A stretch of DNA of 64,000 bases from a candidate division LCP-89 bacterium. GTDB lineage: Bacteria > Electryoneota > B3-LCP. Below the pieces are notes generated by a model. It was not told the DNA's origin and did not search any database. It worked only from the letters and a program-made list of their open reading frames with translations. The stretch covers positions 62,001 to 126,000 of the forward strand of contig JALGVT010000001.1 in the NCBI GenBank assembly GCA_025774555.1, in the 5' to 3' direction. Shown here in pieces: positions 1 through 64,000 of the stretch. The position numbers and the translations under genes were made by a program. Numbering within the stretch: position 1 is the first letter of the stretch; every line of letters begins with the position of its first letter.

Positions 1-288
1 ACCAATGCATTCGATGCCATCACACCGCCGGGCAAAGTTACGATCACAACTTCATCTGACCATGAAGGACATATATCTATAGCTTTTTCTGACACAGGCA
101 AGGGGATTACTCCACAAGAGATGGATCAAATTTTTATGCCGTTTTTCACCACCAAAGAAGTTGGCAAAGGAACTGGTTTGGGACTCTCGGTCAGTTACAG
201 TATTGTCAGGAGTCTGGGTGGCAAAATAACAGTGGAGAGCATCCTGGGAAAAGGCAGCGTTTTTACGGTAGTGTTACCCGTCAGGTAA
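1..288 (+). CDS. Sensor histidine kinase, C-terminal fragment (cut by window start)
   Basis: The window opens inside an open frame that ends with TAA at 286-288. The 95 visible residues form the end of a HATPase_c domain: an N-box remnant (TNAFDAI), the G1 box DTGKGI, the F box FFTTKE and the G2 box GTGLGLSV, ending in GKGSVFTVVLP. This order is typical of the ATP-binding domain of sensor histidine kinases. Sensor and dimerisation domains lie outside the window. It is followed 61 bp later, in the same direction, by a CBS protein and two receiver-domain genes, so it is probably the kinase that phosphorylates those receivers. Family assignment is firm; the partner assignment is inferred from position. 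Confidence 0.9.
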   Translation, partial: TNAFDAITPPGKVTITTSSDHEGHISIAFSDTGKGITPQEMDQIFMPFFTTKEVGKGTGLGLSVSYSIVRSLGGKITVESILGKGSVFTVVLPVR

Positions 289-349
289 CCGCTATTGTGA
301 AATATTGTAGTTGATTGTATAATCACTTAGAAAGTGAGTTCTGGAAATT

Positions 350-922
350 ATGAACAAGAATTCAGAAGCAAAATGGGTGAAGGACGTAATGCTCCCCTTG
401 GATGACTACGCCGTTGTTCCTGAAGATGCGTCTATGATCGATGCTTATATAGCTCTCGAGGAAGCTCAAGAAAGATTGCCAACCGGTCGCCAGCCCAGCC
501 GCGCGGTTCTAATCGCCGACAAAGATGGTAAAATCATCGGGAAAGTAGGACAGCTCGCGTTTCTAAAAGCACTGGAACCCAAGTATAATGAAATGGGAGA
601 TCTAAGCGCATTGTCCCGCGTTGGCTTGAGCACCGATTTCATCAGCACCATGATGGACAACATGAGCCTGTGGAAAGAGAATTTCTTCGATGTTGGTCAG
701 CGCGCTAGGAACACTAAAATTGCAGAAATTATGCATCCTGTGACCGAAAGCATCGATGAGAACGCCCATTTGAGCGAAGCTGTCCATCGAATCGTCATGT
801 ACCAGACATTATCACTGCTGGTAACCAGAGATAAGCAGATTGTGGGCATCCTGCGTCTCACCGATCTCTTCAATGAAATCGGTCAACAGTTGAAGTCCTC
901 TGCCAATAGCGATCCTGAATAA
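350..922 (+). CDS. CBS-domain-pair protein
   Basis: A 190-residue soluble protein with two CBS motifs, roughly residues 10-75 (VLIADKDGKIIGKV) and 122-180 (HPVTESIDENAHLSEAVHRIV, then IVGILRLTDL). A longer helical stretch separates them. There is no signal peptide or membrane segment. CBS pairs usually bind adenine nucleotides and regulate a partner protein. Here the gene lies between a histidine kinase and a receiver-transporter fusion, only 20 bp upstream of the latter, so it may sense energy state for the transporter or the signalling chain. That role is inference. The ribosome-binding site is weak. Confidence 0.8.
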   Translation: MNKNSEAKWVKDVMLPLDDYAVVPEDASMIDAYIALEEAQERLPTGRQPSRAVLIADKDGKIIGKVGQLAFLKALEPKYNEMGDLSALSRVGLSTDFISTMMDNMSLWKENFFDVGQRARNTKIAEIMHPVTESIDENAHLSEAVHRIVMYQTLSLLVTRDKQIVGILRLTDLFNEIGQQLKSSANSDPE

Positions 923-942
923 TACCAGAAAGGTAACTTTAA

Positions 943-3012
943 ATGCCTATTATCCTATTAGTCGATGACGAAGATAAATTCCGCACTTCCACGTCGAAGC
1001 GGCTGAAGATGCGGGGATATGAGAATATCACTCTGCCCAGCGGCGAAGACGTCTTAAAAACTATCCGCAAATATGACGATATTGACGTCGTTATCCTGGA
1101 TAGAAAAATGCCGGGGATGACCGGCGAGCAGGTTCTCAAGGAGATAAAGCAGTTTCGACCGGAACTGCAAATCATTATGCTTACAGGTTATGCAAGCATG
1201 GAATCTGCTGTCGAAAGCGGTAAGCTGGATGCCTACTCCTATCTGGAAAAGCCGATTGAAATAGACCGTTTGATCGAAGCTATTGAGGAAGCCCGTAGAG
1301 ATAAGCCCATTGTAATGGAGAAACATGAAATCCCGCAGATCGAAAAGGGATCGCTGAGGAAGTGGCTTATCGGTTCTCATAATTATAGACCAGGCATTAT
1401 TATCCTCGGATTCTTGATATTTGCAGGTTTAGTATTGATGCCCACGCCGGATAAACTGACACACCTGTTATCCTTTGAAAAGAAAGAGAAGATTACCCAT
1501 CCCGAATCCGGCGCCGACGTAATTGATCCTACGGATGAAATCTTCGGCTATGTCGGTCATAAGAAGATGGCAACCGGTGAAACCATTGCTGAGTATTACG
1601 GCAGAGCTTACCAATTAGAAAAGACGGAAATCAGCGCATCGGGAGAAAAAGTCAAACATCCTATGACGACCGAGGATGCCGCTTTTCGAGCGAAAGTAAT
1701 GCTGGGGGTACTAGCTGTGTGCGCCCTGTTCTGGGCGTCGGGAGCGATCCCTATTGGGATCACTGCGCTGCTGGTGGGCGTCTTTATGTATTTAGCGGGA
1801 GTCATGAATCCTAACGATGTGGCTCAAGCTTATGCTAAAGACGCGGTAATCTTTATTTTCGGCGTGCTGGTTATCGCTCATGCCATCAGTAAAACCGGAT
1901 TGGACCGCAGGATAGGGCTGCTTCTATTGGGCCCATCTAATTCACTATGGAAATTGATGTTTATATTCCTCCCAATGGTTGGAGTTACCTGCGCATTTCT
2001 ATCCGAACACGCCATTGTGGCTTTCCTTATGCCGCTGTTTATCATCGTTTACGCTTCCGCCGTTAGAGAGGTCGGTGTTGGATATGATAAAAGCCTCGCA
2101 GTTATGCTGATTCTCTCTCTCTGCTTCGCGGCCAATTGCGGCGGTCCGGGATCTCCTGCCGCAGGCGGACGTAACGCCATTATGATCGGCATTTTAAGCG
2201 ATTATGGCATAGCGCCTTCCTTCGGTGAATGGGTTAAATACGGTCTGCCCTTTGTGCCGGTAATGTGTCTGGTGATCGGCGCATATTTCTTTCTCGCCTT
2301 CCGCGGAAAAATCAAAGCGAAGAAGTTGAATGTCTCCGCCATAGCCAAACAGGCAGCAGCCAGGATTGGACCGATGAACCGGACGGAATACATTTCCGCA
2401 GCCATCATGGTTCTATTGATATTCCTCTGGATTACCAAGAGCGATACGCTGGGTATGGGCGGACCAGCAATTCTTGCCATTGTTCTATTTTCCATTTTCA
2501 GGATCATCACCTGGGGAGACGTTGCAAAAATCCAATGGGAAGTGATTGCTCTGTACGCCAGCGCATCTGCTATGGGGAAGGGTCTTGCTACCACCGGCGC
2601 GGCGCTATTTCTGGCGGACAGCTTCATCAGTATCCTGCCTGAATTCATGCGCAGCGGAGAAGGGCTGGCAGTCGCTTGCAGCGTATTTTCCGGTGTATGC
2701 ACGAACTTCATGAGCGACGGCGCCACCGTATCTGCAATCGGTCCCATTACAGTCCCAATGGCGCAGATAACCGGAACACACCCCTGGATGGTGGGTTTTG
2801 CAACGGCTTTCGCTTCTTCATTCGCTCATGCGATGGTCATCGGGACCCCTAATAACGCAATTGCCTACGCTATGGCGAAGGATCCGAGAACCGGGAAACA
2901 GTTGATCACGCTGGGCGACTTCCTGAAACATGGATCGATTGTGGTGGTGCTTTCACTGGCAGTTCTCTGGGGATGGTTGTTCTTTATTTACTGGCGCTGG
3001 GTCGGATTTTAG
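943..3012 (+). CDS. Response-regulator receiver domain fused to a DASS/SLC13 sodium:anion symporter
   Basis: A 689-residue protein. Residues 1-120 are a complete receiver domain: acidic pair D8/D9, phosphoacceptor D53 in VILDRKMPG, T81 in MLTG and K103 in EKP. A first hydrophobic helix lies near 150-167, then a polar loop to about 245, then many membrane helices to the C terminus. The membrane part resembles divalent anion:sodium symporters (SLC13/DASS): AIPIGITALLVGV followed by VIFIFGVLVIAHAISKTGLDRRI is the usual start of that fold. Transported substrates in the family include sulfate, dicarboxylates and citrate; the substrate here is unknown. The usual SNT signatures are replaced (GPGSPAAGG near 400, FMSDGATVS near 590). 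A covalent receiver implies control of transport by phosphorylation, which is inference. A frameshift artefact is unlikely because one frame runs throughout. Confidence 0.85.
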   Translation: MPIILLVDDEDKFRTSTSKRLKMRGYENITLPSGEDVLKTIRKYDDIDVVILDRKMPGMTGEQVLKEIKQFRPELQIIMLTGYASMESAVESGKLDAYSYLEKPIEIDRLIEAIEEARRDKPIVMEKHEIPQIEKGSLRKWLIGSHNYRPGIIILGFLIFAGLVLMPTPDKLTHLLSFEKKEKITHPESGADVIDPTDEIFGYVGHKKMATGETIAEYYGRAYQLEKTEISASGEKVKHPMTTEDAAFRAKVMLGVLAVCALFWASGAIPIGITALLVGVFMYLAGVMNPNDVAQAYAKDAVIFIFGVLVIAHAISKTGLDRRIGLLLLGPSNSLWKLMFIFLPMVGVTCAFLSEHAIVAFLMPLFIIVYASAVREVGVGYDKSLAVMLILSLCFAANCGGPGSPAAGGRNAIMIGILSDYGIAPSFGEWVKYGLPFVPVMCLVIGAYFFLAFRGKIKAKKLNVSAIAKQAAARIGPMNRTEYISAAIMVLLIFLWITKSDTLGMGGPAILAIVLFSIFRIITWGDVAKIQWEVIALYASASAMGKGLATTGAALFLADSFISILPEFMRSGEGLAVACSVFSGVCTNFMSDGATVSAIGPITVPMAQITGTHPWMVGFATAFASSFAHAMVIGTPNNAIAYAMAKDPRTGKQLITLGDFLKHGSIVVVLSLAVLWGWLFFIYWRWVGF

Positions 3013-3082
3013 TCAAAAAGAAGATGTATAATAGAACTTATTGTCAACGCTTGCGTATAAGCAGTAAAGATCGGAGATAGGT

Positions 3083-3571
3083 ATGGCAGATAAGCTGAGA
3101 CTCCTCATCGTGGATGATGAGGTGAAGTTTCTCGATTCAATAGCTAAGCGGCTGGAAATGCGCGGCTTGGACGTCACCAAAGCAACCAACGGCAAAGACG
3201 CAGTAGAAATCGCTCGCCAACAGAAGTTCGACCTGGCGCTTCTGGATCTGAAAATGCCCGGTATGGACGGATCGCAGGTGCTGAAGATTCTAAAAGCTGA
3301 ACATAAATTCATCGAAATCATCATCTTGACTGGGCACGGATCTATGGAATCTGCCGTCGAATGCACTAAACTGGGAGCTTACGGTTACCTGCCGAAACCG
3401 TATGAATTCGATGCCCTGCTCGATATTCTCAAGGAAGCGTATGAAAAGCGGATGATGCAGAAGTTTGAATCTGACCAGACCCGATTGCAAAAAATCATGG
3501 AGATTGCTCAGGGTGGCAGCGCTCTGGGAGTCCTGCGCTCCTTGAAGGAATTGGACGACGATGAGAGATAG
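3083..3571 (+). CDS. Single-domain response regulator with C-terminal helical tail
   Basis: A 162-residue protein. Residues 5-122 are a receiver domain with D11/D12, phosphoacceptor D55 (LLDLKMPG), T in ILTGHG and K in PKPYEF. The remaining 40 residues are a charged helix with no DNA-binding or enzymatic domain. It is clearly related to the receiver fused to the transporter just upstream: both carry the KRLxMRG and GSMESAVE-type segments. It may compete with or pass phosphate to the fused receiver. It probably closes the operon, since about 290 bp with a terminator follow. Confidence 0.88.
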   Translation: MADKLRLLIVDDEVKFLDSIAKRLEMRGLDVTKATNGKDAVEIARQQKFDLALLDLKMPGMDGSQVLKILKAEHKFIEIIILTGHGSMESAVECTKLGAYGYLPKPYEFDALLDILKEAYEKRMMQKFESDQTRLQKIMEIAQGGSALGVLRSLKELDDDER

Positions 3572-3727
3572 AGACAGTAAGGGCGCTTATATAATCATAC
3601 CCATTTAGAATTCGGCGGAATCTCTTCTTAATGTAAATCTCCACTTTTCAATTGTTTATAGTAAATCATTTGCCACACTCCGCGTGTGATCACATCTTTG
3701 CTATCCTGAAGCAGCCTGTATATAAGA

Positions 3728-3774
3728 AAATCCTGACTCTATAATAGCCGTAGCGCTTCAGGATTTATTTTTTT
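3728..3774 (+). terminator. Probable intrinsic terminator after the signalling operon
   Basis: A 9-bp perfect stem, AAATCCTGA (3728-3736) with TCAGGATTT (3758-3766), encloses a 21-nt loop and is followed by a T-rich tract to 3774. It lies between the receiver gene and the next promoter. The rather long loop lowers confidence. Confidence 0.6.
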
Positions 3775-3785
3775 GAAGAATATAC

Positions 3786-3814
3786 TTGATAATTTATAAA
3801 AAGGAACCTAATAT
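3786..3814 (+). promoter_or_regulatory. Sigma-70-type promoter for the lamin-tail protein genes
   Basis: TTGATA at 3786-3791 and TAATAT at 3809-3814 are separated by exactly 17 bp. Transcription would start near 3821, about 38 bp before the ATG at 3859. The site lies just after the terminator of the upstream operon. Confidence 0.55.
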
Positions 3815-3858
3815 ATATTATACCGGTTAATACTACTGTGCATCTAACAGGAGACATC

Positions 3859-4692
3859 ATGAGGATCATTATCACAATAACTGCAGTTCTGCTGCTTTTT
3901 GCCGCCGTCAATGCTCAGGACGTTGTTATTTCTGAGATAAATTATAACTCCGCGATCACCTTCGATCCGGAAGACTGGATAGAATTCTACAATAACACCA
4001 TTTTTACTATAGACCTTTCCGACTGGGAATTTAAGGATTCAAACGATAGTAACACATTCGTTTTTCCCATTCATACTTTCCTCGATGCCGGTGAATTCCT
4101 GGTATTAGTAAGGGATTCATCAGACTTCTCTGCGCTCTTCCCTGAAATCGCCAACTATATCGGTATGATCGATTTCAAACTCAGCAACGGCGGCGAATTG
4201 GTCAGGCTGTACGATAACACCGGCGCTATCGTGGATTCACTTACTTATGATGACGTCGCGCCCTGGCCTACTCTGCCTGATGGGCACGGTCCCACTCTCG
4301 AGAAAAAGGCTCCCAACCTAGATGGATGGGATCCCGCAAGCTGGCACGCTGTCTCAGGAACAAACGGAACGCCGGGGCAGGAAGGGTGGCTGGGAATTGC
4401 CGCGGAACTCATACCAGGCGCTGTCGCGGAGAATTTCTGTCTGATGCCCTGCTATCCCAATCCGTTCAACCCTGCAACGATGATCATTTTCCATCTTCCC
4501 GGAGCAAGCGATATTTCTCTGAACGTCTTCGACACGCAGGGCAGACAGGTCTCCGCTCTGACCAACGGCTGGCACGCGCAGGGCATTTATCAGGTTTCCT
4601 TCGACGCGTCGAACCTGTCGAGCGGTATCTATATCGCACGCTTGACCATCGGTGATTTTAACCAATCGCAGAAACTGCTGCTGGTCAGGTAA
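3859..4692 (+). CDS. Secreted lamin-tail-domain protein with C-terminal sorting domain
   Basis: A 277-residue protein. The start is placed at ATG 3859, preceded by ACAGGAG, rather than the GTG at 3838, because the signal peptide MRIIITITAVLLLFAAVNAQ then begins at residue 1. Residues about 20-155 form a lamin-tail (LTD) beta domain (VVISEINYN, DWIEFYN, LDAGEFLVLVRD, GGELVRLYD). The last 75 residues are a type IX-like sorting domain starting CYPNPFNPAT and ending QKLLLVR. LTD domains occur in surface proteins and secreted nucleases of bacteria; no catalytic domain is present here. The neighbouring gene at 4729 is a paralogue. Cell-surface placement is inferred from the sorting domain. Confidence 0.85.
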   Translation: MRIIITITAVLLLFAAVNAQDVVISEINYNSAITFDPEDWIEFYNNTIFTIDLSDWEFKDSNDSNTFVFPIHTFLDAGEFLVLVRDSSDFSALFPEIANYIGMIDFKLSNGGELVRLYDNTGAIVDSLTYDDVAPWPTLPDGHGPTLEKKAPNLDGWDPASWHAVSGTNGTPGQEGWLGIAAELIPGAVAENFCLMPCYPNPFNPATMIIFHLPGASDISLNVFDTQGRQVSALTNGWHAQGIYQVSFDASNLSSGIYIARLTIGDFNQSQKLLLVR

Positions 4693-4728
4693 TATTCACC
4701 TGGTCTTCAAATGCACCATGGAACTGTG

Positions 4729-5571
4729 ATGATCCTCTTACGCAGATCGATCTTATTCTTGATGGCGTTCCTCCTCTGGCAGAACTCGTCTGCTCAGAGC
4801 GTCGTTATCACCGAAATCAGCTACAACCAACCCATCTGGTTCGCATCTGAAGACTGGATTGAATTGTACAATAACACCGACGAAACGATTGATCTTGCGG
4901 GGTGGGTTTTTAAGGATGAAATTGATACTCAGAGCTTTGTCTTCCCTGACAACATCAGCCTCGGAGCCGGCGAATTAATCGTACTCTGCATCGACACCAG
5001 CTCATTTAAATCTCACTATCCGGGTGTTGAAGAATACACAGGCAACTTCGAATGGGGCTTAAGCGGCGGCGGCGAACTGATACGCCTCTACAACGATCAG
5101 GGTTACCTGATTGATTACCTCGTGTATAACGACGTCGAACCCTGGCCCACCGGACCGAACGGAAACGGTCCAACATTGGAATTAATCCATCCCGATCTCG
5201 ATAACACGCTCCCTGAAAGCTGGCGTGAATCTATCTATCCATTTGGATCCCCAGCCGTCAAAGGATGGCTCGGCGTCGAAGACAACCCGGCGGATTACGC
5301 TCTTCCGAGTGAAATACATCTGTTCCAGAACTTTCCTAATCCCTTCAATCCTGCTACAACTTTATCGTTTTACCTGCCATCCGCGATGCCTGTTTCTCTC
5401 GTTATATACAACAGTAGTGGATGCGAAGTGACCCGTTTGATGGATGACTTCCTGCTCGGCGGCATACAGAGTGTTACCTTCGATGCTTCTGGTCTCCCTT
5501 CAGGTCTCTATTACGCGAGATTAAACGCCCCCAGCCTCACCACCACGCAATCCATGATACTGTTGAAATAG
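4729..5571 (+). CDS. Secreted lamin-tail-domain protein with C-terminal sorting domain (paralogue)
   Basis: About 280 residues. The start is taken at ATG 4729 (GGAA upstream, signal peptide MILLRRSILFLMAFLLWQ... ending SSAQ); an in-frame ATG at 4711 is possible. The layout matches the gene 36 bp upstream: LTD domain (VVITEISYNQP, DWIELYNNTDETIDLAGW, GGGELIRLYND) and a sorting domain starting NFPNPFNPATT and ending SMILLK. The two proteins align along their whole length, so they arose by tandem duplication and are probably cotranscribed. Function is unknown beyond a surface or extracellular role. Confidence 0.85.
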   Translation: MILLRRSILFLMAFLLWQNSSAQSVVITEISYNQPIWFASEDWIELYNNTDETIDLAGWVFKDEIDTQSFVFPDNISLGAGELIVLCIDTSSFKSHYPGVEEYTGNFEWGLSGGGELIRLYNDQGYLIDYLVYNDVEPWPTGPNGNGPTLELIHPDLDNTLPESWRESIYPFGSPAVKGWLGVEDNPADYALPSEIHLFQNFPNPFNPATTLSFYLPSAMPVSLVIYNSSGCEVTRLMDDFLLGGIQSVTFDASGLPSGLYYARLNAPSLTTTQSMILLK

Positions 5572-5582
5572 CAATATTAAGG

Positions 5583-5612
5583 ACAAAAAAAAGCGAACCC
5601 GAGGTTCGCCCT
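5583..5612 (-). terminator. Intrinsic terminator of the tol-pal operon
   Basis: GCGAACC (5593-5599) and GGTTCGC (5603-5609) form a perfect 7-bp stem with a 3-nt loop. The A8 run at 5585-5592 becomes a U-run after the hairpin when read on the minus strand. It lies about 25 bp past the last gene of the operon (cpoB). The plus strand has no T-run here, so it serves the minus strand. Confidence 0.75.
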
Positions 5613-5633
5613 TACAAAACCCGCATTAACTCA

Positions 5634-6470
5634 TCACTCCATTTCGCGCAGTCTCTCTTCCGCCTGCGATGCTTCCGGTGTAGCCGGATAGTCATGGATT
5701 AACGCCTGAAAGGTGGCGATAGCCTCCTTTTTCATCGTCAAAGCTGTCTGACAGAGACCCACCTTGAACAACGCCGCCGGGATTTTGTTCCCGTTTGGAT
5801 ACTTCTCCCGCACCTGCTTGAATATCGAAAGAGCTTCTTCATAGTTATGCTGCACGTATTCGGTTTCGCCCGTCCAGTAGAGAGAGTTATCCGCCAGTTC
5901 GGTGTCCGGATAGAGCCTCAGGTATTCAGCAAAGCCCATTTTCGCCAGTTCGTAGTTGCCGCGTGTCAGATCGTAATACGCTTGATCATAGAGTTCTTTC
6001 AACTCCGGTGAGGGCGGAACCGGTTCCACCGCCGCGCTGTCAGTCGAATCAGTAACGGTCGGTTGAACCAACGGCTGATAGCGGATTTCATCCATCTGCT
6101 GTACCACGCCCGTCAACCGCTGTGACAGATCGTTGATCTGAGCGGAGATCATCAACGCTTGCGCTTCGTAATCATCGAGACGGCTGCCGGTGTAAGCCTT
6201 GAACTGCCGCAGATCAGACTGCGTAACCATCTCTTCGACCAGCCGATCCTGATGGATTTGCAAACCATCGACCTGCATGCGCAGATTCTGGATGTTCAGA
6301 TTTATGGTGTCCAGCTTGGTGCGAATGAACTGCGCATCCTCCTGAAATCCGAGAATCTCCTTCCTCGACGCGCATCCGCTAAGATAAACCGCGAAAATAA
6401 TTGCGCATAATAAAAGCAGGGGAAACCCGGCTAAGCGGGATTCCCCCTTAAAACTTCGACGCGGAGTCAT
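5634..6470 (-). CDS. cpoB: Tol-Pal cell division coordinator CpoB (YbgF), lipoprotein form
   Basis: About 278 residues. The start is set at ATG 6470, whose ATGA overlaps the pal stop. An N-terminal hydrophobic segment ends in the lipobox LSGC, so the protein is probably a lipoprotein. A coiled-coil region follows (about 35-110: FIRTKLDTINLNIQNLRMQ, SDLRQF). The C-terminal 120 residues hold three TPR-like repeats (LYDQAYYDLTRGNYELAKMGF, NSLYWTGETEYVQHNYEEALSIF, AALFKVGLCQTAL), the usual CpoB arrangement. In Escherichia coli CpoB links the Tol machine to peptidoglycan synthesis at division. It is the last gene of the operon and is followed by a terminator. Confidence 0.9.
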   Translation of the reverse strand: MTPRRSFKGESRLAGFPLLLLCAIIFAVYLSGCASRKEILGFQEDAQFIRTKLDTINLNIQNLRMQVDGLQIHQDRLVEEMVTQSDLRQFKAYTGSRLDDYEAQALMISAQINDLSQRLTGVVQQMDEIRYQPLVQPTVTDSTDSAAVEPVPPSPELKELYDQAYYDLTRGNYELAKMGFAEYLRLYPDTELADNSLYWTGETEYVQHNYEEALSIFKQVREKYPNGNKIPAALFKVGLCQTALTMKKEAIATFQALIHDYPATPEASQAEERLREME

Positions 6471-7054
6471 CGAATTACCAGGACTGCCCGGCGATTCATC
6501 TCCCATGCCTCTTTATTGTGACCGGGATTGGCGGGACGTTCTTCACCGTAGCTTACGGTCGAGATGCGAGGCGCATCGATGCCGTAGTTGACGAAGAAAT
6601 CCTTAACCGTAACGGCTCGGCGTTCGCCCAGCGCTAAGTTATATTCATCCGTGCCACGCTCGTCGCAGTGACCTTCGATGAGGACGTTCCATCCATTGTA
6701 TTCCTGAAGAACGCCTGCATCGAATTCGGCTGTCTGACGAGCATCATCACGCAGATTGGAGCGGTCGAAATCAAAGTAGATGACCTGCAGTGACGCCTTG
6801 GCATTCTGCTCGGCTTCCAGGCGTGCGGCTTCGGCAGCTTCCTGTGCGGCTTTCTCAGCGGCTTCGCGCTCGGCAGCCACTAACGCTTCAGCCTGGGCAA
6901 TGCTGTCCAGTCTTGCCTGCTCCAGCTCTGCTGCTGTCGGTCCCGGGGGTTCGACGATGGGCTCTGGTTTCTTGGCACAACCAACGATAAGCAGACCTAT
7001 CATCAGGATAATGCCTGCCCAGAGTAAAATTTTAGTTGGGTTTTTTGCTTTCAT
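6467..7054 (-). CDS. pal: Peptidoglycan-associated lipoprotein Pal
   Basis: About 195 residues. The start at 7054 follows a GAGAGG ribosome-binding site; an ATG six codons earlier lies before that site. The signal sequence ends in lipobox LIVGC. A charged Ala/Glu-rich helix (LDSIAQAEALVAAEREAAEKAA) leads to an OmpA-like domain with the signatures YFDFDRSNL, IEGHCDERGTDEYNLALGERRA and VSYGEERP. Pal is an outer-membrane lipoprotein that binds peptidoglycan and TolB. It lies between tolB and cpoB, overlapping the latter by 4 nt. Confidence 0.97.
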   Translation of the reverse strand: MKAKNPTKILLWAGIILMIGLLIVGCAKKPEPIVEPPGPTAAELEQARLDSIAQAEALVAAEREAAEKAAQEAAEAARLEAEQNAKASLQVIYFDFDRSNLRDDARQTAEFDAGVLQEYNGWNVLIEGHCDERGTDEYNLALGERRAVTVKDFFVNYGIDAPRISTVSYGEERPANPGHNKEAWEMNRRAVLVIR

Positions 7055-7097
7055 TTTTTCCTCTCGTAACATATGGGTTATTATTGTCTTCTTCTAT

Positions 7098-8483
7098 TTA
7101 CTGGCTAATCGTTCGTGTTGTAACCTTAACGTTCTCATTTTCTTCCAAAACCGGCGACCAGGTAGGTGAAGCGCATGAAAGGTTTCTGTCGCTGATTCGG
7201 GACACGTGCCTGCCGAAGAGATCCATAGTATAGACCTGCTTCCTGCCGATTCGATTTGACGTGAAGGCGATCTTTAATCCATCCGGTGACCAGCACGGGT
7301 CCATGTTATGACCAGGACCGGTGGTCAACTTGACATGACTTTCTCCCCGTGGATCGGTTACGTATATCTGAAAACCATCAGCATCGCGCCTGACATAGGC
7401 AATCAGATCTCCTCGAGGCGACCAGGCGGGTGAATCGTTGTAATCCCCTTCTGTTGACAGACGCCGCTGGTTCGATCCGTCAGCATCCATCACGAACACT
7501 TGAGGTCTTCCCAGGCGATCAGAGACAAATGCTATCTGATGACCCGTCGGCGACCAGCAGGGGGAATACTCGATAGCCCAGCTATAAGTCAGCCGCCGGC
7601 TGTTATTCGCTTCGAGGTCGCGGATATATATTTCCGAATTGCCGTCAACCGAAGAGCTATAGGCAATCAATTTCCCGTCCGGCGACCAGTCCGGCGTCTG
7701 ATCGATCCCGGGTCCCTTGGATATGGGATAATAGCTGCCATCCTCGAGATCGATAACGTAGATATCTGCCTGATCTTCGAGGAAGCTGGTATAAGCGATC
7801 CGCCTCCCGTCCGGTGACCATGCAGGAGAAAGAATCGGCACTCCTTGTTCTGTATGTCTTTCGACGTCAAAACCGTCGAAGGTCGCTGAAAAGATCTCCT
7901 TACCGCCGTCTATTTTCCCTACGTAGGCGATCCTCGTCCGCATCACGGAAGGTTCACCAGTCAACTGCCTTATGACGTCAGCGGCAATCCGGTGTGCCGC
8001 CGCTCTGGCTCTATCCCCCTCAAACTCGTAGGAATTGTTCCAGTAAGGTTCAGCACCAAAGGGAAGCGCGAGGTTCATAATCACGCTGCACACGCTGTCC
8101 GCTCTAAACTCTCCGCTTAGATAGGTCATCCTATGCATCAGGGGATTCGATTTACTCGTATCCGGCGGCAGATTGGGCAGACGGAGATTGAACAGACCAC
8201 AGAGTGTTAAATCCCGAACCAATACGCGGTCGAGCGTATCCAGAACGGAATAGGTCGTGCTGTCCGTGCAGGCAATGCCGAGATAGTGCAGCGGCACCTT
8301 GTCGGACAGGGATACCCGGCTGCTCAGGAACACCTCCAGCATTGCGGAGGATTCATGTGAAAGATCATCATCTTGAGCCTGCGCGCAGAGCGCAAAACAC
8401 AATATGGGAATAATAGCTATAACGAGTTTTATATTACTCTGAAGCGACAAATTCAAAGTGTACCCCCAGCCGGTCGCTTCCAA
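7098..8483 (-). CDS. tolB: Tol-Pal system protein TolB
   Basis: Up to 461 residues: a signal peptide (hydrophobic VIAIIPILCFALCAQA), an N-terminal TolB domain, and six WD40-like PD40 beta-propeller repeats of the type PAWSPDGRRIAYTS, PDWSPDGKLIAYSS, PCWSPTGHQIAFVS, PAWSPRGDLIAYVR, PCWSPDGLKIAFTS. TolB is the periplasmic partner of Pal. The ATG at 8483 overlaps the preceding tonB/tolA-like gene by 50 nt; TTG codons at 8456 or 8450 would give a shorter, more usual signal peptide, so the exact start is open. The last visible propeller motif (SPTWSPVLEEN) is degenerate. Confidence 0.95.
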   Translation of the reverse strand: MEATGWGYTLNLSLQSNIKLVIAIIPILCFALCAQAQDDDLSHESSAMLEVFLSSRVSLSDKVPLHYLGIACTDSTTYSVLDTLDRVLVRDLTLCGLFNLRLPNLPPDTSKSNPLMHRMTYLSGEFRADSVCSVIMNLALPFGAEPYWNNSYEFEGDRARAAAHRIAADVIRQLTGEPSVMRTRIAYVGKIDGGKEIFSATFDGFDVERHTEQGVPILSPAWSPDGRRIAYTSFLEDQADIYVIDLEDGSYYPISKGPGIDQTPDWSPDGKLIAYSSSVDGNSEIYIRDLEANNSRRLTYSWAIEYSPCWSPTGHQIAFVSDRLGRPQVFVMDADGSNQRRLSTEGDYNDSPAWSPRGDLIAYVRRDADGFQIYVTDPRGESHVKLTTGPGHNMDPCWSPDGLKIAFTSNRIGRKQVYTMDLFGRHVSRISDRNLSCASPTWSPVLEENENVKVTTRTISQ

Positions 8484-9096
8484 ATGCAGGCGGCAGCGCG
8501 GGCAGCGGATTAGACCTTAACACCGCTCGCTGCGCTTCCTGATCGAATAGAAAATGACCCGACTTACTCTCCAGTTTTACATCCTGTATCTTGCCGCCTC
8601 TGCCAACCACAAAGAAAACAACCGCTTTCAACCCCTTTGCTTTCTTCGCGCTGATCACCGGCTTGAAGTTGGATAATATCTTTATCTGAATATTGCTTAA
8701 ATAATAGGGATACGGAAAATTAGCTCCGTCCAGTCTAACGCCGCTCTGTCCGCCTTCTCCAGCGCCGGTTGCAACCGTTTCAGTTTTCGCCTTAGTTGAA
8801 GATTCAGCCGGTTTCGACTCCGCTTTCGATTTACCTTTAGTGCTGACTACCCGTTCCGGCGTCTTCTTAGCGACAGGTTTGGGCTTCGGTTTCGTCTCTG
8901 CTGGCGCCGTTTCCTGTTTGATGGCCTGTTTTGCCGGAGTCGGACCGGGTTTTCCCGGCAGAGCCACCAGCCGCACCGGCTGGTACTTCCTGAAAGACTT
9001 AATCTGCGTCACCGGCTGCGACGTCATTAAAAAGATCATTCCGATGGCGATAATGTGCAGCACGCCAGATAATATGTAAGCATTGCGCACAGCCAC
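8434..9096 (-). CDS. tolA: TolA/TonB-like energy-transducing protein
   Basis: 220 residues: one N-terminal membrane helix (AYILSGVLHIIAIGMIFLM), a Pro/Lys/Ala/Thr-rich periplasm-spanning segment (about 45-115) and a C-terminal TonB/TolA-type domain (LKAVVFFVVGRGGKIQDVKLESKSG, FDQEAQRAVLRSNPLPALP). The fold at the C terminus looks more like TonB than classical TolA, but position between tolR and tolB argues that it acts as TolA, linking the TolQR motor to the outer membrane. It starts 3 bp after the tolR stop. Confidence 0.85.
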   Translation of the reverse strand: MAVRNAYILSGVLHIIAIGMIFLMTSQPVTQIKSFRKYQPVRLVALPGKPGPTPAKQAIKQETAPAETKPKPKPVAKKTPERVVSTKGKSKAESKPAESSTKAKTETVATGAGEGGQSGVRLDGANFPYPYYLSNIQIKILSNFKPVISAKKAKGLKAVVFFVVGRGGKIQDVKLESKSGHFLFDQEAQRAVLRSNPLPALPPAFGSDRLGVHFEFVASE

Positions 9097-9099
9097 GAT

Positions 9100-9507
9100 T
9101 TACCTCGGCTTAGGACTTTCCGTCGCCAGCCCAACGTCAATAGCGCCTGCCTGCCTTAGAATATCCAGCGCGGTAATGATCTCCTGATAAGCCAGCTCCC
9201 CATCCGCTCGAACGAATACCGGGCGGGGATTTTCAGGTGAATATATCTGCTTGAAAGCGCTGGCAAAATCGGCTCTGCTCACCTGGCTGGCGTCGATGAA
9301 GATCACCCCATTTTTGCCCAATGTGATCTCAATCCCCTCCTCGGATCTGGGCTGCGCTTTACGGGAAACCGGAAGACTGACGTCATAAACGCTCTTCAGC
9401 ATAGGCGCGCTGATCATGAAAATAATCAGCAATACCAGAAAAACGTCCACCAGCGGAGTGACGTTGATCTCCGCCATGCGCGACTGTTCAAACTCTACAG
9501 GCTTCAC
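9100..9507 (-). CDS. tolR: Biopolymer transport protein TolR/ExbD
   Basis: 135 residues. One N-terminal membrane helix carries the essential aspartate (D21 in NVTPLVDVFLVLLIIFM), followed by the ExbD/TolR periplasmic domain (GKNGVIFIDASQV, RADGELAYQEIITALDILRQAG). With TolQ it forms the proton-driven inner-membrane motor. Its ATG overlaps the tolQ stop by 4 nt, and the tolA-like gene follows after 3 bp. Confidence 0.94.
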   Translation of the reverse strand: MKPVEFEQSRMAEINVTPLVDVFLVLLIIFMISAPMLKSVYDVSLPVSRKAQPRSEEGIEITLGKNGVIFIDASQVSRADFASAFKQIYSPENPRPVFVRADGELAYQEIITALDILRQAGAIDVGLATESPKPR

Positions 9508-10208
9508 CGGCTTATCTCCCGTGCTGCGGTCTGGCTTGAGGCACGCTGCGCTTCATGCTTACGCATCACGCGCACCGCCAGTAACAGATCGGTGGAAAAA
9601 TCTTCTATAGCCCGCGCTTCGTCTTTTAAAGAACCTAAAAAGTAATTATAGGCGATTACTGCTGGAATCGCGGCTGCCAAACCGGCGGCAGTCGCAATCA
9701 GAGCCTCGGCAATGCCCGGAGCAACGACGGCAAGCGACGTTGAACCCCAGTTGCCGATATTTATAAATGAGCGCATTACGCCCCAGACAGTTCCGAACAG
9801 TCCAATGAATGGGCTCGCCGAACCGACCGAAGCGAGGATTCCGAGACGGCTCTCCAATCGCGCTAATTGAATACTGCCCTGCTTCTGCAGTATCCGCGTT
9901 AAAGCATCTTCATCGCCGTGATGGCGGCGCACCGAAAAATAATCTAAGAATACCCTGTGATATATTCTCGAAACCGATGACCAGGGATACCGATTCAGTT
10001 TATCCCGCAGACTCTCTGGGTTGAAATCGCCCCAGTTGATCTTTGCAAAAATTCTGCGGGCTTTACGCTCTTTAGAGAAAACCCAGGCTTTCTCTATGAT
10101 AATTCCCCAGGTCCATATAGAGAGCACAAACAGCAGTGCGAGCACCAGTTTCGCCAGCCCCGAGGCGGATCGCAGTAGAGAGACTAAGTCTAAGGTAAAA
10201 TTTTCCAT
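9504..10208 (-). CDS. tolQ: MotA/TolQ/ExbB proton channel family protein TolQ
   Basis: 234 residues with three membrane helices: about 15-40, and the conserved pair around 135-155 (SPFIGLFGTVWGVMRSF) and 170-195 (APGIAEALIATAAGLAAAIPAVIAYNYF). These are the hallmark TolQ/ExbB segments. It is the first gene of the six-gene tolQRAB-pal-cpoB operon. No Shine-Dalgarno sequence is evident before the ATG. Confidence 0.95.
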   Translation of the reverse strand: MENFTLDLVSLLRSASGLAKLVLALLFVLSIWTWGIIIEKAWVFSKERKARRIFAKINWGDFNPESLRDKLNRYPWSSVSRIYHRVFLDYFSVRRHHGDEDALTRILQKQGSIQLARLESRLGILASVGSASPFIGLFGTVWGVMRSFINIGNWGSTSLAVVAPGIAEALIATAAGLAAAIPAVIAYNYFLGSLKDEARAIEDFSTDLLLAVRVMRKHEAQRASSQTAAREISR

Positions 10209-10527
10209 AAATTAAAACGGTAACTGAAGAAGTATAATCTTTCAGCCCTATACACACCTTCACGAGAACACCACTCCATCACGGGAACGATAGTATAGAA
10301 CCCGTTAGATAATACAATCTTTGAATATACGAGAAGTTCCCTTAAAAGGCAAGAGAATTCTGAATTTCTCCTTAAAATGAAAAAAGCACGCAAATATCGT
10401 GTTTATTTATAAAAATGGATGGTGGGAGGGTTTGTTTTGTCATTCCGCCTGCCCCTTTGAGGTGCCCGGATCCGACGCCCTGTTAAATCCGTGTCATCCG
10501 TGGTCCAGACAATTACCCCGCCACCAC
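10209..10527. other. Intergenic region between two minus-strand transcription units
   Basis: No gene is supported in these 319 bp. The half next to tolQ must hold the tol operon promoter, but no well-spaced -35/-10 pair is convincing. The other half (about 10430-10520) contains degenerate dispersed text, including a phrase of the form AATCCGTGTCATCCGTGG that recurs in related wording near 12860, 51570 and 61540. Confidence 0.5.
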
Positions 10528-12216
10528 CTATCTTAGCAGCACCACCTTCTCCGCCGCCTGATATTCCCCTGCCTTCAACCGAACAATATACACCCCCGAC
10601 GGCAAACCCTCGCCATCGAAGGTGATTTGGTGCGTGCCAGCGTGATAATATCCCGTAGTCGGGGTCGTCCCTGACCCCGACAATTGTAGGGGCGACGCGT
10701 GCGTCGCCCTGTTGTTAATCTTGCATCCAGCTATATCGAACACATCCAACCTGACCTTTCCCGCCACTGGCAGATCGAAACTAATCACCGTCTGTGAATT
10801 AAACGGATTGGGATAGGTATTTAGTACTATTTCAGACGGCGGAATGGGGGGTTGAGGGATTTCTTCCACTCCTACTGATTGGTGATAAGATGTATCCCCA
10901 AGTATAATATGAATCCTCCCCCATAAATTCTGCGTATAGAATTGATTAAATCCTGGTTCTCCTATAGCCAGGTCTTCTAAATCGTCTCCGTTGATATCAC
11001 CTATGTTGCAGACTCCCTGCCCAAGGTTACTTTCTGTATTTCCTTGATAATAGATTGCATCATATAGTGTATCTGGATTTGCACCATTCAGACATACATA
11101 TACTTTGCCTGCATTTAAAACATTTGATGAATTCCCTGATACAATATCCTCCCATCCATCCCCATTAAGGTCAATACCTAGTAGATGATCTCCTATTGTA
11201 TTAAAATAATTGCCAGGACCAGGGAATATATAGTCAGGCTGAGAATGACTCAAGACTGGAGAGAGAAAAATGTATATCGAACTTTCAATTGATGGAGGAT
11301 AGTTTCTTCTATTACCAACTACCACGTCTTTAATCCCATCCCTATTAAAATCGACTCCGGTAACTGACACCCCCAATTTGGAATCCTCTTCTTCCCCCCA
11401 AATTGTAACATCCGCTAAAGTATCTGGAATAGAACCACCATGGTAGATTGCTAGATAACCGAGATCATCCTCTTCTTGAGGTCCATCACAGAACCTATCC
11501 ACAATGACAATATCATTGAAATTGTCTCCATTAACATCACCTAAGCCGGCGGCATCCCAACCCACTCGTTGAAATTCTCCGCCACCCTGCAATTGCCAGT
11601 CGGGGATATTATCTAGTACTTCTCCCCCATAATAAACATATATTCGACCTCGATAATCTTCTTCGTAATCTATCCAGAATTCATAGTCGAGGATCATGAA
11701 GTCGTTTCCCCCATCCCCATTGAAATCTCCGATCCCCGCTCCCCTATAGCCAAATAAAGTATCCCAATTCTCCTGTCCCTGAATTATTAAGTCTGGAATT
11801 GTGTCGAGAATGCTACCTCCAAAATAAAGATAAACTAGACTGCACTCTACAGGCGCTGATGGACTATCCACATTAATTATAAAATCAACGCCACCATCCC
11901 CGTTGACATCACCTACATTATATAGCGAGATACCGAAATTATAACCGATTGTATCTGGTTTAGGAATTATTAGATGTGGGATTGTATCTGGCATCGAATT
12001 CCCAAAATAGACAAATGCTTCTTCATTCCAACTTCCAACCAAAAAATCATCATATCCATCTTGGTTAATATCACCAAGGGCTGCAATACTGGTCCCAATT
12101 CCTGTCGAATCCGTCTCGCCCATATCCATCCACCAGGCTTCTAGTTCTTGCACCTGTGCGGCAGCGGTTAGTGCTGTTATCAGAATAAAGATGGTGGTTA
12201 AGGTCAGTTTTTTCAT
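10528..12216 (-). CDS. Secreted FG-GAP repeat protein with C-terminal sorting domain
   Basis: 562 residues with signal peptide MKKLTLTTIFILITALTAAAQ. About seven FG-GAP/VCBS-type repeats cover residues 35-440 (GDINQDGYDDFLVG, GDVNGDGGVDFIIN, GDFNGDGGNDFMI, GDVNGDNFNDIVI, VDFNRDGIKDVVVG, IDLNGDGWEDIVSG, GDINGDDLEDLAIG), with Asp/Asn-rich calcium-binding-like loops, suggesting an integrin-alpha-like beta-propeller. The last 95 residues are a sorting domain (YPNPFNSQTVISF...EKVVLLR). Inside that domain an extra stretch reading NNRATHASPLQLSGSG is translated from two REP-like palindromes (10659-10709). Surface adhesion is a guess; secretion is well supported. Confidence 0.88.
   Translation of the reverse strand: MKKLTLTTIFILITALTAAAQVQELEAWWMDMGETDSTGIGTSIAALGDINQDGYDDFLVGSWNEEAFVYFGNSMPDTIPHLIIPKPDTIGYNFGISLYNVGDVNGDGGVDFIINVDSPSAPVECSLVYLYFGGSILDTIPDLIIQGQENWDTLFGYRGAGIGDFNGDGGNDFMILDYEFWIDYEEDYRGRIYVYYGGEVLDNIPDWQLQGGGEFQRVGWDAAGLGDVNGDNFNDIVIVDRFCDGPQEEDDLGYLAIYHGGSIPDTLADVTIWGEEEDSKLGVSVTGVDFNRDGIKDVVVGNRRNYPPSIESSIYIFLSPVLSHSQPDYIFPGPGNYFNTIGDHLLGIDLNGDGWEDIVSGNSSNVLNAGKVYVCLNGANPDTLYDAIYYQGNTESNLGQGVCNIGDINGDDLEDLAIGEPGFNQFYTQNLWGRIHIILGDTSYHQSVGVEEIPQPPIPPSEIVLNTYPNPFNSQTVISFDLPVAGKVRLDVFDIAGCKINNRATHASPLQLSGSGTTPTTGYYHAGTHQITFDGEGLPSGVYIVRLKAGEYQAAEKVVLLR
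10659..10709. repeat. Pair of REP-like palindromes inside a reading frame
   Basis: Palindrome A: TCGGGGTC (10659-10666) pairs with GACCCCGA (10673-10680). Palindrome B: GGGCGACGC (10690-10698) pairs with GCGTCGCCC (10701-10709). Both lie inside the sorting-domain coding region of the FG-GAP gene and keep the frame. A relative of A is at 61484-61513 and a relative of B at 12420-12439, both outside intact genes. Confidence 0.8.
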
Positions 12217-12225
12217 AATAGGGTC

Positions 12226-12345
12226 TCACCTTATAAGTAGCATCTTCTTCGCAGCAACATATTCCCCTGCTACCAACCGAACAATATACACCCCCGACGG
12301 CAAACCCTCGCCATCTAAGGTGATTTGATGCGTGCCGGGTTTCAG
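12226..12345 (-). pseudogene. Detached C-terminal sorting-domain cassette
   Basis: On the minus strand this segment encodes GTHQITLDGEGLPSGVYIV and ends in AAKKMLLIR followed by a stop, 9 bp upstream of the FG-GAP gene start. It is the last third of a sorting domain with no protein body. Its DNA matches the same part of the FG-GAP gene (12259-12337 against 10561-10639) with about six mismatches in 80 bases, so the copies separated recently. Upstream of it lie palindromes rather than a gene. It could be the relic of a deleted gene or a duplicated cassette. Confidence 0.7.
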
Positions 12346-12392
12346 GTCGGATTCCCCCCACGAAGTGGTTCCTTTGAAGAATCCGACGCCGC

Positions 12393-12440
12393 GTAGGGGT
12401 CGGTCTTGTGCCGACCCGAGGGCGAGGCAAGCCTCGCCCC
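12393..12440. repeat. Pair of REP-like palindromes next to the detached sorting domain
   Basis: GGGTCGG (12397-12403) pairs with CCGACCC (12411-12417) around the loop TCTTGTG. GGGCGAGGC (12420-12428) pairs with GCCTCGCCC (12431-12439) around AA. The first is nearly identical, loop included, to the palindrome inside the gene at 31443-33647. The second is a sequence variant of palindrome B at 10690-10709. Confidence 0.8.
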
Positions 12441-13071
12441 TACTGGACTCCAGGTCGTCGCCCGGAGTGACACATATCATACCCTCAATATAACCAATAT
12501 TTCGTAATTTGTCAAGGGAAACTATCGGTCAGGACAAAAAAAGGCAGGGTGGGTGGCATGCTTCTGGTCCGTCTCCTGATGGAACGAAGCATGTTTGTAT
12601 GGGCGGATCCGCGTGTCCGCCCTGTTTTATTGCAGAGCGTCCCACTTATGGTAGTTAACTAAATATCTTGACACCGTCCGGGAATTTCCCAAAGGGATGC
12701 CTATAGTACATTACTGGGCATCAATCCTTCCTCTATGCCATCCACCCCCTCTAAAAATCTCCTCACTTATCCCTTGTATTTACGATACAAATGTTGTATA
12801 TTATATATACAGGTGTTACTCTTACTCGCCAACCTGTTCCGCGGAATCCTTAATAAATCAGTGAAATCTGTGATCCCTTTTTCTGAATCCTGAACCCTGA
12901 ACCCTGAATCCCAATAAAACGACATCACCTCGTGTCGTCTATAAATGAGCGACATCGGTTCATGTAGCTCTAAAACCAAACAGACGGTCACAAGACCGCC
13001 TGCCATTTTCCATTTTTATTCTTTATTTATTCAGAATGTGTGGTCGGGACAGCTGAATATCCCGGCGCGTA
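12441..13071. other. Long intergenic region with degenerate repeats, no gene supported
   Basis: About 630 bp without a convincing gene. A 47-bp repeat (12551-12597) recurs at 61592-61640; it begins GGGTGGCATGCTTCTGGTCC and ends GAACGAAGCATGTT, so its ends are imperfectly complementary. Near 12881-12914 a short tandem of CTGAACC/CTGAATC units occurs. A 79-residue frame on the minus strand (12767-13006) runs through this repeat text and has no recognisable protein features. Confidence 0.5.
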
Positions 13072-13797
13072 TCACACTTCCACATCAGCAATCAACGCCG
13101 CCTCTTCTGCTTCCCGCGCTGGATTGATGCCAGCGATAATCCCTTTAGAGTTACAGATCAAACTCCGACCCTGAAGTTTCCTGCCAATTAAGGCGCCGAT
13201 ACCGCAGGTTTTTAAAATCACAGACGAGGTGATCTGAGCGCCTTTAATATAAATATCCCGGTCCCGCCGCTGCTTTTCTGCTACAGAATCGTCTTTCAGA
13301 TATGGACTGTCAGTCGGATTGGCAATCAGATCAGGCTTCAGCTTCGCCACTTCACTGAAGCTCTCCGGAAAGAGAACGTCTGAACAGATCAAAACGGAAA
13401 GCCTGATCCCTTTAACGTTAAACACTTTATATTCAGTTCCCGGTCTGATCCCCCGCTCCCGTTCTCCCGGCATCGGGTGCATTTTCCGGTAGAAACCGAC
13501 ATGCTTACCCCGGTCGAAAATATGACAGGCATTATAGAAATTCTCATTCACTTTTTCAGCCAGCGTCCCGCCGACCAGGACGCCATCGAGACGCCGCGAG
13601 TAATCTGCCAGGAGATCCAGAATCCGCTGCCGGTCTCCGGCGGTTTCCGCCTGATTTTTACATTCTGGAGGGACAAAAAAATACTCGGGCAGACAAGCAA
13701 GGTCCACTCCGAGTTCACGTAAGCGGCTGAATTCTTCAGGGGCGATACTTCTCCCCATCCTCATTTGCAGCGCTGCTATCTTTAAAATCTGGCTCAT
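13072..13797 (-). CDS. Carbon-nitrogen hydrolase (nitrilase superfamily)
   Basis: 241 residues spanning the nitrilase/amidohydrolase fold. The Glu-Lys-Cys catalytic triad is visible: E38 in CLPEYFF, K105 in FYRKMHP and C138 in VLICSDVLFPE. The family hydrolyses amide or nitrile C-N bonds; the substrate cannot be read from the sequence. It is short for the family but includes all three catalytic motifs and the usual end (GRSLICNSKGIIAG). It lies 14 bp downstream of the thioesterase gene, in the same direction, so the two are probably cotranscribed. Confidence 0.88.
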   Translation of the reverse strand: MSQILKIAALQMRMGRSIAPEEFSRLRELGVDLACLPEYFFVPPECKNQAETAGDRQRILDLLADYSRRLDGVLVGGTLAEKVNENFYNACHIFDRGKHVGFYRKMHPMPGERERGIRPGTEYKVFNVKGIRLSVLICSDVLFPESFSEVAKLKPDLIANPTDSPYLKDDSVAEKQRRDRDIYIKGAQITSSVILKTCGIGALIGRKLQGRSLICNSKGIIAGINPAREAEEAALIADVEV

Positions 13798-13811
13798 TCC
13801 GGTTTGATCCG

Positions 13812-14213
13812 CTACAGGAAAGCGCTCCGGAAACTGGCTGGCACAGGAATCGGTTTCCCCGTTTCCCGGTCAACGAAAACCGCTACGAATTTCCCCCGGC
13901 TGACCAACTCACCCCCTGATTGCTCTACGATTTCCTGTTCTATGGTGATAGAGCTGTTTCCCACATCTGTGATTTCGCCTTCTATTACGATGCGGTCGCC
14001 AACCGACAACGGCTTGATATAATCCACCTCAGCCCGGACGATGATGAAGATATAGCCTTCTTCCCGGAGTGATCCGAAGGACATATTCTTCTGTTCTAAA
14101 TACTCGACCCGAGCCTGTTCAAAATAGTTCAGGAAAACCGCGTGATTGACGTGTCCGTAGGCATCCAATTCATATGAACGGACTTTTAGTTCACAGGATA
14201 GTTTTTGGGGCAT
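13812..14213 (-). CDS. Hotdog-fold acyl-CoA thioesterase (4HBT/YbgC type)
   Basis: 133 residues with the 4-hydroxybenzoyl-CoA thioesterase signature YELDAYGHVNHAVFLNYFEQAR, including the active-site Asp (D17) and the following HVNH segment. The rest matches a single hotdog domain (VRAEVDYIKPLSVGDRIVIEGEI, VSRGKFVAVFVDRETGKPIPVP). The family hydrolyses acyl-CoA thioesters. Although YbgC proteins often sit in tol operons, this gene is separate and pairs with a nitrilase-family gene, so its substrate is uncertain. Confidence 0.88.
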   Translation of the reverse strand: MPQKLSCELKVRSYELDAYGHVNHAVFLNYFEQARVEYLEQKNMSFGSLREEGYIFIIVRAEVDYIKPLSVGDRIVIEGEITDVGNSSITIEQEIVEQSGGELVSRGKFVAVFVDRETGKPIPVPASFRSAFL

Positions 14214-14297
14214 AGTTAAGCTCCGCCCGTATGTGAATTATGTTTAGTCAGGTCTTGATTTCCGATTTATCGGGAAGTGTGACCTGACGCCATTTCC

Positions 14298-14470
14298 AAG
14301 AGCATCCCACTTCAGTGGGATAGCTTTAGATTAGCTCGGGAATTAATTCCCGAGTGGCAGAATGTATTCAAATTTATCCGAAAAATAAATGTCACGTTAA
14401 TTAGCAGCGCCCGGAAATGAATTTCCAGGCTAATTTAGTGCTGTCCCACTGAAGTAGGACGCTAATAATG
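14298..14470. repeat. Two head-to-head copies of a palindrome-bearing repeat
   Basis: Copy 1 (about 14298-14360) contains ATCCCACT-TC-AGTGGGAT (14304-14321) and the perfect 20-bp palindrome CTCGGGAATTAATTCCCGAG (14335-14354). Copy 2 (about 14402-14470), read on the other strand, carries the same order: an imperfect GTCCTACTTCAGTGGGAC hairpin, a TTAG-rich spacer and a GGAAAT/ATTTCC hairpin. The copies are inverted, about 45 bp apart, and fill the gap between the thioesterase and molybdoenzyme genes. They may also act as a transcription end signal. Confidence 0.7.
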
Positions 14471-14496
14471 GTTACATCCCGCCCGGGCGGATTTGG

Positions 14497-16773
14497 TCAT
14501 TTTTGTTTCTTCTCCGCTAACGCTTTCAACACCTTTTCAGGTGTAATCGGCAGCGACCTCATGCGTATTCCTGCGGCATGGTAGATGGCGTTGGCAATTG
14601 CCGCCGCTGTTGGCACCATGGTCATTTCACCCATACCTTTGGCGCCAAAAGGACCTTCCGGGTCTATCGTTTCCACCAGGATCGATTCAATTTCCGGCAT
14701 ATCCATCGTGGTGGGGATTTTATAATCGGTGAAATTCGGATTTAATACCTTCCCATCTTTTATCTGAATCTGTTCCGTGAGTGCATACCCCAATCCCATG
14801 GCAACACCGCCTTCGACCTGTCCTTCAGCGCCTACCGGATTCAGTACTCTGCCGATATCGTGAGCCGCCGCTACTTTTTTAACCTTCACGACGCCGGTCT
14901 CTTCATTGACTTCAACTTCGACTGCGTGAGCGCCGAATCCGTAGGTGGCGGATATGTTACCCTTCCACTCTTTATCTTGATGTTCGGTCGGCGGATCGTA
15001 ATAGTATTCTCCAACTACAACATGTCCACCCTGACGGAAGTGCAGCGAACGCACCGCTTTCCCCAGACTCAAATTCTTCTCAGAATCCTGCTTTAAATAT
15101 ATTTTACCGTCCCTGATATCAAGCGCTTCCGGTGAAGTCTTGAGCATCTCTGCTCCGGCTTGTAAAATCTGCTGCTTCGCTTCACGGGCGGCATACAGAG
15201 CGGCATTTCCAGCGATGAACGTCGTTCTGGAAGCATGCACGCCGACGTCCCAGGGACGCACGTCAGTATCGGTATTCACCAGATGAACCGATTCAAAGGG
15301 AACGCCGAGTTCTTCAGCGACAATCTGACACAGCACCGTATCCGATCCCTGCCCGATCTCGGTCGATCCGGAAATGATGGACACACCTCCGAAGTCGTTG
15401 ACCTTAACTATGACTCCGCAGCCATCGGACGGATAGATACGCGCGCCGCCTCCAACGTGAATAACTCCAGCAATGCCGACTCCGTGACCTGTCCCCTGTT
15501 CCTTTTTATGCTCTTTCCAGTTGACAGCTTCAGCGGATTTTTCCAGACATTCCGACAGTCCGCAAGTAGTAATCACCATCCCTGCTCCGGTAACGTCGCC
15601 GGGCTGATTGGAATTCAGCAGGCGGAACTGCAGGGAATCCATATTGCATTGCTCGGCAAGTTCATCCATTTGCACTTCGCAAGCGAAAGTAAGTTCGGGG
15701 TTACCGAACCCGCGCATCGCACCGCCGTAGGGATTATTGGTATAGACGATCTGGCAGACAAAACGGCAATGAGGCACTCTATACAAAGCTGATGCTGTCT
15801 GCATCGAAACGAGCGGCGTTACCGCGCCCCAGGAGTTGTAAGCCCCGTCATCGCTGACCGCAAACGCGGATCTAACTGTAAGACGTCCATCTTTCGTGCA
15901 GCCGGTCTTCAAATCAACCACCATGGGGCTGCGAACCGGACTGTAGAGAAATTCATCACGCCGGTCGTATTCGATTTTAACCGGTCGGTCCGCCTTCTTC
16001 GCTAAAAAAGCGGCGATCGCTTCATAAGGATATAGATCCAGCTTAGCACCGAATCCTCCCCCAATATAGGGCTGCTTAACGGTGACCTGCGATCCCTGAA
16101 GCCCTAAAATACCCGCCATGTCCCGCTGGTAGAGGAAAGGCACCTGCGTTGGCGTTCTCATCAAAAGAGTTCCATTGGGCAGCCATTCTGCTATTGAGGC
16201 GCAGGGTCCCATACAGGAATGTGCGATAAATTGCAGATCGAAACGTCCTTCGACCACGAAATCAGATTCGTCAAATCCCTGTTCGACGTCGCCGTGTACA
16301 TAATCGTAGGTAATGGAGAGGTTATCGGCGCGATTTTCATGGATAAGAGGCGCGCCCTCTTTCAAAGCATCGAACGGATCGAAAACAGCGGGCAGCTCTT
16401 CATATTCCACTTCAATCAGTTCCACCGCTTCTTCTGCTATTTCCGGCGTGCGCGCCGCTACTGCGGCAACCTCGTCCATCAATGAGCGAACCTTGCCGAA
16501 CTTCAGCGCGTAATTATCATTGCCGTATCCATAACCGACTTTTAAAGTATCTTCGGCGGTTATAACGCATATAACACCGGATAGCTTTTCCGCTTTGCTG
16601 GTGTTGATACTTAAGATTTTCGCATGCGGATACTTCGACCTTAGAATCTTGCCATACAGCATCTTAGGCAAAACAAGATCGGTGGCATATTGAGCTTTGC
16701 CGGTGGCTTTAGCCCGGGCGTCGGGCTTGGCTACGCGTTGACCAATGGATGAAAATGCTGATTCAGGTGCCAT
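14497..16773 (-). CDS. Xanthine dehydrogenase family protein, molybdopterin-binding large subunit
   Basis: 758 residues. The start is ATG 16773 with GGAG upstream; a longer open frame upstream encodes a hydrophobic non-conserved stretch. Residues about 10-120 are the Ald_Xan_dh_C domain; the rest is the molybdenum-cofactor domain with GGGFGAKLDLYPYEA, GGAMRGFGNPE, GSTEIGQGSDT and the C-terminal GAKGMGEMTMVPTAAAIANA, whose Glu matches the catalytic base of the family. The enzyme hydroxylates an unknown substrate (purine, aldehyde or N-heterocycle). The FeS and FAD subunits are encoded upstream on the same strand, with a broken four-helix-bundle gene in between. Confidence 0.93.
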   Translation of the reverse strand: MAPESAFSSIGQRVAKPDARAKATGKAQYATDLVLPKMLYGKILRSKYPHAKILSINTSKAEKLSGVICVITAEDTLKVGYGYGNDNYALKFGKVRSLMDEVAAVAARTPEIAEEAVELIEVEYEELPAVFDPFDALKEGAPLIHENRADNLSITYDYVHGDVEQGFDESDFVVEGRFDLQFIAHSCMGPCASIAEWLPNGTLLMRTPTQVPFLYQRDMAGILGLQGSQVTVKQPYIGGGFGAKLDLYPYEAIAAFLAKKADRPVKIEYDRRDEFLYSPVRSPMVVDLKTGCTKDGRLTVRSAFAVSDDGAYNSWGAVTPLVSMQTASALYRVPHCRFVCQIVYTNNPYGGAMRGFGNPELTFACEVQMDELAEQCNMDSLQFRLLNSNQPGDVTGAGMVITTCGLSECLEKSAEAVNWKEHKKEQGTGHGVGIAGVIHVGGGARIYPSDGCGVIVKVNDFGGVSIISGSTEIGQGSDTVLCQIVAEELGVPFESVHLVNTDTDVRPWDVGVHASRTTFIAGNAALYAAREAKQQILQAGAEMLKTSPEALDIRDGKIYLKQDSEKNLSLGKAVRSLHFRQGGHVVVGEYYYDPPTEHQDKEWKGNISATYGFGAHAVEVEVNEETGVVKVKKVAAAHDIGRVLNPVGAEGQVEGGVAMGLGYALTEQIQIKDGKVLNPNFTDYKIPTTMDMPEIESILVETIDPEGPFGAKGMGEMTMVPTAAAIANAIYHAAGIRMRSLPITPEKVLKALAEKKQK

Positions 16774-16868
16774 TGAATCTCCATTTGTTTCACTGATGGA
16801 ATGTAGATAATAACAAAGATAAAAAATAAAAACGGAAAAAGGAAAAATAAAGAACGGATGGCTACATC

Positions 16869-17237
16869 TCAAAGTTGTTTTCTTAAAGTGTGTATTAATC
16901 CTGCGATTTGTCGTGAGATATTTACTGCTATAATCAAGATGTTATTATATTTCTCCTCTTCCAAATACCCCAGTTCGTATGCAATAATAAGTTGACTTCG
17001 TAATTAACCCGCAGACCCTTTTGCAATAAATAGAAATCTGATATACTCTTTCGTTGATCCACGTTCATGTCCTTCCGCGATATTACTACTAATGGATACA
17101 GCAGAGCGACGAATTTGGTCTTTCAAAGAATAATCTGTTGCTAAGCCGCCACTTTCACATAGCTTATATACTTTCAATGCTATGTCCTTCGACTGCTGCC
17201 ATATTGGAAGCTCTTCAAACCTCTTGAAATTTCCCAA
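16869..17237 (-). pseudogene. Four-helix-bundle (S23/IVP-like) protein gene with one in-frame nonsense codon
   Basis: Read from ATG 17237 the frame covers 123 codons, the normal size of this family. It begins FKRFEELPIWQQSKDIALKVY, continues SLKDQIRRSAVSISSNIAEG and GSTKEYIRFLFIAKGSAG, then hits TAA at 17006-17004. After that codon the same frame continues LRSQLIIAYELGYLEEE...TLRKQL and ends in TGA at 16871-16869. Family members have GSAGELRTQL here, so a GAA-to-TAA change explains the stop. The protein family is also found as intervening sequences in 23S rRNA genes. The gene lies within the molybdoenzyme operon between the FeS and large subunits. Confidence 0.85.
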
Positions 17238-17291
17238 AGCTACTTACGTAGTAAAACAAATTTGTTATTTTCTTTTTATTTTTTATTTAAT
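17238..17291. other. AT-only low-complexity spacer
   Basis: The spacer between the FeS-subunit gene and the four-helix-bundle pseudogene is almost entirely A/T (TTTTTATTTTTTATTTAATT-type text at about 17268-17300, running into the last codons of the FeS gene). It differs from the mixed composition of the surrounding operon and fits insertion of the pseudogene segment. Confidence 0.5.
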
Positions 17292-17753
17292 TTATTTTTT
17301 ATTTGCTGCCTTTACGGCAGCCACAATCTTCTCGTAGCCGGTACAACGACATAAATTCCCCTGCAATGCCCGCCGAATCTCTTCTTCGGTCGGATCAGGT
17401 TTTTTGTCCAGCAGAGCCTTTGAGGTCATAATCATACCCGGCGTGCAAAAGCCGCACTGGATGGCTCCCTCCTGAATGAATGCTTCCTGCAGAGGGTGCA
17501 GATCGTTGCCGTCTGCCAGTCCCTCGATGGTCTCGATTTCACAGCCATCTGCTTCCACCGCTAATATCAGACAGCTATTCACCGCCTTGCCATCAACGAT
17601 GACGGTGCAGGCGCCGCAATCACCCTCGCCGCACCCTTCATGCGTGCCGGTCATCTCTAAATCTCTGCGCAACAGGTCGATTAAACGCCAGTTTGCCGGC
17701 ACGTTAAACCGAAATTCTTCGCCATTTATGGTAAGTTCAATTGGATATAGCAT
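17292..17753 (-). CDS. Xanthine dehydrogenase family protein, [2Fe-2S] subunit
   Basis: 153 residues. The N-terminal plant-type [2Fe-2S] ferredoxin domain has the cysteine pattern [15 protein letters not shown] with the fourth Cys in NSCLIL. The C-terminal helical [2Fe-2S] domain has QCGFCTPGM and [11 protein letters not shown]. This is the standard small subunit that passes electrons from the molybdenum site to FAD. It lies 17 bp after the FAD-subunit gene. Confidence 0.95.
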
Positions 17754-17770
17754 TGTTTATCTCGAGGTTA

Positions 17771-18592
17771 TCAAAATACGATCTGATAGGCTTTTTTCAC
17801 CAGCGGAGCTATGACAGCCCTGCGGTATTCAGCCGAGGAGCGCACGTCGTCTATCGGCGCGGCTGCCCTGGCGGCTTCTTCCGCCGCTTCATCTATCTTC
17901 CCTTTGTCTATCAACGCTTCAGCGGCAGGAACTCGGATCGGCGTCGGCGCCACCGCGCCCAGCACGAGGCGGGACGATAGCTCACCGTGAATCTTCATCG
18001 AAAGGCAGACGCCGACAGCGGCTATGTCCATGGCCTCCCTTAAGGTCTGCTTGATGTAATGCGCCTTTCTGGCGATGTCCGGAATGGTTATCGAAACGAG
18101 GAGATCGCCCGGTTTCATTACCGTTTCTCCCGGGCCGGTGAAAAAGTCAGCGATGGGGATCTTTTTCATCGCTTCACCGGAAAAATATTCTATCTCGGTG
18201 TCCAGAACAATCAACGCTGGAGCAGTATCCGCGGAAGGTGAGGCATTGGCTAAATTTCCACCCAGAGTTCCTCGATTGCGCACCTGTTCACACGCCATAG
18301 TTGCCGCAGCCTGGGACAGCGCCGGACTTCGCTGTCTGATCAGCTCGTTTTCAACCAATTCCGACAGAGTCGTCATCGCTCCGATCTTTATACCGTAATC
18401 ACCTATTGGCGTTACGTCTTGCATCTCAGGGACTTTTTTAAGATCGACGAGCATCTGCGGCGCTATAATTCCCTGCTTCATTCTGACGAGAATGTCGGTT
18501 CCGCCGGCATAGGGAATGGCTCCTGGAGTACTCTGTAAAACTGAGACCGCCTCCAACATGCTGGCTGGTCTGCTATATTCGAACTGTTTCAT
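17771..18592 (-). CDS. Xanthine dehydrogenase family protein, FAD-binding subunit
   Basis: 273 residues with the FAD-binding type 2 motifs of the CoxM/XdhB family: PYAGGTDILVRMKQG near the start, TLGGNLANASPSADTAPALIVLD around 110-135, and a CO-dehydrogenase flavoprotein C-terminal domain (MDIAAVGVCLSMKI, RVPAAEALIDKG). It forms the medium subunit of the molybdoenzyme encoded downstream. Its ATG overlaps the stop of the upstream oxidoreductase gamma-subunit gene by 4 nt, showing translational coupling. Confidence 0.94.
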   Translation of the reverse strand: MKQFEYSRPASMLEAVSVLQSTPGAIPYAGGTDILVRMKQGIIAPQMLVDLKKVPEMQDVTPIGDYGIKIGAMTTLSELVENELIRQRSPALSQAAATMACEQVRNRGTLGGNLANASPSADTAPALIVLDTEIEYFSGEAMKKIPIADFFTGPGETVMKPGDLLVSITIPDIARKAHYIKQTLREAMDIAAVGVCLSMKIHGELSSRLVLGAVAPTPIRVPAAEALIDKGKIDEAAEEAARAAAPIDDVRSSAEYRRAVIAPLVKKAYQIVF

Positions 18593-19152
18593 CCTTCAAC
18601 GACCGAATTATTTCTGTGCCCTGCTTCAAACGCCTGAATATTCAAATCTTTAAAGCGTCCCGGGGAAATATCTGATATGACCTCTTTCAAGGCGTCGCCG
18701 CTTAACGGGAAACCATCCGATCCGGCGGCAAATCCGATCAGAATCTGGTTCAGCACTACCGGCGCGTTCATTTTCAGCGCGATTGCCGATGCATCCAAAT
18801 ACTTGATCTGAATTTCTCTCTCTTTCAGCAGCGCCTGTATTTTTTCCGGGATGAAATTCAGATCTGCAGCGTCAATATAGGCGATGCCGCCGCGTTTAAG
18901 AAATGTGAGATTAGCAAAGATCTCTGTTTTTTCAAAACAGAAGAGCAGATCGGCGTCACCGCGCTTGATTAAGGGTCCATGGTGAGAACCGATTTTCATG
19001 TGTGAAGTGACCGATCCGCCGCGCTGGCTCATGCCGTGAGTTTCAGATCCGATGACGGCATCTCCACCGCGGATGGCTGTTTCAGAAAGAATGCGAGTGG
19101 CAAACAGAATACCCTGTCCGCCTACTCCGCAAAGCAGTACCTGGAGATTCAT
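18589..19152 (-). CDS. 2-oxoacid:acceptor oxidoreductase gamma subunit (IorB/PorC-like), orphan
   Basis: 187 residues matching the pyruvate/ketoisovalerate oxidoreductase catalytic domain found in indolepyruvate oxidoreductase beta and 2-oxoacid oxidoreductase gamma subunits: CGVGGQGILFATRILSETA, SETHGMSQRGGSVTSHMKIG, ADLLFCFEKTE, VVLNQILIGFAAG. Such subunits work with thiamine-diphosphate and ferredoxin-type subunits, none of which is encoded nearby. It is the first gene of the molybdoenzyme operon, preceded by AAGGA, and is coupled to the FAD subunit. A role in a shared redox pathway or electron transfer to the molybdoenzyme is conjecture. Confidence 0.88.
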   Translation of the reverse strand: MNLQVLLCGVGGQGILFATRILSETAIRGGDAVIGSETHGMSQRGGSVTSHMKIGSHHGPLIKRGDADLLFCFEKTEIFANLTFLKRGGIAYIDAADLNFIPEKIQALLKEREIQIKYLDASAIALKMNAPVVLNQILIGFAAGSDGFPLSGDALKEVISDISPGRFKDLNIQAFEAGHRNNSVVEG

Positions 19153-19357
19153 AATTCCTTTAATTTTCTATTATTAACTACAAATATTGCTCGTTTAAAT
19201 TGAAACAGTAAAGTAATAAAAAATCTTGAAAAGATCAACCGAAAAATCCGAAATCCGTTCTGCGCCTAAATCGGCACTCTAATTGCTTCTATGATGCACA
19301 ATGCAAAATCGATTGAGCAACGCTCTATACGATATTATCATAAAATATTGAAAATCA

Positions 19358-19534
19358 GATACTGTTGCAAAATACATATTATGTCATTCCCGTGAAAACG
19401 GGTCCGTAGGACTCCTATGGAGAATCCAGCTATGTAACTGATATTTCTGGACTCCCGCTTTTCCCGAAGGGATGCCTTCGGCACGCGGGAGTGACAGTTG
19501 GATATACATTATAATGTTTTTCAACAGTCTCAAA
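19358..19534. repeat. MITE-like element with TGTCATTCCCG/CGGGAGTGACA inverted ends
   Basis: The left end (ACTGTTGCAAAATACATATT then TGTCATTCCCGTG) and the right end, read on the minus strand (ACTGTTGAAAAACATTATAA then CTGTCACTCCCGCG), are related inverted repeats. The interior has further short palindromes (CCGAAGGGATGCCTTCGG at 19464-19481). The last 50 bp (about 19486-19534) recur in inverted orientation at 56982-57031 with only a few differences. It carries no gene. Confidence 0.75.
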
Positions 19535-19671
19535 GTAATAATATAGAATTTAAAACGATATCAATTAACTCGTTTCGTTCAGATTCACTGGGGAACTTTT
19601 TTCCTGAATCTGGGAAAATTTGTTCACCCAGAAACAAACGAATCACAGCAATTCCACGGAAGAAAACGACC

Positions 19672-20937
19672 ATGAGCCCCAAAGTCAGCATTGTTATTCC
19701 GGTGAAAAATAACCTCAATTTCACAGAGAAATGTTTGAGTTCTATCAAAGCAGCGCCGCCGCGGATCAGTTACGACATAATTGTCATCGACAACGCCTCG
19801 GATGACGGCACCAGAGAATTCCTCGAAGAAAGGAGAGCTGAAGGCGAGCTGGACTTCATCCGCAACGATCCGCCGCAGCATTTCGCCATATCCTGCAACC
19901 AGGGAGCAGAAAAAGCTCGCGGTGAGTATCTCATGTTCCTGAACAATGATACTGAAGCATTCCCCGGCTGGCTGGATGAAATGGTAAAGGTTGCTGAAAC
20001 AGCCGACCGAGTAGGAGCAGTCGGCGCAAAGCTCATGTACCCCGATTATACCATCCAGCACGCGGGCGTAGCTTTCTATAACTCCGACATAAGAAAAGTC
20101 GTATTTCCATACCATATCTTCAAGGATTTCCCCAGATATTCGCCCGCAGTAACAAAGAGAAGAGAATTCAAATGCGTTACCGGCGCCTGTTTGCTGACTC
20201 CGTGGGATCTTTTCTTTCAAATCGGTCGCTTTGATGAAACCTATGTCAACTGCTTCGAAGACGTAGATTACTGTTTAAACCTGCACGAAGCAGGGTATAA
20301 AATAATTTATACTCCCGACGCTGAGCTGATCCATCACGAGGGACAGACGGCAGGACGATCCGACAATATAATTCAGGCGGGAAGATACTTACAATCCAAA
20401 TGGTCAGGGAAAATCTCCGCCGACGATGATGAATATCTCGTTTCTGAAGGATTCTGTGGGTACGAAGATACAATTGGACAATTGATTATCTGTCTGGGAC
20501 CGGAACTTAAAAAGTGGTGGGATCTAACCATCCAGCTTATGGAAATGGAGCAATTTGGTCTCGCCATTAAAGAACTCACAGAAATTGAGAAGGTGATACC
20601 CGGAAATGCCGAGTTCTATGAAGCGAAAGGTAGATGCCAGCTCAGCATGAAAGACCTCTATGAAGCTAAGGTCTCTTATGAAAAAGCAATATTGTATGAT
20701 GATACCCGCATCGAACCGGAGCTGGGACTGATTCTTACGGCAATTGAATCGAAAATGCTTCCGGAGGCGGAACGCCGGTTGACAGGGGTAATCGAGAAAT
20801 TCCCGGACAATCCTCATCGAGGTGAGCTTATTGATCTACTTAAAAAGATCAATCCTGATAATGCCATGATCAACAGAGGTAGAGCAGAAACAATATCCAA
20901 CGCCGCGCATGTACAGACAGATAATCCATTTCAGTGA
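19672..20937 (+). CDS. GT2-family glycosyltransferase with C-terminal TPR region
   Basis: 421 residues. The start is ATG 19672 (GGAAG upstream); the open frame reaches back to 19498 but that part is translated MITE sequence. Residues 1-250 form a GT-A family 2 domain: VSIVIPVKNNLNFTEKCL, IVIDNASDDGTREFL, ISCNQGAEKARGEYLMFLNNDTE (metal-binding DxD equivalent), KCVTGACLLT, FEDVDYCLNLHEAGYKIIYTPDAELIHHEG. The last 150 residues hold TPR-like helices (FYEAKGRCQLSMKDLYEAKVSYEKAI). It resembles rhamnosyl- and other surface-polysaccharide transferases. The acceptor is unknown. The next gene is a close paralogue. Confidence 0.9.
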   Translation: MSPKVSIVIPVKNNLNFTEKCLSSIKAAPPRISYDIIVIDNASDDGTREFLEERRAEGELDFIRNDPPQHFAISCNQGAEKARGEYLMFLNNDTEAFPGWLDEMVKVAETADRVGAVGAKLMYPDYTIQHAGVAFYNSDIRKVVFPYHIFKDFPRYSPAVTKRREFKCVTGACLLTPWDLFFQIGRFDETYVNCFEDVDYCLNLHEAGYKIIYTPDAELIHHEGQTAGRSDNIIQAGRYLQSKWSGKISADDDEYLVSEGFCGYEDTIGQLIICLGPELKKWWDLTIQLMEMEQFGLAIKELTEIEKVIPGNAEFYEAKGRCQLSMKDLYEAKVSYEKAILYDDTRIEPELGLILTAIESKMLPEAERRLTGVIEKFPDNPHRGELIDLLKKINPDNAMINRGRAETISNAAHVQTDNPFQ

Positions 20938-20988
20938 AACCATATCACTTGAAAGTAGAGTATTCATCCCGCAACTGGAGGTAAGCTG

Positions 20989-22257
20989 ATGAAACCTGTG
21001 GTAAGCATTATAATTCCTGTCCGCAACAATCTGCATTTTACAGTGAAGTGTCTTGAATCTATCGCCGCGGCGCCACCCGCCGTCTCGCATGAAATCATCG
21101 TTATCGATAACGCTTCAGATGACGGCACGAAGGAATTCCTCGAAGGGAAAAAAGCGGCTGGCGAGATAGATTTCATACTTAACGATCCGCCTCGGCATTT
21201 CGCCATATCGTGCAATCAGGGGGCTGAAAAAGCGGCAGGCAGATACTTGCTCTTTTTGAACAACGACACCGAAGCTTTCCCCGGCTGGCTGGACGCCATG
21301 GTAGAAACCGCAGAGCGCTATCCTCGCATCGGCGCGGTAGGAGCAAAGCTCCTCTTTCCTGATAACACGATACAGCACGCAGGCGTTGCATTCCACTTCT
21401 ATAAGCGTATTCGTCGCTATGGACCCTACCACATATTCAGACTGTTCCCACGCCACGCCCGCGCTGTGAATAAAGAACGTGAATTTAAATGTGTTACCGG
21501 AGCCTGTCTGCTCACCCCCCGCCAGCTTTTCTTTGAATCCGGATGCTTTGATGAGCGGTTCGTCAACTGCTTCGAAGATGTCGATTACTGCCTGCGGTTA
21601 TGGCATGCGGGATATAAGATCATCTACACACCCAAAGCGGAGCTTATCCACTATGAGGGACAGACCACTGGAAGAAAGGATAACGAGGTTGTCTCAGACA
21701 AAATTCTCAGAGAGAAATGGGAAGGCAAATTGATGGCGGACGAACTCAACTACCTCGAGGAAGAGGGGTTCGTCATGGAAGAAGACGAATTGGGTCAGTT
21801 GACGATCTTCCCCGGTAAAGAACTGCAGGAATGGTGGCAAGCCGTCAATCGTTTGATGGAGATGAATGAATACCGCATGGTCCTGGAAGAGGTGGATAAA
21901 ATCGAACAGGTCCTTGGCAATAACTACATGAGATTCCATGAGTTACGCGGGCAGTGTCATACAGCTCTCGAGGATTATCGCGCAGCGCGCATGGCGTATG
22001 CCAGAGCTCAGAATCTGGATCCAAAGAATCCTGAGCTTAAATGGGGTCTGGTTCAGGTGGCGCTTGCTGAAGGCAAAACGAAGGAAGCAGTTACTATACT
22101 TAACAGGTTAATCAATAAATATCCCGATGACGAAAAGCTTAGTTTGTGGCAGGAGACATTAGACGAAATTGACAGAGTTGAAGATCCCCGGTTAGTAACA
22201 GATCAGATACGACAAAAGAATTCGTTAGATCTATCATTAACTCAATCCGCAGTTTAA
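20989..22257 (+). CDS. GT2-family glycosyltransferase with C-terminal TPR region (tandem paralogue)
   Basis: 422 residues, collinear with the preceding gene from the first residue to the TPR tail: VSIIIPVRNNLHFTVKCLESI, VIDNASDDGTKEFLEGKK, FLNNDTEAFPGWLDAMVE, KCVTGACLLTPRQLFFESGCFDE, FEDVDYCLRLWHAGYKIIYTPKAELIHYEG, then TPR-like helices (FHELRGQCHTALEDYRAARMAYARA). A strong CTGGAGGTAAGCTG ribosome-binding site precedes the ATG. Tandem duplicates of this kind often add successive sugars or the same sugar to different acceptors. It converges with the methyltransferase gene, leaving only 13 bp between stop codons. Confidence 0.9.
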   Translation: MKPVVSIIIPVRNNLHFTVKCLESIAAAPPAVSHEIIVIDNASDDGTKEFLEGKKAAGEIDFILNDPPRHFAISCNQGAEKAAGRYLLFLNNDTEAFPGWLDAMVETAERYPRIGAVGAKLLFPDNTIQHAGVAFHFYKRIRRYGPYHIFRLFPRHARAVNKEREFKCVTGACLLTPRQLFFESGCFDERFVNCFEDVDYCLRLWHAGYKIIYTPKAELIHYEGQTTGRKDNEVVSDKILREKWEGKLMADELNYLEEEGFVMEEDELGQLTIFPGKELQEWWQAVNRLMEMNEYRMVLEEVDKIEQVLGNNYMRFHELRGQCHTALEDYRAARMAYARAQNLDPKNPELKWGLVQVALAEGKTKEAVTILNRLINKYPDDEKLSLWQETLDEIDRVEDPRLVTDQIRQKNSLDLSLTQSAV

Positions 22258-22270
22258 TCACTATTCAGCT

Positions 22271-23008
22271 TTATGTTTTCTTTGCCTTAACGAAAATCGT
22301 TGAGGAGAAAACAGGGACCTTGGTGGTATCCCCTCTGAATATCTGCTTTCGCAGCAATCCCTTCAGCCTTTCATTCTTTACCACATCCATTGGCGCGGTC
22401 AATAATTCCGTAGTAACGTCGGTGAATCCTGCTGATTGCACTATCCCTTCGATCTTTGCGCGTGTATAGATACGCGCTCTCGCCCAACGATCATGAATCG
22501 GCTTGGGCAGCCATGAAAAGAACGGGACTCGATTCCAGGGCAGCAGTGGCAGATCTGCGCCATGCGTTTCGAAGATCCACCAGCGGTGCGGCACAGACAT
22601 GATCAAGTTGCCGCCCGGCTTTAAAACGCGCCGGATTTCTTGAAGGGTCTGATCCTGGCTGAAAACGTGTTCAAGCATCTCGAAGCAGGTAACGAAGTCG
22701 AAAGTGTCATCCTTGAAGGGCAAAGTTTCACTGTTCCCACCCATTAACAGAATGTTTGATATTTTCCGGCTTACCAAGTCTCGTCTAAAGCCGGGCAGCC
22801 GGTTGGCTTGCAGATCAATTCCTGCCGCAAACTCCATGCGCTTCGCGAAGTATTCCGTCTGACTGGCATTACCGCAACCGATATCCAGCAGCCTGCCGCC
22901 ATCTTCAAGCCCCTTAACATGTTGGAGCGCGACACGATACCGCCTTTCATGGAAAATACTGCCGCGAGGAATCGGTTCACCGGGTAAAATATGCTTCAGC
23001 TCATTCAT
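22271..23008 (-). CDS. Class I SAM-dependent methyltransferase
   Basis: 245 residues with a Rossmann methyltransferase core: LLDIGCGNASQTEYFAKRM (motif I), GIDLQANRLPGFRRDL, NSETLPFKDDTFDFVTCFEMLEHV (motif II/III) and VLKPGGNLIMSVPHRWW. These are UbiE/COQ5-like Methyltransf_11 features. The C-terminal part is aromatic and basic (FFSWLPKPIHDRWARARIYT), as in polyketide, quinone and lipid methyltransferases. The ATG lies inside the end of the upstream flavoprotein gene (8-nt overlap), so the two probably act in one pathway. Confidence 0.88.
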   Translation of the reverse strand: MNELKHILPGEPIPRGSIFHERRYRVALQHVKGLEDGGRLLDIGCGNASQTEYFAKRMEFAAGIDLQANRLPGFRRDLVSRKISNILLMGGNSETLPFKDDTFDFVTCFEMLEHVFSQDQTLQEIRRVLKPGGNLIMSVPHRWWIFETHGADLPLLPWNRVPFFSWLPKPIHDRWARARIYTRAKIEGIVQSAGFTDVTTELLTAPMDVVKNERLKGLLRKQIFRGDTTKVPVFSSTIFVKAKKT

Positions 23009-24311
23009 GTCGTTCCAATATCAAATTCGCAGCTCTTTTTCCAGATCGAACTGCTGCTTCCACCGTCGGTGGAAGCTCAGGATCCAACCAGTCTCCGGCG
23101 AGGAAGAGATGCGGCGTTCTGGTAGTCTGCCTCAGTCGTTTCCCCCATAAGGCTTCCGGGCGCAGCGGCGTCGCGCGTTTCTCGCTGACCAGTCTTACCG
23201 ATTTCCAGCTTACATTTCTCAACTGTGGGAAAACTTTATGAGAGCTATCCATAATAGCGCGTATCCCGCTGTTTGATCGATCAACTTTCCCGTTCCCCAG
23301 CAAAAAACAGAGCGGCGCATTTCTACGTCCCCAGATACGCCCGAAATCAAATACCCAATCTACCGCGCCTTCCGGCGTACAGATAAATTCATCTAAAAGT
23401 GGTCGCTCGTCAGCCCAGAGGTAGAGGGAACTGATCGGTTGTGTCCTCCATGACTTTAAATCGAGTTCCGCCTTAATATCCTCACCTGCGGAGGTATTTG
23501 ATAGAAGACTATCCAACGCCCAGGGCGGAAGCGCGGCAACGACCGCGTCATATTTGCCTCTCTTACCATCGTGGAAAGAAACGTCCAAAGCCATCCTTGC
23601 GTCAACCTTCACGGATGAAACCGGTGTCTTCAGCAATACTTCAACCCCGGCACGGTTTAAAGCTTGTTTAGCTCCCCGATTGAAGACCGAATCCAGAGTC
23701 CTTCTTGCAAAACCCAGTCTGCCGCCGCTAAATCCTCTGCAGAATCCCTCTTTGAATACCACCTGCAAATAGGATAACGGCAGACTGCTGGAATCTACGT
23801 TTAAAGCGGCTTGTATCAGAGGCTCCCAGAAAATTCGGCGTTCTTCTGCCTGTGAATTCTCCTCTAACCATGTTTGCATCGAGAGCACCTCTGAGTCACG
23901 CCCCGTCAGCAGCCGTCCCGCAGCTCGAACGACTCTGCCGCGCGCCCGCAGATTCAGAAGAGAAAAGGCGAGCAGACCGCCTGCAAGGTTCAACGGCGCT
24001 GGCAGCGCCCATTCGGTAAATTTCGCACGGCTGCCATCATATAGCACAAAGGGGATTCTGCCGGGGAAAGGGAAATGCAAATCCCCGCCTGAATCCAGCT
24101 CTTCTAAAAGGCGTCGGGTAGAAGTGTAACTGCTGAGAAAGAGATGTGGTCCATTATCGAATTTCGTCGGTATGCCTTTGGCGGAATGGCTGCACAATCG
24201 TCCACCGAGATAGGGCAGCGCTTCAGATATTGTTACCTGAACGCCCGCCTTATTCAATTCCCATGCTGTGGCGATACCGGCAATCCCGCCGCCTATGATG
24301 AGGGTATGCAA
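23001..24311 (-). CDS. FAD-dependent amine-oxidase-fold desaturase, HpnE (hydroxysqualene dehydroxylase)-like
   Basis: 436 residues. The N-terminal dinucleotide-binding motif is IIGGGIAGIATAWELNKAGVQVTISEA followed by LGGRLCS; a C-terminal FAD motif reads LFLAGDWLDPELPPTVEAAVRSG. The middle segment FWEPLIQAALNVDSSSLPLSYLQVVF is characteristic of squalene-associated FAD-dependent desaturases (HpnE) and related carotenoid enzymes. No squalene synthase (HpnC/HpnD) or cyclase is in the window, so the terpenoid substrate is inferred. Coupling to a methyltransferase suggests modification of a lipid or isoprenoid. Confidence 0.8.
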   Translation of the reverse strand: MHTLIIGGGIAGIATAWELNKAGVQVTISEALPYLGGRLCSHSAKGIPTKFDNGPHLFLSSYTSTRRLLEELDSGGDLHFPFPGRIPFVLYDGSRAKFTEWALPAPLNLAGGLLAFSLLNLRARGRVVRAAGRLLTGRDSEVLSMQTWLEENSQAEERRIFWEPLIQAALNVDSSSLPLSYLQVVFKEGFCRGFSGGRLGFARRTLDSVFNRGAKQALNRAGVEVLLKTPVSSVKVDARMALDVSFHDGKRGKYDAVVAALPPWALDSLLSNTSAGEDIKAELDLKSWRTQPISSLYLWADERPLLDEFICTPEGAVDWVFDFGRIWGRRNAPLCFLLGNGKVDRSNSGIRAIMDSSHKVFPQLRNVSWKSVRLVSEKRATPLRPEALWGKRLRQTTRTPHLFLAGDWLDPELPPTVEAAVRSGKRAANLILERHE

Positions 24312-24533
24312 GTCAACCCCGATGCGATTTACTAAAACCCATTATACATAAAATATTGTTGTGTCCGGCATTAACCATGAATCAACATGTGTTACCAGGC
24401 AAACCTACCCCGGACACTCGCCAATATACTCAATTTTATTTTCCGAATCAAGCGATATTCATATCAGTCTGTAAATCCATCTATAAATACCCATGCGATG
24501 GTATTGTTTTAGGAGCGTATATTGCCTTTTCTC

Positions 24534-24562
24534 TTGATTTTGCCATAAGTTTTCCGTAAATT
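24534..24562 (+). promoter_or_regulatory. Candidate sigma-70 promoter of the partner-switching operon
   Basis: TTGATT (24534-24539) and TAAATT (24557-24562) are spaced by 17 bp. They lie about 40 bp upstream of the STAS gene, which has a strong TGGAGGC ribosome-binding site. The -10 match is moderate. The rest of the 292-bp gap before it (from 24312) shows nothing recognisable. Confidence 0.45.
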
Positions 24563-24603
24563 AGGCGCGATTAGATTAATCAGCCATTACTAATGGAGGC
24601 AAA

Positions 24604-24942
24604 ATGAAACTGAAAAGCCGTACAGAAGGCGACATCGTGATCCTTGAGGTTAAAGGTAAGGTCATGGGAGGACCCGATGCAGCAGTCTTCCAAGAAGCAA
24701 TCAAAGCGGAAATCGGAAAAGGGATAAAAAAATTCATCTTCGATCTCGGAGGCGTAGATTGGATGAACTCTTCCGGTTTGGGAATCCTCATAGGAGGGCT
24801 GACAACGATTAGAAACATAGAAGGCGAATTGAAGCTCGCAAATGTGACTGATAAGATTCAGAGCCTCTTCATGATCACTAAACTGGTTACCATCTTCGAC
24901 TCGCACGAAACCGTGGAAAACGCACTGAATAGCTTCAACTGA
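24604..24942 (+). CDS. STAS-domain anti-sigma factor antagonist
   Basis: 112 residues forming a single STAS domain (SpoIIAA/RsbV type): IVILEVKGKVMGGPDAAVF, KKFIFDLGGVDWMNSSGLGILIGGLTTIRNIEGELKLANV. The DWMNSSGLG loop carries the serine pair (S56/S57) where such proteins are phosphorylated by an RsbW/SpoIIAB kinase. It is followed 5 bp later by a SpoIIE-type phosphatase and then by an RsbW-like kinase, completing a partner-switching module. Confidence 0.93.
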   Translation: MKLKSRTEGDIVILEVKGKVMGGPDAAVFQEAIKAEIGKGIKKFIFDLGGVDWMNSSGLGILIGGLTTIRNIEGELKLANVTDKIQSLFMITKLVTIFDSHETVENALNSFN

Positions 24943-24947
24943 TCACC

Positions 24948-26402
24948 TTGAACGACTCCACAGCAAAGAAACTTGAGAAAAGCGATCCGGCGTCATCTTC
25001 TGGAAGAGGTTGGATCGAAAGGCGCGCTTTCAGTGATCTGACCCTCACGCTGAATATCGCTCGCCAGGATCTGAAGGAGCTACCGCCCGGTAGAGTACCG
25101 GACGAATGGCTGAAGACCTTCGAAAAGCGCCTCGCTCGGCACGAACAACTTCTCGAAAGCATTCAGGAAGTGCAGCGCACGCGTCTCGAACTTCATCTGA
25201 TTACCCAGATAGCGCTCTCTTTAACAAATACTTTAGACCAGGATGAAATCCTGAAGTTGATTGTAGATTCCCTGAAACAGATGGTAGATTTCGATGCGGC
25301 GGGCATATTCGTAGTCAGCGACGATGGACAGTCAGTGGAGGGTGAATATTTGACCGGATATGAGACCTGCGACATCGGGATAATCCGGCAGAAACTCGGA
25401 CAGGGACTGATGGGATGGGCGATGAATCAGATGGCGCCCCTCACCGTAACCGACGTCAGGCGCGATCCCCGCTATATAGAAGCTCGATCGGAAACGCGCT
25501 CAGAGCTGGTGGTGCCCATGTTCACTGGCGGAAAAGTGATCGGATGCTTCAATTTAGAGAGCGACACGGTTGGCGCCTTCTTTGAGAAAGACACCAAGCA
25601 TCTTCAAACCTTTGCATCCCATGCCGCCGTTGCCATTGAAAGAACACGGCTTCATCGTGAGATACTCCAGAAACAGAAAATAGACGAAGAGCTGGCGTTG
25701 GCACGCCGTATGCAACGAGATCTCTTACCGGAGAATGCGCCGAAGTATAACAGATTCGATATAGCAGGTATCAACGTTCCATCTGAGGCGGTTGGTGGAG
25801 ATTATTATGACTACATCCCTTTGACGTCGAAGGATCTTGGCATCGTAGTAAGCGATGTGGCGGGCAAAGGCGTTCCTGCCGCGTTTATTATGGCTTCGCT
25901 GCGTGCTGCGTTGAGAATTGAAGCCTTCAGCCGTTATACCATATCATCGGTACTTTCCAGAGTGAATGATTTCCTGCACGAATCGACTAAACCCGACATT
26001 TTCGTCACCGCTTTCTACGGTGTCCTCGATACTGAGGAAGGGATTCTAACGTATGCTGATGCAGGGCATAATCCGCCGATTCTGCTTCGTGAAGATGGCA
26101 GCTACGAATTACTTTCTGAAGGTGGAATGCTGCTGGGAGCTTTCCCGGGAGCGCTCTATCATGAATACAGGGTGAGTATCGAAACGAACGATACTTTGAT
26201 ACTCTATACAGATGGAGCCACTGAAGCTGAGAATGCTGCTGGTGAACAGTTCGGCGTAGATAATCTGCTGAATGTTTGCCGAAATAATGTGCGGAAAGGA
26301 TCCAGCGCAATAATTGAAGAATTGCTAAAAACAATCCGCAGCCACACAGGTTCGACGCAATTACAGGACGATATAACCCTGATGATAATTCAATGCCATT
26401 AA
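24948..26402 (+). CDS. GAF-domain SpoIIE/RsbU-type serine phosphatase (PP2C family)
   Basis: 484 residues, starting at TTG 24948, 5 bp after the STAS gene; no upstream alternative exists. Residues 1-75 are helical and charged, 80-235 a GAF domain (TQIALSLTNTLDQDEILKLIVDSL, MVDFDAAGIFVVSDDG, LVVPMFTGGKVIGCFNLES), and 245-484 a PP2C-like SpoIIE domain with metal-binding aspartates in VGGDYYDYI, VVSDVAGKGVPAAFIMA, YADAGHNPP and LILYTDGATEAEN. It would dephosphorylate the STAS antagonist in response to a GAF-bound ligand, freeing the target of the kinase. It overlaps the next gene by 10 nt. Confidence 0.92.
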   Translation: MNDSTAKKLEKSDPASSSGRGWIERRAFSDLTLTLNIARQDLKELPPGRVPDEWLKTFEKRLARHEQLLESIQEVQRTRLELHLITQIALSLTNTLDQDEILKLIVDSLKQMVDFDAAGIFVVSDDGQSVEGEYLTGYETCDIGIIRQKLGQGLMGWAMNQMAPLTVTDVRRDPRYIEARSETRSELVVPMFTGGKVIGCFNLESDTVGAFFEKDTKHLQTFASHAAVAIERTRLHREILQKQKIDEELALARRMQRDLLPENAPKYNRFDIAGINVPSEAVGGDYYDYIPLTSKDLGIVVSDVAGKGVPAAFIMASLRAALRIEAFSRYTISSVLSRVNDFLHESTKPDIFVTAFYGVLDTEEGILTYADAGHNPPILLREDGSYELLSEGGMLLGAFPGALYHEYRVSIETNDTLILYTDGATEAENAAGEQFGVDNLLNVCRNNVRKGSSAIIEELLKTIRSHTGSTQLQDDITLMIIQCH

Positions 26403-26806
26403 AGAAACTCGGTGAATTGGAGGTCCCCAGCGACCAGGATTATCTGGCTGAAGTTGACAACTTCACAGAGAAGCTGATAAAGAAAACGTTGCTGCCATCG
26501 AGTGACGTTGACGACGTGGCTATTGTGATTTCTGAAGCGGTGAACAACGCCATGGTGCATGGGAATAATCTGGACGTTACGAAGTCTGTTAAAATCCGGC
26601 TTTACTCCTGCTCAAAATACATCCGCATTGTTATTCAAGATGAGGGCGGCGGGTTTTCTCCTGAAGACGTGCCCGACCCGCGTGAAGATGAGAACTTGTT
26701 AAAAGCCTCGGGGCGCGGTCTGCTGATTATTCGCCATTTGATGGATGAGGTATCTTACAAGAGTGTTAAATCAGGCACGCAGATTATAATGGATAAGTAC
26801 GTATAA
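26393..26806 (+). CDS. RsbW/SpoIIAB-like anti-sigma factor serine kinase (HATPase_c)
   Basis: 137 residues with a GHKL ATP-binding fold: VVISEAVNNAMVHGNN (N box), VIQDEGGGFSPEDVPDP (G1 box) and LKASGRGLLIIRHLMDEVSY (G2 box). It would phosphorylate the STAS protein encoded two genes upstream and bind a sigma factor or other target. No sigma factor gene is present in the window, so its target is elsewhere or the switch controls something other than transcription. Its stop shares one base with the coaD start. Confidence 0.92.
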   Translation: MPLKKLGELEVPSDQDYLAEVDNFTEKLIKKTLLPSSDVDDVAIVISEAVNNAMVHGNNLDVTKSVKIRLYSCSKYIRIVIQDEGGGFSPEDVPDPREDENLLKASGRGLLIIRHLMDEVSYKSVKSGTQIIMDKYV

Positions 26807-27327
26807 TGAAAAACGCTAAAGTGAGTTCTAACCAAAGCAGATCGCCGAAGATCGCTATCTATCCCGGGTCGTTCGATCCGATCACATACGGGCATCTCGA
26901 TATTATCGAACGAGCAGCGGCAGTTTTCGATAAGGTTATCGTGGTTTTGGCGGCAAATCCCAGAAAAGATACGCTGTTTTCTGTCGGTGAACGCTGCGAA
27001 ATGATCAGGGAGACGGTGCAGGATATCGAGAATGTCGAAGTCACAGATGCCGTTGGTCTGATGGTCAATTTCGCGCAGCAGCATGATGCGATTGCTCTGA
27101 TCCGGGGATTGCGCGCTATTTCCGATTTCGAATACGAATTTCAGATGGCTTTGATGAACCGAAAGTTAGCGCCAAAAGTCATAACGGTATTTTTAATGCC
27201 GCACGATAAGTACACCTACCTCAATTCATCCATTGTAAAAGAAGTGGCAAGTTTCGGAGGCGACATTTCCAAGTTCGTAACGCAGGGTGTTGCCAGTCGT
27301 CTTAAAGAAAAATTTTCCTTATCTTAA
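26806..27327 (+). CDS. coaD: Phosphopantetheine adenylyltransferase
   Basis: 173 residues. The nucleotidyltransferase signature IYPGSFDPITYGHLDIIERA contains the GH of the HxGH-type motif, and LIRGLRAISDFEYEFQMALMNRKL and SSIVKEVASFGGDISKFV are strongly conserved CoaD segments. It transfers AMP from ATP to 4'-phosphopantetheine, the penultimate step of coenzyme A synthesis. An extra 12 or so residues precede the conserved start. It is embedded between a signalling module and ftsEX with overlapping or nearly overlapping ends. Confidence 0.96.
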   Translation: MKNAKVSSNQSRSPKIAIYPGSFDPITYGHLDIIERAAAVFDKVIVVLAANPRKDTLFSVGERCEMIRETVQDIENVEVTDAVGLMVNFAQQHDAIALIRGLRAISDFEYEFQMALMNRKLAPKVITVFLMPHDKYTYLNSSIVKEVASFGGDISKFVTQGVASRLKEKFSLS

Positions 27328-27329
27328 AG

Positions 27330-27980
27330 ATGATTCGTTTCTTAAATGTATCTGCAGAGTACGCGCCGGGCAGAGGGATACAAGGTGTCTCCTTTTCAAT
27401 CAAGAGAGGCGAATTCGTCTTGCTCGCCGGTCCCACCGGCGCCGGTAAGACTACGATCCTGAAATCAATCTTTTTTGAACTCCTCCCCGCATCAGGTCAG
27501 ATATTGATTGAAGGTAAGTTCCCCCGGATAAATAAAAAGCGGGAACTGTCACGCCTCCGCAACAAAATGGGCATTGTCTTTCCGGAAGCAAGACTGCTCC
27601 CCGATAGAAACATCTTCGACAACGTCGCCCTGCCGCTGCGTATTGCAGGTGAGCCCCGCAAGCGTATCAATCTGGAAGTCAACCGTTTGCTGTTTCGCTT
27701 TGGTTTAAAGGATCAAGCACAAGCTTTCCCGCTGGAGCTGTCATCCGGTGAACAGAAGAAAGCTGCCATCGTCCGAGCTTTAATCGCCCGCCCCTTTATC
27801 CTGATCGCCGACGAACCTCTGGCGAACGTTGACAGCGAATCAAGCGCTGAAGTATTGGAACATCTCGCGCAGATCAATGCCGAAGGAATGACCATTTTAG
27901 CCGCGACGCATGTGCCCGAACCTTACATGGGTATGGCTAATCGCATTTTGAAGGTCAGGGAGGGGAGGCTGGTTGAATGA
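27330..27980 (+). CDS. ftsE: Cell division ATP-binding protein FtsE
   Basis: 216 residues of an ABC ATPase: Walker A LAGPTGAGKTTILK, signature LSSGEQKKAAIVRALIARP, Walker B FILIADEPLANVD and H-loop AATHVP. Length and the adjacent ftsX (4-nt overlap) support FtsE rather than a generic transporter ATPase. FtsEX sits at the division septum and activates peptidoglycan hydrolases. It begins 2 bp after coaD. Confidence 0.9.
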   Translation: MIRFLNVSAEYAPGRGIQGVSFSIKRGEFVLLAGPTGAGKTTILKSIFFELLPASGQILIEGKFPRINKKRELSRLRNKMGIVFPEARLLPDRNIFDNVALPLRIAGEPRKRINLEVNRLLFRFGLKDQAQAFPLELSSGEQKKAAIVRALIARPFILIADEPLANVDSESSAEVLEHLAQINAEGMTILAATHVPEPYMGMANRILKVREGRLVE

Positions 27981-28837
27981 GACTATCTCTCGGCTTCATC
28001 ATCCGTGAAAGCGTTGACGGTTTAAGACGCGGCGTTTTTCATTCCTATATTACCATCGCGGCAATGATCATTGCAGTGACCATGGCGGGTATTTTTATTT
28101 ATAGCATCTATAACCTGCATAAAGCGGCTGAAGGATTGCTCAGCTCGCTTCAGGTTCAGGCATTTATTTCGATGAGTGTCCCGGAGCAGAATCACACTAA
28201 ACTTGCCGAAAGGGTGCAGCAATTCGATCCGCGCTGGACTGTGGAGTACATTACACGTGACGAAGCCGCCGCTGAATTCGCGCAGGAGTTTGACCCTGAA
28301 CTGTTCAATATTTTAAAAGTCAATCCGCTGCCCGCTTCGCTACGGATTAACCTGCCTGCGGAGATGATGCAGCCAGATTCTATAAGCAAAGTTATCGACC
28401 GAATATCCGCGGTCTCAGGCATAGATGACGTCATATACGACCATGAATTACTGGTATTGCTGCATGCTGGTATGAACAAGCTTACAATATGGGGAGGAAT
28501 CATCGCGGCAATTACAATCTTCATTGCGATAGGCATTACCTTCAATGCAATAAGATTGAAAATCCACGCCCAACAGGACGCCATGAACCTGATGTCGCTT
28601 CTGGGAGCTTCTCCGGCATTGCTTCATGCACTATACTTGTGTCAGGGAGCTATACTGGGAATTGCCGGAGGACTGATCAGCGCCGGAATCATCATCGCAA
28701 TCGCTGGCGCAATTAGCCTGCGGTTAACCAGCGACATCGTTATTGCATTGCCGCATATCTACCTGCTGGCAATAATCGGCGGCATTTTAGGAATCATCGG
28801 CAGTTTGCTGGCAGTGAGAAGATACTTAGCAGTATAA
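27977..28837 (+). CDS. ftsX: Cell division protein FtsX
   Basis: 286 residues with four membrane helices: about 25-45 (YITIAAMIIAVTMAGIFIYS), 170-190 (IWGGIIAAITIFIAIGITFNAIRL), 220-245 and 260-280. A periplasmic loop of about 110 residues lies between helices 1 and 2, as in FtsX (VQAFISMSVPEQNHTKLAERV, YITRDEAAAEFAQEF). The C-terminal part matches the FtsX-like permease domain (MNLMSLLGASPALLHALYLCQGAILGIAGG). It overlaps ftsE by 4 nt. Confidence 0.92.
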   Translation: MRLSLGFIIRESVDGLRRGVFHSYITIAAMIIAVTMAGIFIYSIYNLHKAAEGLLSSLQVQAFISMSVPEQNHTKLAERVQQFDPRWTVEYITRDEAAAEFAQEFDPELFNILKVNPLPASLRINLPAEMMQPDSISKVIDRISAVSGIDDVIYDHELLVLLHAGMNKLTIWGGIIAAITIFIAIGITFNAIRLKIHAQQDAMNLMSLLGASPALLHALYLCQGAILGIAGGLISAGIIIAIAGAISLRLTSDIVIALPHIYLLAIIGGILGIIGSLLAVRRYLAV

Positions 28838-28923
28838 ACTCAAACCCCAATCCATTGATTTAATATGGAACTGGACGCAGGGGAAATTCATTCAATCTGT
28901 AAAGGTTAAGAATAATAACTACC

Positions 28924-29931
28924 ATGAACCTACTTATCACCGGCGGAGCCGGTTTTATCGGGTCGAATTTCGTTCACCTGATATTAAAAGAACAGAGTGG
29001 CGTCAATCTCGTGAACGTGGACAGCCTGACTTATTGCGGCAATCTCGAGAACCTGACCTCAATTGAGGATAATCCCCGCTATAGCTTCGTTAAAGCGGAC
29101 ATAACCGATAATGAAGCTATGGAAAAGCTCTTTGCGGAAAGAAACTTTGACGCGGTTGTCAATTTTGCCGCAGAATCCCACGTAGATCGTTCTATTACTG
29201 ACCCGGCGATCTTCCTGAAGACCAACATCATCGGCGCTCAGGTTTTACTGGACCTGACGCTGAAATACAAAGTAAAGCGCTTCGTCCAGATATCAACAGA
29301 TGAAGTCTATGGCTCACTGCCCGAAACCGGATTCTTCGTCGAAGAGACGCCGTTGGCGCCTAACAGCCCTTATTCTGTTTCCAAAGCGAGCGCCGATATG
29401 CTGGTGAGCGCCTATGTCCACACCTATGATCTGGACGGCGTCATCACCCGTTGCTCCAATAACTACGGTCCCTATCAGTTCCCTGAAAAGCTGATACCGC
29501 TGATGATCACCAACGCCCTTGAAGATAAACCTCTGCCTGTCTATGGCGACGGCATGAACGTCCGGGATTGGCTGCACGTTGAAGATCACTGCCGGGCAGT
29601 CTGGGCAGCGCTTGAAAAGGGCGAGACCGGCGAAGCCTATAACGTCGGCGGCAGCAATGAATGGCATAACTTAGCATTGGTTAAAGAGCTGCTGAAAATA
29701 TTAGAGAAACCGGAATCGTTGCTCACCTTCGTCAAGGATCGTCCCGGTCACGACCGCCGCTACGCCATCGACGCCTCTAAGATAACTAACAAATTAGGCT
29801 GGGAACCGACTTATGACTTCGCTTCAGGTCTGCGTCAGACGGTTGAATGGTATCTGGAAAATGAAACCTGGTGGCGCCGCGTCAAGAGCGGAGCATACCA
29901 ATCTTATTATAAGCAGCAGTACGATTTGTGA
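28924..29931 (+). CDS. rfbB: dTDP-glucose 4,6-dehydratase
   Basis: 335 residues of an extended SDR enzyme: NAD-binding GGAGFIGSNFVHLIL, NFAAESHVDRSI, the active-site region STDEVYGSLPE, and the YxxxK pair in SPYSVSKASADML, with NNYGPYQFPEKLIPLMI and PVYGDGMNVRDWLHVEDHC typical of RfbB/RmlB. It makes dTDP-4-keto-6-deoxyglucose for surface polysaccharides. Its stop overlaps the GTG start of the following phosphotransferase by 4 nt, so the two are coupled. Other rml genes are not in the window. Confidence 0.95.
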   Translation: MNLLITGGAGFIGSNFVHLILKEQSGVNLVNVDSLTYCGNLENLTSIEDNPRYSFVKADITDNEAMEKLFAERNFDAVVNFAAESHVDRSITDPAIFLKTNIIGAQVLLDLTLKYKVKRFVQISTDEVYGSLPETGFFVEETPLAPNSPYSVSKASADMLVSAYVHTYDLDGVITRCSNNYGPYQFPEKLIPLMITNALEDKPLPVYGDGMNVRDWLHVEDHCRAVWAALEKGETGEAYNVGGSNEWHNLALVKELLKILEKPESLLTFVKDRPGHDRRYAIDASKITNKLGWEPTYDFASGLRQTVEWYLENETWWRRVKSGAYQSYYKQQYDL

Positions 29932-31319
29932 AAGTATCCAGAGAAAAAATAACTCTGTTAGCCGTTGACTTTCTGGCTCTGAATCTGGCGTATATCGGCT
30001 CGTATATGCTTCGCTATGAAACCGGCTGGTTTTACGAAGTTGCCTTAGCGCCGGAATTCAAGCACCTCTGGATTCCCTCTCTGTTCGTCTCCAGCGGATG
30101 GATCGTGATTATGATCCTGCGCGGGATGTACGGCACTCTGTACGGTAAAGGCACGGTCGATATTTTCTTCGACGTGGCGAAAACTTCACTGGTGGGCATC
30201 TTCATCATTTTCCTGGTAACCGTCGACCTGCGACAGCCGCTGTCTCCCAGCCGAATCGTTCTGATGTCCTATTGGATGTTCTTGTTCCTCTTTGTCGGCG
30301 GCGGCAGAGTTATCATAAGACGCGTGCAGCGCAGACTGCTGGCTCGTGGGATCGGACTCCGTAACGCTCTGATTGTGGGATTTAATGAACGCGCCAGAGC
30401 ATTCCTTCGCCAGATACAGCGCGTGCCCGATATGGGATACCATGTCTGCGGATTCATCAACGATAGCATCGAAGAAGAGTATCTGGGCGTCAAAGTCATT
30501 TCAGGTATCGAAGGTTTGGAGAAAGAGATCCAGAACCTCGGCATCAAGCAGGTGATTCTGGCTCCTGCGCCCAATGAGCGGGAACAGATCCCTGGCATTA
30601 TTTCAAGACTGGCTAACCTTCACGTCAGAATAAAAATCCTGCCCGACTTAACAGAAACTCTGTATGGTCACGTCCGCACCGCGCAAGTACGCGGCGTTCC
30701 CCTTATCGATGTCTTCCCGGACATATTATCCCCCTGGGAAAGAATAGTAAAACGGTTCATCGACGTTGTAGTCTCCCTGCTGGTTATTGTCCTCGGAATG
30801 CCGTTCTTTCTGTTCATCGCCGCTTGTATCAAATTGGATTCTATGGGACCGATGCTCTACACCCAAAAACGTGTAGGCAGAGGCGGCAAACTGTTCACAC
30901 TATATAAACTGCGCTCTATGGTGCAGAATGCAGAAGCGAGGACAGGACCGGTATGGGCTGATAAGCACGACTCGCGCATCACCCGCGTCGGTAAAGTCCT
31001 GCGCAAACTGCGACTCGATGAATTCCCGCAGTTTATGAACGTCCTGAAAGGTGATATGTCCCTGGTGGGACCGAGACCGGAAAGACCGGCGTTCGTCAAT
31101 GAATTCAGCGGTTCTATTCCCCTGTATGAACGCCGCATGAATATTAAACCGGGCATCACCGGCTGGGCTCAAGTCAAACACAAGTACGACGAATCCCTGA
31201 CCGACGTAAAAGACAAACTGCAATACGACCTCTTCTACTTAGAGAACATGTCCATCGCCCTGGATTTGAAAATCATCCTCTCCACCGTGGGAATTGTGCT
31301 TAAAGGACAGGGACAGTAA
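29928..31319 (+). CDS. Polyprenyl-phosphate sugar-1-phosphate transferase (WcaJ/WbaP type)
   Basis: 463 residues with a GTG start. The N-terminal half has four or five membrane helices and a CoA-binding-like Rossmann segment (ALIVGFNERARAFLRQIQ). The C-terminal half is a bacterial sugar transferase domain: a membrane helix (FIDVVVSLLVIVLGMPFFLFIAACI), GPMLYTQKRVGRGGKLFTLYKLRSM, LRKLRLDEFPQFMNVLKGDMSLVGPRPERP and KPGITGWAQV. This family starts O-antigen or exopolysaccharide units on undecaprenyl phosphate. Coupling to the dTDP-glucose dehydratase fits a surface-glycan role. Confidence 0.93.
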   Translation: MKVSREKITLLAVDFLALNLAYIGSYMLRYETGWFYEVALAPEFKHLWIPSLFVSSGWIVIMILRGMYGTLYGKGTVDIFFDVAKTSLVGIFIIFLVTVDLRQPLSPSRIVLMSYWMFLFLFVGGGRVIIRRVQRRLLARGIGLRNALIVGFNERARAFLRQIQRVPDMGYHVCGFINDSIEEEYLGVKVISGIEGLEKEIQNLGIKQVILAPAPNEREQIPGIISRLANLHVRIKILPDLTETLYGHVRTAQVRGVPLIDVFPDILSPWERIVKRFIDVVVSLLVIVLGMPFFLFIAACIKLDSMGPMLYTQKRVGRGGKLFTLYKLRSMVQNAEARTGPVWADKHDSRITRVGKVLRKLRLDEFPQFMNVLKGDMSLVGPRPERPAFVNEFSGSIPLYERRMNIKPGITGWAQVKHKYDESLTDVKDKLQYDLFYLENMSIALDLKIILSTVGIVLKGQGQ

Positions 31320-31372
31320 ACCACCTCGCATCCTTACTTTTAGTATAATTTACCCTCTAATTTTTCTTTCTC

Positions 31373-31401
31373 TTGACTTTCGTGTTAAACTTGCTTATAT
31401 T
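31373..31401 (+). promoter_or_regulatory. Sigma-70-type promoter of the FG-GAP protein gene
   Basis: TTGACT (31373-31378) and TATATT (31396-31401) are 17 bp apart. The ATG at 31443 follows about 35 bp after the expected start point, with GAGG in the ribosome-binding region. Confidence 0.6.
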
Positions 31402-31442
31402 AAACAATATCCATAAAGCACACCTTTAACGATGAGGTAATC

Positions 31443-33647
31443 ATGCGCACGTCCCCCCGTTGCATCTTTAGATGCCTGCTGATCGTTTCAATCCTGCTTG
31501 GTTTAGTATCGAACTCTTCCGCCATTGAATACTTTGAAACATCAAATGGTCTGTCCTATCCCCAATGGGAAGGCGGACACACCGAGATCGAAATGGCTGA
31601 CCTCAACCTTGACGGTCACATAGATTTAATTTCCATAGGAGATCATGGATCCCCCTATATCAATACCCAGGAACACGGCGTCATGGTCTATTTCAACGAC
31701 GGCACCGGCAGAAGCTGGAGCGTTCACCAGAATGGAAATTTCGGTTATGGTGGAATCTGTGTCGGCGATGTTAACGACGATGGACTCCCTGACATCGGCT
31801 ATGGTATGCACCATAACTATTCCAGCAATGACTTCGGCGACCAGTTGATTGAAGTCGCTCTGGGTGACGGCAGCGGTCAGAACTGGACGCCCTGGGATGA
31901 CGGTTTGGCTTCACAGGGTGAAGATTATGGAATGTTCGCCTGCGATTTCGGGGACGTCGATAATGACGGCGACCTGGATATTGCCTCGACCTCCTTCGGA
32001 TCAGGTAATCCCTTGATGATATATCTAAACAATGGCGATGGCACCTGGACTCATAGCCAGGCTGTTACCACGGGTAATTGCAGTATGATCGTCTTCTTCG
32101 GAGACATCAACAAGGACGGAAACCTGGATGTGGCATCATCTTATCAAAATGGCTCGGTCTTTTTCGGAAATGGCGATGGAACCTTCTTTAACGCTATGTA
32201 TAACCTGCCGGGTTCTTACTGCTATGGTTTATCTTTAGGAGATGTCGATAATGACGGCGGCATGGACATCTCCTTCGTCAACAACGGTAATCCCGAGGTC
32301 TGGACTTTCGATGAATCAGCCGTGCAGTGGATTAACAACACAGGCAATCTGCCCACCGGCAGTTACGGGTACACTCACCTGTGCGACATGAACGCAGATG
32401 GCTTCTGTGATCTTGCCGCCACCAGCAGCGGCACAGTTACCGTCTGGACTGGTAACGGCGCCGGAAACTGGAGTTTTGCTGCAAGCTATGTAATTGCCAA
32501 CGATCCGGATTGCTATTTTGAGGCGTTCCGCGTGGGCGGCGATGCGGACCATAACGGCTACCCCGACATCGTTCACTTAACCGACGAAGGAAGTTGGATC
32601 AACAGTTACAACCATCTCCGCTTTTATAGAGAATCTTCACTTCCCACCAGTCTTACCTGTTTCCCCGTGTTTCCTGGCGGTGGCGAGCTTTTCCCGGTTG
32701 GATCAGTCCGCTTCACAGATTGGTTATCCGCTGTACCAGAAGGCTTGGGTGAATCGACTGTTGATATCCACCTTTCAACTACCGGTCCTGCCGGTCCCTG
32801 GACTCCTGTCGCAGAGAATGTCCCCAACAACGGTCGCCTGCAATGGATTATTCCCGAAGTTACGACTTCCGCCAATTGCTTTTTGAAGTACACGGTAACT
32901 GCCGGCGCTTTCACGGTTGAAGCTGAAACTCCGCTGGCATTCACCATTGTAAGCAGCGGCGTTCCCAACGTTCAGATTATCCTGCGTCCTATGAATCCGC
33001 CGGTTCAAATTCCCGCAGCCGGAGGCAGTTTCGACTATAACGTTGAAGTGAACAATAATTCGGGGTCACCACAGAACTGTAACGTCTGGATCGATGTTAC
33101 CTTGCCGGGTGGTTCGGTAGTCGGTCCGGTTGTCAACGCTTCGGCTACGATACCGACCGGGATGATCGAGCGCACCAGAACACAGCTTGTGCCAGAAAAC
33201 GCGCCAACAGGAACGTACAGTTACAACTCTTACGTTGGAATATATCCGAACGCAATCTGGTCTTCTTCCAGTTTCGATTTTGAAAAATTAGGGTATGGTG
33301 ATAATCTGAGCCTCGCAGGTTGGTTAACTTATGGCGAACCCTTTGAGTTCAATGAAAACCAATGCACCCTTTCTCCTTCATCCTTTATCCTTAATGGTTG
33401 CCACCCCAACCCCTTCAACCCCTCAACCACGATCAGCTTCGAACTGTCAGGAACCGCACAGGTCAGGCTGGATGTTTATGATATCAGAGGACGCAGCGTA
33501 GGGGTCGGTCTTGCGCCGACCCGCCAATACCCTGCTGGTCATAATGCAATCACTTTCGACGGTTCCCATCTGCCGTCGGGAATATATATCTACCGTATCC
33601 AGGCAGGAGAGTATACCGGAAGTGGGAAGATGCTCCTGCTGAAATAA
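31443..33647 (+). CDS. Large secreted FG-GAP/VCBS repeat protein with C-terminal sorting domain
   Basis: 734 residues with a signal peptide (CLLIVSILLGLVSNSSA). Residues about 30-400 carry FG-GAP/VCBS repeats (DLNLDGHIDLISIG, GDVNDDGLPDIGYG, GDVDNDGDLDIAST, GDINKDGNLDVAS, GDVDNDGGMDISFV). Then follow Ig-like beta domains (about 410-620: WIIPEVTTSANCFLKYTVTAG, SFDYNVEVNNNSGSPQNCNVWIDV). The final 90 residues are a sorting domain, CHPNPFNPSTTISFEL to SGKMLLLK. Within it GVGLAPTR is translated from a REP-like palindrome. Its own promoter lies just upstream. Likely a surface or released structural or adhesive protein. Confidence 0.88.
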   Translation: MRTSPRCIFRCLLIVSILLGLVSNSSAIEYFETSNGLSYPQWEGGHTEIEMADLNLDGHIDLISIGDHGSPYINTQEHGVMVYFNDGTGRSWSVHQNGNFGYGGICVGDVNDDGLPDIGYGMHHNYSSNDFGDQLIEVALGDGSGQNWTPWDDGLASQGEDYGMFACDFGDVDNDGDLDIASTSFGSGNPLMIYLNNGDGTWTHSQAVTTGNCSMIVFFGDINKDGNLDVASSYQNGSVFFGNGDGTFFNAMYNLPGSYCYGLSLGDVDNDGGMDISFVNNGNPEVWTFDESAVQWINNTGNLPTGSYGYTHLCDMNADGFCDLAATSSGTVTVWTGNGAGNWSFAASYVIANDPDCYFEAFRVGGDADHNGYPDIVHLTDEGSWINSYNHLRFYRESSLPTSLTCFPVFPGGGELFPVGSVRFTDWLSAVPEGLGESTVDIHLSTTGPAGPWTPVAENVPNNGRLQWIIPEVTTSANCFLKYTVTAGAFTVEAETPLAFTIVSSGVPNVQIILRPMNPPVQIPAAGGSFDYNVEVNNNSGSPQNCNVWIDVTLPGGSVVGPVVNASATIPTGMIERTRTQLVPENAPTGTYSYNSYVGIYPNAIWSSSSFDFEKLGYGDNLSLAGWLTYGEPFEFNENQCTLSPSSFILNGCHPNPFNPSTTISFELSGTAQVRLDVYDIRGRSVGVGLAPTRQYPAGHNAITFDGSHLPSGIYIYRIQAGEYTGSGKMLLLK
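33498..33524. repeat. REP-like palindrome inside a sorting-domain reading frame
   Basis: GGGTCGG (33502-33508) pairs with CCGACCC (33516-33522). Stems and flanks (GCGTAG before, CGC/CGA after) are nearly the same as at 12391-12420. It lies in frame between the two halves of the sorting domain of the FG-GAP protein, the same relative place as the palindromes at 10659-10709. Confidence 0.78.
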
Positions 33648-33823
33648 TTGCGAGGACATAACCATCAACACAACATAAACAGTCATCGCGCACTGGTCGA
33701 TGAACGTGATCACTTTGATTCGCAGCGGAAAATCAATAACGTATCCAATCATCCACCTCAAAACAATTTGCATTGAAATCACTTGAGAGGTGGGGTAATT
33801 ATCTCGGGCAGGAGGTTCACCCC

Positions 33824-36589
33824 ATGATCAACTGGTTCTACTTGTTCTTCTTCTTATCCGGTTTTACAGCGCTGATTTATGAGACAGCGTTCGCACACCA
33901 GTTACATTTAATCTTCGGCAGCACGCTTTCTGCTGTAACCATCGTCTTAGCAGTCTATCTCGGAGGCATGGCGATGGGCGCTGCGCTGCTGGGTCCCAGA
34001 GCCGATAAATATAATCCTCTACGGCTGTACGGTTTCATCGAAATAGGCATCGGTTTAACGGCGTTTTTAGCCGTCCTTTTAATCCCCTTCATCAGGAATA
34101 TCTATGCTACTTTCGCGACGACGTTCGGCGCTTCCAGCCATAGCATATTCCTGCAATGCGTGCTGGCGATCCTGTTCCTCATCCCATCAACACTATTGAT
34201 GGGAGCCACTCTGCCTGCCCTTACAAAAGGACTGACCTCCTCACTTAAGCAGCGTTTCACTCGGATCAGCAGACTGTACGGAATTAACACTTTAGGCGCA
34301 GCTTCAGGCACGCTGTTATGCGGCTTTTTGCTGTTGGAACACCTGGGTTATTTAGGTACTGTTATAGCCGCCATGGCCGTAAATATCGCTATTGGCGCTG
34401 TTGCTTTAAGACTTTCAAAGCGAACTGCCAGCTTTAAACCTTCGGAAGCGCAACAGTCGCGGGATGAATCGCCAGTTCCCGTTAAGACCGCTTTACCTGG
34501 AGGGATAACACTGCGCAAGCTCGTGCTGATTCTTGCATTGGTTTCCGGCATAGCAGCTCTCGGGTATGAAATTGTCTGGTTCCGGATTCTCACTTTCTCG
34601 GTAGTGACCGATGCCTATGCTTTCGCGCAGATGCTCGGTATCTACCTGTTTGGTATCGGCGCCGGGAGTTTGACAGCAGCCTGGCGTTTCCGCAGGAAAG
34701 AGGGAACGGATTGGGAAAAAACAACTGCGTGGTTCGAACTCGGGATACTGGAAATCCTCGTGTCAGTACTGGTAGTGGCGGGTTTTGCTGTTCTGATTAT
34801 GCTTAATGAACAGTTGCAGCGTCCGGCGGTATCCGACCCTTCTTTCTGGTTGATAACATTGCGTAATACCGGATTGCAGGCTTTAGTTCTGATACTTCCC
34901 GTCACGTTTATCCTCGGATATATCTTCCCGATGCTCATCTCCCTGTATAGCGCCAATATGAAAAAGCTCGGCGGGCAGGTAGGTTGGGTGACGGCTTTAA
35001 ACACAACCGGTTCGATTATAGGAATATTCGCCAGCGGTTTCATCCTGATCCCGCTGATCGGCATTCAATACACCCTCTTCCTCTTTGCAATCCTATCCGC
35101 GCTCGTCGGGCTGACTGCGCTCATTTTCGGTCAGATGAAGAGAAATCTGAAAATAGGGGCGCTTGCGGCAGGCGCTCCGATCTGCCTGCTGGCGCTGTTA
35201 TTTTTTCCCATGCGTGATAACTTCGGATTCCTGCAGATTCCCACCCATGCAAACGCAAAACTGCTGTACTATAGAGAATGCGCCGATCATACCGTAATGG
35301 TCACACAGGATAGAGGCGGAAGAGAGATAAGAAGACTGTTAATAAACCAGCAGCAGGCTACTTCGACCGGATTAGCCGGTCAGAGAAAAAATCAGCTCTT
35401 GGGACATCTCCCTCTCTGGGCTTGCCCGGATGCGAAAAATGCAATGGTGATCTGTTTCGGCAGCGGCGGCACTTTCGGAGCGCTTGGTCTGTACGATCTT
35501 GAACAGGTCGATTGCATCGAAATCTGCCCGACTGTCCTGCAGGCGGCGCCCTTCTTCAACGAATGGAATGGAGAGGTTCTGAGTAAACCTCACGTTCGTG
35601 TTATTATCGATGATGGAAGAAGCTACCTCCTCACGGCCAAGGAAAAGTACGACGTAATCACCCTGGAGCCGATGCATCCCGGTTTAAAGGGCGTTAGCTC
35701 GCTTTACAGCCGTGAATTCTACCAGGAAGCTTATGAGAGGTTAGATACCGGGGGCGTTCTGTGCCAGTGGATTCCGCTGTACAGTATGACGGACGAAGAT
35801 GCCAGATCTTTAATCGCCACGGCAGTGGATGTATTTCCACAGAGCAGCCTCTGGATAATAGGTCTTGAAGGAATACTGCTCTCCGCTAAGGATGAACTGG
35901 TGATAGATATGGACTGGCTGGAGACAGGATTCGCCGATGTCGATATTCAAAATGCGCTCAGTCGAGTGTTGCTGGACAATCCCTGGTCGATTCTGTCCGG
36001 CTATTATCTCGGTCCCGACGGATTGAAGGATTACACTGCCGGAGCGCCGATTATGAGCGACAATCGCCCCTTCACTGAATATTCCATCCCTCGACATAAA
36101 CACCTGAACCCCTGGAGTGACATTCTCATGCTGGCAGAAAAACGTGAATCTCCGATAGCCATCATGAAAGGTTTGGATAAGGCAGAAAGAATAGAATTTG
36201 AACAGAAGTGGAAACAGAACCGAGCGATATGGATCGAGAGAGATCGTGGATTTGCAGCTTACGAACAGGGTGATTTGCGTAACGCCCGTCCTCATCTGGA
36301 GAAAGCCTGTGCTGGCGATCCTGATGACAGGTACGCGGCTTTTTTCTTAAAAGAACTGTATTGGCGTTACGGCGTTGAGTTCACCAGAAGAGGCTTGCAT
36401 AGTGAAGCGGTCGAAGCATACCGGAAGGCTCTGGCGCTTGACACAGATGACGCTGAAGCTCACTTCTACCTCGCCTTAGCATTGGAGAACGCCGGGGATA
36501 AAACGGCGTCTATATCTGCAGCACAAACCGCGTTGGCGCTAAAGAGTGATTATCCCGAAGTGAGCCGTTTTTTAGCTAAATTCAAGTGA
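33824..36589 (+). CDS. Fused MFS-like/spermidine synthase-like membrane protein with C-terminal TPRs
   Basis: 921 residues. The start at ATG 33824 follows GGAGG and begins at the first membrane helix (MINWFYLFFFLSGFTALIYE). About 12-14 membrane helices cover residues 1-465. A spermidine-synthase-like Rossmann domain follows (about 480-720: MVICFGSGGTFGALGLYDLEQVDCIEI, IIDDGRSYLLTAKEKYDVITLEPMHPG, SREFYQEAYERLDTGGVLCQWIPLY). The C-terminal 150 residues contain TPR repeats (AYRKALALDTDDAEAHFYLALALENAGD). The nucleotide-binding loop is GSGGTFG rather than the usual GGGxG. True polyamine synthesis is doubtful; substrate and role are unknown. Confidence 0.85.
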   Translation: MINWFYLFFFLSGFTALIYETAFAHQLHLIFGSTLSAVTIVLAVYLGGMAMGAALLGPRADKYNPLRLYGFIEIGIGLTAFLAVLLIPFIRNIYATFATTFGASSHSIFLQCVLAILFLIPSTLLMGATLPALTKGLTSSLKQRFTRISRLYGINTLGAASGTLLCGFLLLEHLGYLGTVIAAMAVNIAIGAVALRLSKRTASFKPSEAQQSRDESPVPVKTALPGGITLRKLVLILALVSGIAALGYEIVWFRILTFSVVTDAYAFAQMLGIYLFGIGAGSLTAAWRFRRKEGTDWEKTTAWFELGILEILVSVLVVAGFAVLIMLNEQLQRPAVSDPSFWLITLRNTGLQALVLILPVTFILGYIFPMLISLYSANMKKLGGQVGWVTALNTTGSIIGIFASGFILIPLIGIQYTLFLFAILSALVGLTALIFGQMKRNLKIGALAAGAPICLLALLFFPMRDNFGFLQIPTHANAKLLYYRECADHTVMVTQDRGGREIRRLLINQQQATSTGLAGQRKNQLLGHLPLWACPDAKNAMVICFGSGGTFGALGLYDLEQVDCIEICPTVLQAAPFFNEWNGEVLSKPHVRVIIDDGRSYLLTAKEKYDVITLEPMHPGLKGVSSLYSREFYQEAYERLDTGGVLCQWIPLYSMTDEDARSLIATAVDVFPQSSLWIIGLEGILLSAKDELVIDMDWLETGFADVDIQNALSRVLLDNPWSILSGYYLGPDGLKDYTAGAPIMSDNRPFTEYSIPRHKHLNPWSDILMLAEKRESPIAIMKGLDKAERIEFEQKWKQNRAIWIERDRGFAAYEQGDLRNARPHLEKACAGDPDDRYAAFFLKELYWRYGVEFTRRGLHSEAVEAYRKALALDTDDAEAHFYLALALENAGDKTASISAAQTALALKSDYPEVSRFLAKFK

Positions 36590-36749
36590 ATAAGCGCAAT
36601 ATCCGAAATTTAAAATTTCCATTTTCAAGTTGCATATCAGGAAAAAGTTGCTTAACTTTACAAGCTAAACCAATTATAGCAGACGCACTTGAAGGCGATG
36701 CACCCACAATATCTGATACCGTATAAAATTAACATCAAGCGAGCCATCA

Positions 36750-38063
36750 TTGAAGATCGATAAAGAACAGTTAGGACCATCCAGTTGGTCATTAACTATT
36801 GAGATCCCTGCTGACGAAGCGCAGGCTGAAGTTGAAACTGAACTTAAGAAATTACAGCATGAAACGGAGATGCCAGGCTTTAGAAAAGGCAAAGTGCCCC
36901 TTGCCATGCTCCGCAAACGCTTCGAACAAACGCTCTACCTTGAAGTTGTCCGTGATAATTTGGGTGAATACTATGGTAACGCTCTTAAAGAAGCCGATAT
37001 CGGCGATCCGGTAGCGCCGCCCGAAATAAATATAGAGCAGCTCGAACAAGGCAAGCCGATTATCATCAAGGCAAAGGTTGAAACGCAGCCGCCGGTCGAA
37101 CTGGCTTCTTATGACAGCTTGACTGTAGTCAAGGAAACCGTCGAAATAACTGACCGTGAAGTCGATCTTCAACTCGAACGGATGCGGGAGCACAACGCTG
37201 TCGTTTCCGAAGACACCAATCCGGCTGGTCCCGAAAGTATGCTTGAAGTTGACCTGCAGGAACTGGACACGGGATTCGTTCCCCTTATCGGTCATAAGCA
37301 GGAAAACGTCACTATCGATCTGGCAAAAGCATCCCCTGAATTCCGCGACTCTCTCCTGGGAGTTGAAGCAGGGCAAAGCCGCAATGTCACCATCATGAAG
37401 CCGCCGGTCTCACCTGATGACGATAAACTGGAGGAACACTTTCAGGTATCTGTCAAGTCAGTCAAGAAGAAGGAAATCCCCCAACTCGATGACGATTTCG
37501 CGCAGCAGATGGGTGATGATGTGGCAGATTTAAATGCTCTCAAAGAGATGGTGAAGGGCGAGCTGGAGAGACAGGTGGCAGCCATTGCCTACCAACGCAT
37601 GTCCCACCTTCTGGCGCATCAGGTTGTCGATAACTCACGTCTGGAAGTGCCCGAATCCATGCTGAAAGACTATCTCGACCGAATCGTCAACGATGCTCGC
37701 AAGAGCGCCTCTGACTCTGAGGATGGTAAATTTGACGAAGAGTTCATCAGAAATCAATTCACTGAGCGAGCAACTTGGAATCTGAAATGGTACCTTATCC
37801 GTCAAAGTTTGGCAGAAGCTGAGGGATTAGAGATAACCGAAGACGATCTGGAGAAAGAATACGAACGCATCGCTGAAGGAACTGGAAAGAAGGTCAAGCA
37901 GGTCAAAGCGGCGTATTCCATGGATAACCGCGACAACCAGTTGAATGATGATATGCTGGAGCGGCGGATTCTCAGCATGCTTGTAACGAAAGCGAAAATA
38001 GTCGATAAAACCGTGGGTTTCGAGGAGTTCTTCGCAAAGAATGAAACCGAACACGAACACTAA
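36750..38063 (+). CDS. tig: Trigger factor (ribosome-associated chaperone, peptidyl-prolyl isomerase)
   Basis: 437 residues from a TTG start; the next in-frame codons already belong to the conserved N terminus (MKIDKEQLGPSSWSLTIEIPADEA), so no later start fits. The ribosome-binding domain carries the signature GFRKGKVPLAMLRKRFE; the middle FKBP-like domain is short and divergent (SMLEVDLQEL, GHKQENVTIDL), and the C-terminal helical arm is intact (FAQQMGDDVADLNALKEMVKGELERQV). It precedes clpP and clpX, the usual tig-clpP-clpX order. The shortened isomerase domain suggests weak or lost PPIase activity. Confidence 0.93.
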   Translation: MKIDKEQLGPSSWSLTIEIPADEAQAEVETELKKLQHETEMPGFRKGKVPLAMLRKRFEQTLYLEVVRDNLGEYYGNALKEADIGDPVAPPEINIEQLEQGKPIIIKAKVETQPPVELASYDSLTVVKETVEITDREVDLQLERMREHNAVVSEDTNPAGPESMLEVDLQELDTGFVPLIGHKQENVTIDLAKASPEFRDSLLGVEAGQSRNVTIMKPPVSPDDDKLEEHFQVSVKSVKKKEIPQLDDDFAQQMGDDVADLNALKEMVKGELERQVAAIAYQRMSHLLAHQVVDNSRLEVPESMLKDYLDRIVNDARKSASDSEDGKFDEEFIRNQFTERATWNLKWYLIRQSLAEAEGLEITEDDLEKEYERIAEGTGKKVKQVKAAYSMDNRDNQLNDDMLERRILSMLVTKAKIVDKTVGFEEFFAKNETEHEH

Positions 38064-38285
38064 ATGACAGATATACTGATCGAAAACACCTCTCAATGTA
38101 AAGCCCGTTATCCCTATAATAACAAGATTTGCTTTGTAGATAGACCTTAAAGTTATTATATTATAGATATAGAGCTACTTCTTACAGCCAATATCATCAA
38201 GCAAACGGCTGAAAATGCCGATGTAATAAGTGCAGAGAAAATTCGATAATCTACTGAATTATGGGCGAATTATAAGGGAGAATCT

Positions 38286-38891
38286 ATGAGCTTAGTTCCC
38301 ATGGTAATCGAACAGACGGGGCGTGGGGAACGCGCTTTCGACATCTTCAGCCGTCTGTTAAAAGAGAGAATCATCTTTATAGGCACACCGATAGATGACG
38401 TCGTCGCCAGCCTTGTCATCGCGCAGCTCCTTTTCCTGGAAGCAGAAGATCCAGAGAAGGACATCTACATCTATATCAATTCTCCCGGCGGCATAGTCAC
38501 TGCCGGTCTGGCGATCTATGACACCATGCAGTACATCAAACCGAGCGTGGCGACAATATGCATGGGACAAGCGGCATCCATGGGAGCGCTGCTTTTAGCC
38601 GCTGGAGCCAAAGGGAAAAGATCCGCTCTACCTAACGCCCGCATCCTGATCCATCAGGTTATGGGCGGCGTTCAGGGTCAGGCAGCCGATATCGAGATCC
38701 ATGCAAAGGAAATTTTAAACATCAAGCGCAGATTGAATGATATCCTCGTGAAACATACCGGGCAGAGTAACGAAAAGATCGAAAAAGATACCGACCGTGA
38801 TTATTTTATGGACGCAGAAGCCGCCAGAAAGTACGGACTGATAGACGAAGTGATCGTAAATAAGGAACCAAAAAGCGAGAAGAAGAAGTAA
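38286..38891 (+). CDS. clpP: ATP-dependent Clp protease proteolytic subunit
   Basis: 201 residues with a Ser-His-Asp protease core: S98 in [17 protein letters not shown]123 in [10 protein letters not shown] and the Asp in the [18 protein letters not shown] region. Hallmarks YINSPGG and the N-terminal [10 protein letters not shown] are present. It forms the double-ring protease that works with ClpX, encoded 3 bp downstream. The 222 bp before it contain a TATAAT at 38115-38120 but no matching -35 box. Confidence 0.97.
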
Positions 38892-38894
38892 AGC

Positions 38895-40130
38895 ATGCGT
38901 GCCGAAAACACTCAAATATGCTCGTTCTGCAACAGAACGGCTTCTCAAGTACAGATCATGGTCAACGGACCGGACGTCAATATCTGCGACGTCTGCGTCC
39001 GCGCTTCTTACCGGCTGGTAACCCAGTCGCTGGTGCAGCGGCAGCAGCAGCGCATCGAGAATTTTCCCACTCCTAAGGAAATCAACGATAAGCTGAACGA
39101 ATATGTCATCGGTCAGGAAGAAGCCAAGAAGAGGGTGTCAGTCGCTGTTTATAATCATTATAAACGCGTCAATTCTATCTCCATCTCCGATGACGTCGAA
39201 CTGGAAAAAGCCAATATCCTCATGGTCGGTCCGACAGGCACTGGTAAGACCCTGATCGCACAGACTCTGGCTCGTTTTCTCCAGGTGCCGTTTGCAATTG
39301 CCGATGCTACCACGCTGACCGAAGCAGGCTATGTCGGGGAAGACGTTGAAAACGTTTTAGTGCGTCTGCTGCAGGCAGCCAACTACGACATTCCTCAAGC
39401 TGAAATCGGTATTGTTTATATCGATGAAATTGACAAGATCGCCCGCAAAGATTCTAACGCATCTATCACTCGGGACGTCAGCGGGGAAGGCGTTCAGCAG
39501 GCGCTGCTTAAGCTGTTGGAAGGCGCTGTCGCATCCGTGCCGCCCGAAGGCGGCAGAAAGCACCCCGAACAGAAACTGATCAGCATCGACACGAAGAACA
39601 TCCTCTTCATCTGCGGCGGAGCGTTTGATAATCTGGAAAAGATCGTCATGAACCGCGTGGGTAAGAAGGTGATCGGATTCGGAGTTGAAGGTCGAAAAGT
39701 CCATAAGAAGCGCAATTACGAATACCTCTCTCAGGTTGAGCCCGATGATCTAATGAAATTTGGTCTGATTCCTGAACTGATCGGAAGGCTTCCAGTTGTT
39801 TCAGCCATGGACGAGCTTTCCGAAGACGCCCTGAAAGCGATTCTTACCGAACCGAAAAACGCTCTCGTTAAACAATACAGTAAACTCTTCGAGATGGAAG
39901 GCGTCCACCTCGAGTTCGACGAAGATGCGCTGCAAGCTGTTGTCGAAAAAGCCGTTAAACGAGGCACAGGGGCTCGTGCACTGCGCACAGTCATTGAAGA
40001 TATCATGCTCGATCTCATGTACGACTTACCTTCACGGAAGGATGTCGAACAGGTCACCATTACCCGGGAGTCGATTGAAAATGGTGCCATGCCTACGATC
40101 ATCCGCAAGGAGAGACAGAAGCGGGCTTAG
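38895..40130 (+). CDS. clpX: ATP-dependent Clp protease ATP-binding subunit ClpX
   Basis: 411 residues. The N-terminal zinc-binding domain has CSFCNRT and CDVCV. The AAA+ domain has Walker [16 protein letters not shown], Walker [14 protein letters not shown], the pore-loop motif GYVGEDVEN, and sensor regions GRLPVV and [13 protein letters not shown]. The C-terminal D2 domain is complete. It unfolds substrates for ClpP and also acts alone. A terminator follows 20 bp after the stop. Confidence 0.97.
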
Positions 40131-40149
40131 ATCACATAGTTCAATTTTA

Positions 40150-40182
40150 AGGCGCCGGGCTGTTTGTCTGGCGCCTTTTTGC
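40150..40182 (+). terminator. Intrinsic terminator of the tig-clpP-clpX unit
   Basis: AAGGCGCC (40150-40157) pairs with GGCGCCTT (40171-40178), an 8-bp GC-rich stem, followed by TTTTT. It lies 20 bp after the clpX stop. Confidence 0.85.
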
Positions 40183-40183
40183 T

Positions 40184-40212
40184 TGCATTTTACTGCTATT
40201 CTGCATATATTG
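40184..40212 (+). promoter_or_regulatory. Sigma-70-type promoter of the corrinoid-activator gene
   Basis: TTGCAT (40184-40189) and TATATT (40207-40212) are separated by 17 bp, directly after the clpX terminator and 40 bp before the ATG at 40252. Confidence 0.55.
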
Positions 40213-40251
40213 TAGCGATTCTCAATCGCATTCTATATCTGATTCGATACT

Positions 40252-42135
40252 ATGCCTCATATTCGATTCAAACCAGCGGATATCACCGTAGAAGCCAGCG
40301 AAGGCGCGTCTTTACTGGAAGCTGCCCGCCGCGCCGGATATATTCTGCAGAGCGAATGCGGGGGACAGGGAATCTGCCGCCGGTGTAAAGTCCGTTTGAT
40401 CGAAGGTGATGTTTTCATCTCCGGCGAGCAAAATCTTACTCCAGCCGAACAAGATGAAAATATTGTCCTTGCCTGTATAGCCAGAGTTGTCGATGACGCC
40501 GAAATCGAAATCCCGCAGGAATCAGAACTCAAACTGACAGCCGCGGATTTAAAACCTGAACTCACACCTGGTGAAAATCCTGGAAAAGAGATAGTGTCAT
40601 TCGGCTTGAAAATTGATCCCGCGGTATCGCGAGTGAACATAACAATTCCTGATCCTACTCTACAAAATAATGCCTCCGATTTCGATAGAGTAGTCGCCAC
40701 GCTGCAAAAAGCAGGTGTCGATACTCCCTTTCATGCAGACCTGAAAATCCTTCAAACTCTTCCCCGCGTCACAGCTTCAAGTAAAGGCGGTCTCGATCTT
40801 CTCATCCATTCTCAGGCGGATTCAAATCATATCCTTTCGTTTGATATGGGCTGTGATCCCATCTACGGTCTGGCGCTTGACATAGGAACTACCACGCTTT
40901 TTTCACGCCTGATCGACCTCGAATCAGGTGAAGTCATCGCAGAAGCGAGTGACTACAACAGCCAGATACCCTGCGGTGGGGACATCATTCACCGAATTGT
41001 ATATGCCGCAAAACCGGATGGCTTGAAACATTTGCGTGATCTTGTCATCGGTACTGCAAATTCCCTTATAGATGAGCTTCTAAAGAAGGCGGATATCTCC
41101 GCTAATCAAATAGTGGCATGTGTGGCAGCCGGCAATACCACCATGCAGCACCTCTTCCTCGGTTTAGACCCGAAAACAATCCGGGAAGAGCCTTACGTGC
41201 CGGTAATGACGCATTTCCCACAACTTACTGCTGCTGAGACAGAGCTTAACATACTGCCTAATGCTCCCGTTTATATGACGCCGTCTGTGGCAAGCTACGT
41301 TGGCGGCGATATAACAGCCGGACTGTTAGCTGCTGGCGTACACCGTTCCGATAAGCTGACACTCTATGTCGATCTCGGCACAAACGGTGAAATAGCCTTG
41401 GGAAACAGTGACTGGTTGACAGCCTGCGCGTGTTCCGCCGGACCTGCCTTCGAGGGGAGTGGCGTTAAATGTGGCACGAGAGCTGTATCCGGCGGCATAG
41501 ATCGCGTGAATTTAAATTCCGCCGGACAATTGGAATTCAGCACGATTGGCGGAGGATCACCATGTGGCATCTGCGGTTCTGGCATGATTGACCTGCTGGC
41601 ACAACTTCGTGCCACCAGGAGAATCACGGCTCGCGGTAAGTTTAATCAGGAAGCAGATCCCCAACGCATACGTAAAATCGGAACTAAATCGGAGATCGTT
41701 CTCGTCAGGGGAACTGAAGAGAAAGGAAGCGCTGACATTGTCGTCACTGAACCTGATCTGGATAACCTTATACGCACTAAGGGAGCTATCTTCGCAGGTA
41801 TCATGACGTTATTAAAGGGCGTTGGTCTGAAAGCATCCGAGATCGAACGTGTTGTTATTGCCGGCAGTTTCGGGCGATATTTGGACATAGAGAATGCCAT
41901 CCGCATCGGCATGCTCCCAGACCTGCCACTTGAACGCTTCGAATATATCGGAAATGGATCACTGCGTGGAGCCGGATTAGCCTTGCTCTCAAGGAAGTTG
42001 TGGGAGGAACTGGAGGAAATATCACGTATGATTACTTATTTCGAGCTGTCCTCCTGGCAGGGTTACATGGACGAATTCATGGCTTCACTCTTCCTGCCGC
42101 ACACCGATCTATCTCTTTTCCCATCAGTGAAGTAG
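40252..42135 (+). CDS. [2Fe-2S] ASKHA-domain activator of corrinoid proteins (RACE/DUF4445 type)
   Basis: 627 residues. The N terminus is a plant-type [2Fe-2S] ferredoxin domain with cysteines in ECGGQGICRRCKV and a fourth in VLACIAR. A linker and middle domain lead to a large C-terminal ASKHA ATPase-like domain with GLALDIGTTTLFSRLIDL, ACVAAGNTTMQHLFLGLDP, TLYVDLGTNGEIALGN, GGGSPCGICGSGMIDLLAQL and RVVIAGSFGRYLDIENA. Proteins of this design reduce Co(II) corrinoids of methyltransferases in an ATP-dependent way. No corrinoid protein or methyltransferase gene is nearby, so the partner is unknown. The last 45 residues are a helical extension. Confidence 0.88.
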   Translation: MPHIRFKPADITVEASEGASLLEAARRAGYILQSECGGQGICRRCKVRLIEGDVFISGEQNLTPAEQDENIVLACIARVVDDAEIEIPQESELKLTAADLKPELTPGENPGKEIVSFGLKIDPAVSRVNITIPDPTLQNNASDFDRVVATLQKAGVDTPFHADLKILQTLPRVTASSKGGLDLLIHSQADSNHILSFDMGCDPIYGLALDIGTTTLFSRLIDLESGEVIAEASDYNSQIPCGGDIIHRIVYAAKPDGLKHLRDLVIGTANSLIDELLKKADISANQIVACVAAGNTTMQHLFLGLDPKTIREEPYVPVMTHFPQLTAAETELNILPNAPVYMTPSVASYVGGDITAGLLAAGVHRSDKLTLYVDLGTNGEIALGNSDWLTACACSAGPAFEGSGVKCGTRAVSGGIDRVNLNSAGQLEFSTIGGGSPCGICGSGMIDLLAQLRATRRITARGKFNQEADPQRIRKIGTKSEIVLVRGTEEKGSADIVVTEPDLDNLIRTKGAIFAGIMTLLKGVGLKASEIERVVIAGSFGRYLDIENAIRIGMLPDLPLERFEYIGNGSLRGAGLALLSRKLWEELEEISRMITYFELSSWQGYMDEFMASLFLPHTDLSLFPSVK

Positions 42136-42141
42136 AGAATT

Positions 42142-42356
42142 AGGTGTTGTCTTAAAAGTCTAATAATGGTCATTGCGAGGGGCTGTCCCAAAAGTCCATA
42201 AACTGTCATTACGAACGAAGTGTGATAATCTCTAAGCGCATGTAATATAGGAGATTGCCACGTCATCAGCCGGACGGCTGATTCCTCGCAATGACGATAA
42301 TAGCTACTTTTGGGACAGTCCCAATAACTTAAATGCTTTGTTTTGAGACAGCTCCC
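42142..42356. repeat. Nested MITE-like inverted repeats with GGGCTGTCCCAAAAG ends
   Basis: The inner element runs from GGGGCTGTCCCAAAAGTC (42179) to ACTTTTGGGACAGTCCC (ending 42322). It is flanked by a second, more degenerate pair: GGTGTTGTCTTAAAAGTC (about 42143) and, on the other strand, GGGAGCTGTCTCAAAACAAA (ending about 42356). Each contains TCATTGCGAGG-type sequence. This looks like one element inserted in another of the same family. It carries no gene and fills the gap between the corrinoid-activator and radical SAM genes. Confidence 0.8.
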
Positions 42357-42393
42357 TGAGTAAAACCAGAATCTACGTAATCCACCCCATCCG

Positions 42394-43230
42394 CTAAAAT
42401 CCCCGGTGCAAACCATAACTGTGAGCCATCTTAACAGCCTCTTCGTATTCCTGTTCTGTCAAGCGTCTATCCATACCCTCGAGCAGATCGGCCTTGTAGC
42501 AGGGGCGATACTGATCCATTATGTTCACATAGCTGTCCACTGATATTTCACGCGCGATAAAGCTCAATACGCCGAAGCTGTTCTCAGGGTTATTGGGAAG
42601 AACTAAGTGTCGAATCAACAGCCCTCTTTTTGCAATGCCGTTCTCAACTACCAGACTGCCCGTCTGTCGGTGCATCTCTTTCAATGCAGCCTGATTGATT
42701 TCAGGATAGTCAGGAGCGCCGCTGAAAAGTTCAGCGATATCGGCGTCTGAATACTTCGCATCCGGCATGTATATTTCGATCCAGCCCTCGCACAACTGGA
42801 GCGGTTCCATGCTTTCGTAACCGCCGCAGTTGTGGACTATGGGAATGGATAGACCTCGATTCCGCGCTAAGCGGATCGCGTCGATAATGGATGGTGTGTG
42901 AGGAGTGGGCGTTACTAAATTGACGTTGTGGCATCCGCTTCGCTCGAGCTGGAGCATAAAATCAGCAAGCTGTGCCACCGAAACGGAAGTCCCTTCCACC
43001 GCCTGACTGATTTCCCAGTTCTGGCAAAACTGACAGCTTAAATTACAGCCAGCAAAGAAAATCGTGCCGGACCCATGGGATCCGACCAGCTCAGGCTCTT
43101 CGCCGTAATGTGGTCCAACCGAAGAGATCAATATCTCTGTCCCCAGTCCGCAGATTCCTTTCTCTCCAATCCTCCGATTGACGCCGCAATGATGACCGCA
43201 GAGCCGGCACTCTTCATAGGGGTCTTTCAT
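42394..43230 (-). CDS. Radical SAM protein of the PflX (pyruvate-formate-lyase-activase-like) group
   Basis: 278 residues. The radical SAM cluster motif is GCNLSCQFCQN. An extra N-terminal cysteine set (CRLCGHHCGV, GICGLG) is typical of the COG1313 group. Further conserved segments are HNVNLVTPTPHTPSI, VHNCGGYES and EIYMPDAKYSD. The true substrate of this subgroup is unknown, and no glycyl-radical enzyme is encoded in the window. The gene lies about 80 bp downstream of an ABC exporter pair on the same strand. Confidence 0.88.
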   Translation of the reverse strand: MKDPYEECRLCGHHCGVNRRIGEKGICGLGTEILISSVGPHYGEEPELVGSHGSGTIFFAGCNLSCQFCQNWEISQAVEGTSVSVAQLADFMLQLERSGCHNVNLVTPTPHTPSIIDAIRLARNRGLSIPIVHNCGGYESMEPLQLCEGWIEIYMPDAKYSDADIAELFSGAPDYPEINQAALKEMHRQTGSLVVENGIAKRGLLIRHLVLPNNPENSFGVLSFIAREISVDSYVNIMDQYRPCYKADLLEGMDRRLTEQEYEEAVKMAHSYGLHRGF

Positions 43231-43308
43231 TATAGTGATATCAGCAATGACAAACAGGATTACATGGCTGTTGTTCTACTTAGTCAGCCTGAATACTCAT
43301 CAAGATAC

Positions 43309-44601
43309 TTATTCCACCGTCATCTTGAAAATCCTGGCTCCGACGATGAAAGAAACAATCCCAATACTAAGCAGCAAGGCGCAATGCCAGAACATCATCG
43401 CAGGCGTAAATCCTCTCCAGATCGCTCCCTCCATGGTCAATATTGCCCACTTGACCGGGCTGGCGTGACCGACAGTTTTGAGCCACGATGGTAAGAAGAA
43501 CAGCGGGATCATACCGCCGCCGGTCATGGACATAACCAGCAACGCAGCCCAGCCGATGCCTCCAGCCGATGCTTCGGTTTTACCTATGACGGACAACAGC
43601 ATCATTATCCCCACGAAACAGGCAGCAGAAGATGCTATAGCTAAGGCGAGAAAAAGCATGGAATTCGGTTTAACGCCGAAAAATAGAATAGCAATAGTAA
43701 TCAAAATGACAGCCACCAGCATGATCGCCGTGAAACAGGCTGTCCCCTTTCCAGCTAAGATTTGGCTCAGGTTCAACGGCGCAATGCGCAGGCGGATAAG
43801 AGTCCCGTGAGTTCTCTCGGTCACCAGTGAGATGCCAAAGGACGCCGCACATCCGATCATTGCCCATATCAACGCCTGCGGAAAAGTAATCTCAAAGGCA
43901 TTCTTCGGTCCATCACGCGAAATTGTAACTTCGCTGACTTCGAACTCGACCGGCTGCCAGCTTGTGCCTGCGCCGGATGTGTCAGATTCTGCGGCGCTGT
44001 CGTTTACGTTCGTTTCGAGCTGTGCCATGGCTGTGTCGAGTTTGACTAAGAATTTCTCCCATTCCTGCAGCTCTTCTTGATTATCACTCTCGCGAATCGA
44101 TCCGAGATCATCCTGCAATTTCACCCTCATCTTCTCTGGATCGGTGAAATCACCCATCATACCTTCCATGAAGTTCGCCATCAGAACGCCCTTGAGCATG
44201 GCAGTTTCCGCTCTGCGAGAAGGATCGACGCCGATCTCAATCCGCGTCGGGTCGCCCCAGAACAGATTTTCCCGCGACTGTCCGAATCCTTCCGTTAATA
44301 CTATATAAGCAACGCGCTTGCCCTTTTGAACAAAAGAGACTGCTTCTTCCCGGTCTGTTTGAAGGACGTCGCTGCCTTCAAAGCTCTTGATCTTATCCGC
44401 GAACTGGATGGATTGCGCGGTCGAATCTTCATCGACTATGACTAAGGGGATCGTTCCCGATCCTCCTCCGCCACCGGAAAAAACCGTCCCGAAGAAGATC
44501 GCAATCAACAGCGGGAAAACGAACACGAAGAATGCTCCGCCCTTATCACGAAATAATAGTTTCAGATCTTTCTGAGCCAATGCCAGTATTTTCTTCATCA
44601 A
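43309..44601 (-). CDS. ABC-2 type transporter permease
   Basis: 430 residues. The first membrane helix is at about 24-42 (GGAFFVFVFPLLIAIFFGTVF), followed by an extracytoplasmic domain of about 200 residues with a predicted helical segment (DLGSIRESDNQEELQEWEKFLVKLDTAM). Five more helices lie between about 245 and the C terminus, with the ABC-2 permease signature ERTHGTLIRLRIAPL. This is the arrangement of NatB/YhfP-like exporters. It overlaps the ATPase gene by 4 nt. Substrate unknown. Confidence 0.9.
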   Translation of the reverse strand: MMKKILALAQKDLKLLFRDKGGAFFVFVFPLLIAIFFGTVFSGGGGGSGTIPLVIVDEDSTAQSIQFADKIKSFEGSDVLQTDREEAVSFVQKGKRVAYIVLTEGFGQSRENLFWGDPTRIEIGVDPSRRAETAMLKGVLMANFMEGMMGDFTDPEKMRVKLQDDLGSIRESDNQEELQEWEKFLVKLDTAMAQLETNVNDSAAESDTSGAGTSWQPVEFEVSEVTISRDGPKNAFEITFPQALIWAMIGCAASFGISLVTERTHGTLIRLRIAPLNLSQILAGKGTACFTAIMLVAVILITIAILFFGVKPNSMLFLALAIASSAACFVGIMMLLSVIGKTEASAGGIGWAALLVMSMTGGGMIPLFFLPSWLKTVGHASPVKWAILTMEGAIWRGFTPAMMFWHCALLLSIGIVSFIVGARIFKMTVE

Positions 44602-45443
44602 TCCCTCAATTGTTTGCCAGTGAGGTTAAGAAACACGGTCTCGAGGTTGGGTCTTTCGACTCGAAATCGCAGTAACCCTCCCTTTTTCTGTGCCTTCTCA
44701 AGTTCTTCGATGGGGTTGTCAGTCTCGATACGGTTTTCACCATCCTCGGTTTCGGCAATAACCGCATCCTTACCGCCGTACTGATCTATCAATCCGTCCA
44801 CCGTATCCAGAGCGAGCATCTTTCCTCTGTCGATGATCCCGACGCGGTCGCAGAGGCGCTGTGCTTCCTCCATGTAATGCGTCGTATAGAGGATAGACCG
44901 CCCCTCTTTTTTCAACTCGAGGATATTTTCGAAGATGGCGTTGCGCGACTGCGGATCTACACCGACTGTCGGTTCATCAAGCAGGAGCAAAGGTGGATCA
45001 TGAACCAGCGCGGCAGCTAAGTTCAATCTTCTTTTCATGCCGCCTGAATAGGTATTCACACGATCCTTGCGGCGCTCAGTCAACTTGACGAAATCCAGCG
45101 CCCAGCCGACTCGTTCGGTGAGTTTCCCGCCCGAAAGCCCTTGAAGTTTAGCGTAGAAAATGAGATTCTCATTGCCTGACAATTCCTCGTAAAGAGCCAG
45201 CGCCTGCGGAGCAACCCCAATCTGCTCGCGCGTCGTCCTATCCAGAGGCGAATGATCCCCATCAATACCGACCCTGCCTGAATCAGGCGTTATGATCCCG
45301 ACGGCGATGCTAACGGTTGTCGTCTTTCCCGCGCCATTAGGACCGAGAAGTCCGAACACTTCTCCGGGTTTTACTTCAAACGAGACGCCGTCCACAGCGT
45401 TGATCTCACCATAAGATTTGCGGATACTATTTAGTAGAAGCAT
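44598..45443 (-). CDS. ABC transporter ATP-binding protein
   Basis: About 281 residues from ATG 45443; the open frame extends upstream but that part is not conserved. Walker A GLLGPNGAGKTTTVSIAVGI, signature YSGGMKRRLNLAAALVHDP, Walker B LLLLDEPTVGVDPQSR and H-loop YTTHYMEEA are all present. A C-terminal extension of about 70 residues matches drug- and Na+-exporter ATPases (LDTVDGLIDQYGG, LETVFLNLTGKQLRD). It pairs with the overlapping ABC-2 permease gene. Confidence 0.93.
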   Translation of the reverse strand: MLLLNSIRKSYGEINAVDGVSFEVKPGEVFGLLGPNGAGKTTTVSIAVGIITPDSGRVGIDGDHSPLDRTTREQIGVAPQALALYEELSGNENLIFYAKLQGLSGGKLTERVGWALDFVKLTERRKDRVNTYSGGMKRRLNLAAALVHDPPLLLLDEPTVGVDPQSRNAIFENILELKKEGRSILYTTHYMEEAQRLCDRVGIIDRGKMLALDTVDGLIDQYGGKDAVIAETEDGENRIETDNPIEELEKAQKKGGLLRFRVERPNLETVFLNLTGKQLRD

Positions 45444-45543
45444 AGTTCTATCTGTTGTAACTGGTGTCGTTATAAAATAAAAATCCAGAAAAGCTGGACT
45501 GTAACATATCACCTTCTGGATTTCGAATCCGGAACCAATATCG

Positions 45544-46380
45544 CTAATTCAATTCATCCTCGTCTTCGGAATGAATGCGAAGCAGCCTGCTGGCTTCCTC
45601 TAATCTCTCCTTTTCCTCTTCTGTCAGGTTTTCGTAACCTACTCTGCTGATACGGTCCAGCAGGTAGTCCACCTCACTACGGATACCTTCGAGATCTGTA
45701 ATTTTGCGCGCGTCAAATTTGATCTTGATCGCCTCTTTGTGCTCTCTGTGTTTCTCTTGCGTTCGATTTGATGCCGAACGCAGCAGTGGCAACGCTCGGA
45801 GGTAGAGAAATCCAACCGCCATGCCACCGAGATGCGCCCAGTGTGCCACACCATCTGCTGTGTAAGAACGAGCCATCAGAAATTCGATGCCGGCGAAGAG
45901 CATTACGAAGTATTTCGCCTTCAGTGGAATGAAGAAGTACAGTAATATCACATTGTTGGGGAAAAGTATGCCGTATGCCAGCAGCAATCCAAAGATAGCT
46001 CCAGACGCGCCGATAGTGGGTATGATCGAGCCAGTATTGAATGCCACATTTATTAATCCAGCGCCGATGCCGGTGATGAAGTAGTACTTGACGAACTCAC
46101 GCGTGCCCCACACTCGCTCGATCTGCGATCCGAACATCCAGAGCGCGAACATGTTGAATGCCACATGCAGAAATCCGCCGTGCAGAAACATGTACGTCAC
46201 CAACTGCCATACAGTTAATTTGTGCAGTACCGCGTACGGAACAAGCCCGAAATAGGGCGTCAGTGGCAGCGCCAGCAGTTCCTGTGCCACATAGATAAAG
46301 CCGTTGATGATAATTAGAGCCTTGACAGCCGGAGTCATCGGACTGCCGATACGGTAAGAGTATCGTTGCTGGTAGTTCGT
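45544..46380 (-). CDS. Rhomboid-family intramembrane serine protease
   Basis: 264 residues counted from ATG 46338, or 278 if translation begins at ACG 46380. Six membrane helices carry the rhomboid signatures WQLVTYMFLHGGFLHVAFNMFALWMFG, the catalytic serine in GASGAIFGLLLAYG (S112 from the ATG) and the catalytic histidine in AHWAHLGG (H169). A charged cytoplasmic tail of about 70 residues follows. The ATG has no ribosome-binding site, whereas ACG 46380 follows GGAGGG with ideal spacing and is coupled to the upstream stop at 46390-46392. The frame between them (TNYQQRYSYRIGSP) looks like a normal rhomboid N terminus. It is coupled to the C25 peptidase gene. Confidence 0.9.
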   Translation of the reverse strand, partial: TNYQQRYSYRIGSPMTPAVKALIIINGFIYVAQELLALPLTPYFGLVPYAVLHKLTVWQLVTYMFLHGGFLHVAFNMFALWMFGSQIERVWGTREFVKYYFITGIGAGLINVAFNTGSIIPTIGASGAIFGLLLAYGILFPNNVILLYFFIPLKAKYFVMLFAGIEFLMARSYTADGVAHWAHLGGMAVGFLYLRALPLLRSASNRTQEKHREHKEAIKIKFDARKITDLEGIRSEVDYLLDRISRVGYENLTEEEKERLEEASRLLRIHSEDEDELN

Positions 46381-46389
46381 CTTTCCCTC

Positions 46390-49300
46390 CTATTTAAGAA
46401 GCAGCACCTTCTGTGCCACCGACTGCTCTCCGAACCGCAGGAGAGCGAAGTAAATTCCTGAAGCTAAATAATCACCGCGCACGGTAACCGTATGACGACC
46501 CGCCGCAAGTTGACCATTGACCAGCGACACCACCTTCTGCCCGAGGGTGTTGTAGATAGCCAGATCGACGTATCCACCATGCGGCAATTGGAAATTGAGC
46601 AATGCCGATGGATTTGCGGGATTAGGCACCGGAGCAAACAGCTCTAATTTATCGAAGACGCCGCCCTGTCCCATACTGCCATCACCGAACGCATCCGGCG
46701 GATCAGTGGTGAACTTAATGGCTCTCTCGTTTTCAAGAGGCGCGCAGGCGTCGGGATAATGGTTGGCATACGCGTACTCTAATCCTCTGATGTGAGCTTC
46801 ATCTTCTATGCCCACTGTGGCGTAATTGTTGTTGTCATCTACGTCCTGCACAGCTAAGTACTGAAAGAGAATCTCACCATCGCCCGTTGACGTCGGATGT
46901 TCGGCTGGATCGTAGAGGATAATCTCGAAGGTCTCCTCTTTCCAGTTGGCATAAGTTTCATACTGGTAGCGGTTGATCGTTCGACTCCATTCAATGATAA
47001 AGCGTCCGCCAGCGTCATCGTAATCCGTATAAACGTCGATGCTGCTGTTGCCGCCGGTCGTATCCGCCTTCAAATCATCCCAGAAGGGCGAAATCAGAGA
47101 CGGAGGACCCAGCGCAGAAGGCATATTCCAGTTACGGAAGTTCGCCATCCAGGTCGATCCCATCGATATCCATCCGTTAGAACAGATGGTAATAGTATCG
47201 TATTCGCCCCCGTAATATGAGAAAGTAAACGGCAGTTCCACGACCGTTGACTTGTCATCGCCGAGTTGATGCAGATCGCCGCCGCTGCCGCTGTATTCAG
47301 GATCAAGTTCAACCCAGTTAAATGACGGCGCTTCAGCGTAGTTGACGTCCGTGTCGTCGTATGCGTAGTAGCCGTACGAATCGGGTCCCAACGGATCGGT
47401 CGAAGTCTGTTCACCGAACTGCATGGTGAAATTCACATTCTGAACGTAGCTGTCCCCCGCATCGATTTCTAAATCCAAGATGACCTGACGCCCCACCGCC
47501 GCGTCAGCGTCGATATTTATCGAATACGGCGCAGAGCTTACCCCGATTCCATCAGGCGGGACAATCGGAAATGCGGAAACGTTGGCGGTGATTGTCACCG
47601 CGCCGTCCGAACAACTGAGAGTCCCTGTCGGTTGGTTAGCTGACAATGTCCCGGCGTTATAGATCTGCAGCAGGAGTTCAGCGCTGCTGCCCGGGTTCAG
47701 GTCACCGCTTTGAACTATTATCCCAGCCGGCATAAAGAACATTCCGCCCACCGGCACGATAAATTTTATTTCGCTGTTATGCAAAGCATCGTCCGAGAGT
47801 GCGAGCGTCAACTCAATTACATGACCTTCAGGGCAATGCGGCATCACGCTGAAAGTAAAATCAGCGTCGGCATCACCGGATGCCGATACCGTTCCAACAC
47901 TCGCTGTCGAAGCGCTGATGGAAACGAAGTCATCGCTTTCAGTCAGGTCGGCAGTTACACCAGTTAGATCGCTCGATCCGTAGTTATGCAGCTTAACAGT
48001 CAAATCGACGCTCTCACCCGCCGAAACAACGCCATCGCCATCAACAGAAACGTCCGCAATTCCAACCGGGAAATCATTGACGGAAATGTCGATAACTGCC
48101 TGTTCGGGGATGCAGTTCTGCTTGGATACGGTGACTTTCAGTTCGCCTTCCGTCAGCGGCTGGATCTCAACTTTAACCGTCCCGTCACTGCCGGTAACAC
48201 CGCCGGCTAAGACTTCATCCTGCTTGTAAAAGGCAACGTAAGCTCCGCCCAATGGCGCGCCTGATGCGTTGGTAACCGTGGCGGTAACCTGCTGCTTTCC
48301 GGGGAGCAGTTGATCAGCAACGTCGAGTTCAATTTCGGACGGGATCATGGTCCAGATGGCGAGTTCAGGATCTCCTAAGATATTATAGACGTGGAAGTAG
48401 AATTCAGCGAAATCGCCGGTGCCGGTGTTTTCCGGAAATCCATAGTACAGTTCGAACTTCGACCTCAATGACGACTGCCCGATCCGGTACAGGTTCTCTT
48501 CTAAGAGCCCTTCAAAGAAACCGGCGTATAGAGCGTTATTCCATTTGGTGTTGGTATGCAGATCGGACGGTCCGAAGAAAGCCACGCCTCCGATATAGTT
48601 CACCGGTGTGCCAGCACGCAGCCATGCCTCCCCGAAACAGGGATTAACACTGGCATTTCCAAAATCGCCGGTGTTGCATACCATACTGACGACAACGGGT
48701 GTTTTTGATCCATTGCTGAGGTTGTCTACATCATCTACTGCAAAGACCGGATATTGCCATCCATTGGCGTCCGCCCAGCCGCGGTACCCGACTAAACCAA
48801 CTCCATCGTTTAAGGCGTCTGCAATTAAATCTGTGCCGGGATAGGTAGGATCCGGCGCCCAGTAGAAAACAGTGTCCACTTGCAGATAGCCGTAATCGTA
48901 TAGTTTATCCACCAGCCATAAACTCGTCCAGACCGGCGTAATCGGCGCAATGCCGGTATCAGAATAATTACCGGCGACAACTAACGCTTCAGTCAGCCAG
49001 TCAGTGCTGCCAACGGCGTCGGGACTCTGCTGGTAGGCTTTTGTTTTACTGATAGCGGTGATAAGTTCATAATCCGAATTGACCGAAATTCTGCCGACCA
49101 TAATGTCAGGGAAGTAATCCAGACCTTCCAGCATGGTATAAGGGTGGTCCGATACGTCCTGCTCACCGCCGCCGGGTTTTACAATGGAATATGCGGGAAC
49201 AGTAATTTGACCGCTTATATCACCGATCAGAAGCAGATAATCCAGCGCAGTGTCAGCGCCGTAGTATTGTTCCATAACCGCTTCTTTAATTGCTTCGCGC

Positions 49301-50154
49301 GAACTGCCTATCAAAGAAAGGTGTTTAATAGTAACCTGGTAACCCAATTCCCGCTTCCACTCAGCTAAGATCTCGATCATATCATCGAGAGCGCTGCCAT
49401 AAGTGAGATCATCGACAATAATCAAGTATCCACCGCGCGGTCCTTCACCCACCAGCGGCACAGCCGTATTGAACTCATCCAGATTGTCAATCAGAGATTC
49501 ATAGAGCGGCTGGAACGCTTCGGATGGTCTCGCATGATGCGTCTTTAGGTTCACCGTGGAAGGCTGCTGCGTCTTTATTTCAATTTCCAGCCTCGTAGCC
49601 AGCATCAGTTCCTGATTGATCGCGTCGTATCGAACCGGGGAAATATCTACCTGCGCCACGCGGTAGTCCTTCAGTATTCCCGGCGGATTAACTTCTGCCC
49701 AGTTCAATGGGTAAATATCTTCTATCTCAACCTGAGACGATTCCAGAATCGCCGAACCCTCAATAGGTTCTGCAAGATAGGGATTATCGCAGGCAACAGT
49801 CTGATATTCAACATTATGAATCACTACGACCGGATCTTTATCGTCAGGAATCGCCAGCAGTCGGGCGATAGCAGGCATTACCGGTAATCCGACTTCTGTT
49901 AAAACGCCGGATTCTGGCAGAATGACCTTCGTCCGTGTTTCACCGTCCTGTTGCACCGCCTGTGTCCAGAAACCGGGGCACTCCAGAATGAGGTGTGTGC
50001 CGGATGCATTGCTCGTGATAATCTGAACCGACCAGGATTCACCCTCGGATGATCCGGGCGCACCGTGCCAGGTAAGCGGCGCCTGAAATGGAGTCGCTAT
50101 CCCATATAACGGCAGCAAAATCAGCATGCAGAGTGCAGTAGCTCGCAAATTCAT
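46390..50154 (-). CDS. Secreted gingipain-like C25 peptidase homologue with C-terminal sorting domain
   Basis: 1254 residues with signal peptide MNLRATALCMLILLPLYGIA. A propeptide-like region reaches about 215. A Peptidase_C25 domain covers about 235-605 (YLIIVDDLTYGSALDDMIEILAEW, DYLLLIGDISGQ, YFPDIMVGRISV). The candidate catalytic Cys is in VVVSMVCNTGDFG (about residue 493), but the usual GHG histidine segment reads GYRGWADANGW (about 455), with no His. Ig-like domains follow (VTATVTNASGAPLGGAYVAFY, repeated CARDB-like modules), then a beta domain (FSYYGGEYDTITICSNGWISMG) and a sorting domain (PVPNPANPSALLNFQL to QKVLLLK). A secreted peptidase or inactive relative. Confidence 0.88.
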   Translation of the reverse strand: MNLRATALCMLILLPLYGIATPFQAPLTWHGAPGSSEGESWSVQIITSNASGTHLILECPGFWTQAVQQDGETRTKVILPESGVLTEVGLPVMPAIARLLAIPDDKDPVVVIHNVEYQTVACDNPYLAEPIEGSAILESSQVEIEDIYPLNWAEVNPPGILKDYRVAQVDISPVRYDAINQELMLATRLEIEIKTQQPSTVNLKTHHARPSEAFQPLYESLIDNLDEFNTAVPLVGEGPRGGYLIIVDDLTYGSALDDMIEILAEWKRELGYQVTIKHLSLIGSSREAIKEAVMEQYYGADTALDYLLLIGDISGQITVPAYSIVKPGGGEQDVSDHPYTMLEGLDYFPDIMVGRISVNSDYELITAISKTKAYQQSPDAVGSTDWLTEALVVAGNYSDTGIAPITPVWTSLWLVDKLYDYGYLQVDTVFYWAPDPTYPGTDLIADALNDGVGLVGYRGWADANGWQYPVFAVDDVDNLSNGSKTPVVVSMVCNTGDFGNASVNPCFGEAWLRAGTPVNYIGGVAFFGPSDLHTNTKWNNALYAGFFEGLLEENLYRIGQSSLRSKFELYYGFPENTGTGDFAEFYFHVYNILGDPELAIWTMIPSEIELDVADQLLPGKQQVTATVTNASGAPLGGAYVAFYKQDEVLAGGVTGSDGTVKVEIQPLTEGELKVTVSKQNCIPEQAVIDISVNDFPVGIADVSVDGDGVVSAGESVDLTVKLHNYGSSDLTGVTADLTESDDFVSISASTASVGTVSASGDADADFTFSVMPHCPEGHVIELTLALSDDALHNSEIKFIVPVGGMFFMPAGIIVQSGDLNPGSSAELLLQIYNAGTLSANQPTGTLSCSDGAVTITANVSAFPIVPPDGIGVSSAPYSINIDADAAVGRQVILDLEIDAGDSYVQNVNFTMQFGEQTSTDPLGPDSYGYYAYDDTDVNYAEAPSFNWVELDPEYSGSGGDLHQLGDDKSTVVELPFTFSYYGGEYDTITICSNGWISMGSTWMANFRNWNMPSALGPPSLISPFWDDLKADTTGGNSSIDVYTDYDDAGGRFIIEWSRTINRYQYETYANWKEETFEIILYDPAEHPTSTGDGEILFQYLAVQDVDDNNNYATVGIEDEAHIRGLEYAYANHYPDACAPLENERAIKFTTDPPDAFGDGSMGQGGVFDKLELFAPVPNPANPSALLNFQLPHGGYVDLAIYNTLGQKVVSLVNGQLAAGRHTVTVRGDYLASGIYFALLRFGEQSVAQKVLLLK

Positions 50155-50191
50155 AGTATCCTCGGTATTTTAATTTCATTGTAGATATACT

Positions 50192-50220
50192 AAAATAAGA
50201 AATTTTAATGAATAGATCAA
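50192..50220 (-). promoter_or_regulatory. Sigma-70-type promoter of the C25 peptidase gene
   Basis: On the minus strand TTGATC (complement of 50215-50220) and TATTTT (complement of 50192-50197) are 17 bp apart. The ATG at 50154 follows a GAGGA ribosome-binding site. No convincing promoter was found for the divergent gene at 50391. Confidence 0.5.
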
Positions 50221-50390
50221 GAGATATTTGCAACTGAATGCTCATCCCTCAGAGAGGGTCGTTGAGAATGATAATTGGTTTTCCTCACAATCGTACAACC
50301 TGAAAACTTCAGTTATAAGCTGGCATTTGAAATAAAAATCCCCTATTTTATTAAATCAGATTATCGACAGAATAGTTTCAAAGATTTTCA

Positions 50391-51479
50391 ATGAATATTG
50401 CTATCTACACATCAGCACATGGCTACGGTCATGCCTCCAGGTCTCACGAAGTCGCCCGCGTGCTCGTTGAACTCGATAAGAACTGCCGGGTGCACTTCAT
50501 GTCAACCGTTCCAGACAGCTTCTTTGCAGAGGAAACTCGTTCCGGTATAATCTATCGAAGCTGCAAGCTGGACGTCGGCATGCGGCAGATCGACAGCTTG
50601 AACATGGATCTGCCCGGAACTTTGCAGGATCTCGATGACCTGATGCACAGATCAGACGATCTGATTGATAGAGAAACCTCTTTTCTTAGAAAGGAGTCCA
50701 TAGACATTGTTCTCGCTGATCTCCCTTTTCTTGCCTTTGAAGCGGCGGCAAAAGCCGGTATTCCTTCATGGGGCATGAGCAATTTCTCGTGGGACTGGAT
50801 TTACGAATACTACCTCGATGAACTCCCCGATATAATGCCGCATATTGACCGCATCAGGTCGGCATATAAGCTGGCTGAAGGACTCTTCAGGCTGCCCTTT
50901 GTCGGCGGATTGGATTATTTCAGCAATCCGGTGGACGTGCCGCTTCTGGCAAGGCAATCAAAGCTGGGCAAATCAGAGATTCGCGCCCGGCTGCAGCTAT
51001 CGCAGGATGACCCGGTTATCCTCTTCTCATTCGGCGGCATAAGACAGGAAATCAATGCCAGGGCGGGTATTGAGAATAGCGTAATCCTTCTTACCAGCGA
51101 CCCTTCACCCGATCCGGGGAAGCCGTTCGCACATATTTCCGATAGCAGACTGAAGGAGACAGGACTCCGCTACTGCGATCTGGTCTCAGCCGCAGACGCG
51201 GTGATTTCAAAACCGGGGTACGGCATTGTATCGGAGTGCATCGCCAATCGGACTGCCTTGATCTATACTCCACGCGGAAAATTCAGGGAATACCCGGTGC
51301 TGGCGAAAGCAGTCAAAGAACATCTTCCTTCCATGGAAATCCCTGCCGAAGCATTGAGCGGCGATATCTGGCTGCAGATCGCATTACAGGTTATCGAGCA
51401 GCCCTTCCCGGCTCGGCCCGATTGCAGTGGCGCTGAGGTTATTGCAAAAAATCTACTGGCATCACTGCACCTCGAATGA
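50391..51479 (+). CDS. GT-B fold glycosyltransferase (MurG/GT28-like)
   Basis: 362 residues. The N-terminal part YTSAHGYGHASRSHEVARVL has the glycine-rich acceptor-domain start of MurG-like enzymes. The C-terminal part has VILFSFGG, a nucleotide-sugar-binding stretch LVSAADAVISKPGYGIVSECIANRTALIYTPR and the ending EYPVLAKAV. This design occurs in UDP-sugar transferases and uncharacterised relatives in many bacteria. Donor and acceptor cannot be told. It is a single-gene unit, divergent from the C25 peptidase gene. Confidence 0.82.
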   Translation: MNIAIYTSAHGYGHASRSHEVARVLVELDKNCRVHFMSTVPDSFFAEETRSGIIYRSCKLDVGMRQIDSLNMDLPGTLQDLDDLMHRSDDLIDRETSFLRKESIDIVLADLPFLAFEAAAKAGIPSWGMSNFSWDWIYEYYLDELPDIMPHIDRIRSAYKLAEGLFRLPFVGGLDYFSNPVDVPLLARQSKLGKSEIRARLQLSQDDPVILFSFGGIRQEINARAGIENSVILLTSDPSPDPGKPFAHISDSRLKETGLRYCDLVSAADAVISKPGYGIVSECIANRTALIYTPRGKFREYPVLAKAVKEHLPSMEIPAEALSGDIWLQIALQVIEQPFPARPDCSGAEVIAKNLLASLHLE

Positions 51480-51820
51480 GAGCAGCAGTTATTGGGATTG
51501 ATTAGGACGACAGATTCTTCAGTGGCTGGGTTCTAGGTTCTGGGGATTAGAAAAAAGAGGATCACGGATGACTCGAATCCGTCGGTAGACGGACAGGTTA
51601 CATGGATTGCACGGATTAGGGGTCTTATATATAATATACAACTTTATTGATGAGAATTCAAGTGTATTGTTGGGTATTTGCGGAGATGTGTTCGATAATT
51701 GTCTGAACCGCGGATTAGGCCGCAGGCATCCCTGCGGACCTACGGACAGAATGACAGTTTATAGACTTTTGGGACAGCCCCTTTTTTATTGGATACTATA
51801 TCAATTATGTCTTTATATAT
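51480..51820. other. Intergenic region with dispersed repeat remnants
   Basis: About 340 bp between convergent genes. Near 51560-51620 is a degenerate passage of the CACGGATGACTCGAATCCGT type. At 51746-51787 lies one end of the GGGGCTGTCCCAAAAG element: on the minus strand it reads AAAAGGGGCTGTCCCAAAAG followed by TCTATAAACTGTCATT, matching 42179-42212. Its partner end is not evident, so it is a truncated copy. No gene or clear terminator is seen. Confidence 0.6.
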
Positions 51821-52981
51821 TTACTGATCATCCTCTCCATCTGGATATTGAACGCGCATTCCATGCGAGTTTATCAATGTCACTTTATCACCTTCAAGTT
51901 CGCCGATGTGGTCGCCCAGCAAGAGAATCTTGCCCGCGCCGTCGGGCGCGTCCGCGGCGTAATGCGGCAGCGCCATCCCTGAAGTATTAGCTGCAATGTA
52001 TCTCATCAATAATCTCCCCTTCCTGATAGTAGTGCGGAAGTGAGCTGTTCCTGATACTGGATCTCCGTGGTACAAGCTGTACGGTTTTATCCTGAAACGG
52101 AGTAGTTTCCGCAGCAATGCCTGCAGAACTTCAGGTTCATCATTGATGCCTTTAAGCAATACGGTCTGGCTGCCCAGCGGAACGCCGCATTTGGATAATC
52201 TGCCGCATGCTTCATACATTTCATCGGTCATTTCTGCCGGATGGTTGACGTGTATATTCACAAACAGCGGGTGATGCTTTTCAAGTATATCGCAAAGGTC
52301 TCTCGTGATTCGATAAGGGAGGACAACCGGCATTCTGGTACAGATGCGTATTATCTCAACCGAAGAGATTTCCTTAATTGCAGTAAGCAGGTCATCTAAT
52401 TTCCGGTCGGTCAGCGTCAAGGGATCTCCACCGGACAGGATCACTTCACGTATTTCTGGATGTGCCGCAATATATTCTATGCACTGCGCAATGTTCGCCG
52501 CTGAGGTGTCTCTCTCATGATTCTTTGCCCTGCGGCGGCGGTTGCAATGCCTGCAGTAAAGCGCGCACCTGTCAGTTGTTAGCAGCAAAACTCTATCTTT
52601 ATAGCGGTGAACCAGGTTGGGGATGGGGCTGTCGCGTTCTTCTGACAGCGGATCGCACGACAGTTCTGGATGTTCGCGCAACTCTTCGGCAGAAGGAATT
52701 GCCTGTTTCCAGAGAACTCCGCCCGGTTTCTCTTCCGCAAGCAGTGCAGCGAAAAAAGGCGTTATAGACATTCTGAAATTCCTGACCGCCTTGTCCAAAT
52801 CTTCGGGATCTTCATCCACATCGGGAAATAATCTGTTGAGATACTCAACAGATCGGATCCTGTTCGCCATCTGCCAACGCCAGTCACGCCAGCTCTTCCC
52901 ATCCATGTATTGCCAGAGCGCAGATATGTTTTTATTATTCATGGTATTTTGCGTGTTAGTCACTACTGAATTTCTATACAT
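51821..52981 (-). CDS. KamA-family radical SAM aminomutase-like protein
   Basis: 386 residues. The radical SAM cluster motif is DRCALYCRHCNRRR; the SAM-binding GGDPLTLTDRKLDDLL, RICTRMPVVLPYRIT and HVNHPAEMT segments follow the lysine 2,3-aminomutase/EpmB pattern. The PLP-binding lysine is probably the K of DAPDGAGKILLLG near residue 350. Substrates in the family are lysine, glutamate or EF-P lysine; no efp or epmA gene is nearby. An alternative start at 52942 would remove 13 residues that look unconserved. The amino acid acted on is therefore unresolved. Confidence 0.87.
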   Translation of the reverse strand: MYRNSVVTNTQNTMNNKNISALWQYMDGKSWRDWRWQMANRIRSVEYLNRLFPDVDEDPEDLDKAVRNFRMSITPFFAALLAEEKPGGVLWKQAIPSAEELREHPELSCDPLSEERDSPIPNLVHRYKDRVLLLTTDRCALYCRHCNRRRRAKNHERDTSAANIAQCIEYIAAHPEIREVILSGGDPLTLTDRKLDDLLTAIKEISSVEIIRICTRMPVVLPYRITRDLCDILEKHHPLFVNIHVNHPAEMTDEMYEACGRLSKCGVPLGSQTVLLKGINDEPEVLQALLRKLLRFRIKPYSLYHGDPVSGTAHFRTTIRKGRLLMRYIAANTSGMALPHYAADAPDGAGKILLLGDHIGELEGDKVTLINSHGMRVQYPDGEDDQ

Positions 52982-53041
52982 TTTCCTAATAGTAATCTAA
53001 ATAAAATACAACGTCATCCAGCCGCTGGTTAGATCAAAAAT

Positions 53042-53070
53042 AAAAAATCCCCCGGGAAAATCAGGGGGGT
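53042..53070 (-). terminator. Intrinsic terminator after the receiver gene
   Basis: Read on the minus strand, a CCCCC/GGGGG stem (53064-53068 with 53049-53053) encloses a 10-nt loop and is followed by a run of T residues (complement of 53042-53047 and beyond). It lies about 70 bp past the stop of the receiver gene at 53140 and before kamA. Confidence 0.75.
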
Positions 53071-53139
53071 TCTTCTTATATGATACTAAATATTACATTA
53101 GCAGCTTATTAAAAATAAGTAGTTAAATATAATCACGAT

Positions 53140-53589
53140 CTACTTACTTTCAGTTATAGCGCTTTTAACCGCCTCGATTACCGTGGCTGATAAGAACGGT
53201 TTCTTGATAATGAGTTTCGCTCCACCAACCAGGGCTTCCTGCGCCTGTTTCTTATAAGGAGCGCCAGTGATGACGATAATTTTGGATTCTGGCTTGCGCT
53301 TTATTATCTCGCGAGTCGCCTCAATACCTGTCATACGCGGCATCAGAATATCCATGATAATCGCATCGTAATGAGTGTCCGATGCCAGCATAACACCCTG
53401 ATATCCATCATAGGCTACGTCAACCTCCCAACCTTCTAATTTGAATAGCTCGGAAAGGAAATCGCAAATATGTTCCTCGTCGTCAACAATCAGTATCCGA
53501 GGAGCCAGCTCCCCCTCTGCTGAACCCTTCTGGTCAGCTTCGGCTTGATCATTCTTTTGTGATAATCGGCTGGCTGGATATCCTGTCAT
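53140..53589 (-). CDS. Single-domain response regulator
   Basis: About 149 residues from ATG 53589, which follows AAGGTG; a longer frame to 53649 lacks this support. The first 30 residues are polar and Gln/Glu-rich. The receiver domain follows with the acidic pair in ILIVDDEEH, the phosphoacceptor in IIMDILMPRMTG, the T in VITGAPYKKQ and K in IKKPF. There is no output domain, so it acts by protein contact or as a phosphate relay. No kinase gene is adjacent. It forms a single-gene unit with a terminator. Confidence 0.88.
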   Translation of the reverse strand: MTGYPASRLSQKNDQAEADQKGSAEGELAPRILIVDDEEHICDFLSELFKLEGWEVDVAYDGYQGVMLASDTHYDAIIMDILMPRMTGIEATREIIKRKPESKIIVITGAPYKKQAQEALVGGAKLIIKKPFLSATVIEAVKSAITESK

Positions 53590-53775
53590 AGAATTCACCT
53601 TTTTTATTTCGAAAAAAGCTGTATTCCCGTATCTAATAAAACTTGACAAAGTTACGAAATATAATTAGTAAAATCAATGAATATACAGGATATTTTCACA
53701 TAAATATTTACTGTATTAACAGTATGGCTTTAAAAAACATAATGTAACGATCAAATAGGCAACTATTTCCCCTTT

Positions 53776-56517
53776 TTAGTCAAAGCTGACCGTGATCCGC
53801 TGATCTAGTTCAATATCGTAAAGCAGTCTTTTCTCTCCGGATAAAAAGATTATCTCCATATCTACGTTCTCAGGATTATCACCTAATCCGAAATATACTA
53901 TGCGCGAATGCTGTGAAGTTGTGCCCTTACCGCCAGCAAGTTCTCTGGTTTGAATCTCATCACCACGTTTTAAGACAACTTTTGTGCCATATCCACTGCC
54001 GGGTATATGCAAATTTAACTCCAACCAGTGCGCATCTGTTCCTCTGTTACGATAAAGCCGCACGCCATCCCTTGATCCGACAACTAAATCCAGAAAACCG
54101 TCATTATCAAAATCGCTGAATGCGCAGCCCCACGAATTGGATACCCGAACGCCTGACAGAAACGTAACATCCTTGAATTTTCGCTCTTTCAAATCGTTTA
54201 AATAGAGAAAAGATCGGCAGTTCGGATAAATAGACGTGAGATAAAGGTCAAGATCACCATCGGCGTCCACATCGCCCCACGCGGGATCGGAATGCGTTTC
54301 CTCATATTTTATACCCCAATCACGGCGTACCTCGGCGAACACCCCCTCCTCTTTCAATCGATTCTCATACAGACAGGTTTTATTTGAAAATTCGATATAC
54401 CTCGGATGCGCCAGATTGGCGGTAATCAGGTCCATATCTCCATCATTGTCGAAATCACCCCATTCCGAACCGATGGTATGCCCCCAATACCCCTCACTCT
54501 CAAAACCGGCTACGCCGTGATAACATGCTCTGTTATCAACGGTCAGATCGTCCCCGCTCACCCAGAGCAGGTTTTCCTGCAACCGGTAGTTCGATACGTA
54601 AATATCCTGATCACCATCCTGATCGAAATCACCCCAGTTCACTCCGCGCCCGCATAAATGTATGCCAAAAGGAGGCTGAAAACCGGCTTCAGGTTTGAAC
54701 GGTTGCAGCCTGAAACCTAAGGGTGATACTGGATCGCTTTTATTGATGTAAAGATAATCTTCGGTGCCTTGAGCCCGCGATTTACCCGGAACTTCATAAT
54801 TCGCAACGTACAAATCCGGTCTGCCGTCACCCTGCAAATCCCCCCACGCCGCTCCTTCACTGGGAAATCCGTCGCGCGCCATACCGCATTTTTCAGTAAC
54901 GTCGCGCAAATGCGGATTGCCCTCGCCGTCAATTTCGCTGTTTATATAAAGCCGATCTCTGCCGCCCTCACCGCCGCTGCCGGCGCAGAACAGATCGATA
55001 TCCCCATCGAGATCGACGTCAGCCCATACACCACCGCGGATACCTTCCCCGTCTATGCCGCACTTTGAAGTTATTTCAAAGAATTGCTCACCAGCGCGAT
55101 TGATAAACAGCCGTTTTCCATCCAAAAGAAGATCGTCGTAACCATCACTGTTTACGTCGCCCCAGGCAACGCGGCTGGCGCTCACGCCCCCCAATCCGAG
55201 TTGACCCGTGACCTCATTAAAAACGGGACCTGTGTAGTTGTTTCTCGAGCGGGCAAAACTGACCATATCTTCCGATGAGTCTTCGATATGCTCACTGTAT
55301 ATTCGCTTAGCCGCAGAATCGGCTTTTCCCGTCCATAATCCCCGGGAATCCCCCTGTATCAAAGCCTGAATATAAAAATCGAAGGCTTCAAGCCAGTTCT
55401 CGTTCTCTTCTTCGATAACGCCGAAATAATAATCGAAAGAAGCGGTTGTGCCCATATCATCGACGCCGTAACCACAGTGATTTTTCCCGTCGAGCAGCCA
55501 GAGCCGCGCCTCGGCATTTCGATTCAGCTCGATGAGTACTCTGGCTATGTTCAACCGGGTTCGCGCATACAACGACTTCCCTTCCATGATCCGTTGAGTC
55601 AGATGTTTCAACGGCTTCCCGCGCCAACTACGGCAGTTGTCCACCGCCATTCGCGCCAGTGGCAGAAGGCTGTCGGCAGGGCAGTTTTCTGCAAGGAGAT
55701 GGTGAACTACTCTTTCATATGGCAGCGGATTTGCCGGTTCCTCCACCATCCACTCTTCCAGCGCTTTTTTGAGGTTTTGAACGTCATTCTCCTTATCTAA
55801 GGCAGATATAAGATATCGCCATGCTGTTTCACGAAAGTCAGTAACGGAATAGACGTCTAAAAACTGCCGGATGTATTCTATTTTCTTCTGGTTCTGCCGC
55901 CAGATTGGATATATTCCTTCATAGAACAAATCAGACAGCACACGGTAGCTTGCGGGAGAATTCGGGAAATTCTTAAGCAGTCTCTGTCGGATTTCAGCAG
56001 TAAGGAGGCTGTCTTCCAGTAGAACAGCGCCATCATGAGCCGTGCTCAATGTTTCCCAGTCCCAGGGATAGCTTTTCAGGAATCCGGCGATTTCACGTCT
56101 TACTGCTCTCTTCCCTGCCCTTTCAAGCAGGGAATCTCCGTTCGATGCTTCGATAATCGAATACCATCTTTTATAAAACGATTTCCGGCGTTGTGGATCA
56201 ATAATCCTGACTGCGTCGAACCAGTTCATCGCCTCAACCCAGCGCCTTGACTGGAAGTAAGTTTCTGCCACCTCATAGGTCGCTTCATGATTCAAGGCGT
56301 CGATTTCAAGCGCCCGGTTGAAACGCTCTATTGCGTCATCGAACAAACGGCGCATGCGCAGCGCTCTGCCCTCGTCCAAGATCGTTTGCAGATTGTCATC
56401 CTGCCCGGGCATGATCCCGATAAGCGACACATGGGGATAAACCAGCAATCCCACTAAAGCCGCCAGGAGCGTCGGAATCATGATGTAAAATAACTTACTG
56501 TGGAAATTGGATTTCAT
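53776..56517 (-). CDS. Membrane-anchored TPR, FG-GAP/VCBS and ASPIC/UnbV protein
   Basis: 913 residues. An N-terminal helix ([25 protein letters not shown]) may anchor or export it. TPR-like repeats cover about 45-440 ([32 protein letters not shown]). About ten FG-GAP/VCBS units follow ([108 protein letters not shown]). The C terminus is the ASPIC/UnbV domain ([23 protein letters not shown]). It lacks the C-terminal sorting domain of the other FG-GAP proteins here. Likely periplasmic or surface; function unknown. Its ATG overlaps the Nudix gene stop. Confidence 0.88.
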
Positions 56518-56966
56518 CGCTTAACTTTAGCTTTTTTACTTTCAAAATAGTCGCTCAATATGTCTGCGTGATCGAATGCGAGATCATCAGGCAGATCTTC
56601 CGCTGTATAGACGCCGATCTCCACAGCATCGTCGGCAGCCTTCGGCACACCTTCGCCGTTGGCTATAAAGACGGTGCTGATAGTATGAACCCGCTCGTCC
56701 CGCCGGGGATCCGAATACACATGGAACTGCCGCAAATTTGAAACATCAAGACAGGTCTCTTCTTTTGCCTCCCTGACAGCGGCAACTTCAACCATTTCGC
56801 CATAGTCAACAAATCCACCGGGAATCGCCCAGCCGTAAGGAGGATTTTTCCGTTTAATTAAGATGATACCGTCAACCATTTCTATAATGACGTCCACTAC
56901 AGGTTTCGGGTTGTCCCATATATCGATCCTCCTGGAACAATGAGGGCAGGTAATTGATTTTTTCAT
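56514..56966 (-). CDS. Nudix hydrolase with N-terminal zinc-ribbon-like motif
   Basis: 150 residues. The N-terminal CPHCSRR is half of a zinc-ribbon-like motif. The Nudix box runs [22 protein letters not shown], with the catalytic REAKEE helix intact and the final position Cys-Leu instead of the usual Gly. [25 protein letters not shown] resembles ADP-ribose/NADH pyrophosphatase-like members. The substrate is probably a nucleoside diphosphate derivative. It overlaps the large TPR/FG-GAP gene by 4 nt, an unexpected pairing. Confidence 0.9.
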
Positions 56967-56981
56967 CTGTTTATTATAAAC

Positions 56982-57031
56982 TTGAGACTGTTGAAAAACG
57001 TTATAATGAGTATCTAACTGTCACTCCCGCG
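56982..57031 (-). repeat. Second copy of the TGTCATTCCCG element end
   Basis: Read on the minus strand this 50-bp stretch matches 19486-19534 almost base for base (GCGGGAGTGACAGTT, then CATTATAA, then TTTTTCAACAGTCTCAA). Only this end is present here; the other half is replaced by hairpin sequence at 57062-57126. Confidence 0.75.
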
Positions 57032-57060
57032 AAGGCTGGTCCGAGAATGTAAATTCGCGT

Positions 57061-57126
57061 GCCGTCGCACGCCCTCGTGCGACGGAAAAACAAGTACTTA
57101 GCTGTCAGACGAGGGCGTCTGACAGC
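57061..57126. repeat. Twin perfect hairpins with complementary loops
   Basis: Hairpin 1: CCGTCGCACG (57062-57071), loop CCCT, CGTGCGACGG (57076-57085). Hairpin 2: GCTGTCAGACG (57101-57111), loop AGGG, CGTCTGACAGC (57116-57126). Stems are perfect (10 and 11 bp). The loops are reverse complements of each other. A 15-nt spacer separates them. They lie between a repeat end and the promoter at 57277; no gene is present. The rest of this 389-bp gap shows nothing else. Confidence 0.85.
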
Positions 57127-57276
57127 ACGGTTTACAGTATAAATTCGCCAAATTCTAAGAAAGATATACGAAATTCTCATCTTTCCAACTATTTTCTTCT
57201 ATTATCACTGAAATGGTGAAATTTAATGAATTATTGCAGAAATGACAAAAAAACTGCTAATAGCGTAAAATATTCC

Positions 57277-57305
57277 TTGACATTTTATAAATAAATCGTT
57301 ATAAT
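57277..57305 (+). promoter_or_regulatory. Consensus sigma-70 promoter of the interrupted secreted-protein gene
   Basis: TTGACA (57277-57282) and TATAAT (57300-57305) both match the consensus exactly and are 17 bp apart. The ATG at 57356 follows about 45 bp later, after a GGAGG ribosome-binding site at 57345-57349. This is the best promoter match in the window. Confidence 0.75.
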
Positions 57306-57355
57306 AAAAGACAGCCCTTTAACAACTGGTGTCTGGACATCATCGGAGGCTTATC

Positions 57356-58990
57356 ATGAGAAAAAGAAAGTACTCGCAATTACTTATGTTTGCGCTTGCC
57401 CTGCTGTTCTTTTCCTGGGTGGTTCTCCCACAGCCGGCTCTGGCAGTCTGGCATGTCCTGCTCAATGAACGCTTCGATGACGAACCGCCTGACTGGCCCT
57501 GGGGAAACTGGGAACTCTATCCTGATCTGCAGTGGAGTGGCGGTTGAGGCGGCGGTCCACCCTACGTGTGGGGAGTTCAGGACTATATCTTCAAAGTCAA
57601 CGGTTTGGACAATCAGAGCATATGGTGCGTTGGTCAGCCGAATACACTGGATCCAGAATTTGATGATTACATTCCCAATACTAATGCCTGGGCGAAATGG
57701 GGTCCTATCGACCTATCCTCTGCGGTTGCTGCCAAAGCCAGTTTCTGGTATTATTGTGAATCTCAACCCTATTCCGATTACGTCCGCTGGGGAGCTTATC
57801 CAACGAATGCCTTCAACATGAACGAGGCGAGGCGTGTTAGCGGAATCATGACGGAATGGATGTACGGATACGTTGATTTCGACAGCCTTGAAGGCGGCGC
57901 GGTCAGTCTGATCGGCGAATCAAACGTTTATCTCCTCTTCCACTTCTACTCCAACGGCGACCTTGAAACTGATCTCGGAGCTTTCATCGACGAAGTGAAC
58001 ATCGCCTGGGATGACGGCTACTACGATTTCGAGGCGCTGGGCATCTCGTTTGCGCTATCCGATTCATCCTGGGCATACGAAGCAGTCATCGGCGATACAA
58101 TGCTGTTCAAACTGGACTGGAAAGCATACGGCAGCGGAGTCACTCCGCCCTTTGACATCACCTGCTATCTCGACGGATCACCCCTCTATACTGAAAGACG
58201 CAGCGTCGATATAGGCGGCAGCCAGATGGTCTGGGAAGAAACCTATACCGATCCCTGGATCGTGTCTTCGGGAACTCATACGGTTGGATGGTATCTCGAT
58301 TCCAGCAGGGAAATCGAAGAATCCGATGAAACGAATAATGACACGCTGCTAACCTTCGAAAGCCAGGCGCCGAACGTGCCACCCTGGATTCACTTCTTCC
58401 ATCCGAACTACGGCGATACTGCCGCTACGGAATTCCTGATTACCTGGGAAGACGAAGACCCGGATGACAACGCCATGATCTCCCTCTACTGGGATTTCGA
58501 CAGCCTCGGCTTTGACGGCTATCCTATATCCGGTGCTTCCTGGATCGAAGAAGACGACACGCTGGACTGCTTCAACTTTAACGTTACGCCCATCAATGAA
58601 GGCGAAGTGTGGGTCTTCGCTTATATGACCGACAACCAGGTGGAAACCTGGCAATACAGCGATGGGCCTCTAATCGTCGATCATGATTGGAATAGCGTGG
58701 ATGAGTGGGACTCTGGCAGATATACGGATCAATTCACGCTGGAGAGCATCTATCCTAATCCCTTCAACAGCGGCACAAAGATCCGCTTTGGTCTCCCTGC
58801 CGCTGAAAACGTGGCGCTGAAAATTTATGATTCGATGGGGCGCATCTGCGCAGAGCCCTTCCAGGGCATACTTTCAGCAGGATACCATGAAATTTCCTGG
58901 ACTCCTGGAGATCTACCTTCTGGTCTCTATATCGTTGAAATCAACGGGGAGGGGACACAGCAGAGAGGCAAACTGCTCTACCTTAAATAA
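57356..58990 (+). pseudogene. Secreted CARDB-like protein with sorting domain, interrupted by one in-frame TGA
   Basis: The frame from ATG 57356 spans 545 codons to TAA 58990 with a single TGA at 57545-57547. Before it: a signal peptide (LLMFALALLFFSWVVLPQPALA) and WHVLLNERFDD...DLQWSGG; after it: GGGPPYVWGVQDYIFKVNGLDNQS. The paralogue at 59318 reads LPWSGSGPPFTWGVQDYLFKVNGLDNQS, so the protein continues straight through. GGA to TGA would explain the stop. Other parts: a jelly-roll-like N-terminal domain, a CARDB-like domain (SGTHTVGWYLDSSREIEESDETNNDTL), an Ig-like segment and the sorting domain (YPNPFNSGTKIRFGL to GKLLYLK). Promoter and ribosome-binding site are intact. A start inside the second part at 57566 has no ribosome-binding site. 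Confidence 0.85.
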
Positions 58991-59025
58991 ACTGAAATAT
59001 CGGCTCAAGATATACCTTCAATTAT

Positions 59026-59187
59026 AAAGGGGCTGTTTTAAAAGGGTCACTCTGAGTGAAACGAAGAGTCTCGAAAGAATCATAAAATTACAATAAATAA
59101 GAGATTCTTTCCCATAGGGACTCCTTCGGAGCGCTGCGCCTTCAGCTTGCTCAGAATGACATTGATCCTTTTGGGACAGCCCCTTTT
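59026..59187. repeat. MITE-like element with GGGGCTGTCCCAAAAGG ends
   Basis: The left end AAAGGGGCTGTTTTAAAAGG and, on the other strand, the right end AAAAGGGGCTGTCCCAAAAGG form terminal inverted repeats of about 24 bp with few mismatches. Both ends then run into TCATTCTGAG/TCACTCTGAG and GAAAGAATC sequences, so the element is palindromic overall. It carries no gene and separates the two long secreted-protein paralogues. Confidence 0.82.
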
Positions 59188-59239
59188 GCTATAATCTCAT
59201 TGGAAACTCTAAAATATTTCAGTAAATTTATAAAACTGC

Positions 59240-59268
59240 TTGACATTCAGGAAAAAACAGGTTATTTT
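59240..59268 (+). promoter_or_regulatory. Sigma-70-type promoter of the second long secreted-protein gene
   Basis: TTGACA (59240-59245) and TATTTT (59263-59268) are 17 bp apart, 50 bp before the ATG at 59318. The paralogue upstream has its own equivalent promoter at 57277-57305. Confidence 0.6.
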
Positions 59269-59317
59269 ATAGTATATTATAATAGCTACGATAATGCCTT
59301 TATATGCGGAGATGATC

Positions 59318-60943
59318 ATGAAAAAGAACGGCGCTTACCCTGCATTTATACTCGGCTTCTTAATACTTATAATCTCAATGGGTATAATTACCCAGCCAGC
59401 AAAGGCTGTCTGGCACGTCCTGTTAAACGAGCGTTTTCATCAGGAACCAATTACCTGGCCCTGGGCGCCCTGGACGATTAATCCAAACCTCCCCTGGTCA
59501 GGCAGCGGCCCACCGTTCACCTGGGGAGTGCAGGATTACCTCTTTAAAGTAAATGGCTTGGACAACCAGAGTCTCTGGTGTGTAGGAAACCCTAACAACC
59601 TGGATCCAGAATTCGACCATTATCCACCGAATACTAACTGCTGGGTAAAATGGGGCCCCATCGATCTGAGTGATGCTGTTGCCGCCCGCGCCTCATTCTG
59701 GTATTACATCGATTCTCAGCCGTATTCAGATTACGTCCGTTGGGGAGCCTATCCGGCAAATGCTTTTAACATGTACGAAATGGACCGCTGCAGCGGACTC
59801 ACACCTGAATGGATGTATAGCTACGTAGATTTCGACAGCCTTGAAGGCGGAACCACCAGTCTGCTCGGCGAACCAAACGTCTATCTCGTATTCCAATTTT
59901 ATTCCAATGGAGATACTGAGGTCGGCATAGGCGCCTTCATCGACGAAGTGAGCATCGCCTGGGACGACGGCTACTACGATTTCGAGGCGCTGGGCATCTC
60001 GTTTGCGCAACCCGATTCATCTTGGACGTACGAAGCAGTCATCGGCGATACAATGCTGTTCAAACTGGACTGGAAAGCCTATGGCAGCGGAGTCACTCCG
60101 CCTTTTGACATCACCTGCTATCTCGACGAAGCGCCTCTCTATACCGAAAGACGCAGTGTCGATATCGGTGGAAGTCAGATGGTCTGGGACGAGACCTATA
60201 CCGATCCCTGGATCGTGACTTCGGGAACTCATACGGTTGGATGGTATCTCGATTCCAGCAGGGAAATCGAAGAATCCGATGAAACGAATAATGACACGCT
60301 GATAACATTCGAAAGCCAGGCGCAGAACGTGCCGCCCTGGATTCACTTCTTTCATCCGACCTACGGAGATACTGCCGCCACGGAATTCCTGATTACCTGG
60401 GAGGACGAGGACCCGGACGACAACGCCATGATCTCCCTCTACTGGGATCTCGACAGCACGGGATTTGACGGCTATCCCATCTCGGGAGCCTCTTATATCT
60501 TAGAAGACGATCTCGCAGACAGTTTTATGTTTGACGTCAGTGGTATCAACGAAGGTGAGGTCTGGGTATTCGCCTACATGACCGATAACCAGGTAGAGAC
60601 CTGGCAGTACAGCGACGGACCACTGATCGTGGACTACGACTGGGTTAATGCCAGTCCGGTAAAATATCCCGGATTTGCTGAAGATTTCACGCTGGAAACC
60701 GTCTATCCTAATCCGTTCAACAGCAGCACGAAGATCCGTTTCGGACTGCCTGCCGCTGGAACCATAGCGCTGAAGATATACGACTCGATGGGACGCCTCT
60801 GCGCAGAACCCTTCCGAGGAACATTATCAGCAGGCTATCATGATATAGCCTGGTCACCCGGTGATCTGCCTTCAGGGCTGTACTTCATTGAACTGGCGGG
60901 TCAGGAGATGAAACTGCGCGCCAAAGCGCTTTACCTGAAATAG
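59318..60943 (+). CDS. Secreted CARDB-like protein with C-terminal sorting domain (intact paralogue)
   Basis: 541 residues from ATG 59318 (GGAG at 59308); upstream in-frame ATGs precede the signal peptide (AFILGFLILIISMGIITQPAKA). The layout is the same as the interrupted gene upstream: N-terminal domain (VWHVLLNERFHQEPITWPWAPW, GVQDYLFKVNGLDNQSLWCVG, ARASFWYYIDSQPYSDYVRWGAYP), an immune-inhibitor-A-like or jelly-roll beta domain, a CARDB-like domain (HTVGWYLDSSREIEESDETNNDTL), an Ig-like segment and the sorting domain YPNPFNSSTKIRFGL to RAKALYLK. No peptidase motif (HExxH) is present. The middle region is nearly identical in DNA to the upstream copy. Function unknown. Confidence 0.87.
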   Translation: MKKNGAYPAFILGFLILIISMGIITQPAKAVWHVLLNERFHQEPITWPWAPWTINPNLPWSGSGPPFTWGVQDYLFKVNGLDNQSLWCVGNPNNLDPEFDHYPPNTNCWVKWGPIDLSDAVAARASFWYYIDSQPYSDYVRWGAYPANAFNMYEMDRCSGLTPEWMYSYVDFDSLEGGTTSLLGEPNVYLVFQFYSNGDTEVGIGAFIDEVSIAWDDGYYDFEALGISFAQPDSSWTYEAVIGDTMLFKLDWKAYGSGVTPPFDITCYLDEAPLYTERRSVDIGGSQMVWDETYTDPWIVTSGTHTVGWYLDSSREIEESDETNNDTLITFESQAQNVPPWIHFFHPTYGDTAATEFLITWEDEDPDDNAMISLYWDLDSTGFDGYPISGASYILEDDLADSFMFDVSGINEGEVWVFAYMTDNQVETWQYSDGPLIVDYDWVNASPVKYPGFAEDFTLETVYPNPFNSSTKIRFGLPAAGTIALKIYDSMGRLCAEPFRGTLSAGYHDIAWSPGDLPSGLYFIELAGQEMKLRAKALYLK

Positions 60944-61019
60944 ATTAGTTAAAAAGCCAATACAGATTTAAATGCAGGATTAGCAAAGACATAAAAAAAG
61001 TAAAAAAACACTATTATTC

Positions 61020-61135
61020 TTGTCATTTTCTTCGTATATTGTATATAGAGAACTGTCATTGAACTTTAATTGTAGTGGTCCGCGTTGAGCATTTAGTTAA
61101 GGTACCTTGACATTCCGGTATAGTTTCAATTTAAT
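61020..61135 (+). promoter_or_regulatory. Candidate promoters and leader of the cold-shock gene
   Basis: Two alternatives are visible. TTGTCA (61020-61025) with TATATA (61042-61047), 16 bp apart, would give a leader of about 100 nt, as is common for cold-shock mRNAs. TTGACA (61107-61112) with TTTAAT (61130-61135), 17 bp apart, would place the start almost on the ribosome-binding site AAAGGAG (61141-61147). The first is preferred. Confidence 0.4.
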
Positions 61136-61155
61136 AGTTTAAAGGAGTAAGAGTA

Positions 61156-61365
61156 ATGTCAGAAGGTACAGTGAAGTGGTTTAACCCTCGTAAGGGTTAC
61201 GGCTTCATCAAAGTTGACGACGAAGATAATGATGTCTTTGTTCACGCAAATGAAGTTACTGGCGCAGGATTCCGCAATGAGTTGTTCGAGAACCAGCGCG
61301 TTGAGTTCGAAATCGGTCAGGGTCAGAAAGGTCCCATGGCTAAGAACGTCAAGGTAATCGGCTAA
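61156..61365 (+). CDS. Cold-shock domain protein (CspA family)
   Basis: 69 residues forming one OB-fold cold-shock domain: GTVKWFNPRKGYGFIKVDD carries RNP1 (KGYGFI), and DVFVHANEV carries RNP2 (VFVH). It binds single-stranded RNA and DNA, acting as an RNA chaperone. A strong AAAGGAG ribosome-binding site precedes the ATG, and a clear terminator follows, so it is a single-gene unit. Confidence 0.97.
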   Translation: MSEGTVKWFNPRKGYGFIKVDDEDNDVFVHANEVTGAGFRNELFENQRVEFEIGQGQKGPMAKNVKVIG

Positions 61366-61387
61366 CTGCCTACAAACACGAAAACTC

Positions 61388-61415
61388 AACCCGCTTCGCA
61401 AGAGGCGGGTTTTTT
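61388..61415 (+). terminator. Intrinsic terminator of the cold-shock gene
   Basis: AACCCGC (61388-61394) pairs with GCGGGTT (61405-61411) around a 10-nt loop, followed by TTTT. It lies 22 bp after the stop codon. Confidence 0.88.
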
Positions 61416-61416
61416 G

Positions 61417-61800
61417 CTCTGTCCCACAGGGACGCCTTCGGTGCGCCGACACGAGGGCGGTTCATGAATCACCTCTGCACTCCGTAGTCGGTGGTCGTCC
61501 CGACCCCCCGACAAAAACAGAAGATCACTGATTGACGCAGATTGTAATGGATTTCGCTGATTTCCTTCGCTGTCATTCCGGCGGAACAGCCGGGGTGGCA
61601 TGCTTCTGGTCCCGACCCGTCGGGAACGAAGCATGTTGTATCTGTTGAATGTGCTGTTGGGTCTCCGCACCCGACAGCTTCTTTTTCTTTATGTCACGTC
61701 TTGGGCTGAAAGTTCTTTGCCCGAGAAATTTCCCAAAGGACTTTAACTGAGTACACCGGACGTTATCCATGCCCCCTGTCCTCCCTCAAACCCTAATCCA
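61417..61800. repeat. Cluster of dispersed palindromic repeats
   Basis: No gene is supported here. 61484-61513 is a relative of palindrome A at 10655-10682 (GTAGTCGG...GGTCGTCCC...CCCCGACA). 61592-61640 matches 12551-12597 (GGGTGGCATGCTTCTGGTCC to GAACGAAGCATGTT). Between them is ATCCGTG/GATTTCGCTGATT-type degenerate text (61530-61560). Minus-strand frames through this region have no protein features. Confidence 0.65.
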
Positions 61801-61810
61801 TAAAATCCCC

Positions 61811-61839
61811 TTGCTTTTTCCTTCACAATTCCCTATATT
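61811..61839 (+). promoter_or_regulatory. Sigma-70-type promoter of the OPT transporter gene
   Basis: TTGCTT (61811-61816) and TATATT (61834-61839) are 17 bp apart, about 50 bp before the TTG start at 61889. Confidence 0.5.
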
Positions 61840-61888
61840 TTACAAATTTATGTCCAGAGGATAGAACTCGTAACTCGCAACTGACAAC

Positions 61889-63745
61889 TTGAACGAAACC
61901 GTAAAACAGCAGACTCCGGAAGAGATCGAAAAGGAGTGGTTTCTAAACGTCTATACCGGACGCGGCGATTCCATGGTGCAACTGACACTGCGCGCCGTAA
62001 TTATGGGTTCGTTCCTGGGCGGGTTGATGTCCTTCACCAACCTCTACATCGGTCTTAAGACCGGCTGGGGTCTGGGCGTTGCCATCACATCGTGCATCCT
62101 TTCGTTCACCATCTGGAAGTCACTGCGCAAGTTGTTTCCGCGTCTGCTTAAAACCGATTTCACGATCCTTGAAAATAACGCCATGCAGTCCACTGCCAGT
62201 TCTGCCGGATATTCCACTGGCGGCACGCTGGTATCCGCCATCAGCGCTTACCTGCTGATCAACGGAGTGCATATTCCTTATGGCATTCTGACCGCCTGGA
62301 TATTCTTTTTAGCCATTCTGGGCGTCAGTCTGGCGATCCCGATGAAACGGCAGATGATCAACATCGAAAAGCTGCGCTTTCCATCCGGCATCGCCGCCGC
62401 TGAAACACTGAAAAGTCTGCATGGTGTCTCAGACGGTTCGTTAGAACACGCCGAAGTGGAAGACGCCGAAGCCGGCAAGGACAGCGCCAAAGCGCTCTTT
62501 GCCGCAGGCGGTGTCGGAGCAGTTATCACCGTTCTACGCGATGGTCTGGAATGGATTCCCGCGCAGTTCTACATCTTCGGGCAAAGGCTGGGACAGTTCA
62601 CTATCGCGCTGGACGGCAGTCTTATCATGGTCGCCGCCGGAGCCATTATGGGCTTCCGCGTCGCCTGGTCAATCCTTCTGGGCGGGATACTGTGCTGGGG
62701 TGTGTTTGCGCCGATTATTTACCACCTCGGCATCGTTGAAGAGCTGGGGTATCGAAGTCTCGTTGCCTGGACGCTCTGGGGAGGCGCCGCCTGCATGGTA
62801 TCGTCAGGATTGCTCTCCTTCGCGCTCCAATGGAAGACTGCATTGCGAGCCTTCTCCGGGCTTGGAGCCATCTTCTCCAAACGGCAGACTGCTGTGGATC
62901 CCATCATCGAGAAGATGAATAAGATCGAAGTTCCGGGCTCATGGTTCATGTGGGGGATGACCGTAGGCAGTGTGGGCGTGGTTTATATCATCAACACCTA
63001 TTTCGGCGTGCCGATATGGATGGCTCTCTTAGCGATAGTCATGTCGTTCTTTCTGGCTCTGGTGGCTTGCCGCGCCACAGGCGAAACCGATACCACGCCG
63101 ATCGGCGCGATGGGTAAAATCACGCAGCTCTTTTACGGCGCCATCGCTCCCAAACAGATGAACGTCAACCTGATGACCGCCTGCGTCACCGCCGGAGTGG
63201 CGGATTCAGCGGCAGATCTATTGATCGATCTGAAGAGCGGGTATCAATTGGGCGCCAACCCGAGACTGCAGTTTATCGCGCAGTTCCTCGGTATCTTTGC
63301 CGGAACCGCGGTTGTTATTCCAGCTTTCTACCTGATAGTGCCATCCGTCGAAGTGCTGGGATCGGATCAGTTTCCGGCTCCTGCGGCGCAGGTGTGGGCA
63401 GCCGTGGCAAAATTACTGATGAACGGCTTTACATCGCTTCATCCGAGCGCACGGTGGGCATTAGTCGTAGGCGGCTTTATCGGAATCTTATTACCGACGC
63501 TGGAACGGTTGTTTCCCGATAAGCGCAAATACATCCCCTCGGCGATGGGAATAGGGCTGTCCTGGACCTTCCATTTCTGGTATTCACTCTCCATGTTCAT
63601 CGGCGGTCTGATCGCGCTGATTATCGACAAGCGCAAGCCGGAGATCGGCAGGAAATACACCATTCCAGTCGCATCGGGCATCATCGCCGGAGAAAGCCTG
63701 ATGGGAATTGTGGTGATAATTTACTTCATGCTGTTTGTGCTGTAA
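61889..63745 (+). CDS. OPT-family oligopeptide transporter
   Basis: 618 residues from a TTG codon; the N-terminal EKEWFLNVYTGRGDSMVQLTLRAVIMGS is conserved in the family, so the start cannot be much later, though no ribosome-binding site is clear. About 14-16 membrane helices are visible. OPT signatures include SFTNLYIGLKTGWGLGVAITSCIL, LENNAMQSTASSAGYSTGG and RFPSGIAAAETLKSLHG; the loop after DTTPIGAMGKITQLFYGAI is also typical. The family imports oligopeptides or metal-chelate complexes by proton symport. The cytoplasmic loop is Glu/Asp/Ala-rich (LEHAEVEDAEAGKDSAKALF). It forms its own transcription unit. Confidence 0.93.
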   Translation: MNETVKQQTPEEIEKEWFLNVYTGRGDSMVQLTLRAVIMGSFLGGLMSFTNLYIGLKTGWGLGVAITSCILSFTIWKSLRKLFPRLLKTDFTILENNAMQSTASSAGYSTGGTLVSAISAYLLINGVHIPYGILTAWIFFLAILGVSLAIPMKRQMINIEKLRFPSGIAAAETLKSLHGVSDGSLEHAEVEDAEAGKDSAKALFAAGGVGAVITVLRDGLEWIPAQFYIFGQRLGQFTIALDGSLIMVAAGAIMGFRVAWSILLGGILCWGVFAPIIYHLGIVEELGYRSLVAWTLWGGAACMVSSGLLSFALQWKTALRAFSGLGAIFSKRQTAVDPIIEKMNKIEVPGSWFMWGMTVGSVGVVYIINTYFGVPIWMALLAIVMSFFLALVACRATGETDTTPIGAMGKITQLFYGAIAPKQMNVNLMTACVTAGVADSAADLLIDLKSGYQLGANPRLQFIAQFLGIFAGTAVVIPAFYLIVPSVEVLGSDQFPAPAAQVWAAVAKLLMNGFTSLHPSARWALVVGGFIGILLPTLERLFPDKRKYIPSAMGIGLSWTFHFWYSLSMFIGGLIALIIDKRKPEIGRKYTIPVASGIIAGESLMGIVVIIYFMLFVL

Positions 63746-63768
63746 CTTTAATAAATTCAAAATGTAAA

Positions 63769-64000
63769 ATGCAGGAATCTTTATTCCCGAAAGATAAATC
63801 CACGGAGACTTTAGCTCAGGTCGCGGACCGGCTGGTAGCCCTATCTAGGGAGCTTATTAAGACTACTAAGTCCGAAGAAGATCTGAGAATAGGTTTCGAA
63901 AAAGTTCTTGCTCCAATATTAGCACAGATTGGAGTAAAGTCTGATCCACAGTATGAAAAAACGGTCTATCTAGGCGGTAGACTAGATGCATTACATGGTC
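63769..64000 (+). CDS. Unidentified protein, N-terminal fragment (cut by window end)
   Basis: An open frame begins at ATG 63769, 23 bp after the OPT stop, and runs without a stop to the window end (77 codons). It starts MQESLFPKDKSTETLAQVADR, is helical and charged, and reaches IGVKSDPQYEKTVYLGGRLDALHG. Segments of the form GRxDAxxG near the start of a large protein are seen in some restriction-modification enzymes and related nucleases, so a DNA-modification protein is possible. That is a weak resemblance, not an identification. Base composition is more A/T-rich than in the gene before it. Confidence 0.55.
   Translation, partial: MQESLFPKDKSTETLAQVADRLVALSRELIKTTKSEEDLRIGFEKVLAPILAQIGVKSDPQYEKTVYLGGRLDALHG

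Follow-up and report, generated by a model that had tools for sequence, protein, structure and literature searches.

The question raised by this locus is how short palindromes came to be translated in frame within the secretion tags of otherwise different proteins, and whether they serve any purpose there. REPs are named for their extragenic location and are normally kept out of genes. The window, i.e. the whole stretch of 64,000 nucleotides that was analysed, corresponds to positions 62001-126000 of contig C64 in the draft assembly (3.37 Mb, 86 contigs; genome G000) of a candidate division LCP-89 bacterium.

Window palindromes and their host genes

Every palindrome cited in the first-pass annotation is present in its place, and all of them are GTAG-foot REP elements, so that their description as REP-like was correct, as was their in-frame position in the same loop of two otherwise different proteins. 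The first host gene (10528-12216, minus strand) encodes an FG-GAP repeat protein (PF01839/PF13517) with a C-terminal T9SS type A sorting domain (PF18962 and TIGR04183, above cut-off). The domain itself (10531-10842, minus strand; positions 7-94 of a custom domain HMM) contains two REPs in its loop. One is an F-type element (TCGGGGTC.GACCCCGA; 10655-10681, plus strand) with the letters GTAG-TCGGGGTC-GTCCCT-GACCCCGA-C and 37 copies genome-wide, which reads SGSGTTPT on the coding strand. The other, assigned to the A type by its sequence and its genome-wide copies (GGGCGACGCGTGCGTCGCCC; 10686-10709, plus strand; letters GTAG-GGGCGACGC-GT-GCGTCGCCC), reads RATHASPLQ on the coding strand. The two REPs are arranged head to tail, and within this ORF their in-frame minus-strand translation is NNRATHASPLQLSGSGTTPTTG.

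The second host gene (31443-33647, plus strand) also encodes an FG-GAP repeat protein with a C-terminal T9SS type A sorting domain (PF13517; PF18962 and TIGR04183, above cut-off). Its domain (33369-33644, plus strand; HMM positions 5-94) has a REP-encoded loop, in which a lone B-type REP (GTAGGGGTCGGTCTTGCGCCGACCC; 33498-33522, plus strand) is translated, starting in frame at the conserved Val codon, as V-GVGLAPTR. According to an AlphaFold2 model covering 33360-33644, built from window sequences only, the domain is all-beta and the REP residues form a low-confidence coil loop between strands, with pLDDT < 50 at residues 49-51 of the REP loop. A Foldseek search against PDB returned many generic beta-sandwich matches, with the T9SS substrate 8glk_D only at rank 28, and contributes little to the identity of the domain; the same substrate ranked first by sequence profile.

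A third piece of sorting domain, next to which palindromes had also been reported, proved to be an orphan 3' half (12229-12351, minus strand; domain HMM positions 54-94, and its translation). As it is frame-shifted relative to the REP frame, it is regarded as a decaying remnant. It adjoins an inverted pair of two different REPs (12393-12443), consisting of a B-type element (GTAGGGGTCGGTCTTGTGCCGACCC; 12393-12417, plus strand) and its inverted C-type partner (GTAGGGGCGAGGCTTGCCTCGCCC; 12420-12443, minus strand), which reads VGARLASP in the loop frame. The intergenic occurrence of the same families is likewise confirmed by a decayed F-type copy (GTAGTCGGTGGTCGTCCCGACCCCCCGAC; 61484-61512, plus strand).

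Several other features of the window were noted. A further palindrome, GTCGGATTC...GAATCCGAC, read VGFGESDL, is found in the same loop beside E- or C-type REPs, at window positions 12340-12390 and at C26:23079-23390 and C7:18667-18981 of the same genome. A hairpin-shaped 45-nt repeat (GGGTGGCATGCTTCTGGTCC...GGAACGAAGCATGTT) occurs at 12551-12595 and 61593-61637 with 82% identity, and a similar repeat stands ahead of the REP/RAYT region of contig C18. Two neighbouring paralogues (57547-58990 and 59294-60943) are 73-85% identical in DNA along extended stretches, and the second has a borderline T9SS sorting domain. In addition, a Gingipain-like C25 peptidase related to PorU (46390-50154, minus strand) has its own sorting domain with a native loop.

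Distribution of REPs and their three sites in the sorting domain

In the 3.37-Mb genome G000, about 133 exact REP sites were obtained as the sum of three exact-match pattern scans: 75 distinct sites for GTAGGGGCG...CGCCC, about 21 for GTAGGGGTCGG...CCGACCC and near variants, and 37 for TCGGGGTC..GACCCCGA. Reversed-pattern controls in this genome gave 0 matches, and one further control scan gave one match. The 5' GTAG foot is present on all loop and linker families and on the F type, and the many copies are dispersed, the majority being extragenic. The surroundings of all ~133 sites were examined and the sites classed by a sorting-domain HMM built from this genome together with the codon scores of open frames, with gene calls being ORF- and codon-based. 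Sorting-domain coding DNA holds about 47 of the sites, including five or six within truncated copies; a further ~30 sites lie just 3' of the tags, within 160 nt of a sorting domain; and only two or three fall in other recognisable genes, namely a LutB-like ORF (C21:18572-18631), a RAYT gene (C85:39022) and, less certainly, a short ORF.

Sorting domains make up about 2% of the genome and hold about 47 of the ~50 in-gene REPs, the binomial tail remaining below 1e-50 even when the domain is assumed to represent 5% of coding DNA. The possibility that the palindromes are equally frequent at random coding positions is thereby rejected, and their enrichment in sorting domains stands. The stronger claim that they are tolerated only in a secretion tag must be reduced to near-exclusiveness, owing to the LutB-like gene with a REP pair and the single RAYT gene. 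TIGR04183 matches amount to at least 150 domains (150 of 249 candidates scored), a total that is possibly undercounted; T9SS membership was assigned by a C-terminal match above cut-off, and the genome encodes a full-length T9SS translocon, SprA/Sov (TIGR04189, E 4.7e-238).

Two side observations concern REPs outside the tag sites. At C21:18572-18631 an in-frame REP pair (SGSGATPTTDTDVGATRASP) lies in a 546 aa ORF that resembles LutB (lactate utilisation) by sequence reading, the one clear coding case outside tags and transposases. A separate REP stem family is located ~17-95 nt past sorting-domain stops (GCGCACGGC.GTGCGCCC in G000, GCGTTTAATTAAACGCCC in the relative G003); in G000 it is often followed by a T run and is terminator-like (e.g. 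C23:5270, C70:3293 and C57:16036 in G000, and L324 924-947 in G003).

Within the domain REPs occupy three spots, in the linker that precedes PNPFN, in the loop that follows the conserved Val and in a hairpin ahead of the last strand, each with a fixed orientation and frame and largely with its own stem family. The first-pass annotation had recognised the loop; the other two sites are additional. Linker REPs (GGGCGACGCACGCGTCGCCCCTAC or GGGCGAGGAGACCTCGCCCCTAC) read GDARVAPT or GRGDLAPT directly before [EG]FxLxxxYPNPFN, and all 13 of the 13 exact-pattern cases have GTAG on the non-coding strand with the same frame of the foot (APT). In the loop, GTA GGG... starts on the conserved Val of GRxV and gives VGVGLAPTR, VGARLPRPY, VGARRASP or VGAHGxAP, with GTAG on the coding strand except in the window copy at 10686 and in the second members of inverted pairs. 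The last hairpin reads SGSG[AT]TPT ahead of [TS]GKMVLMK in nine cases. Stem types are biased by site, as A-type stems were found 12 times in the linker vs once in the loop and other stems 3 vs 20 times (Fisher 4e-6). The majority of sorting domains have no REP.

The description of these REPs as inserts is correct as to frame but too simple as to length. The distance from Val to Gly is 10 residues in 102 of 121 parsed domains, the commonest length, and loops with a double-foot REP have 10 residues, those with the B type 12, and those with REP pairs 20 or more. Since several REP loops have exactly 10 residues (VGARLPRPYMTG, VGVQHVEPLQSG) or 12, the REP replaces the loop rather than lengthening it. 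Native loops contain no palindrome and have unrelated residues. In the linker, REP-encoded APTEF agrees with the native P[ST]EF (PxEF) consensus, and the length is unchanged in several paralogues.

The use of the same sites recurs across genera. Among a 39-genome sample of the phylum, the loop-REP pattern was confined to this family (8 matches in G000, 1 in G002, 9 in G003 and 7 in G004) and was not found in its members G001 or G005, and the linker pattern was identified in every one of the six genomes of the family (15 in G000 and 9 in G003), with single matches in three others. In G003 all 21 of 21 TTCAACATGTTGAA sites are in the loop and read VGVQHVEPLQ or a close variant, and different stems occur at the linker (GAQHAAPLQ, GATHASPLQ) and at the 3' flank. 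As this loop stem is found nowhere else in that genome, it acts there as though it belonged to the domain, unlike a free mobile element. For G004, 18 of 29 REPs in the stretches examined around matches lie within domain coding DNA. The same codon positions are thus filled by different palindromes in different genera.

Transposases, domain history and competing explanations

The RAYT-type transposase anticipated by the first-pass annotation is present. Eleven PF01797 matches were identified in G000, among them a RAYT gene (C18:45087-45419; motifs DHIH, WQ and YVLNNP) that sits between inverted GTAGGGGTCGG REPs identical to the window REP at 33498-33522. A RAYT gene with flanking REPs has the same layout on contig C18 of G004, so that for the B type REPs flank a RAYT gene in both genomes. 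Another RAYT gene, on contig C85 of G000 (L242 1000-1480; motifs NHMH and WQ), contains a D-type double-foot REP in frame between its HuH and Tyr motifs; this REP reads NVGARLPRPY, the same peptide as in tag loops, and the frame is broken downstream of it. Double-foot GTAG...CTAC REPs are represented by GTAGGGGCGAGGTTACCTCGCCCCTAC. A search of the flanks of Y1_Tnp matches in G000 and relatives revealed no cognate RAYT for the A, E and F families or the G003 stem, and no GTAG REP was seen near the remaining examined G000 matches or in the examined flank of 29 of 30 matches from relatives; therefore most REP families lack a found transposase. Among GTDB contigs only four RAYT relatives were retrieved, all distant (26-46% identity).

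The history of the domains was approached with a tree of about 63 columns built without the linker, loop and last hairpin. On this tree, clustering is seen for loop-REP domains (10 changes vs a mean of 38 when shuffled), and linker REPs are scattered (26 vs 34 changes). Members of the loop clade without an exact REP mostly have recognisable decayed REPs. Loop REPs thus mostly descend from one old domain lineage in which stems have since been replaced, and the notion of independent insertion events does not hold for most of them. Further REP entries are suggested by exceptions, among them C48:9471, a native-type domain in which native loop residues are retained after a REP-like insert. Within G000, stem type showed no association with flank similarity (p 0.21 and 0.28 for the two flanks), which is weak evidence, in keeping with in-place exchange of stems and weakly disfavouring a strict model of one stem per lineage. 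No pair of empty and filled sites showing a single insertion event was found.

It is most plausible, in our view, that GTAG-REPs of several RAYT-type families settled at three permissive surface sites of the T9SS tag. The REPs would occasionally have reached these sites via RAYT single-strand chemistry or by annealing of REP strands at the GTAG/CTAC foot, an arriving REP replacing the native loop codons; the annealing targets might have been a native GTAG (Val-Ala codons) or CTAC (Pro-Thr codons). Such foot annealing would result in replacement and could therefore explain the conserved loop length, which, being usual, argues against plain insertion. The REPs may then have spread mainly with the sorting domain, duplicated to at least 150 copies and recombined among secreted proteins, their stems later being swapped for the current REP type of the genome. 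In other gene positions REP insertions would be removed by selection, and tolerance at the tag is proposed to be due to the three spots being exposed loops. RAYT-driven insertion and active tag shuffling are candidate processes only.

Pure spread of the domain would dispense with exchange altogether, assuming a single REP entry per site and subsequent inheritance or conversion with the sorting domain. The clustering of loop-REP domains across four genera, the separate stem families at each site and the confinement of the G003 stem to the loop (21/21) all agree with it; however, the loop alone has at least six stem types uncorrelated with flank similarity, the stems match extragenic and RAYT-flanking REPs, the linker REPs require about 26 changes on the tree, and the insert at C48:9471 has kept native loop residues, which makes this account rather unlikely. 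A tag-shuffling system, in which secretion tags pass from one protein to another by recombination at REPs, was already envisaged in the first-pass annotation. Mosaics with a 5' half of the loop type joined at the loop REP to a 3' half of the native type were seen in 3 of 21 loop-REP domains vs 0 of 76 native domains (Fisher 0.009, with a threshold chosen after the scores were seen), the orphan tag half of the window starts at a REP pair, and C7:37590 and C41:25556 are alike in body and linker REP (82%) but have tags of different type (69%). These cases are few, the similarity among the domains would by itself allow recombination, and pairwise DNA comparison has high baselines, the identity up- and downstream of linker REPs being too noisy to show tag swapping alone. 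The proposal thus retains some footing in the mosaics and the truncated window tag, and is distinctly unlikely as the general explanation. Slightly less credence is given to the still bolder view of a modular coding system for the tags, in which each of the three sites takes interchangeable REP modules in a fixed frame, RAYT-generated single strands swap these modules, and homologous recombination between them redistributes both half and entire tags among unrelated secreted proteins, so that a domesticated transposase diversifies the cell surface.

Under a selected function of the nucleic acid, a hairpin close to the 3' terminus of the message would stabilise mRNA or pause translation, and its palindromy would be kept while the codons change. 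This would explain why stems are wholly different between genera and yet have complementary arms, and the separate terminator-like stems located 17-95 nt beyond the stop, often followed by a T run, could be cited in its favour. Most sorting domains lack a REP, paired changes of the arms are explained by replacement of whole REPs, and decayed REPs are still found in loops, so such a function is very improbable. The idea that the palindromes are due to chance, or to a conserved protein motif whose coding sequence is palindromic by coincidence, deserves practically no weight. The agreement of linker APTEF with native P[ST]EF at the same length in several paralogues is what such a motif would predict, and to this extent the REP-encoded residues do align with homologues that lack the repeat; this is not so for the loop, where native residues are unrelated and palindrome-free. 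With 0 matches in the reversed-pattern control and identical exact repeats in extragenic DNA, neither chance nor a motif acting at the protein level alone is retained as an explanation of the loop.

Relation to known repeat systems

GTAG-tagged REP families with intragenic members were described by Di Nocera et al. 2013 (PMC3733652). The elements studied here resemble them in the GTAG foot, which is recognised by TnpAREP in other systems (PMC8266576), in the palindrome of 20-30 nt, in occurring as singletons and inverted pairs, and in being mostly 3' of genes with some members in frame within ORFs. The intragenic REPs of that study are located in unrelated genes (DNA repair being noted) at variable positions, whereas here nearly all of them occupy three fixed positions of one secretion domain. 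Known in-gene REPs are scattered, and it is therefore hard to tell tolerated accidents from useful elements.

Rickettsia palindromic elements (RPEs) are longer than the REPs seen here. As presented in PMC3733652 (citing Ogata et al.), RPEs are in-frame palindromic repeats in many protein genes, probably at surface positions, and in both respects they are similar to the REPs of the sorting domain. They occur in diverse proteins, however, and the account given in PMC3733652 describes neither pairing with RAYT nor a focus on a single domain.

REPtrons of RAYT/TnpAREP subclass 2.4 have in-frame 'double-foot' REPs inside the transposase gene and are characterised by N/DH[IFV]H, WQ and YIxNNP motifs and long or double-foot REPs (Quentin et al. 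2018, PMC6006769). Likenesses to this subclass are the double-foot REPs found here, the C85 RAYT with an in-frame REP between the HuH and Tyr motifs, and the C18 RAYT with DHIH, WQ and YVLNNP and flanking REPs. In subclass 2.4 the in-frame REPs are in the transposase, whereas here they are in dozens of secretion tags. The host domain is the known TIGR04183/PF18962 domain, of which one lineage has its usual 10-residue loop replaced by a REP-encoded peptide.

One small domain, present in more than 150 genes, supplies replicates by the dozen at three defined codon positions, and does so in several genera. These replicates make it testable whether REPs come into coding sequence by insertion, replacement or exchange, whether RAYTs act at the GTAG foot, and whether the spread of type IX secretion tags to further proteins is driven by the repeats. 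In the paper collection searched, queries on T9SS combined with palindromic repeats or gene conversion returned nothing relevant and no earlier description. In-gene REPs (PMC3733652) and RPEs are already known; what appears to be new is that REPs concentrate in a single secretion tag, at three sites with a fixed frame, and with stems specific to each lineage.
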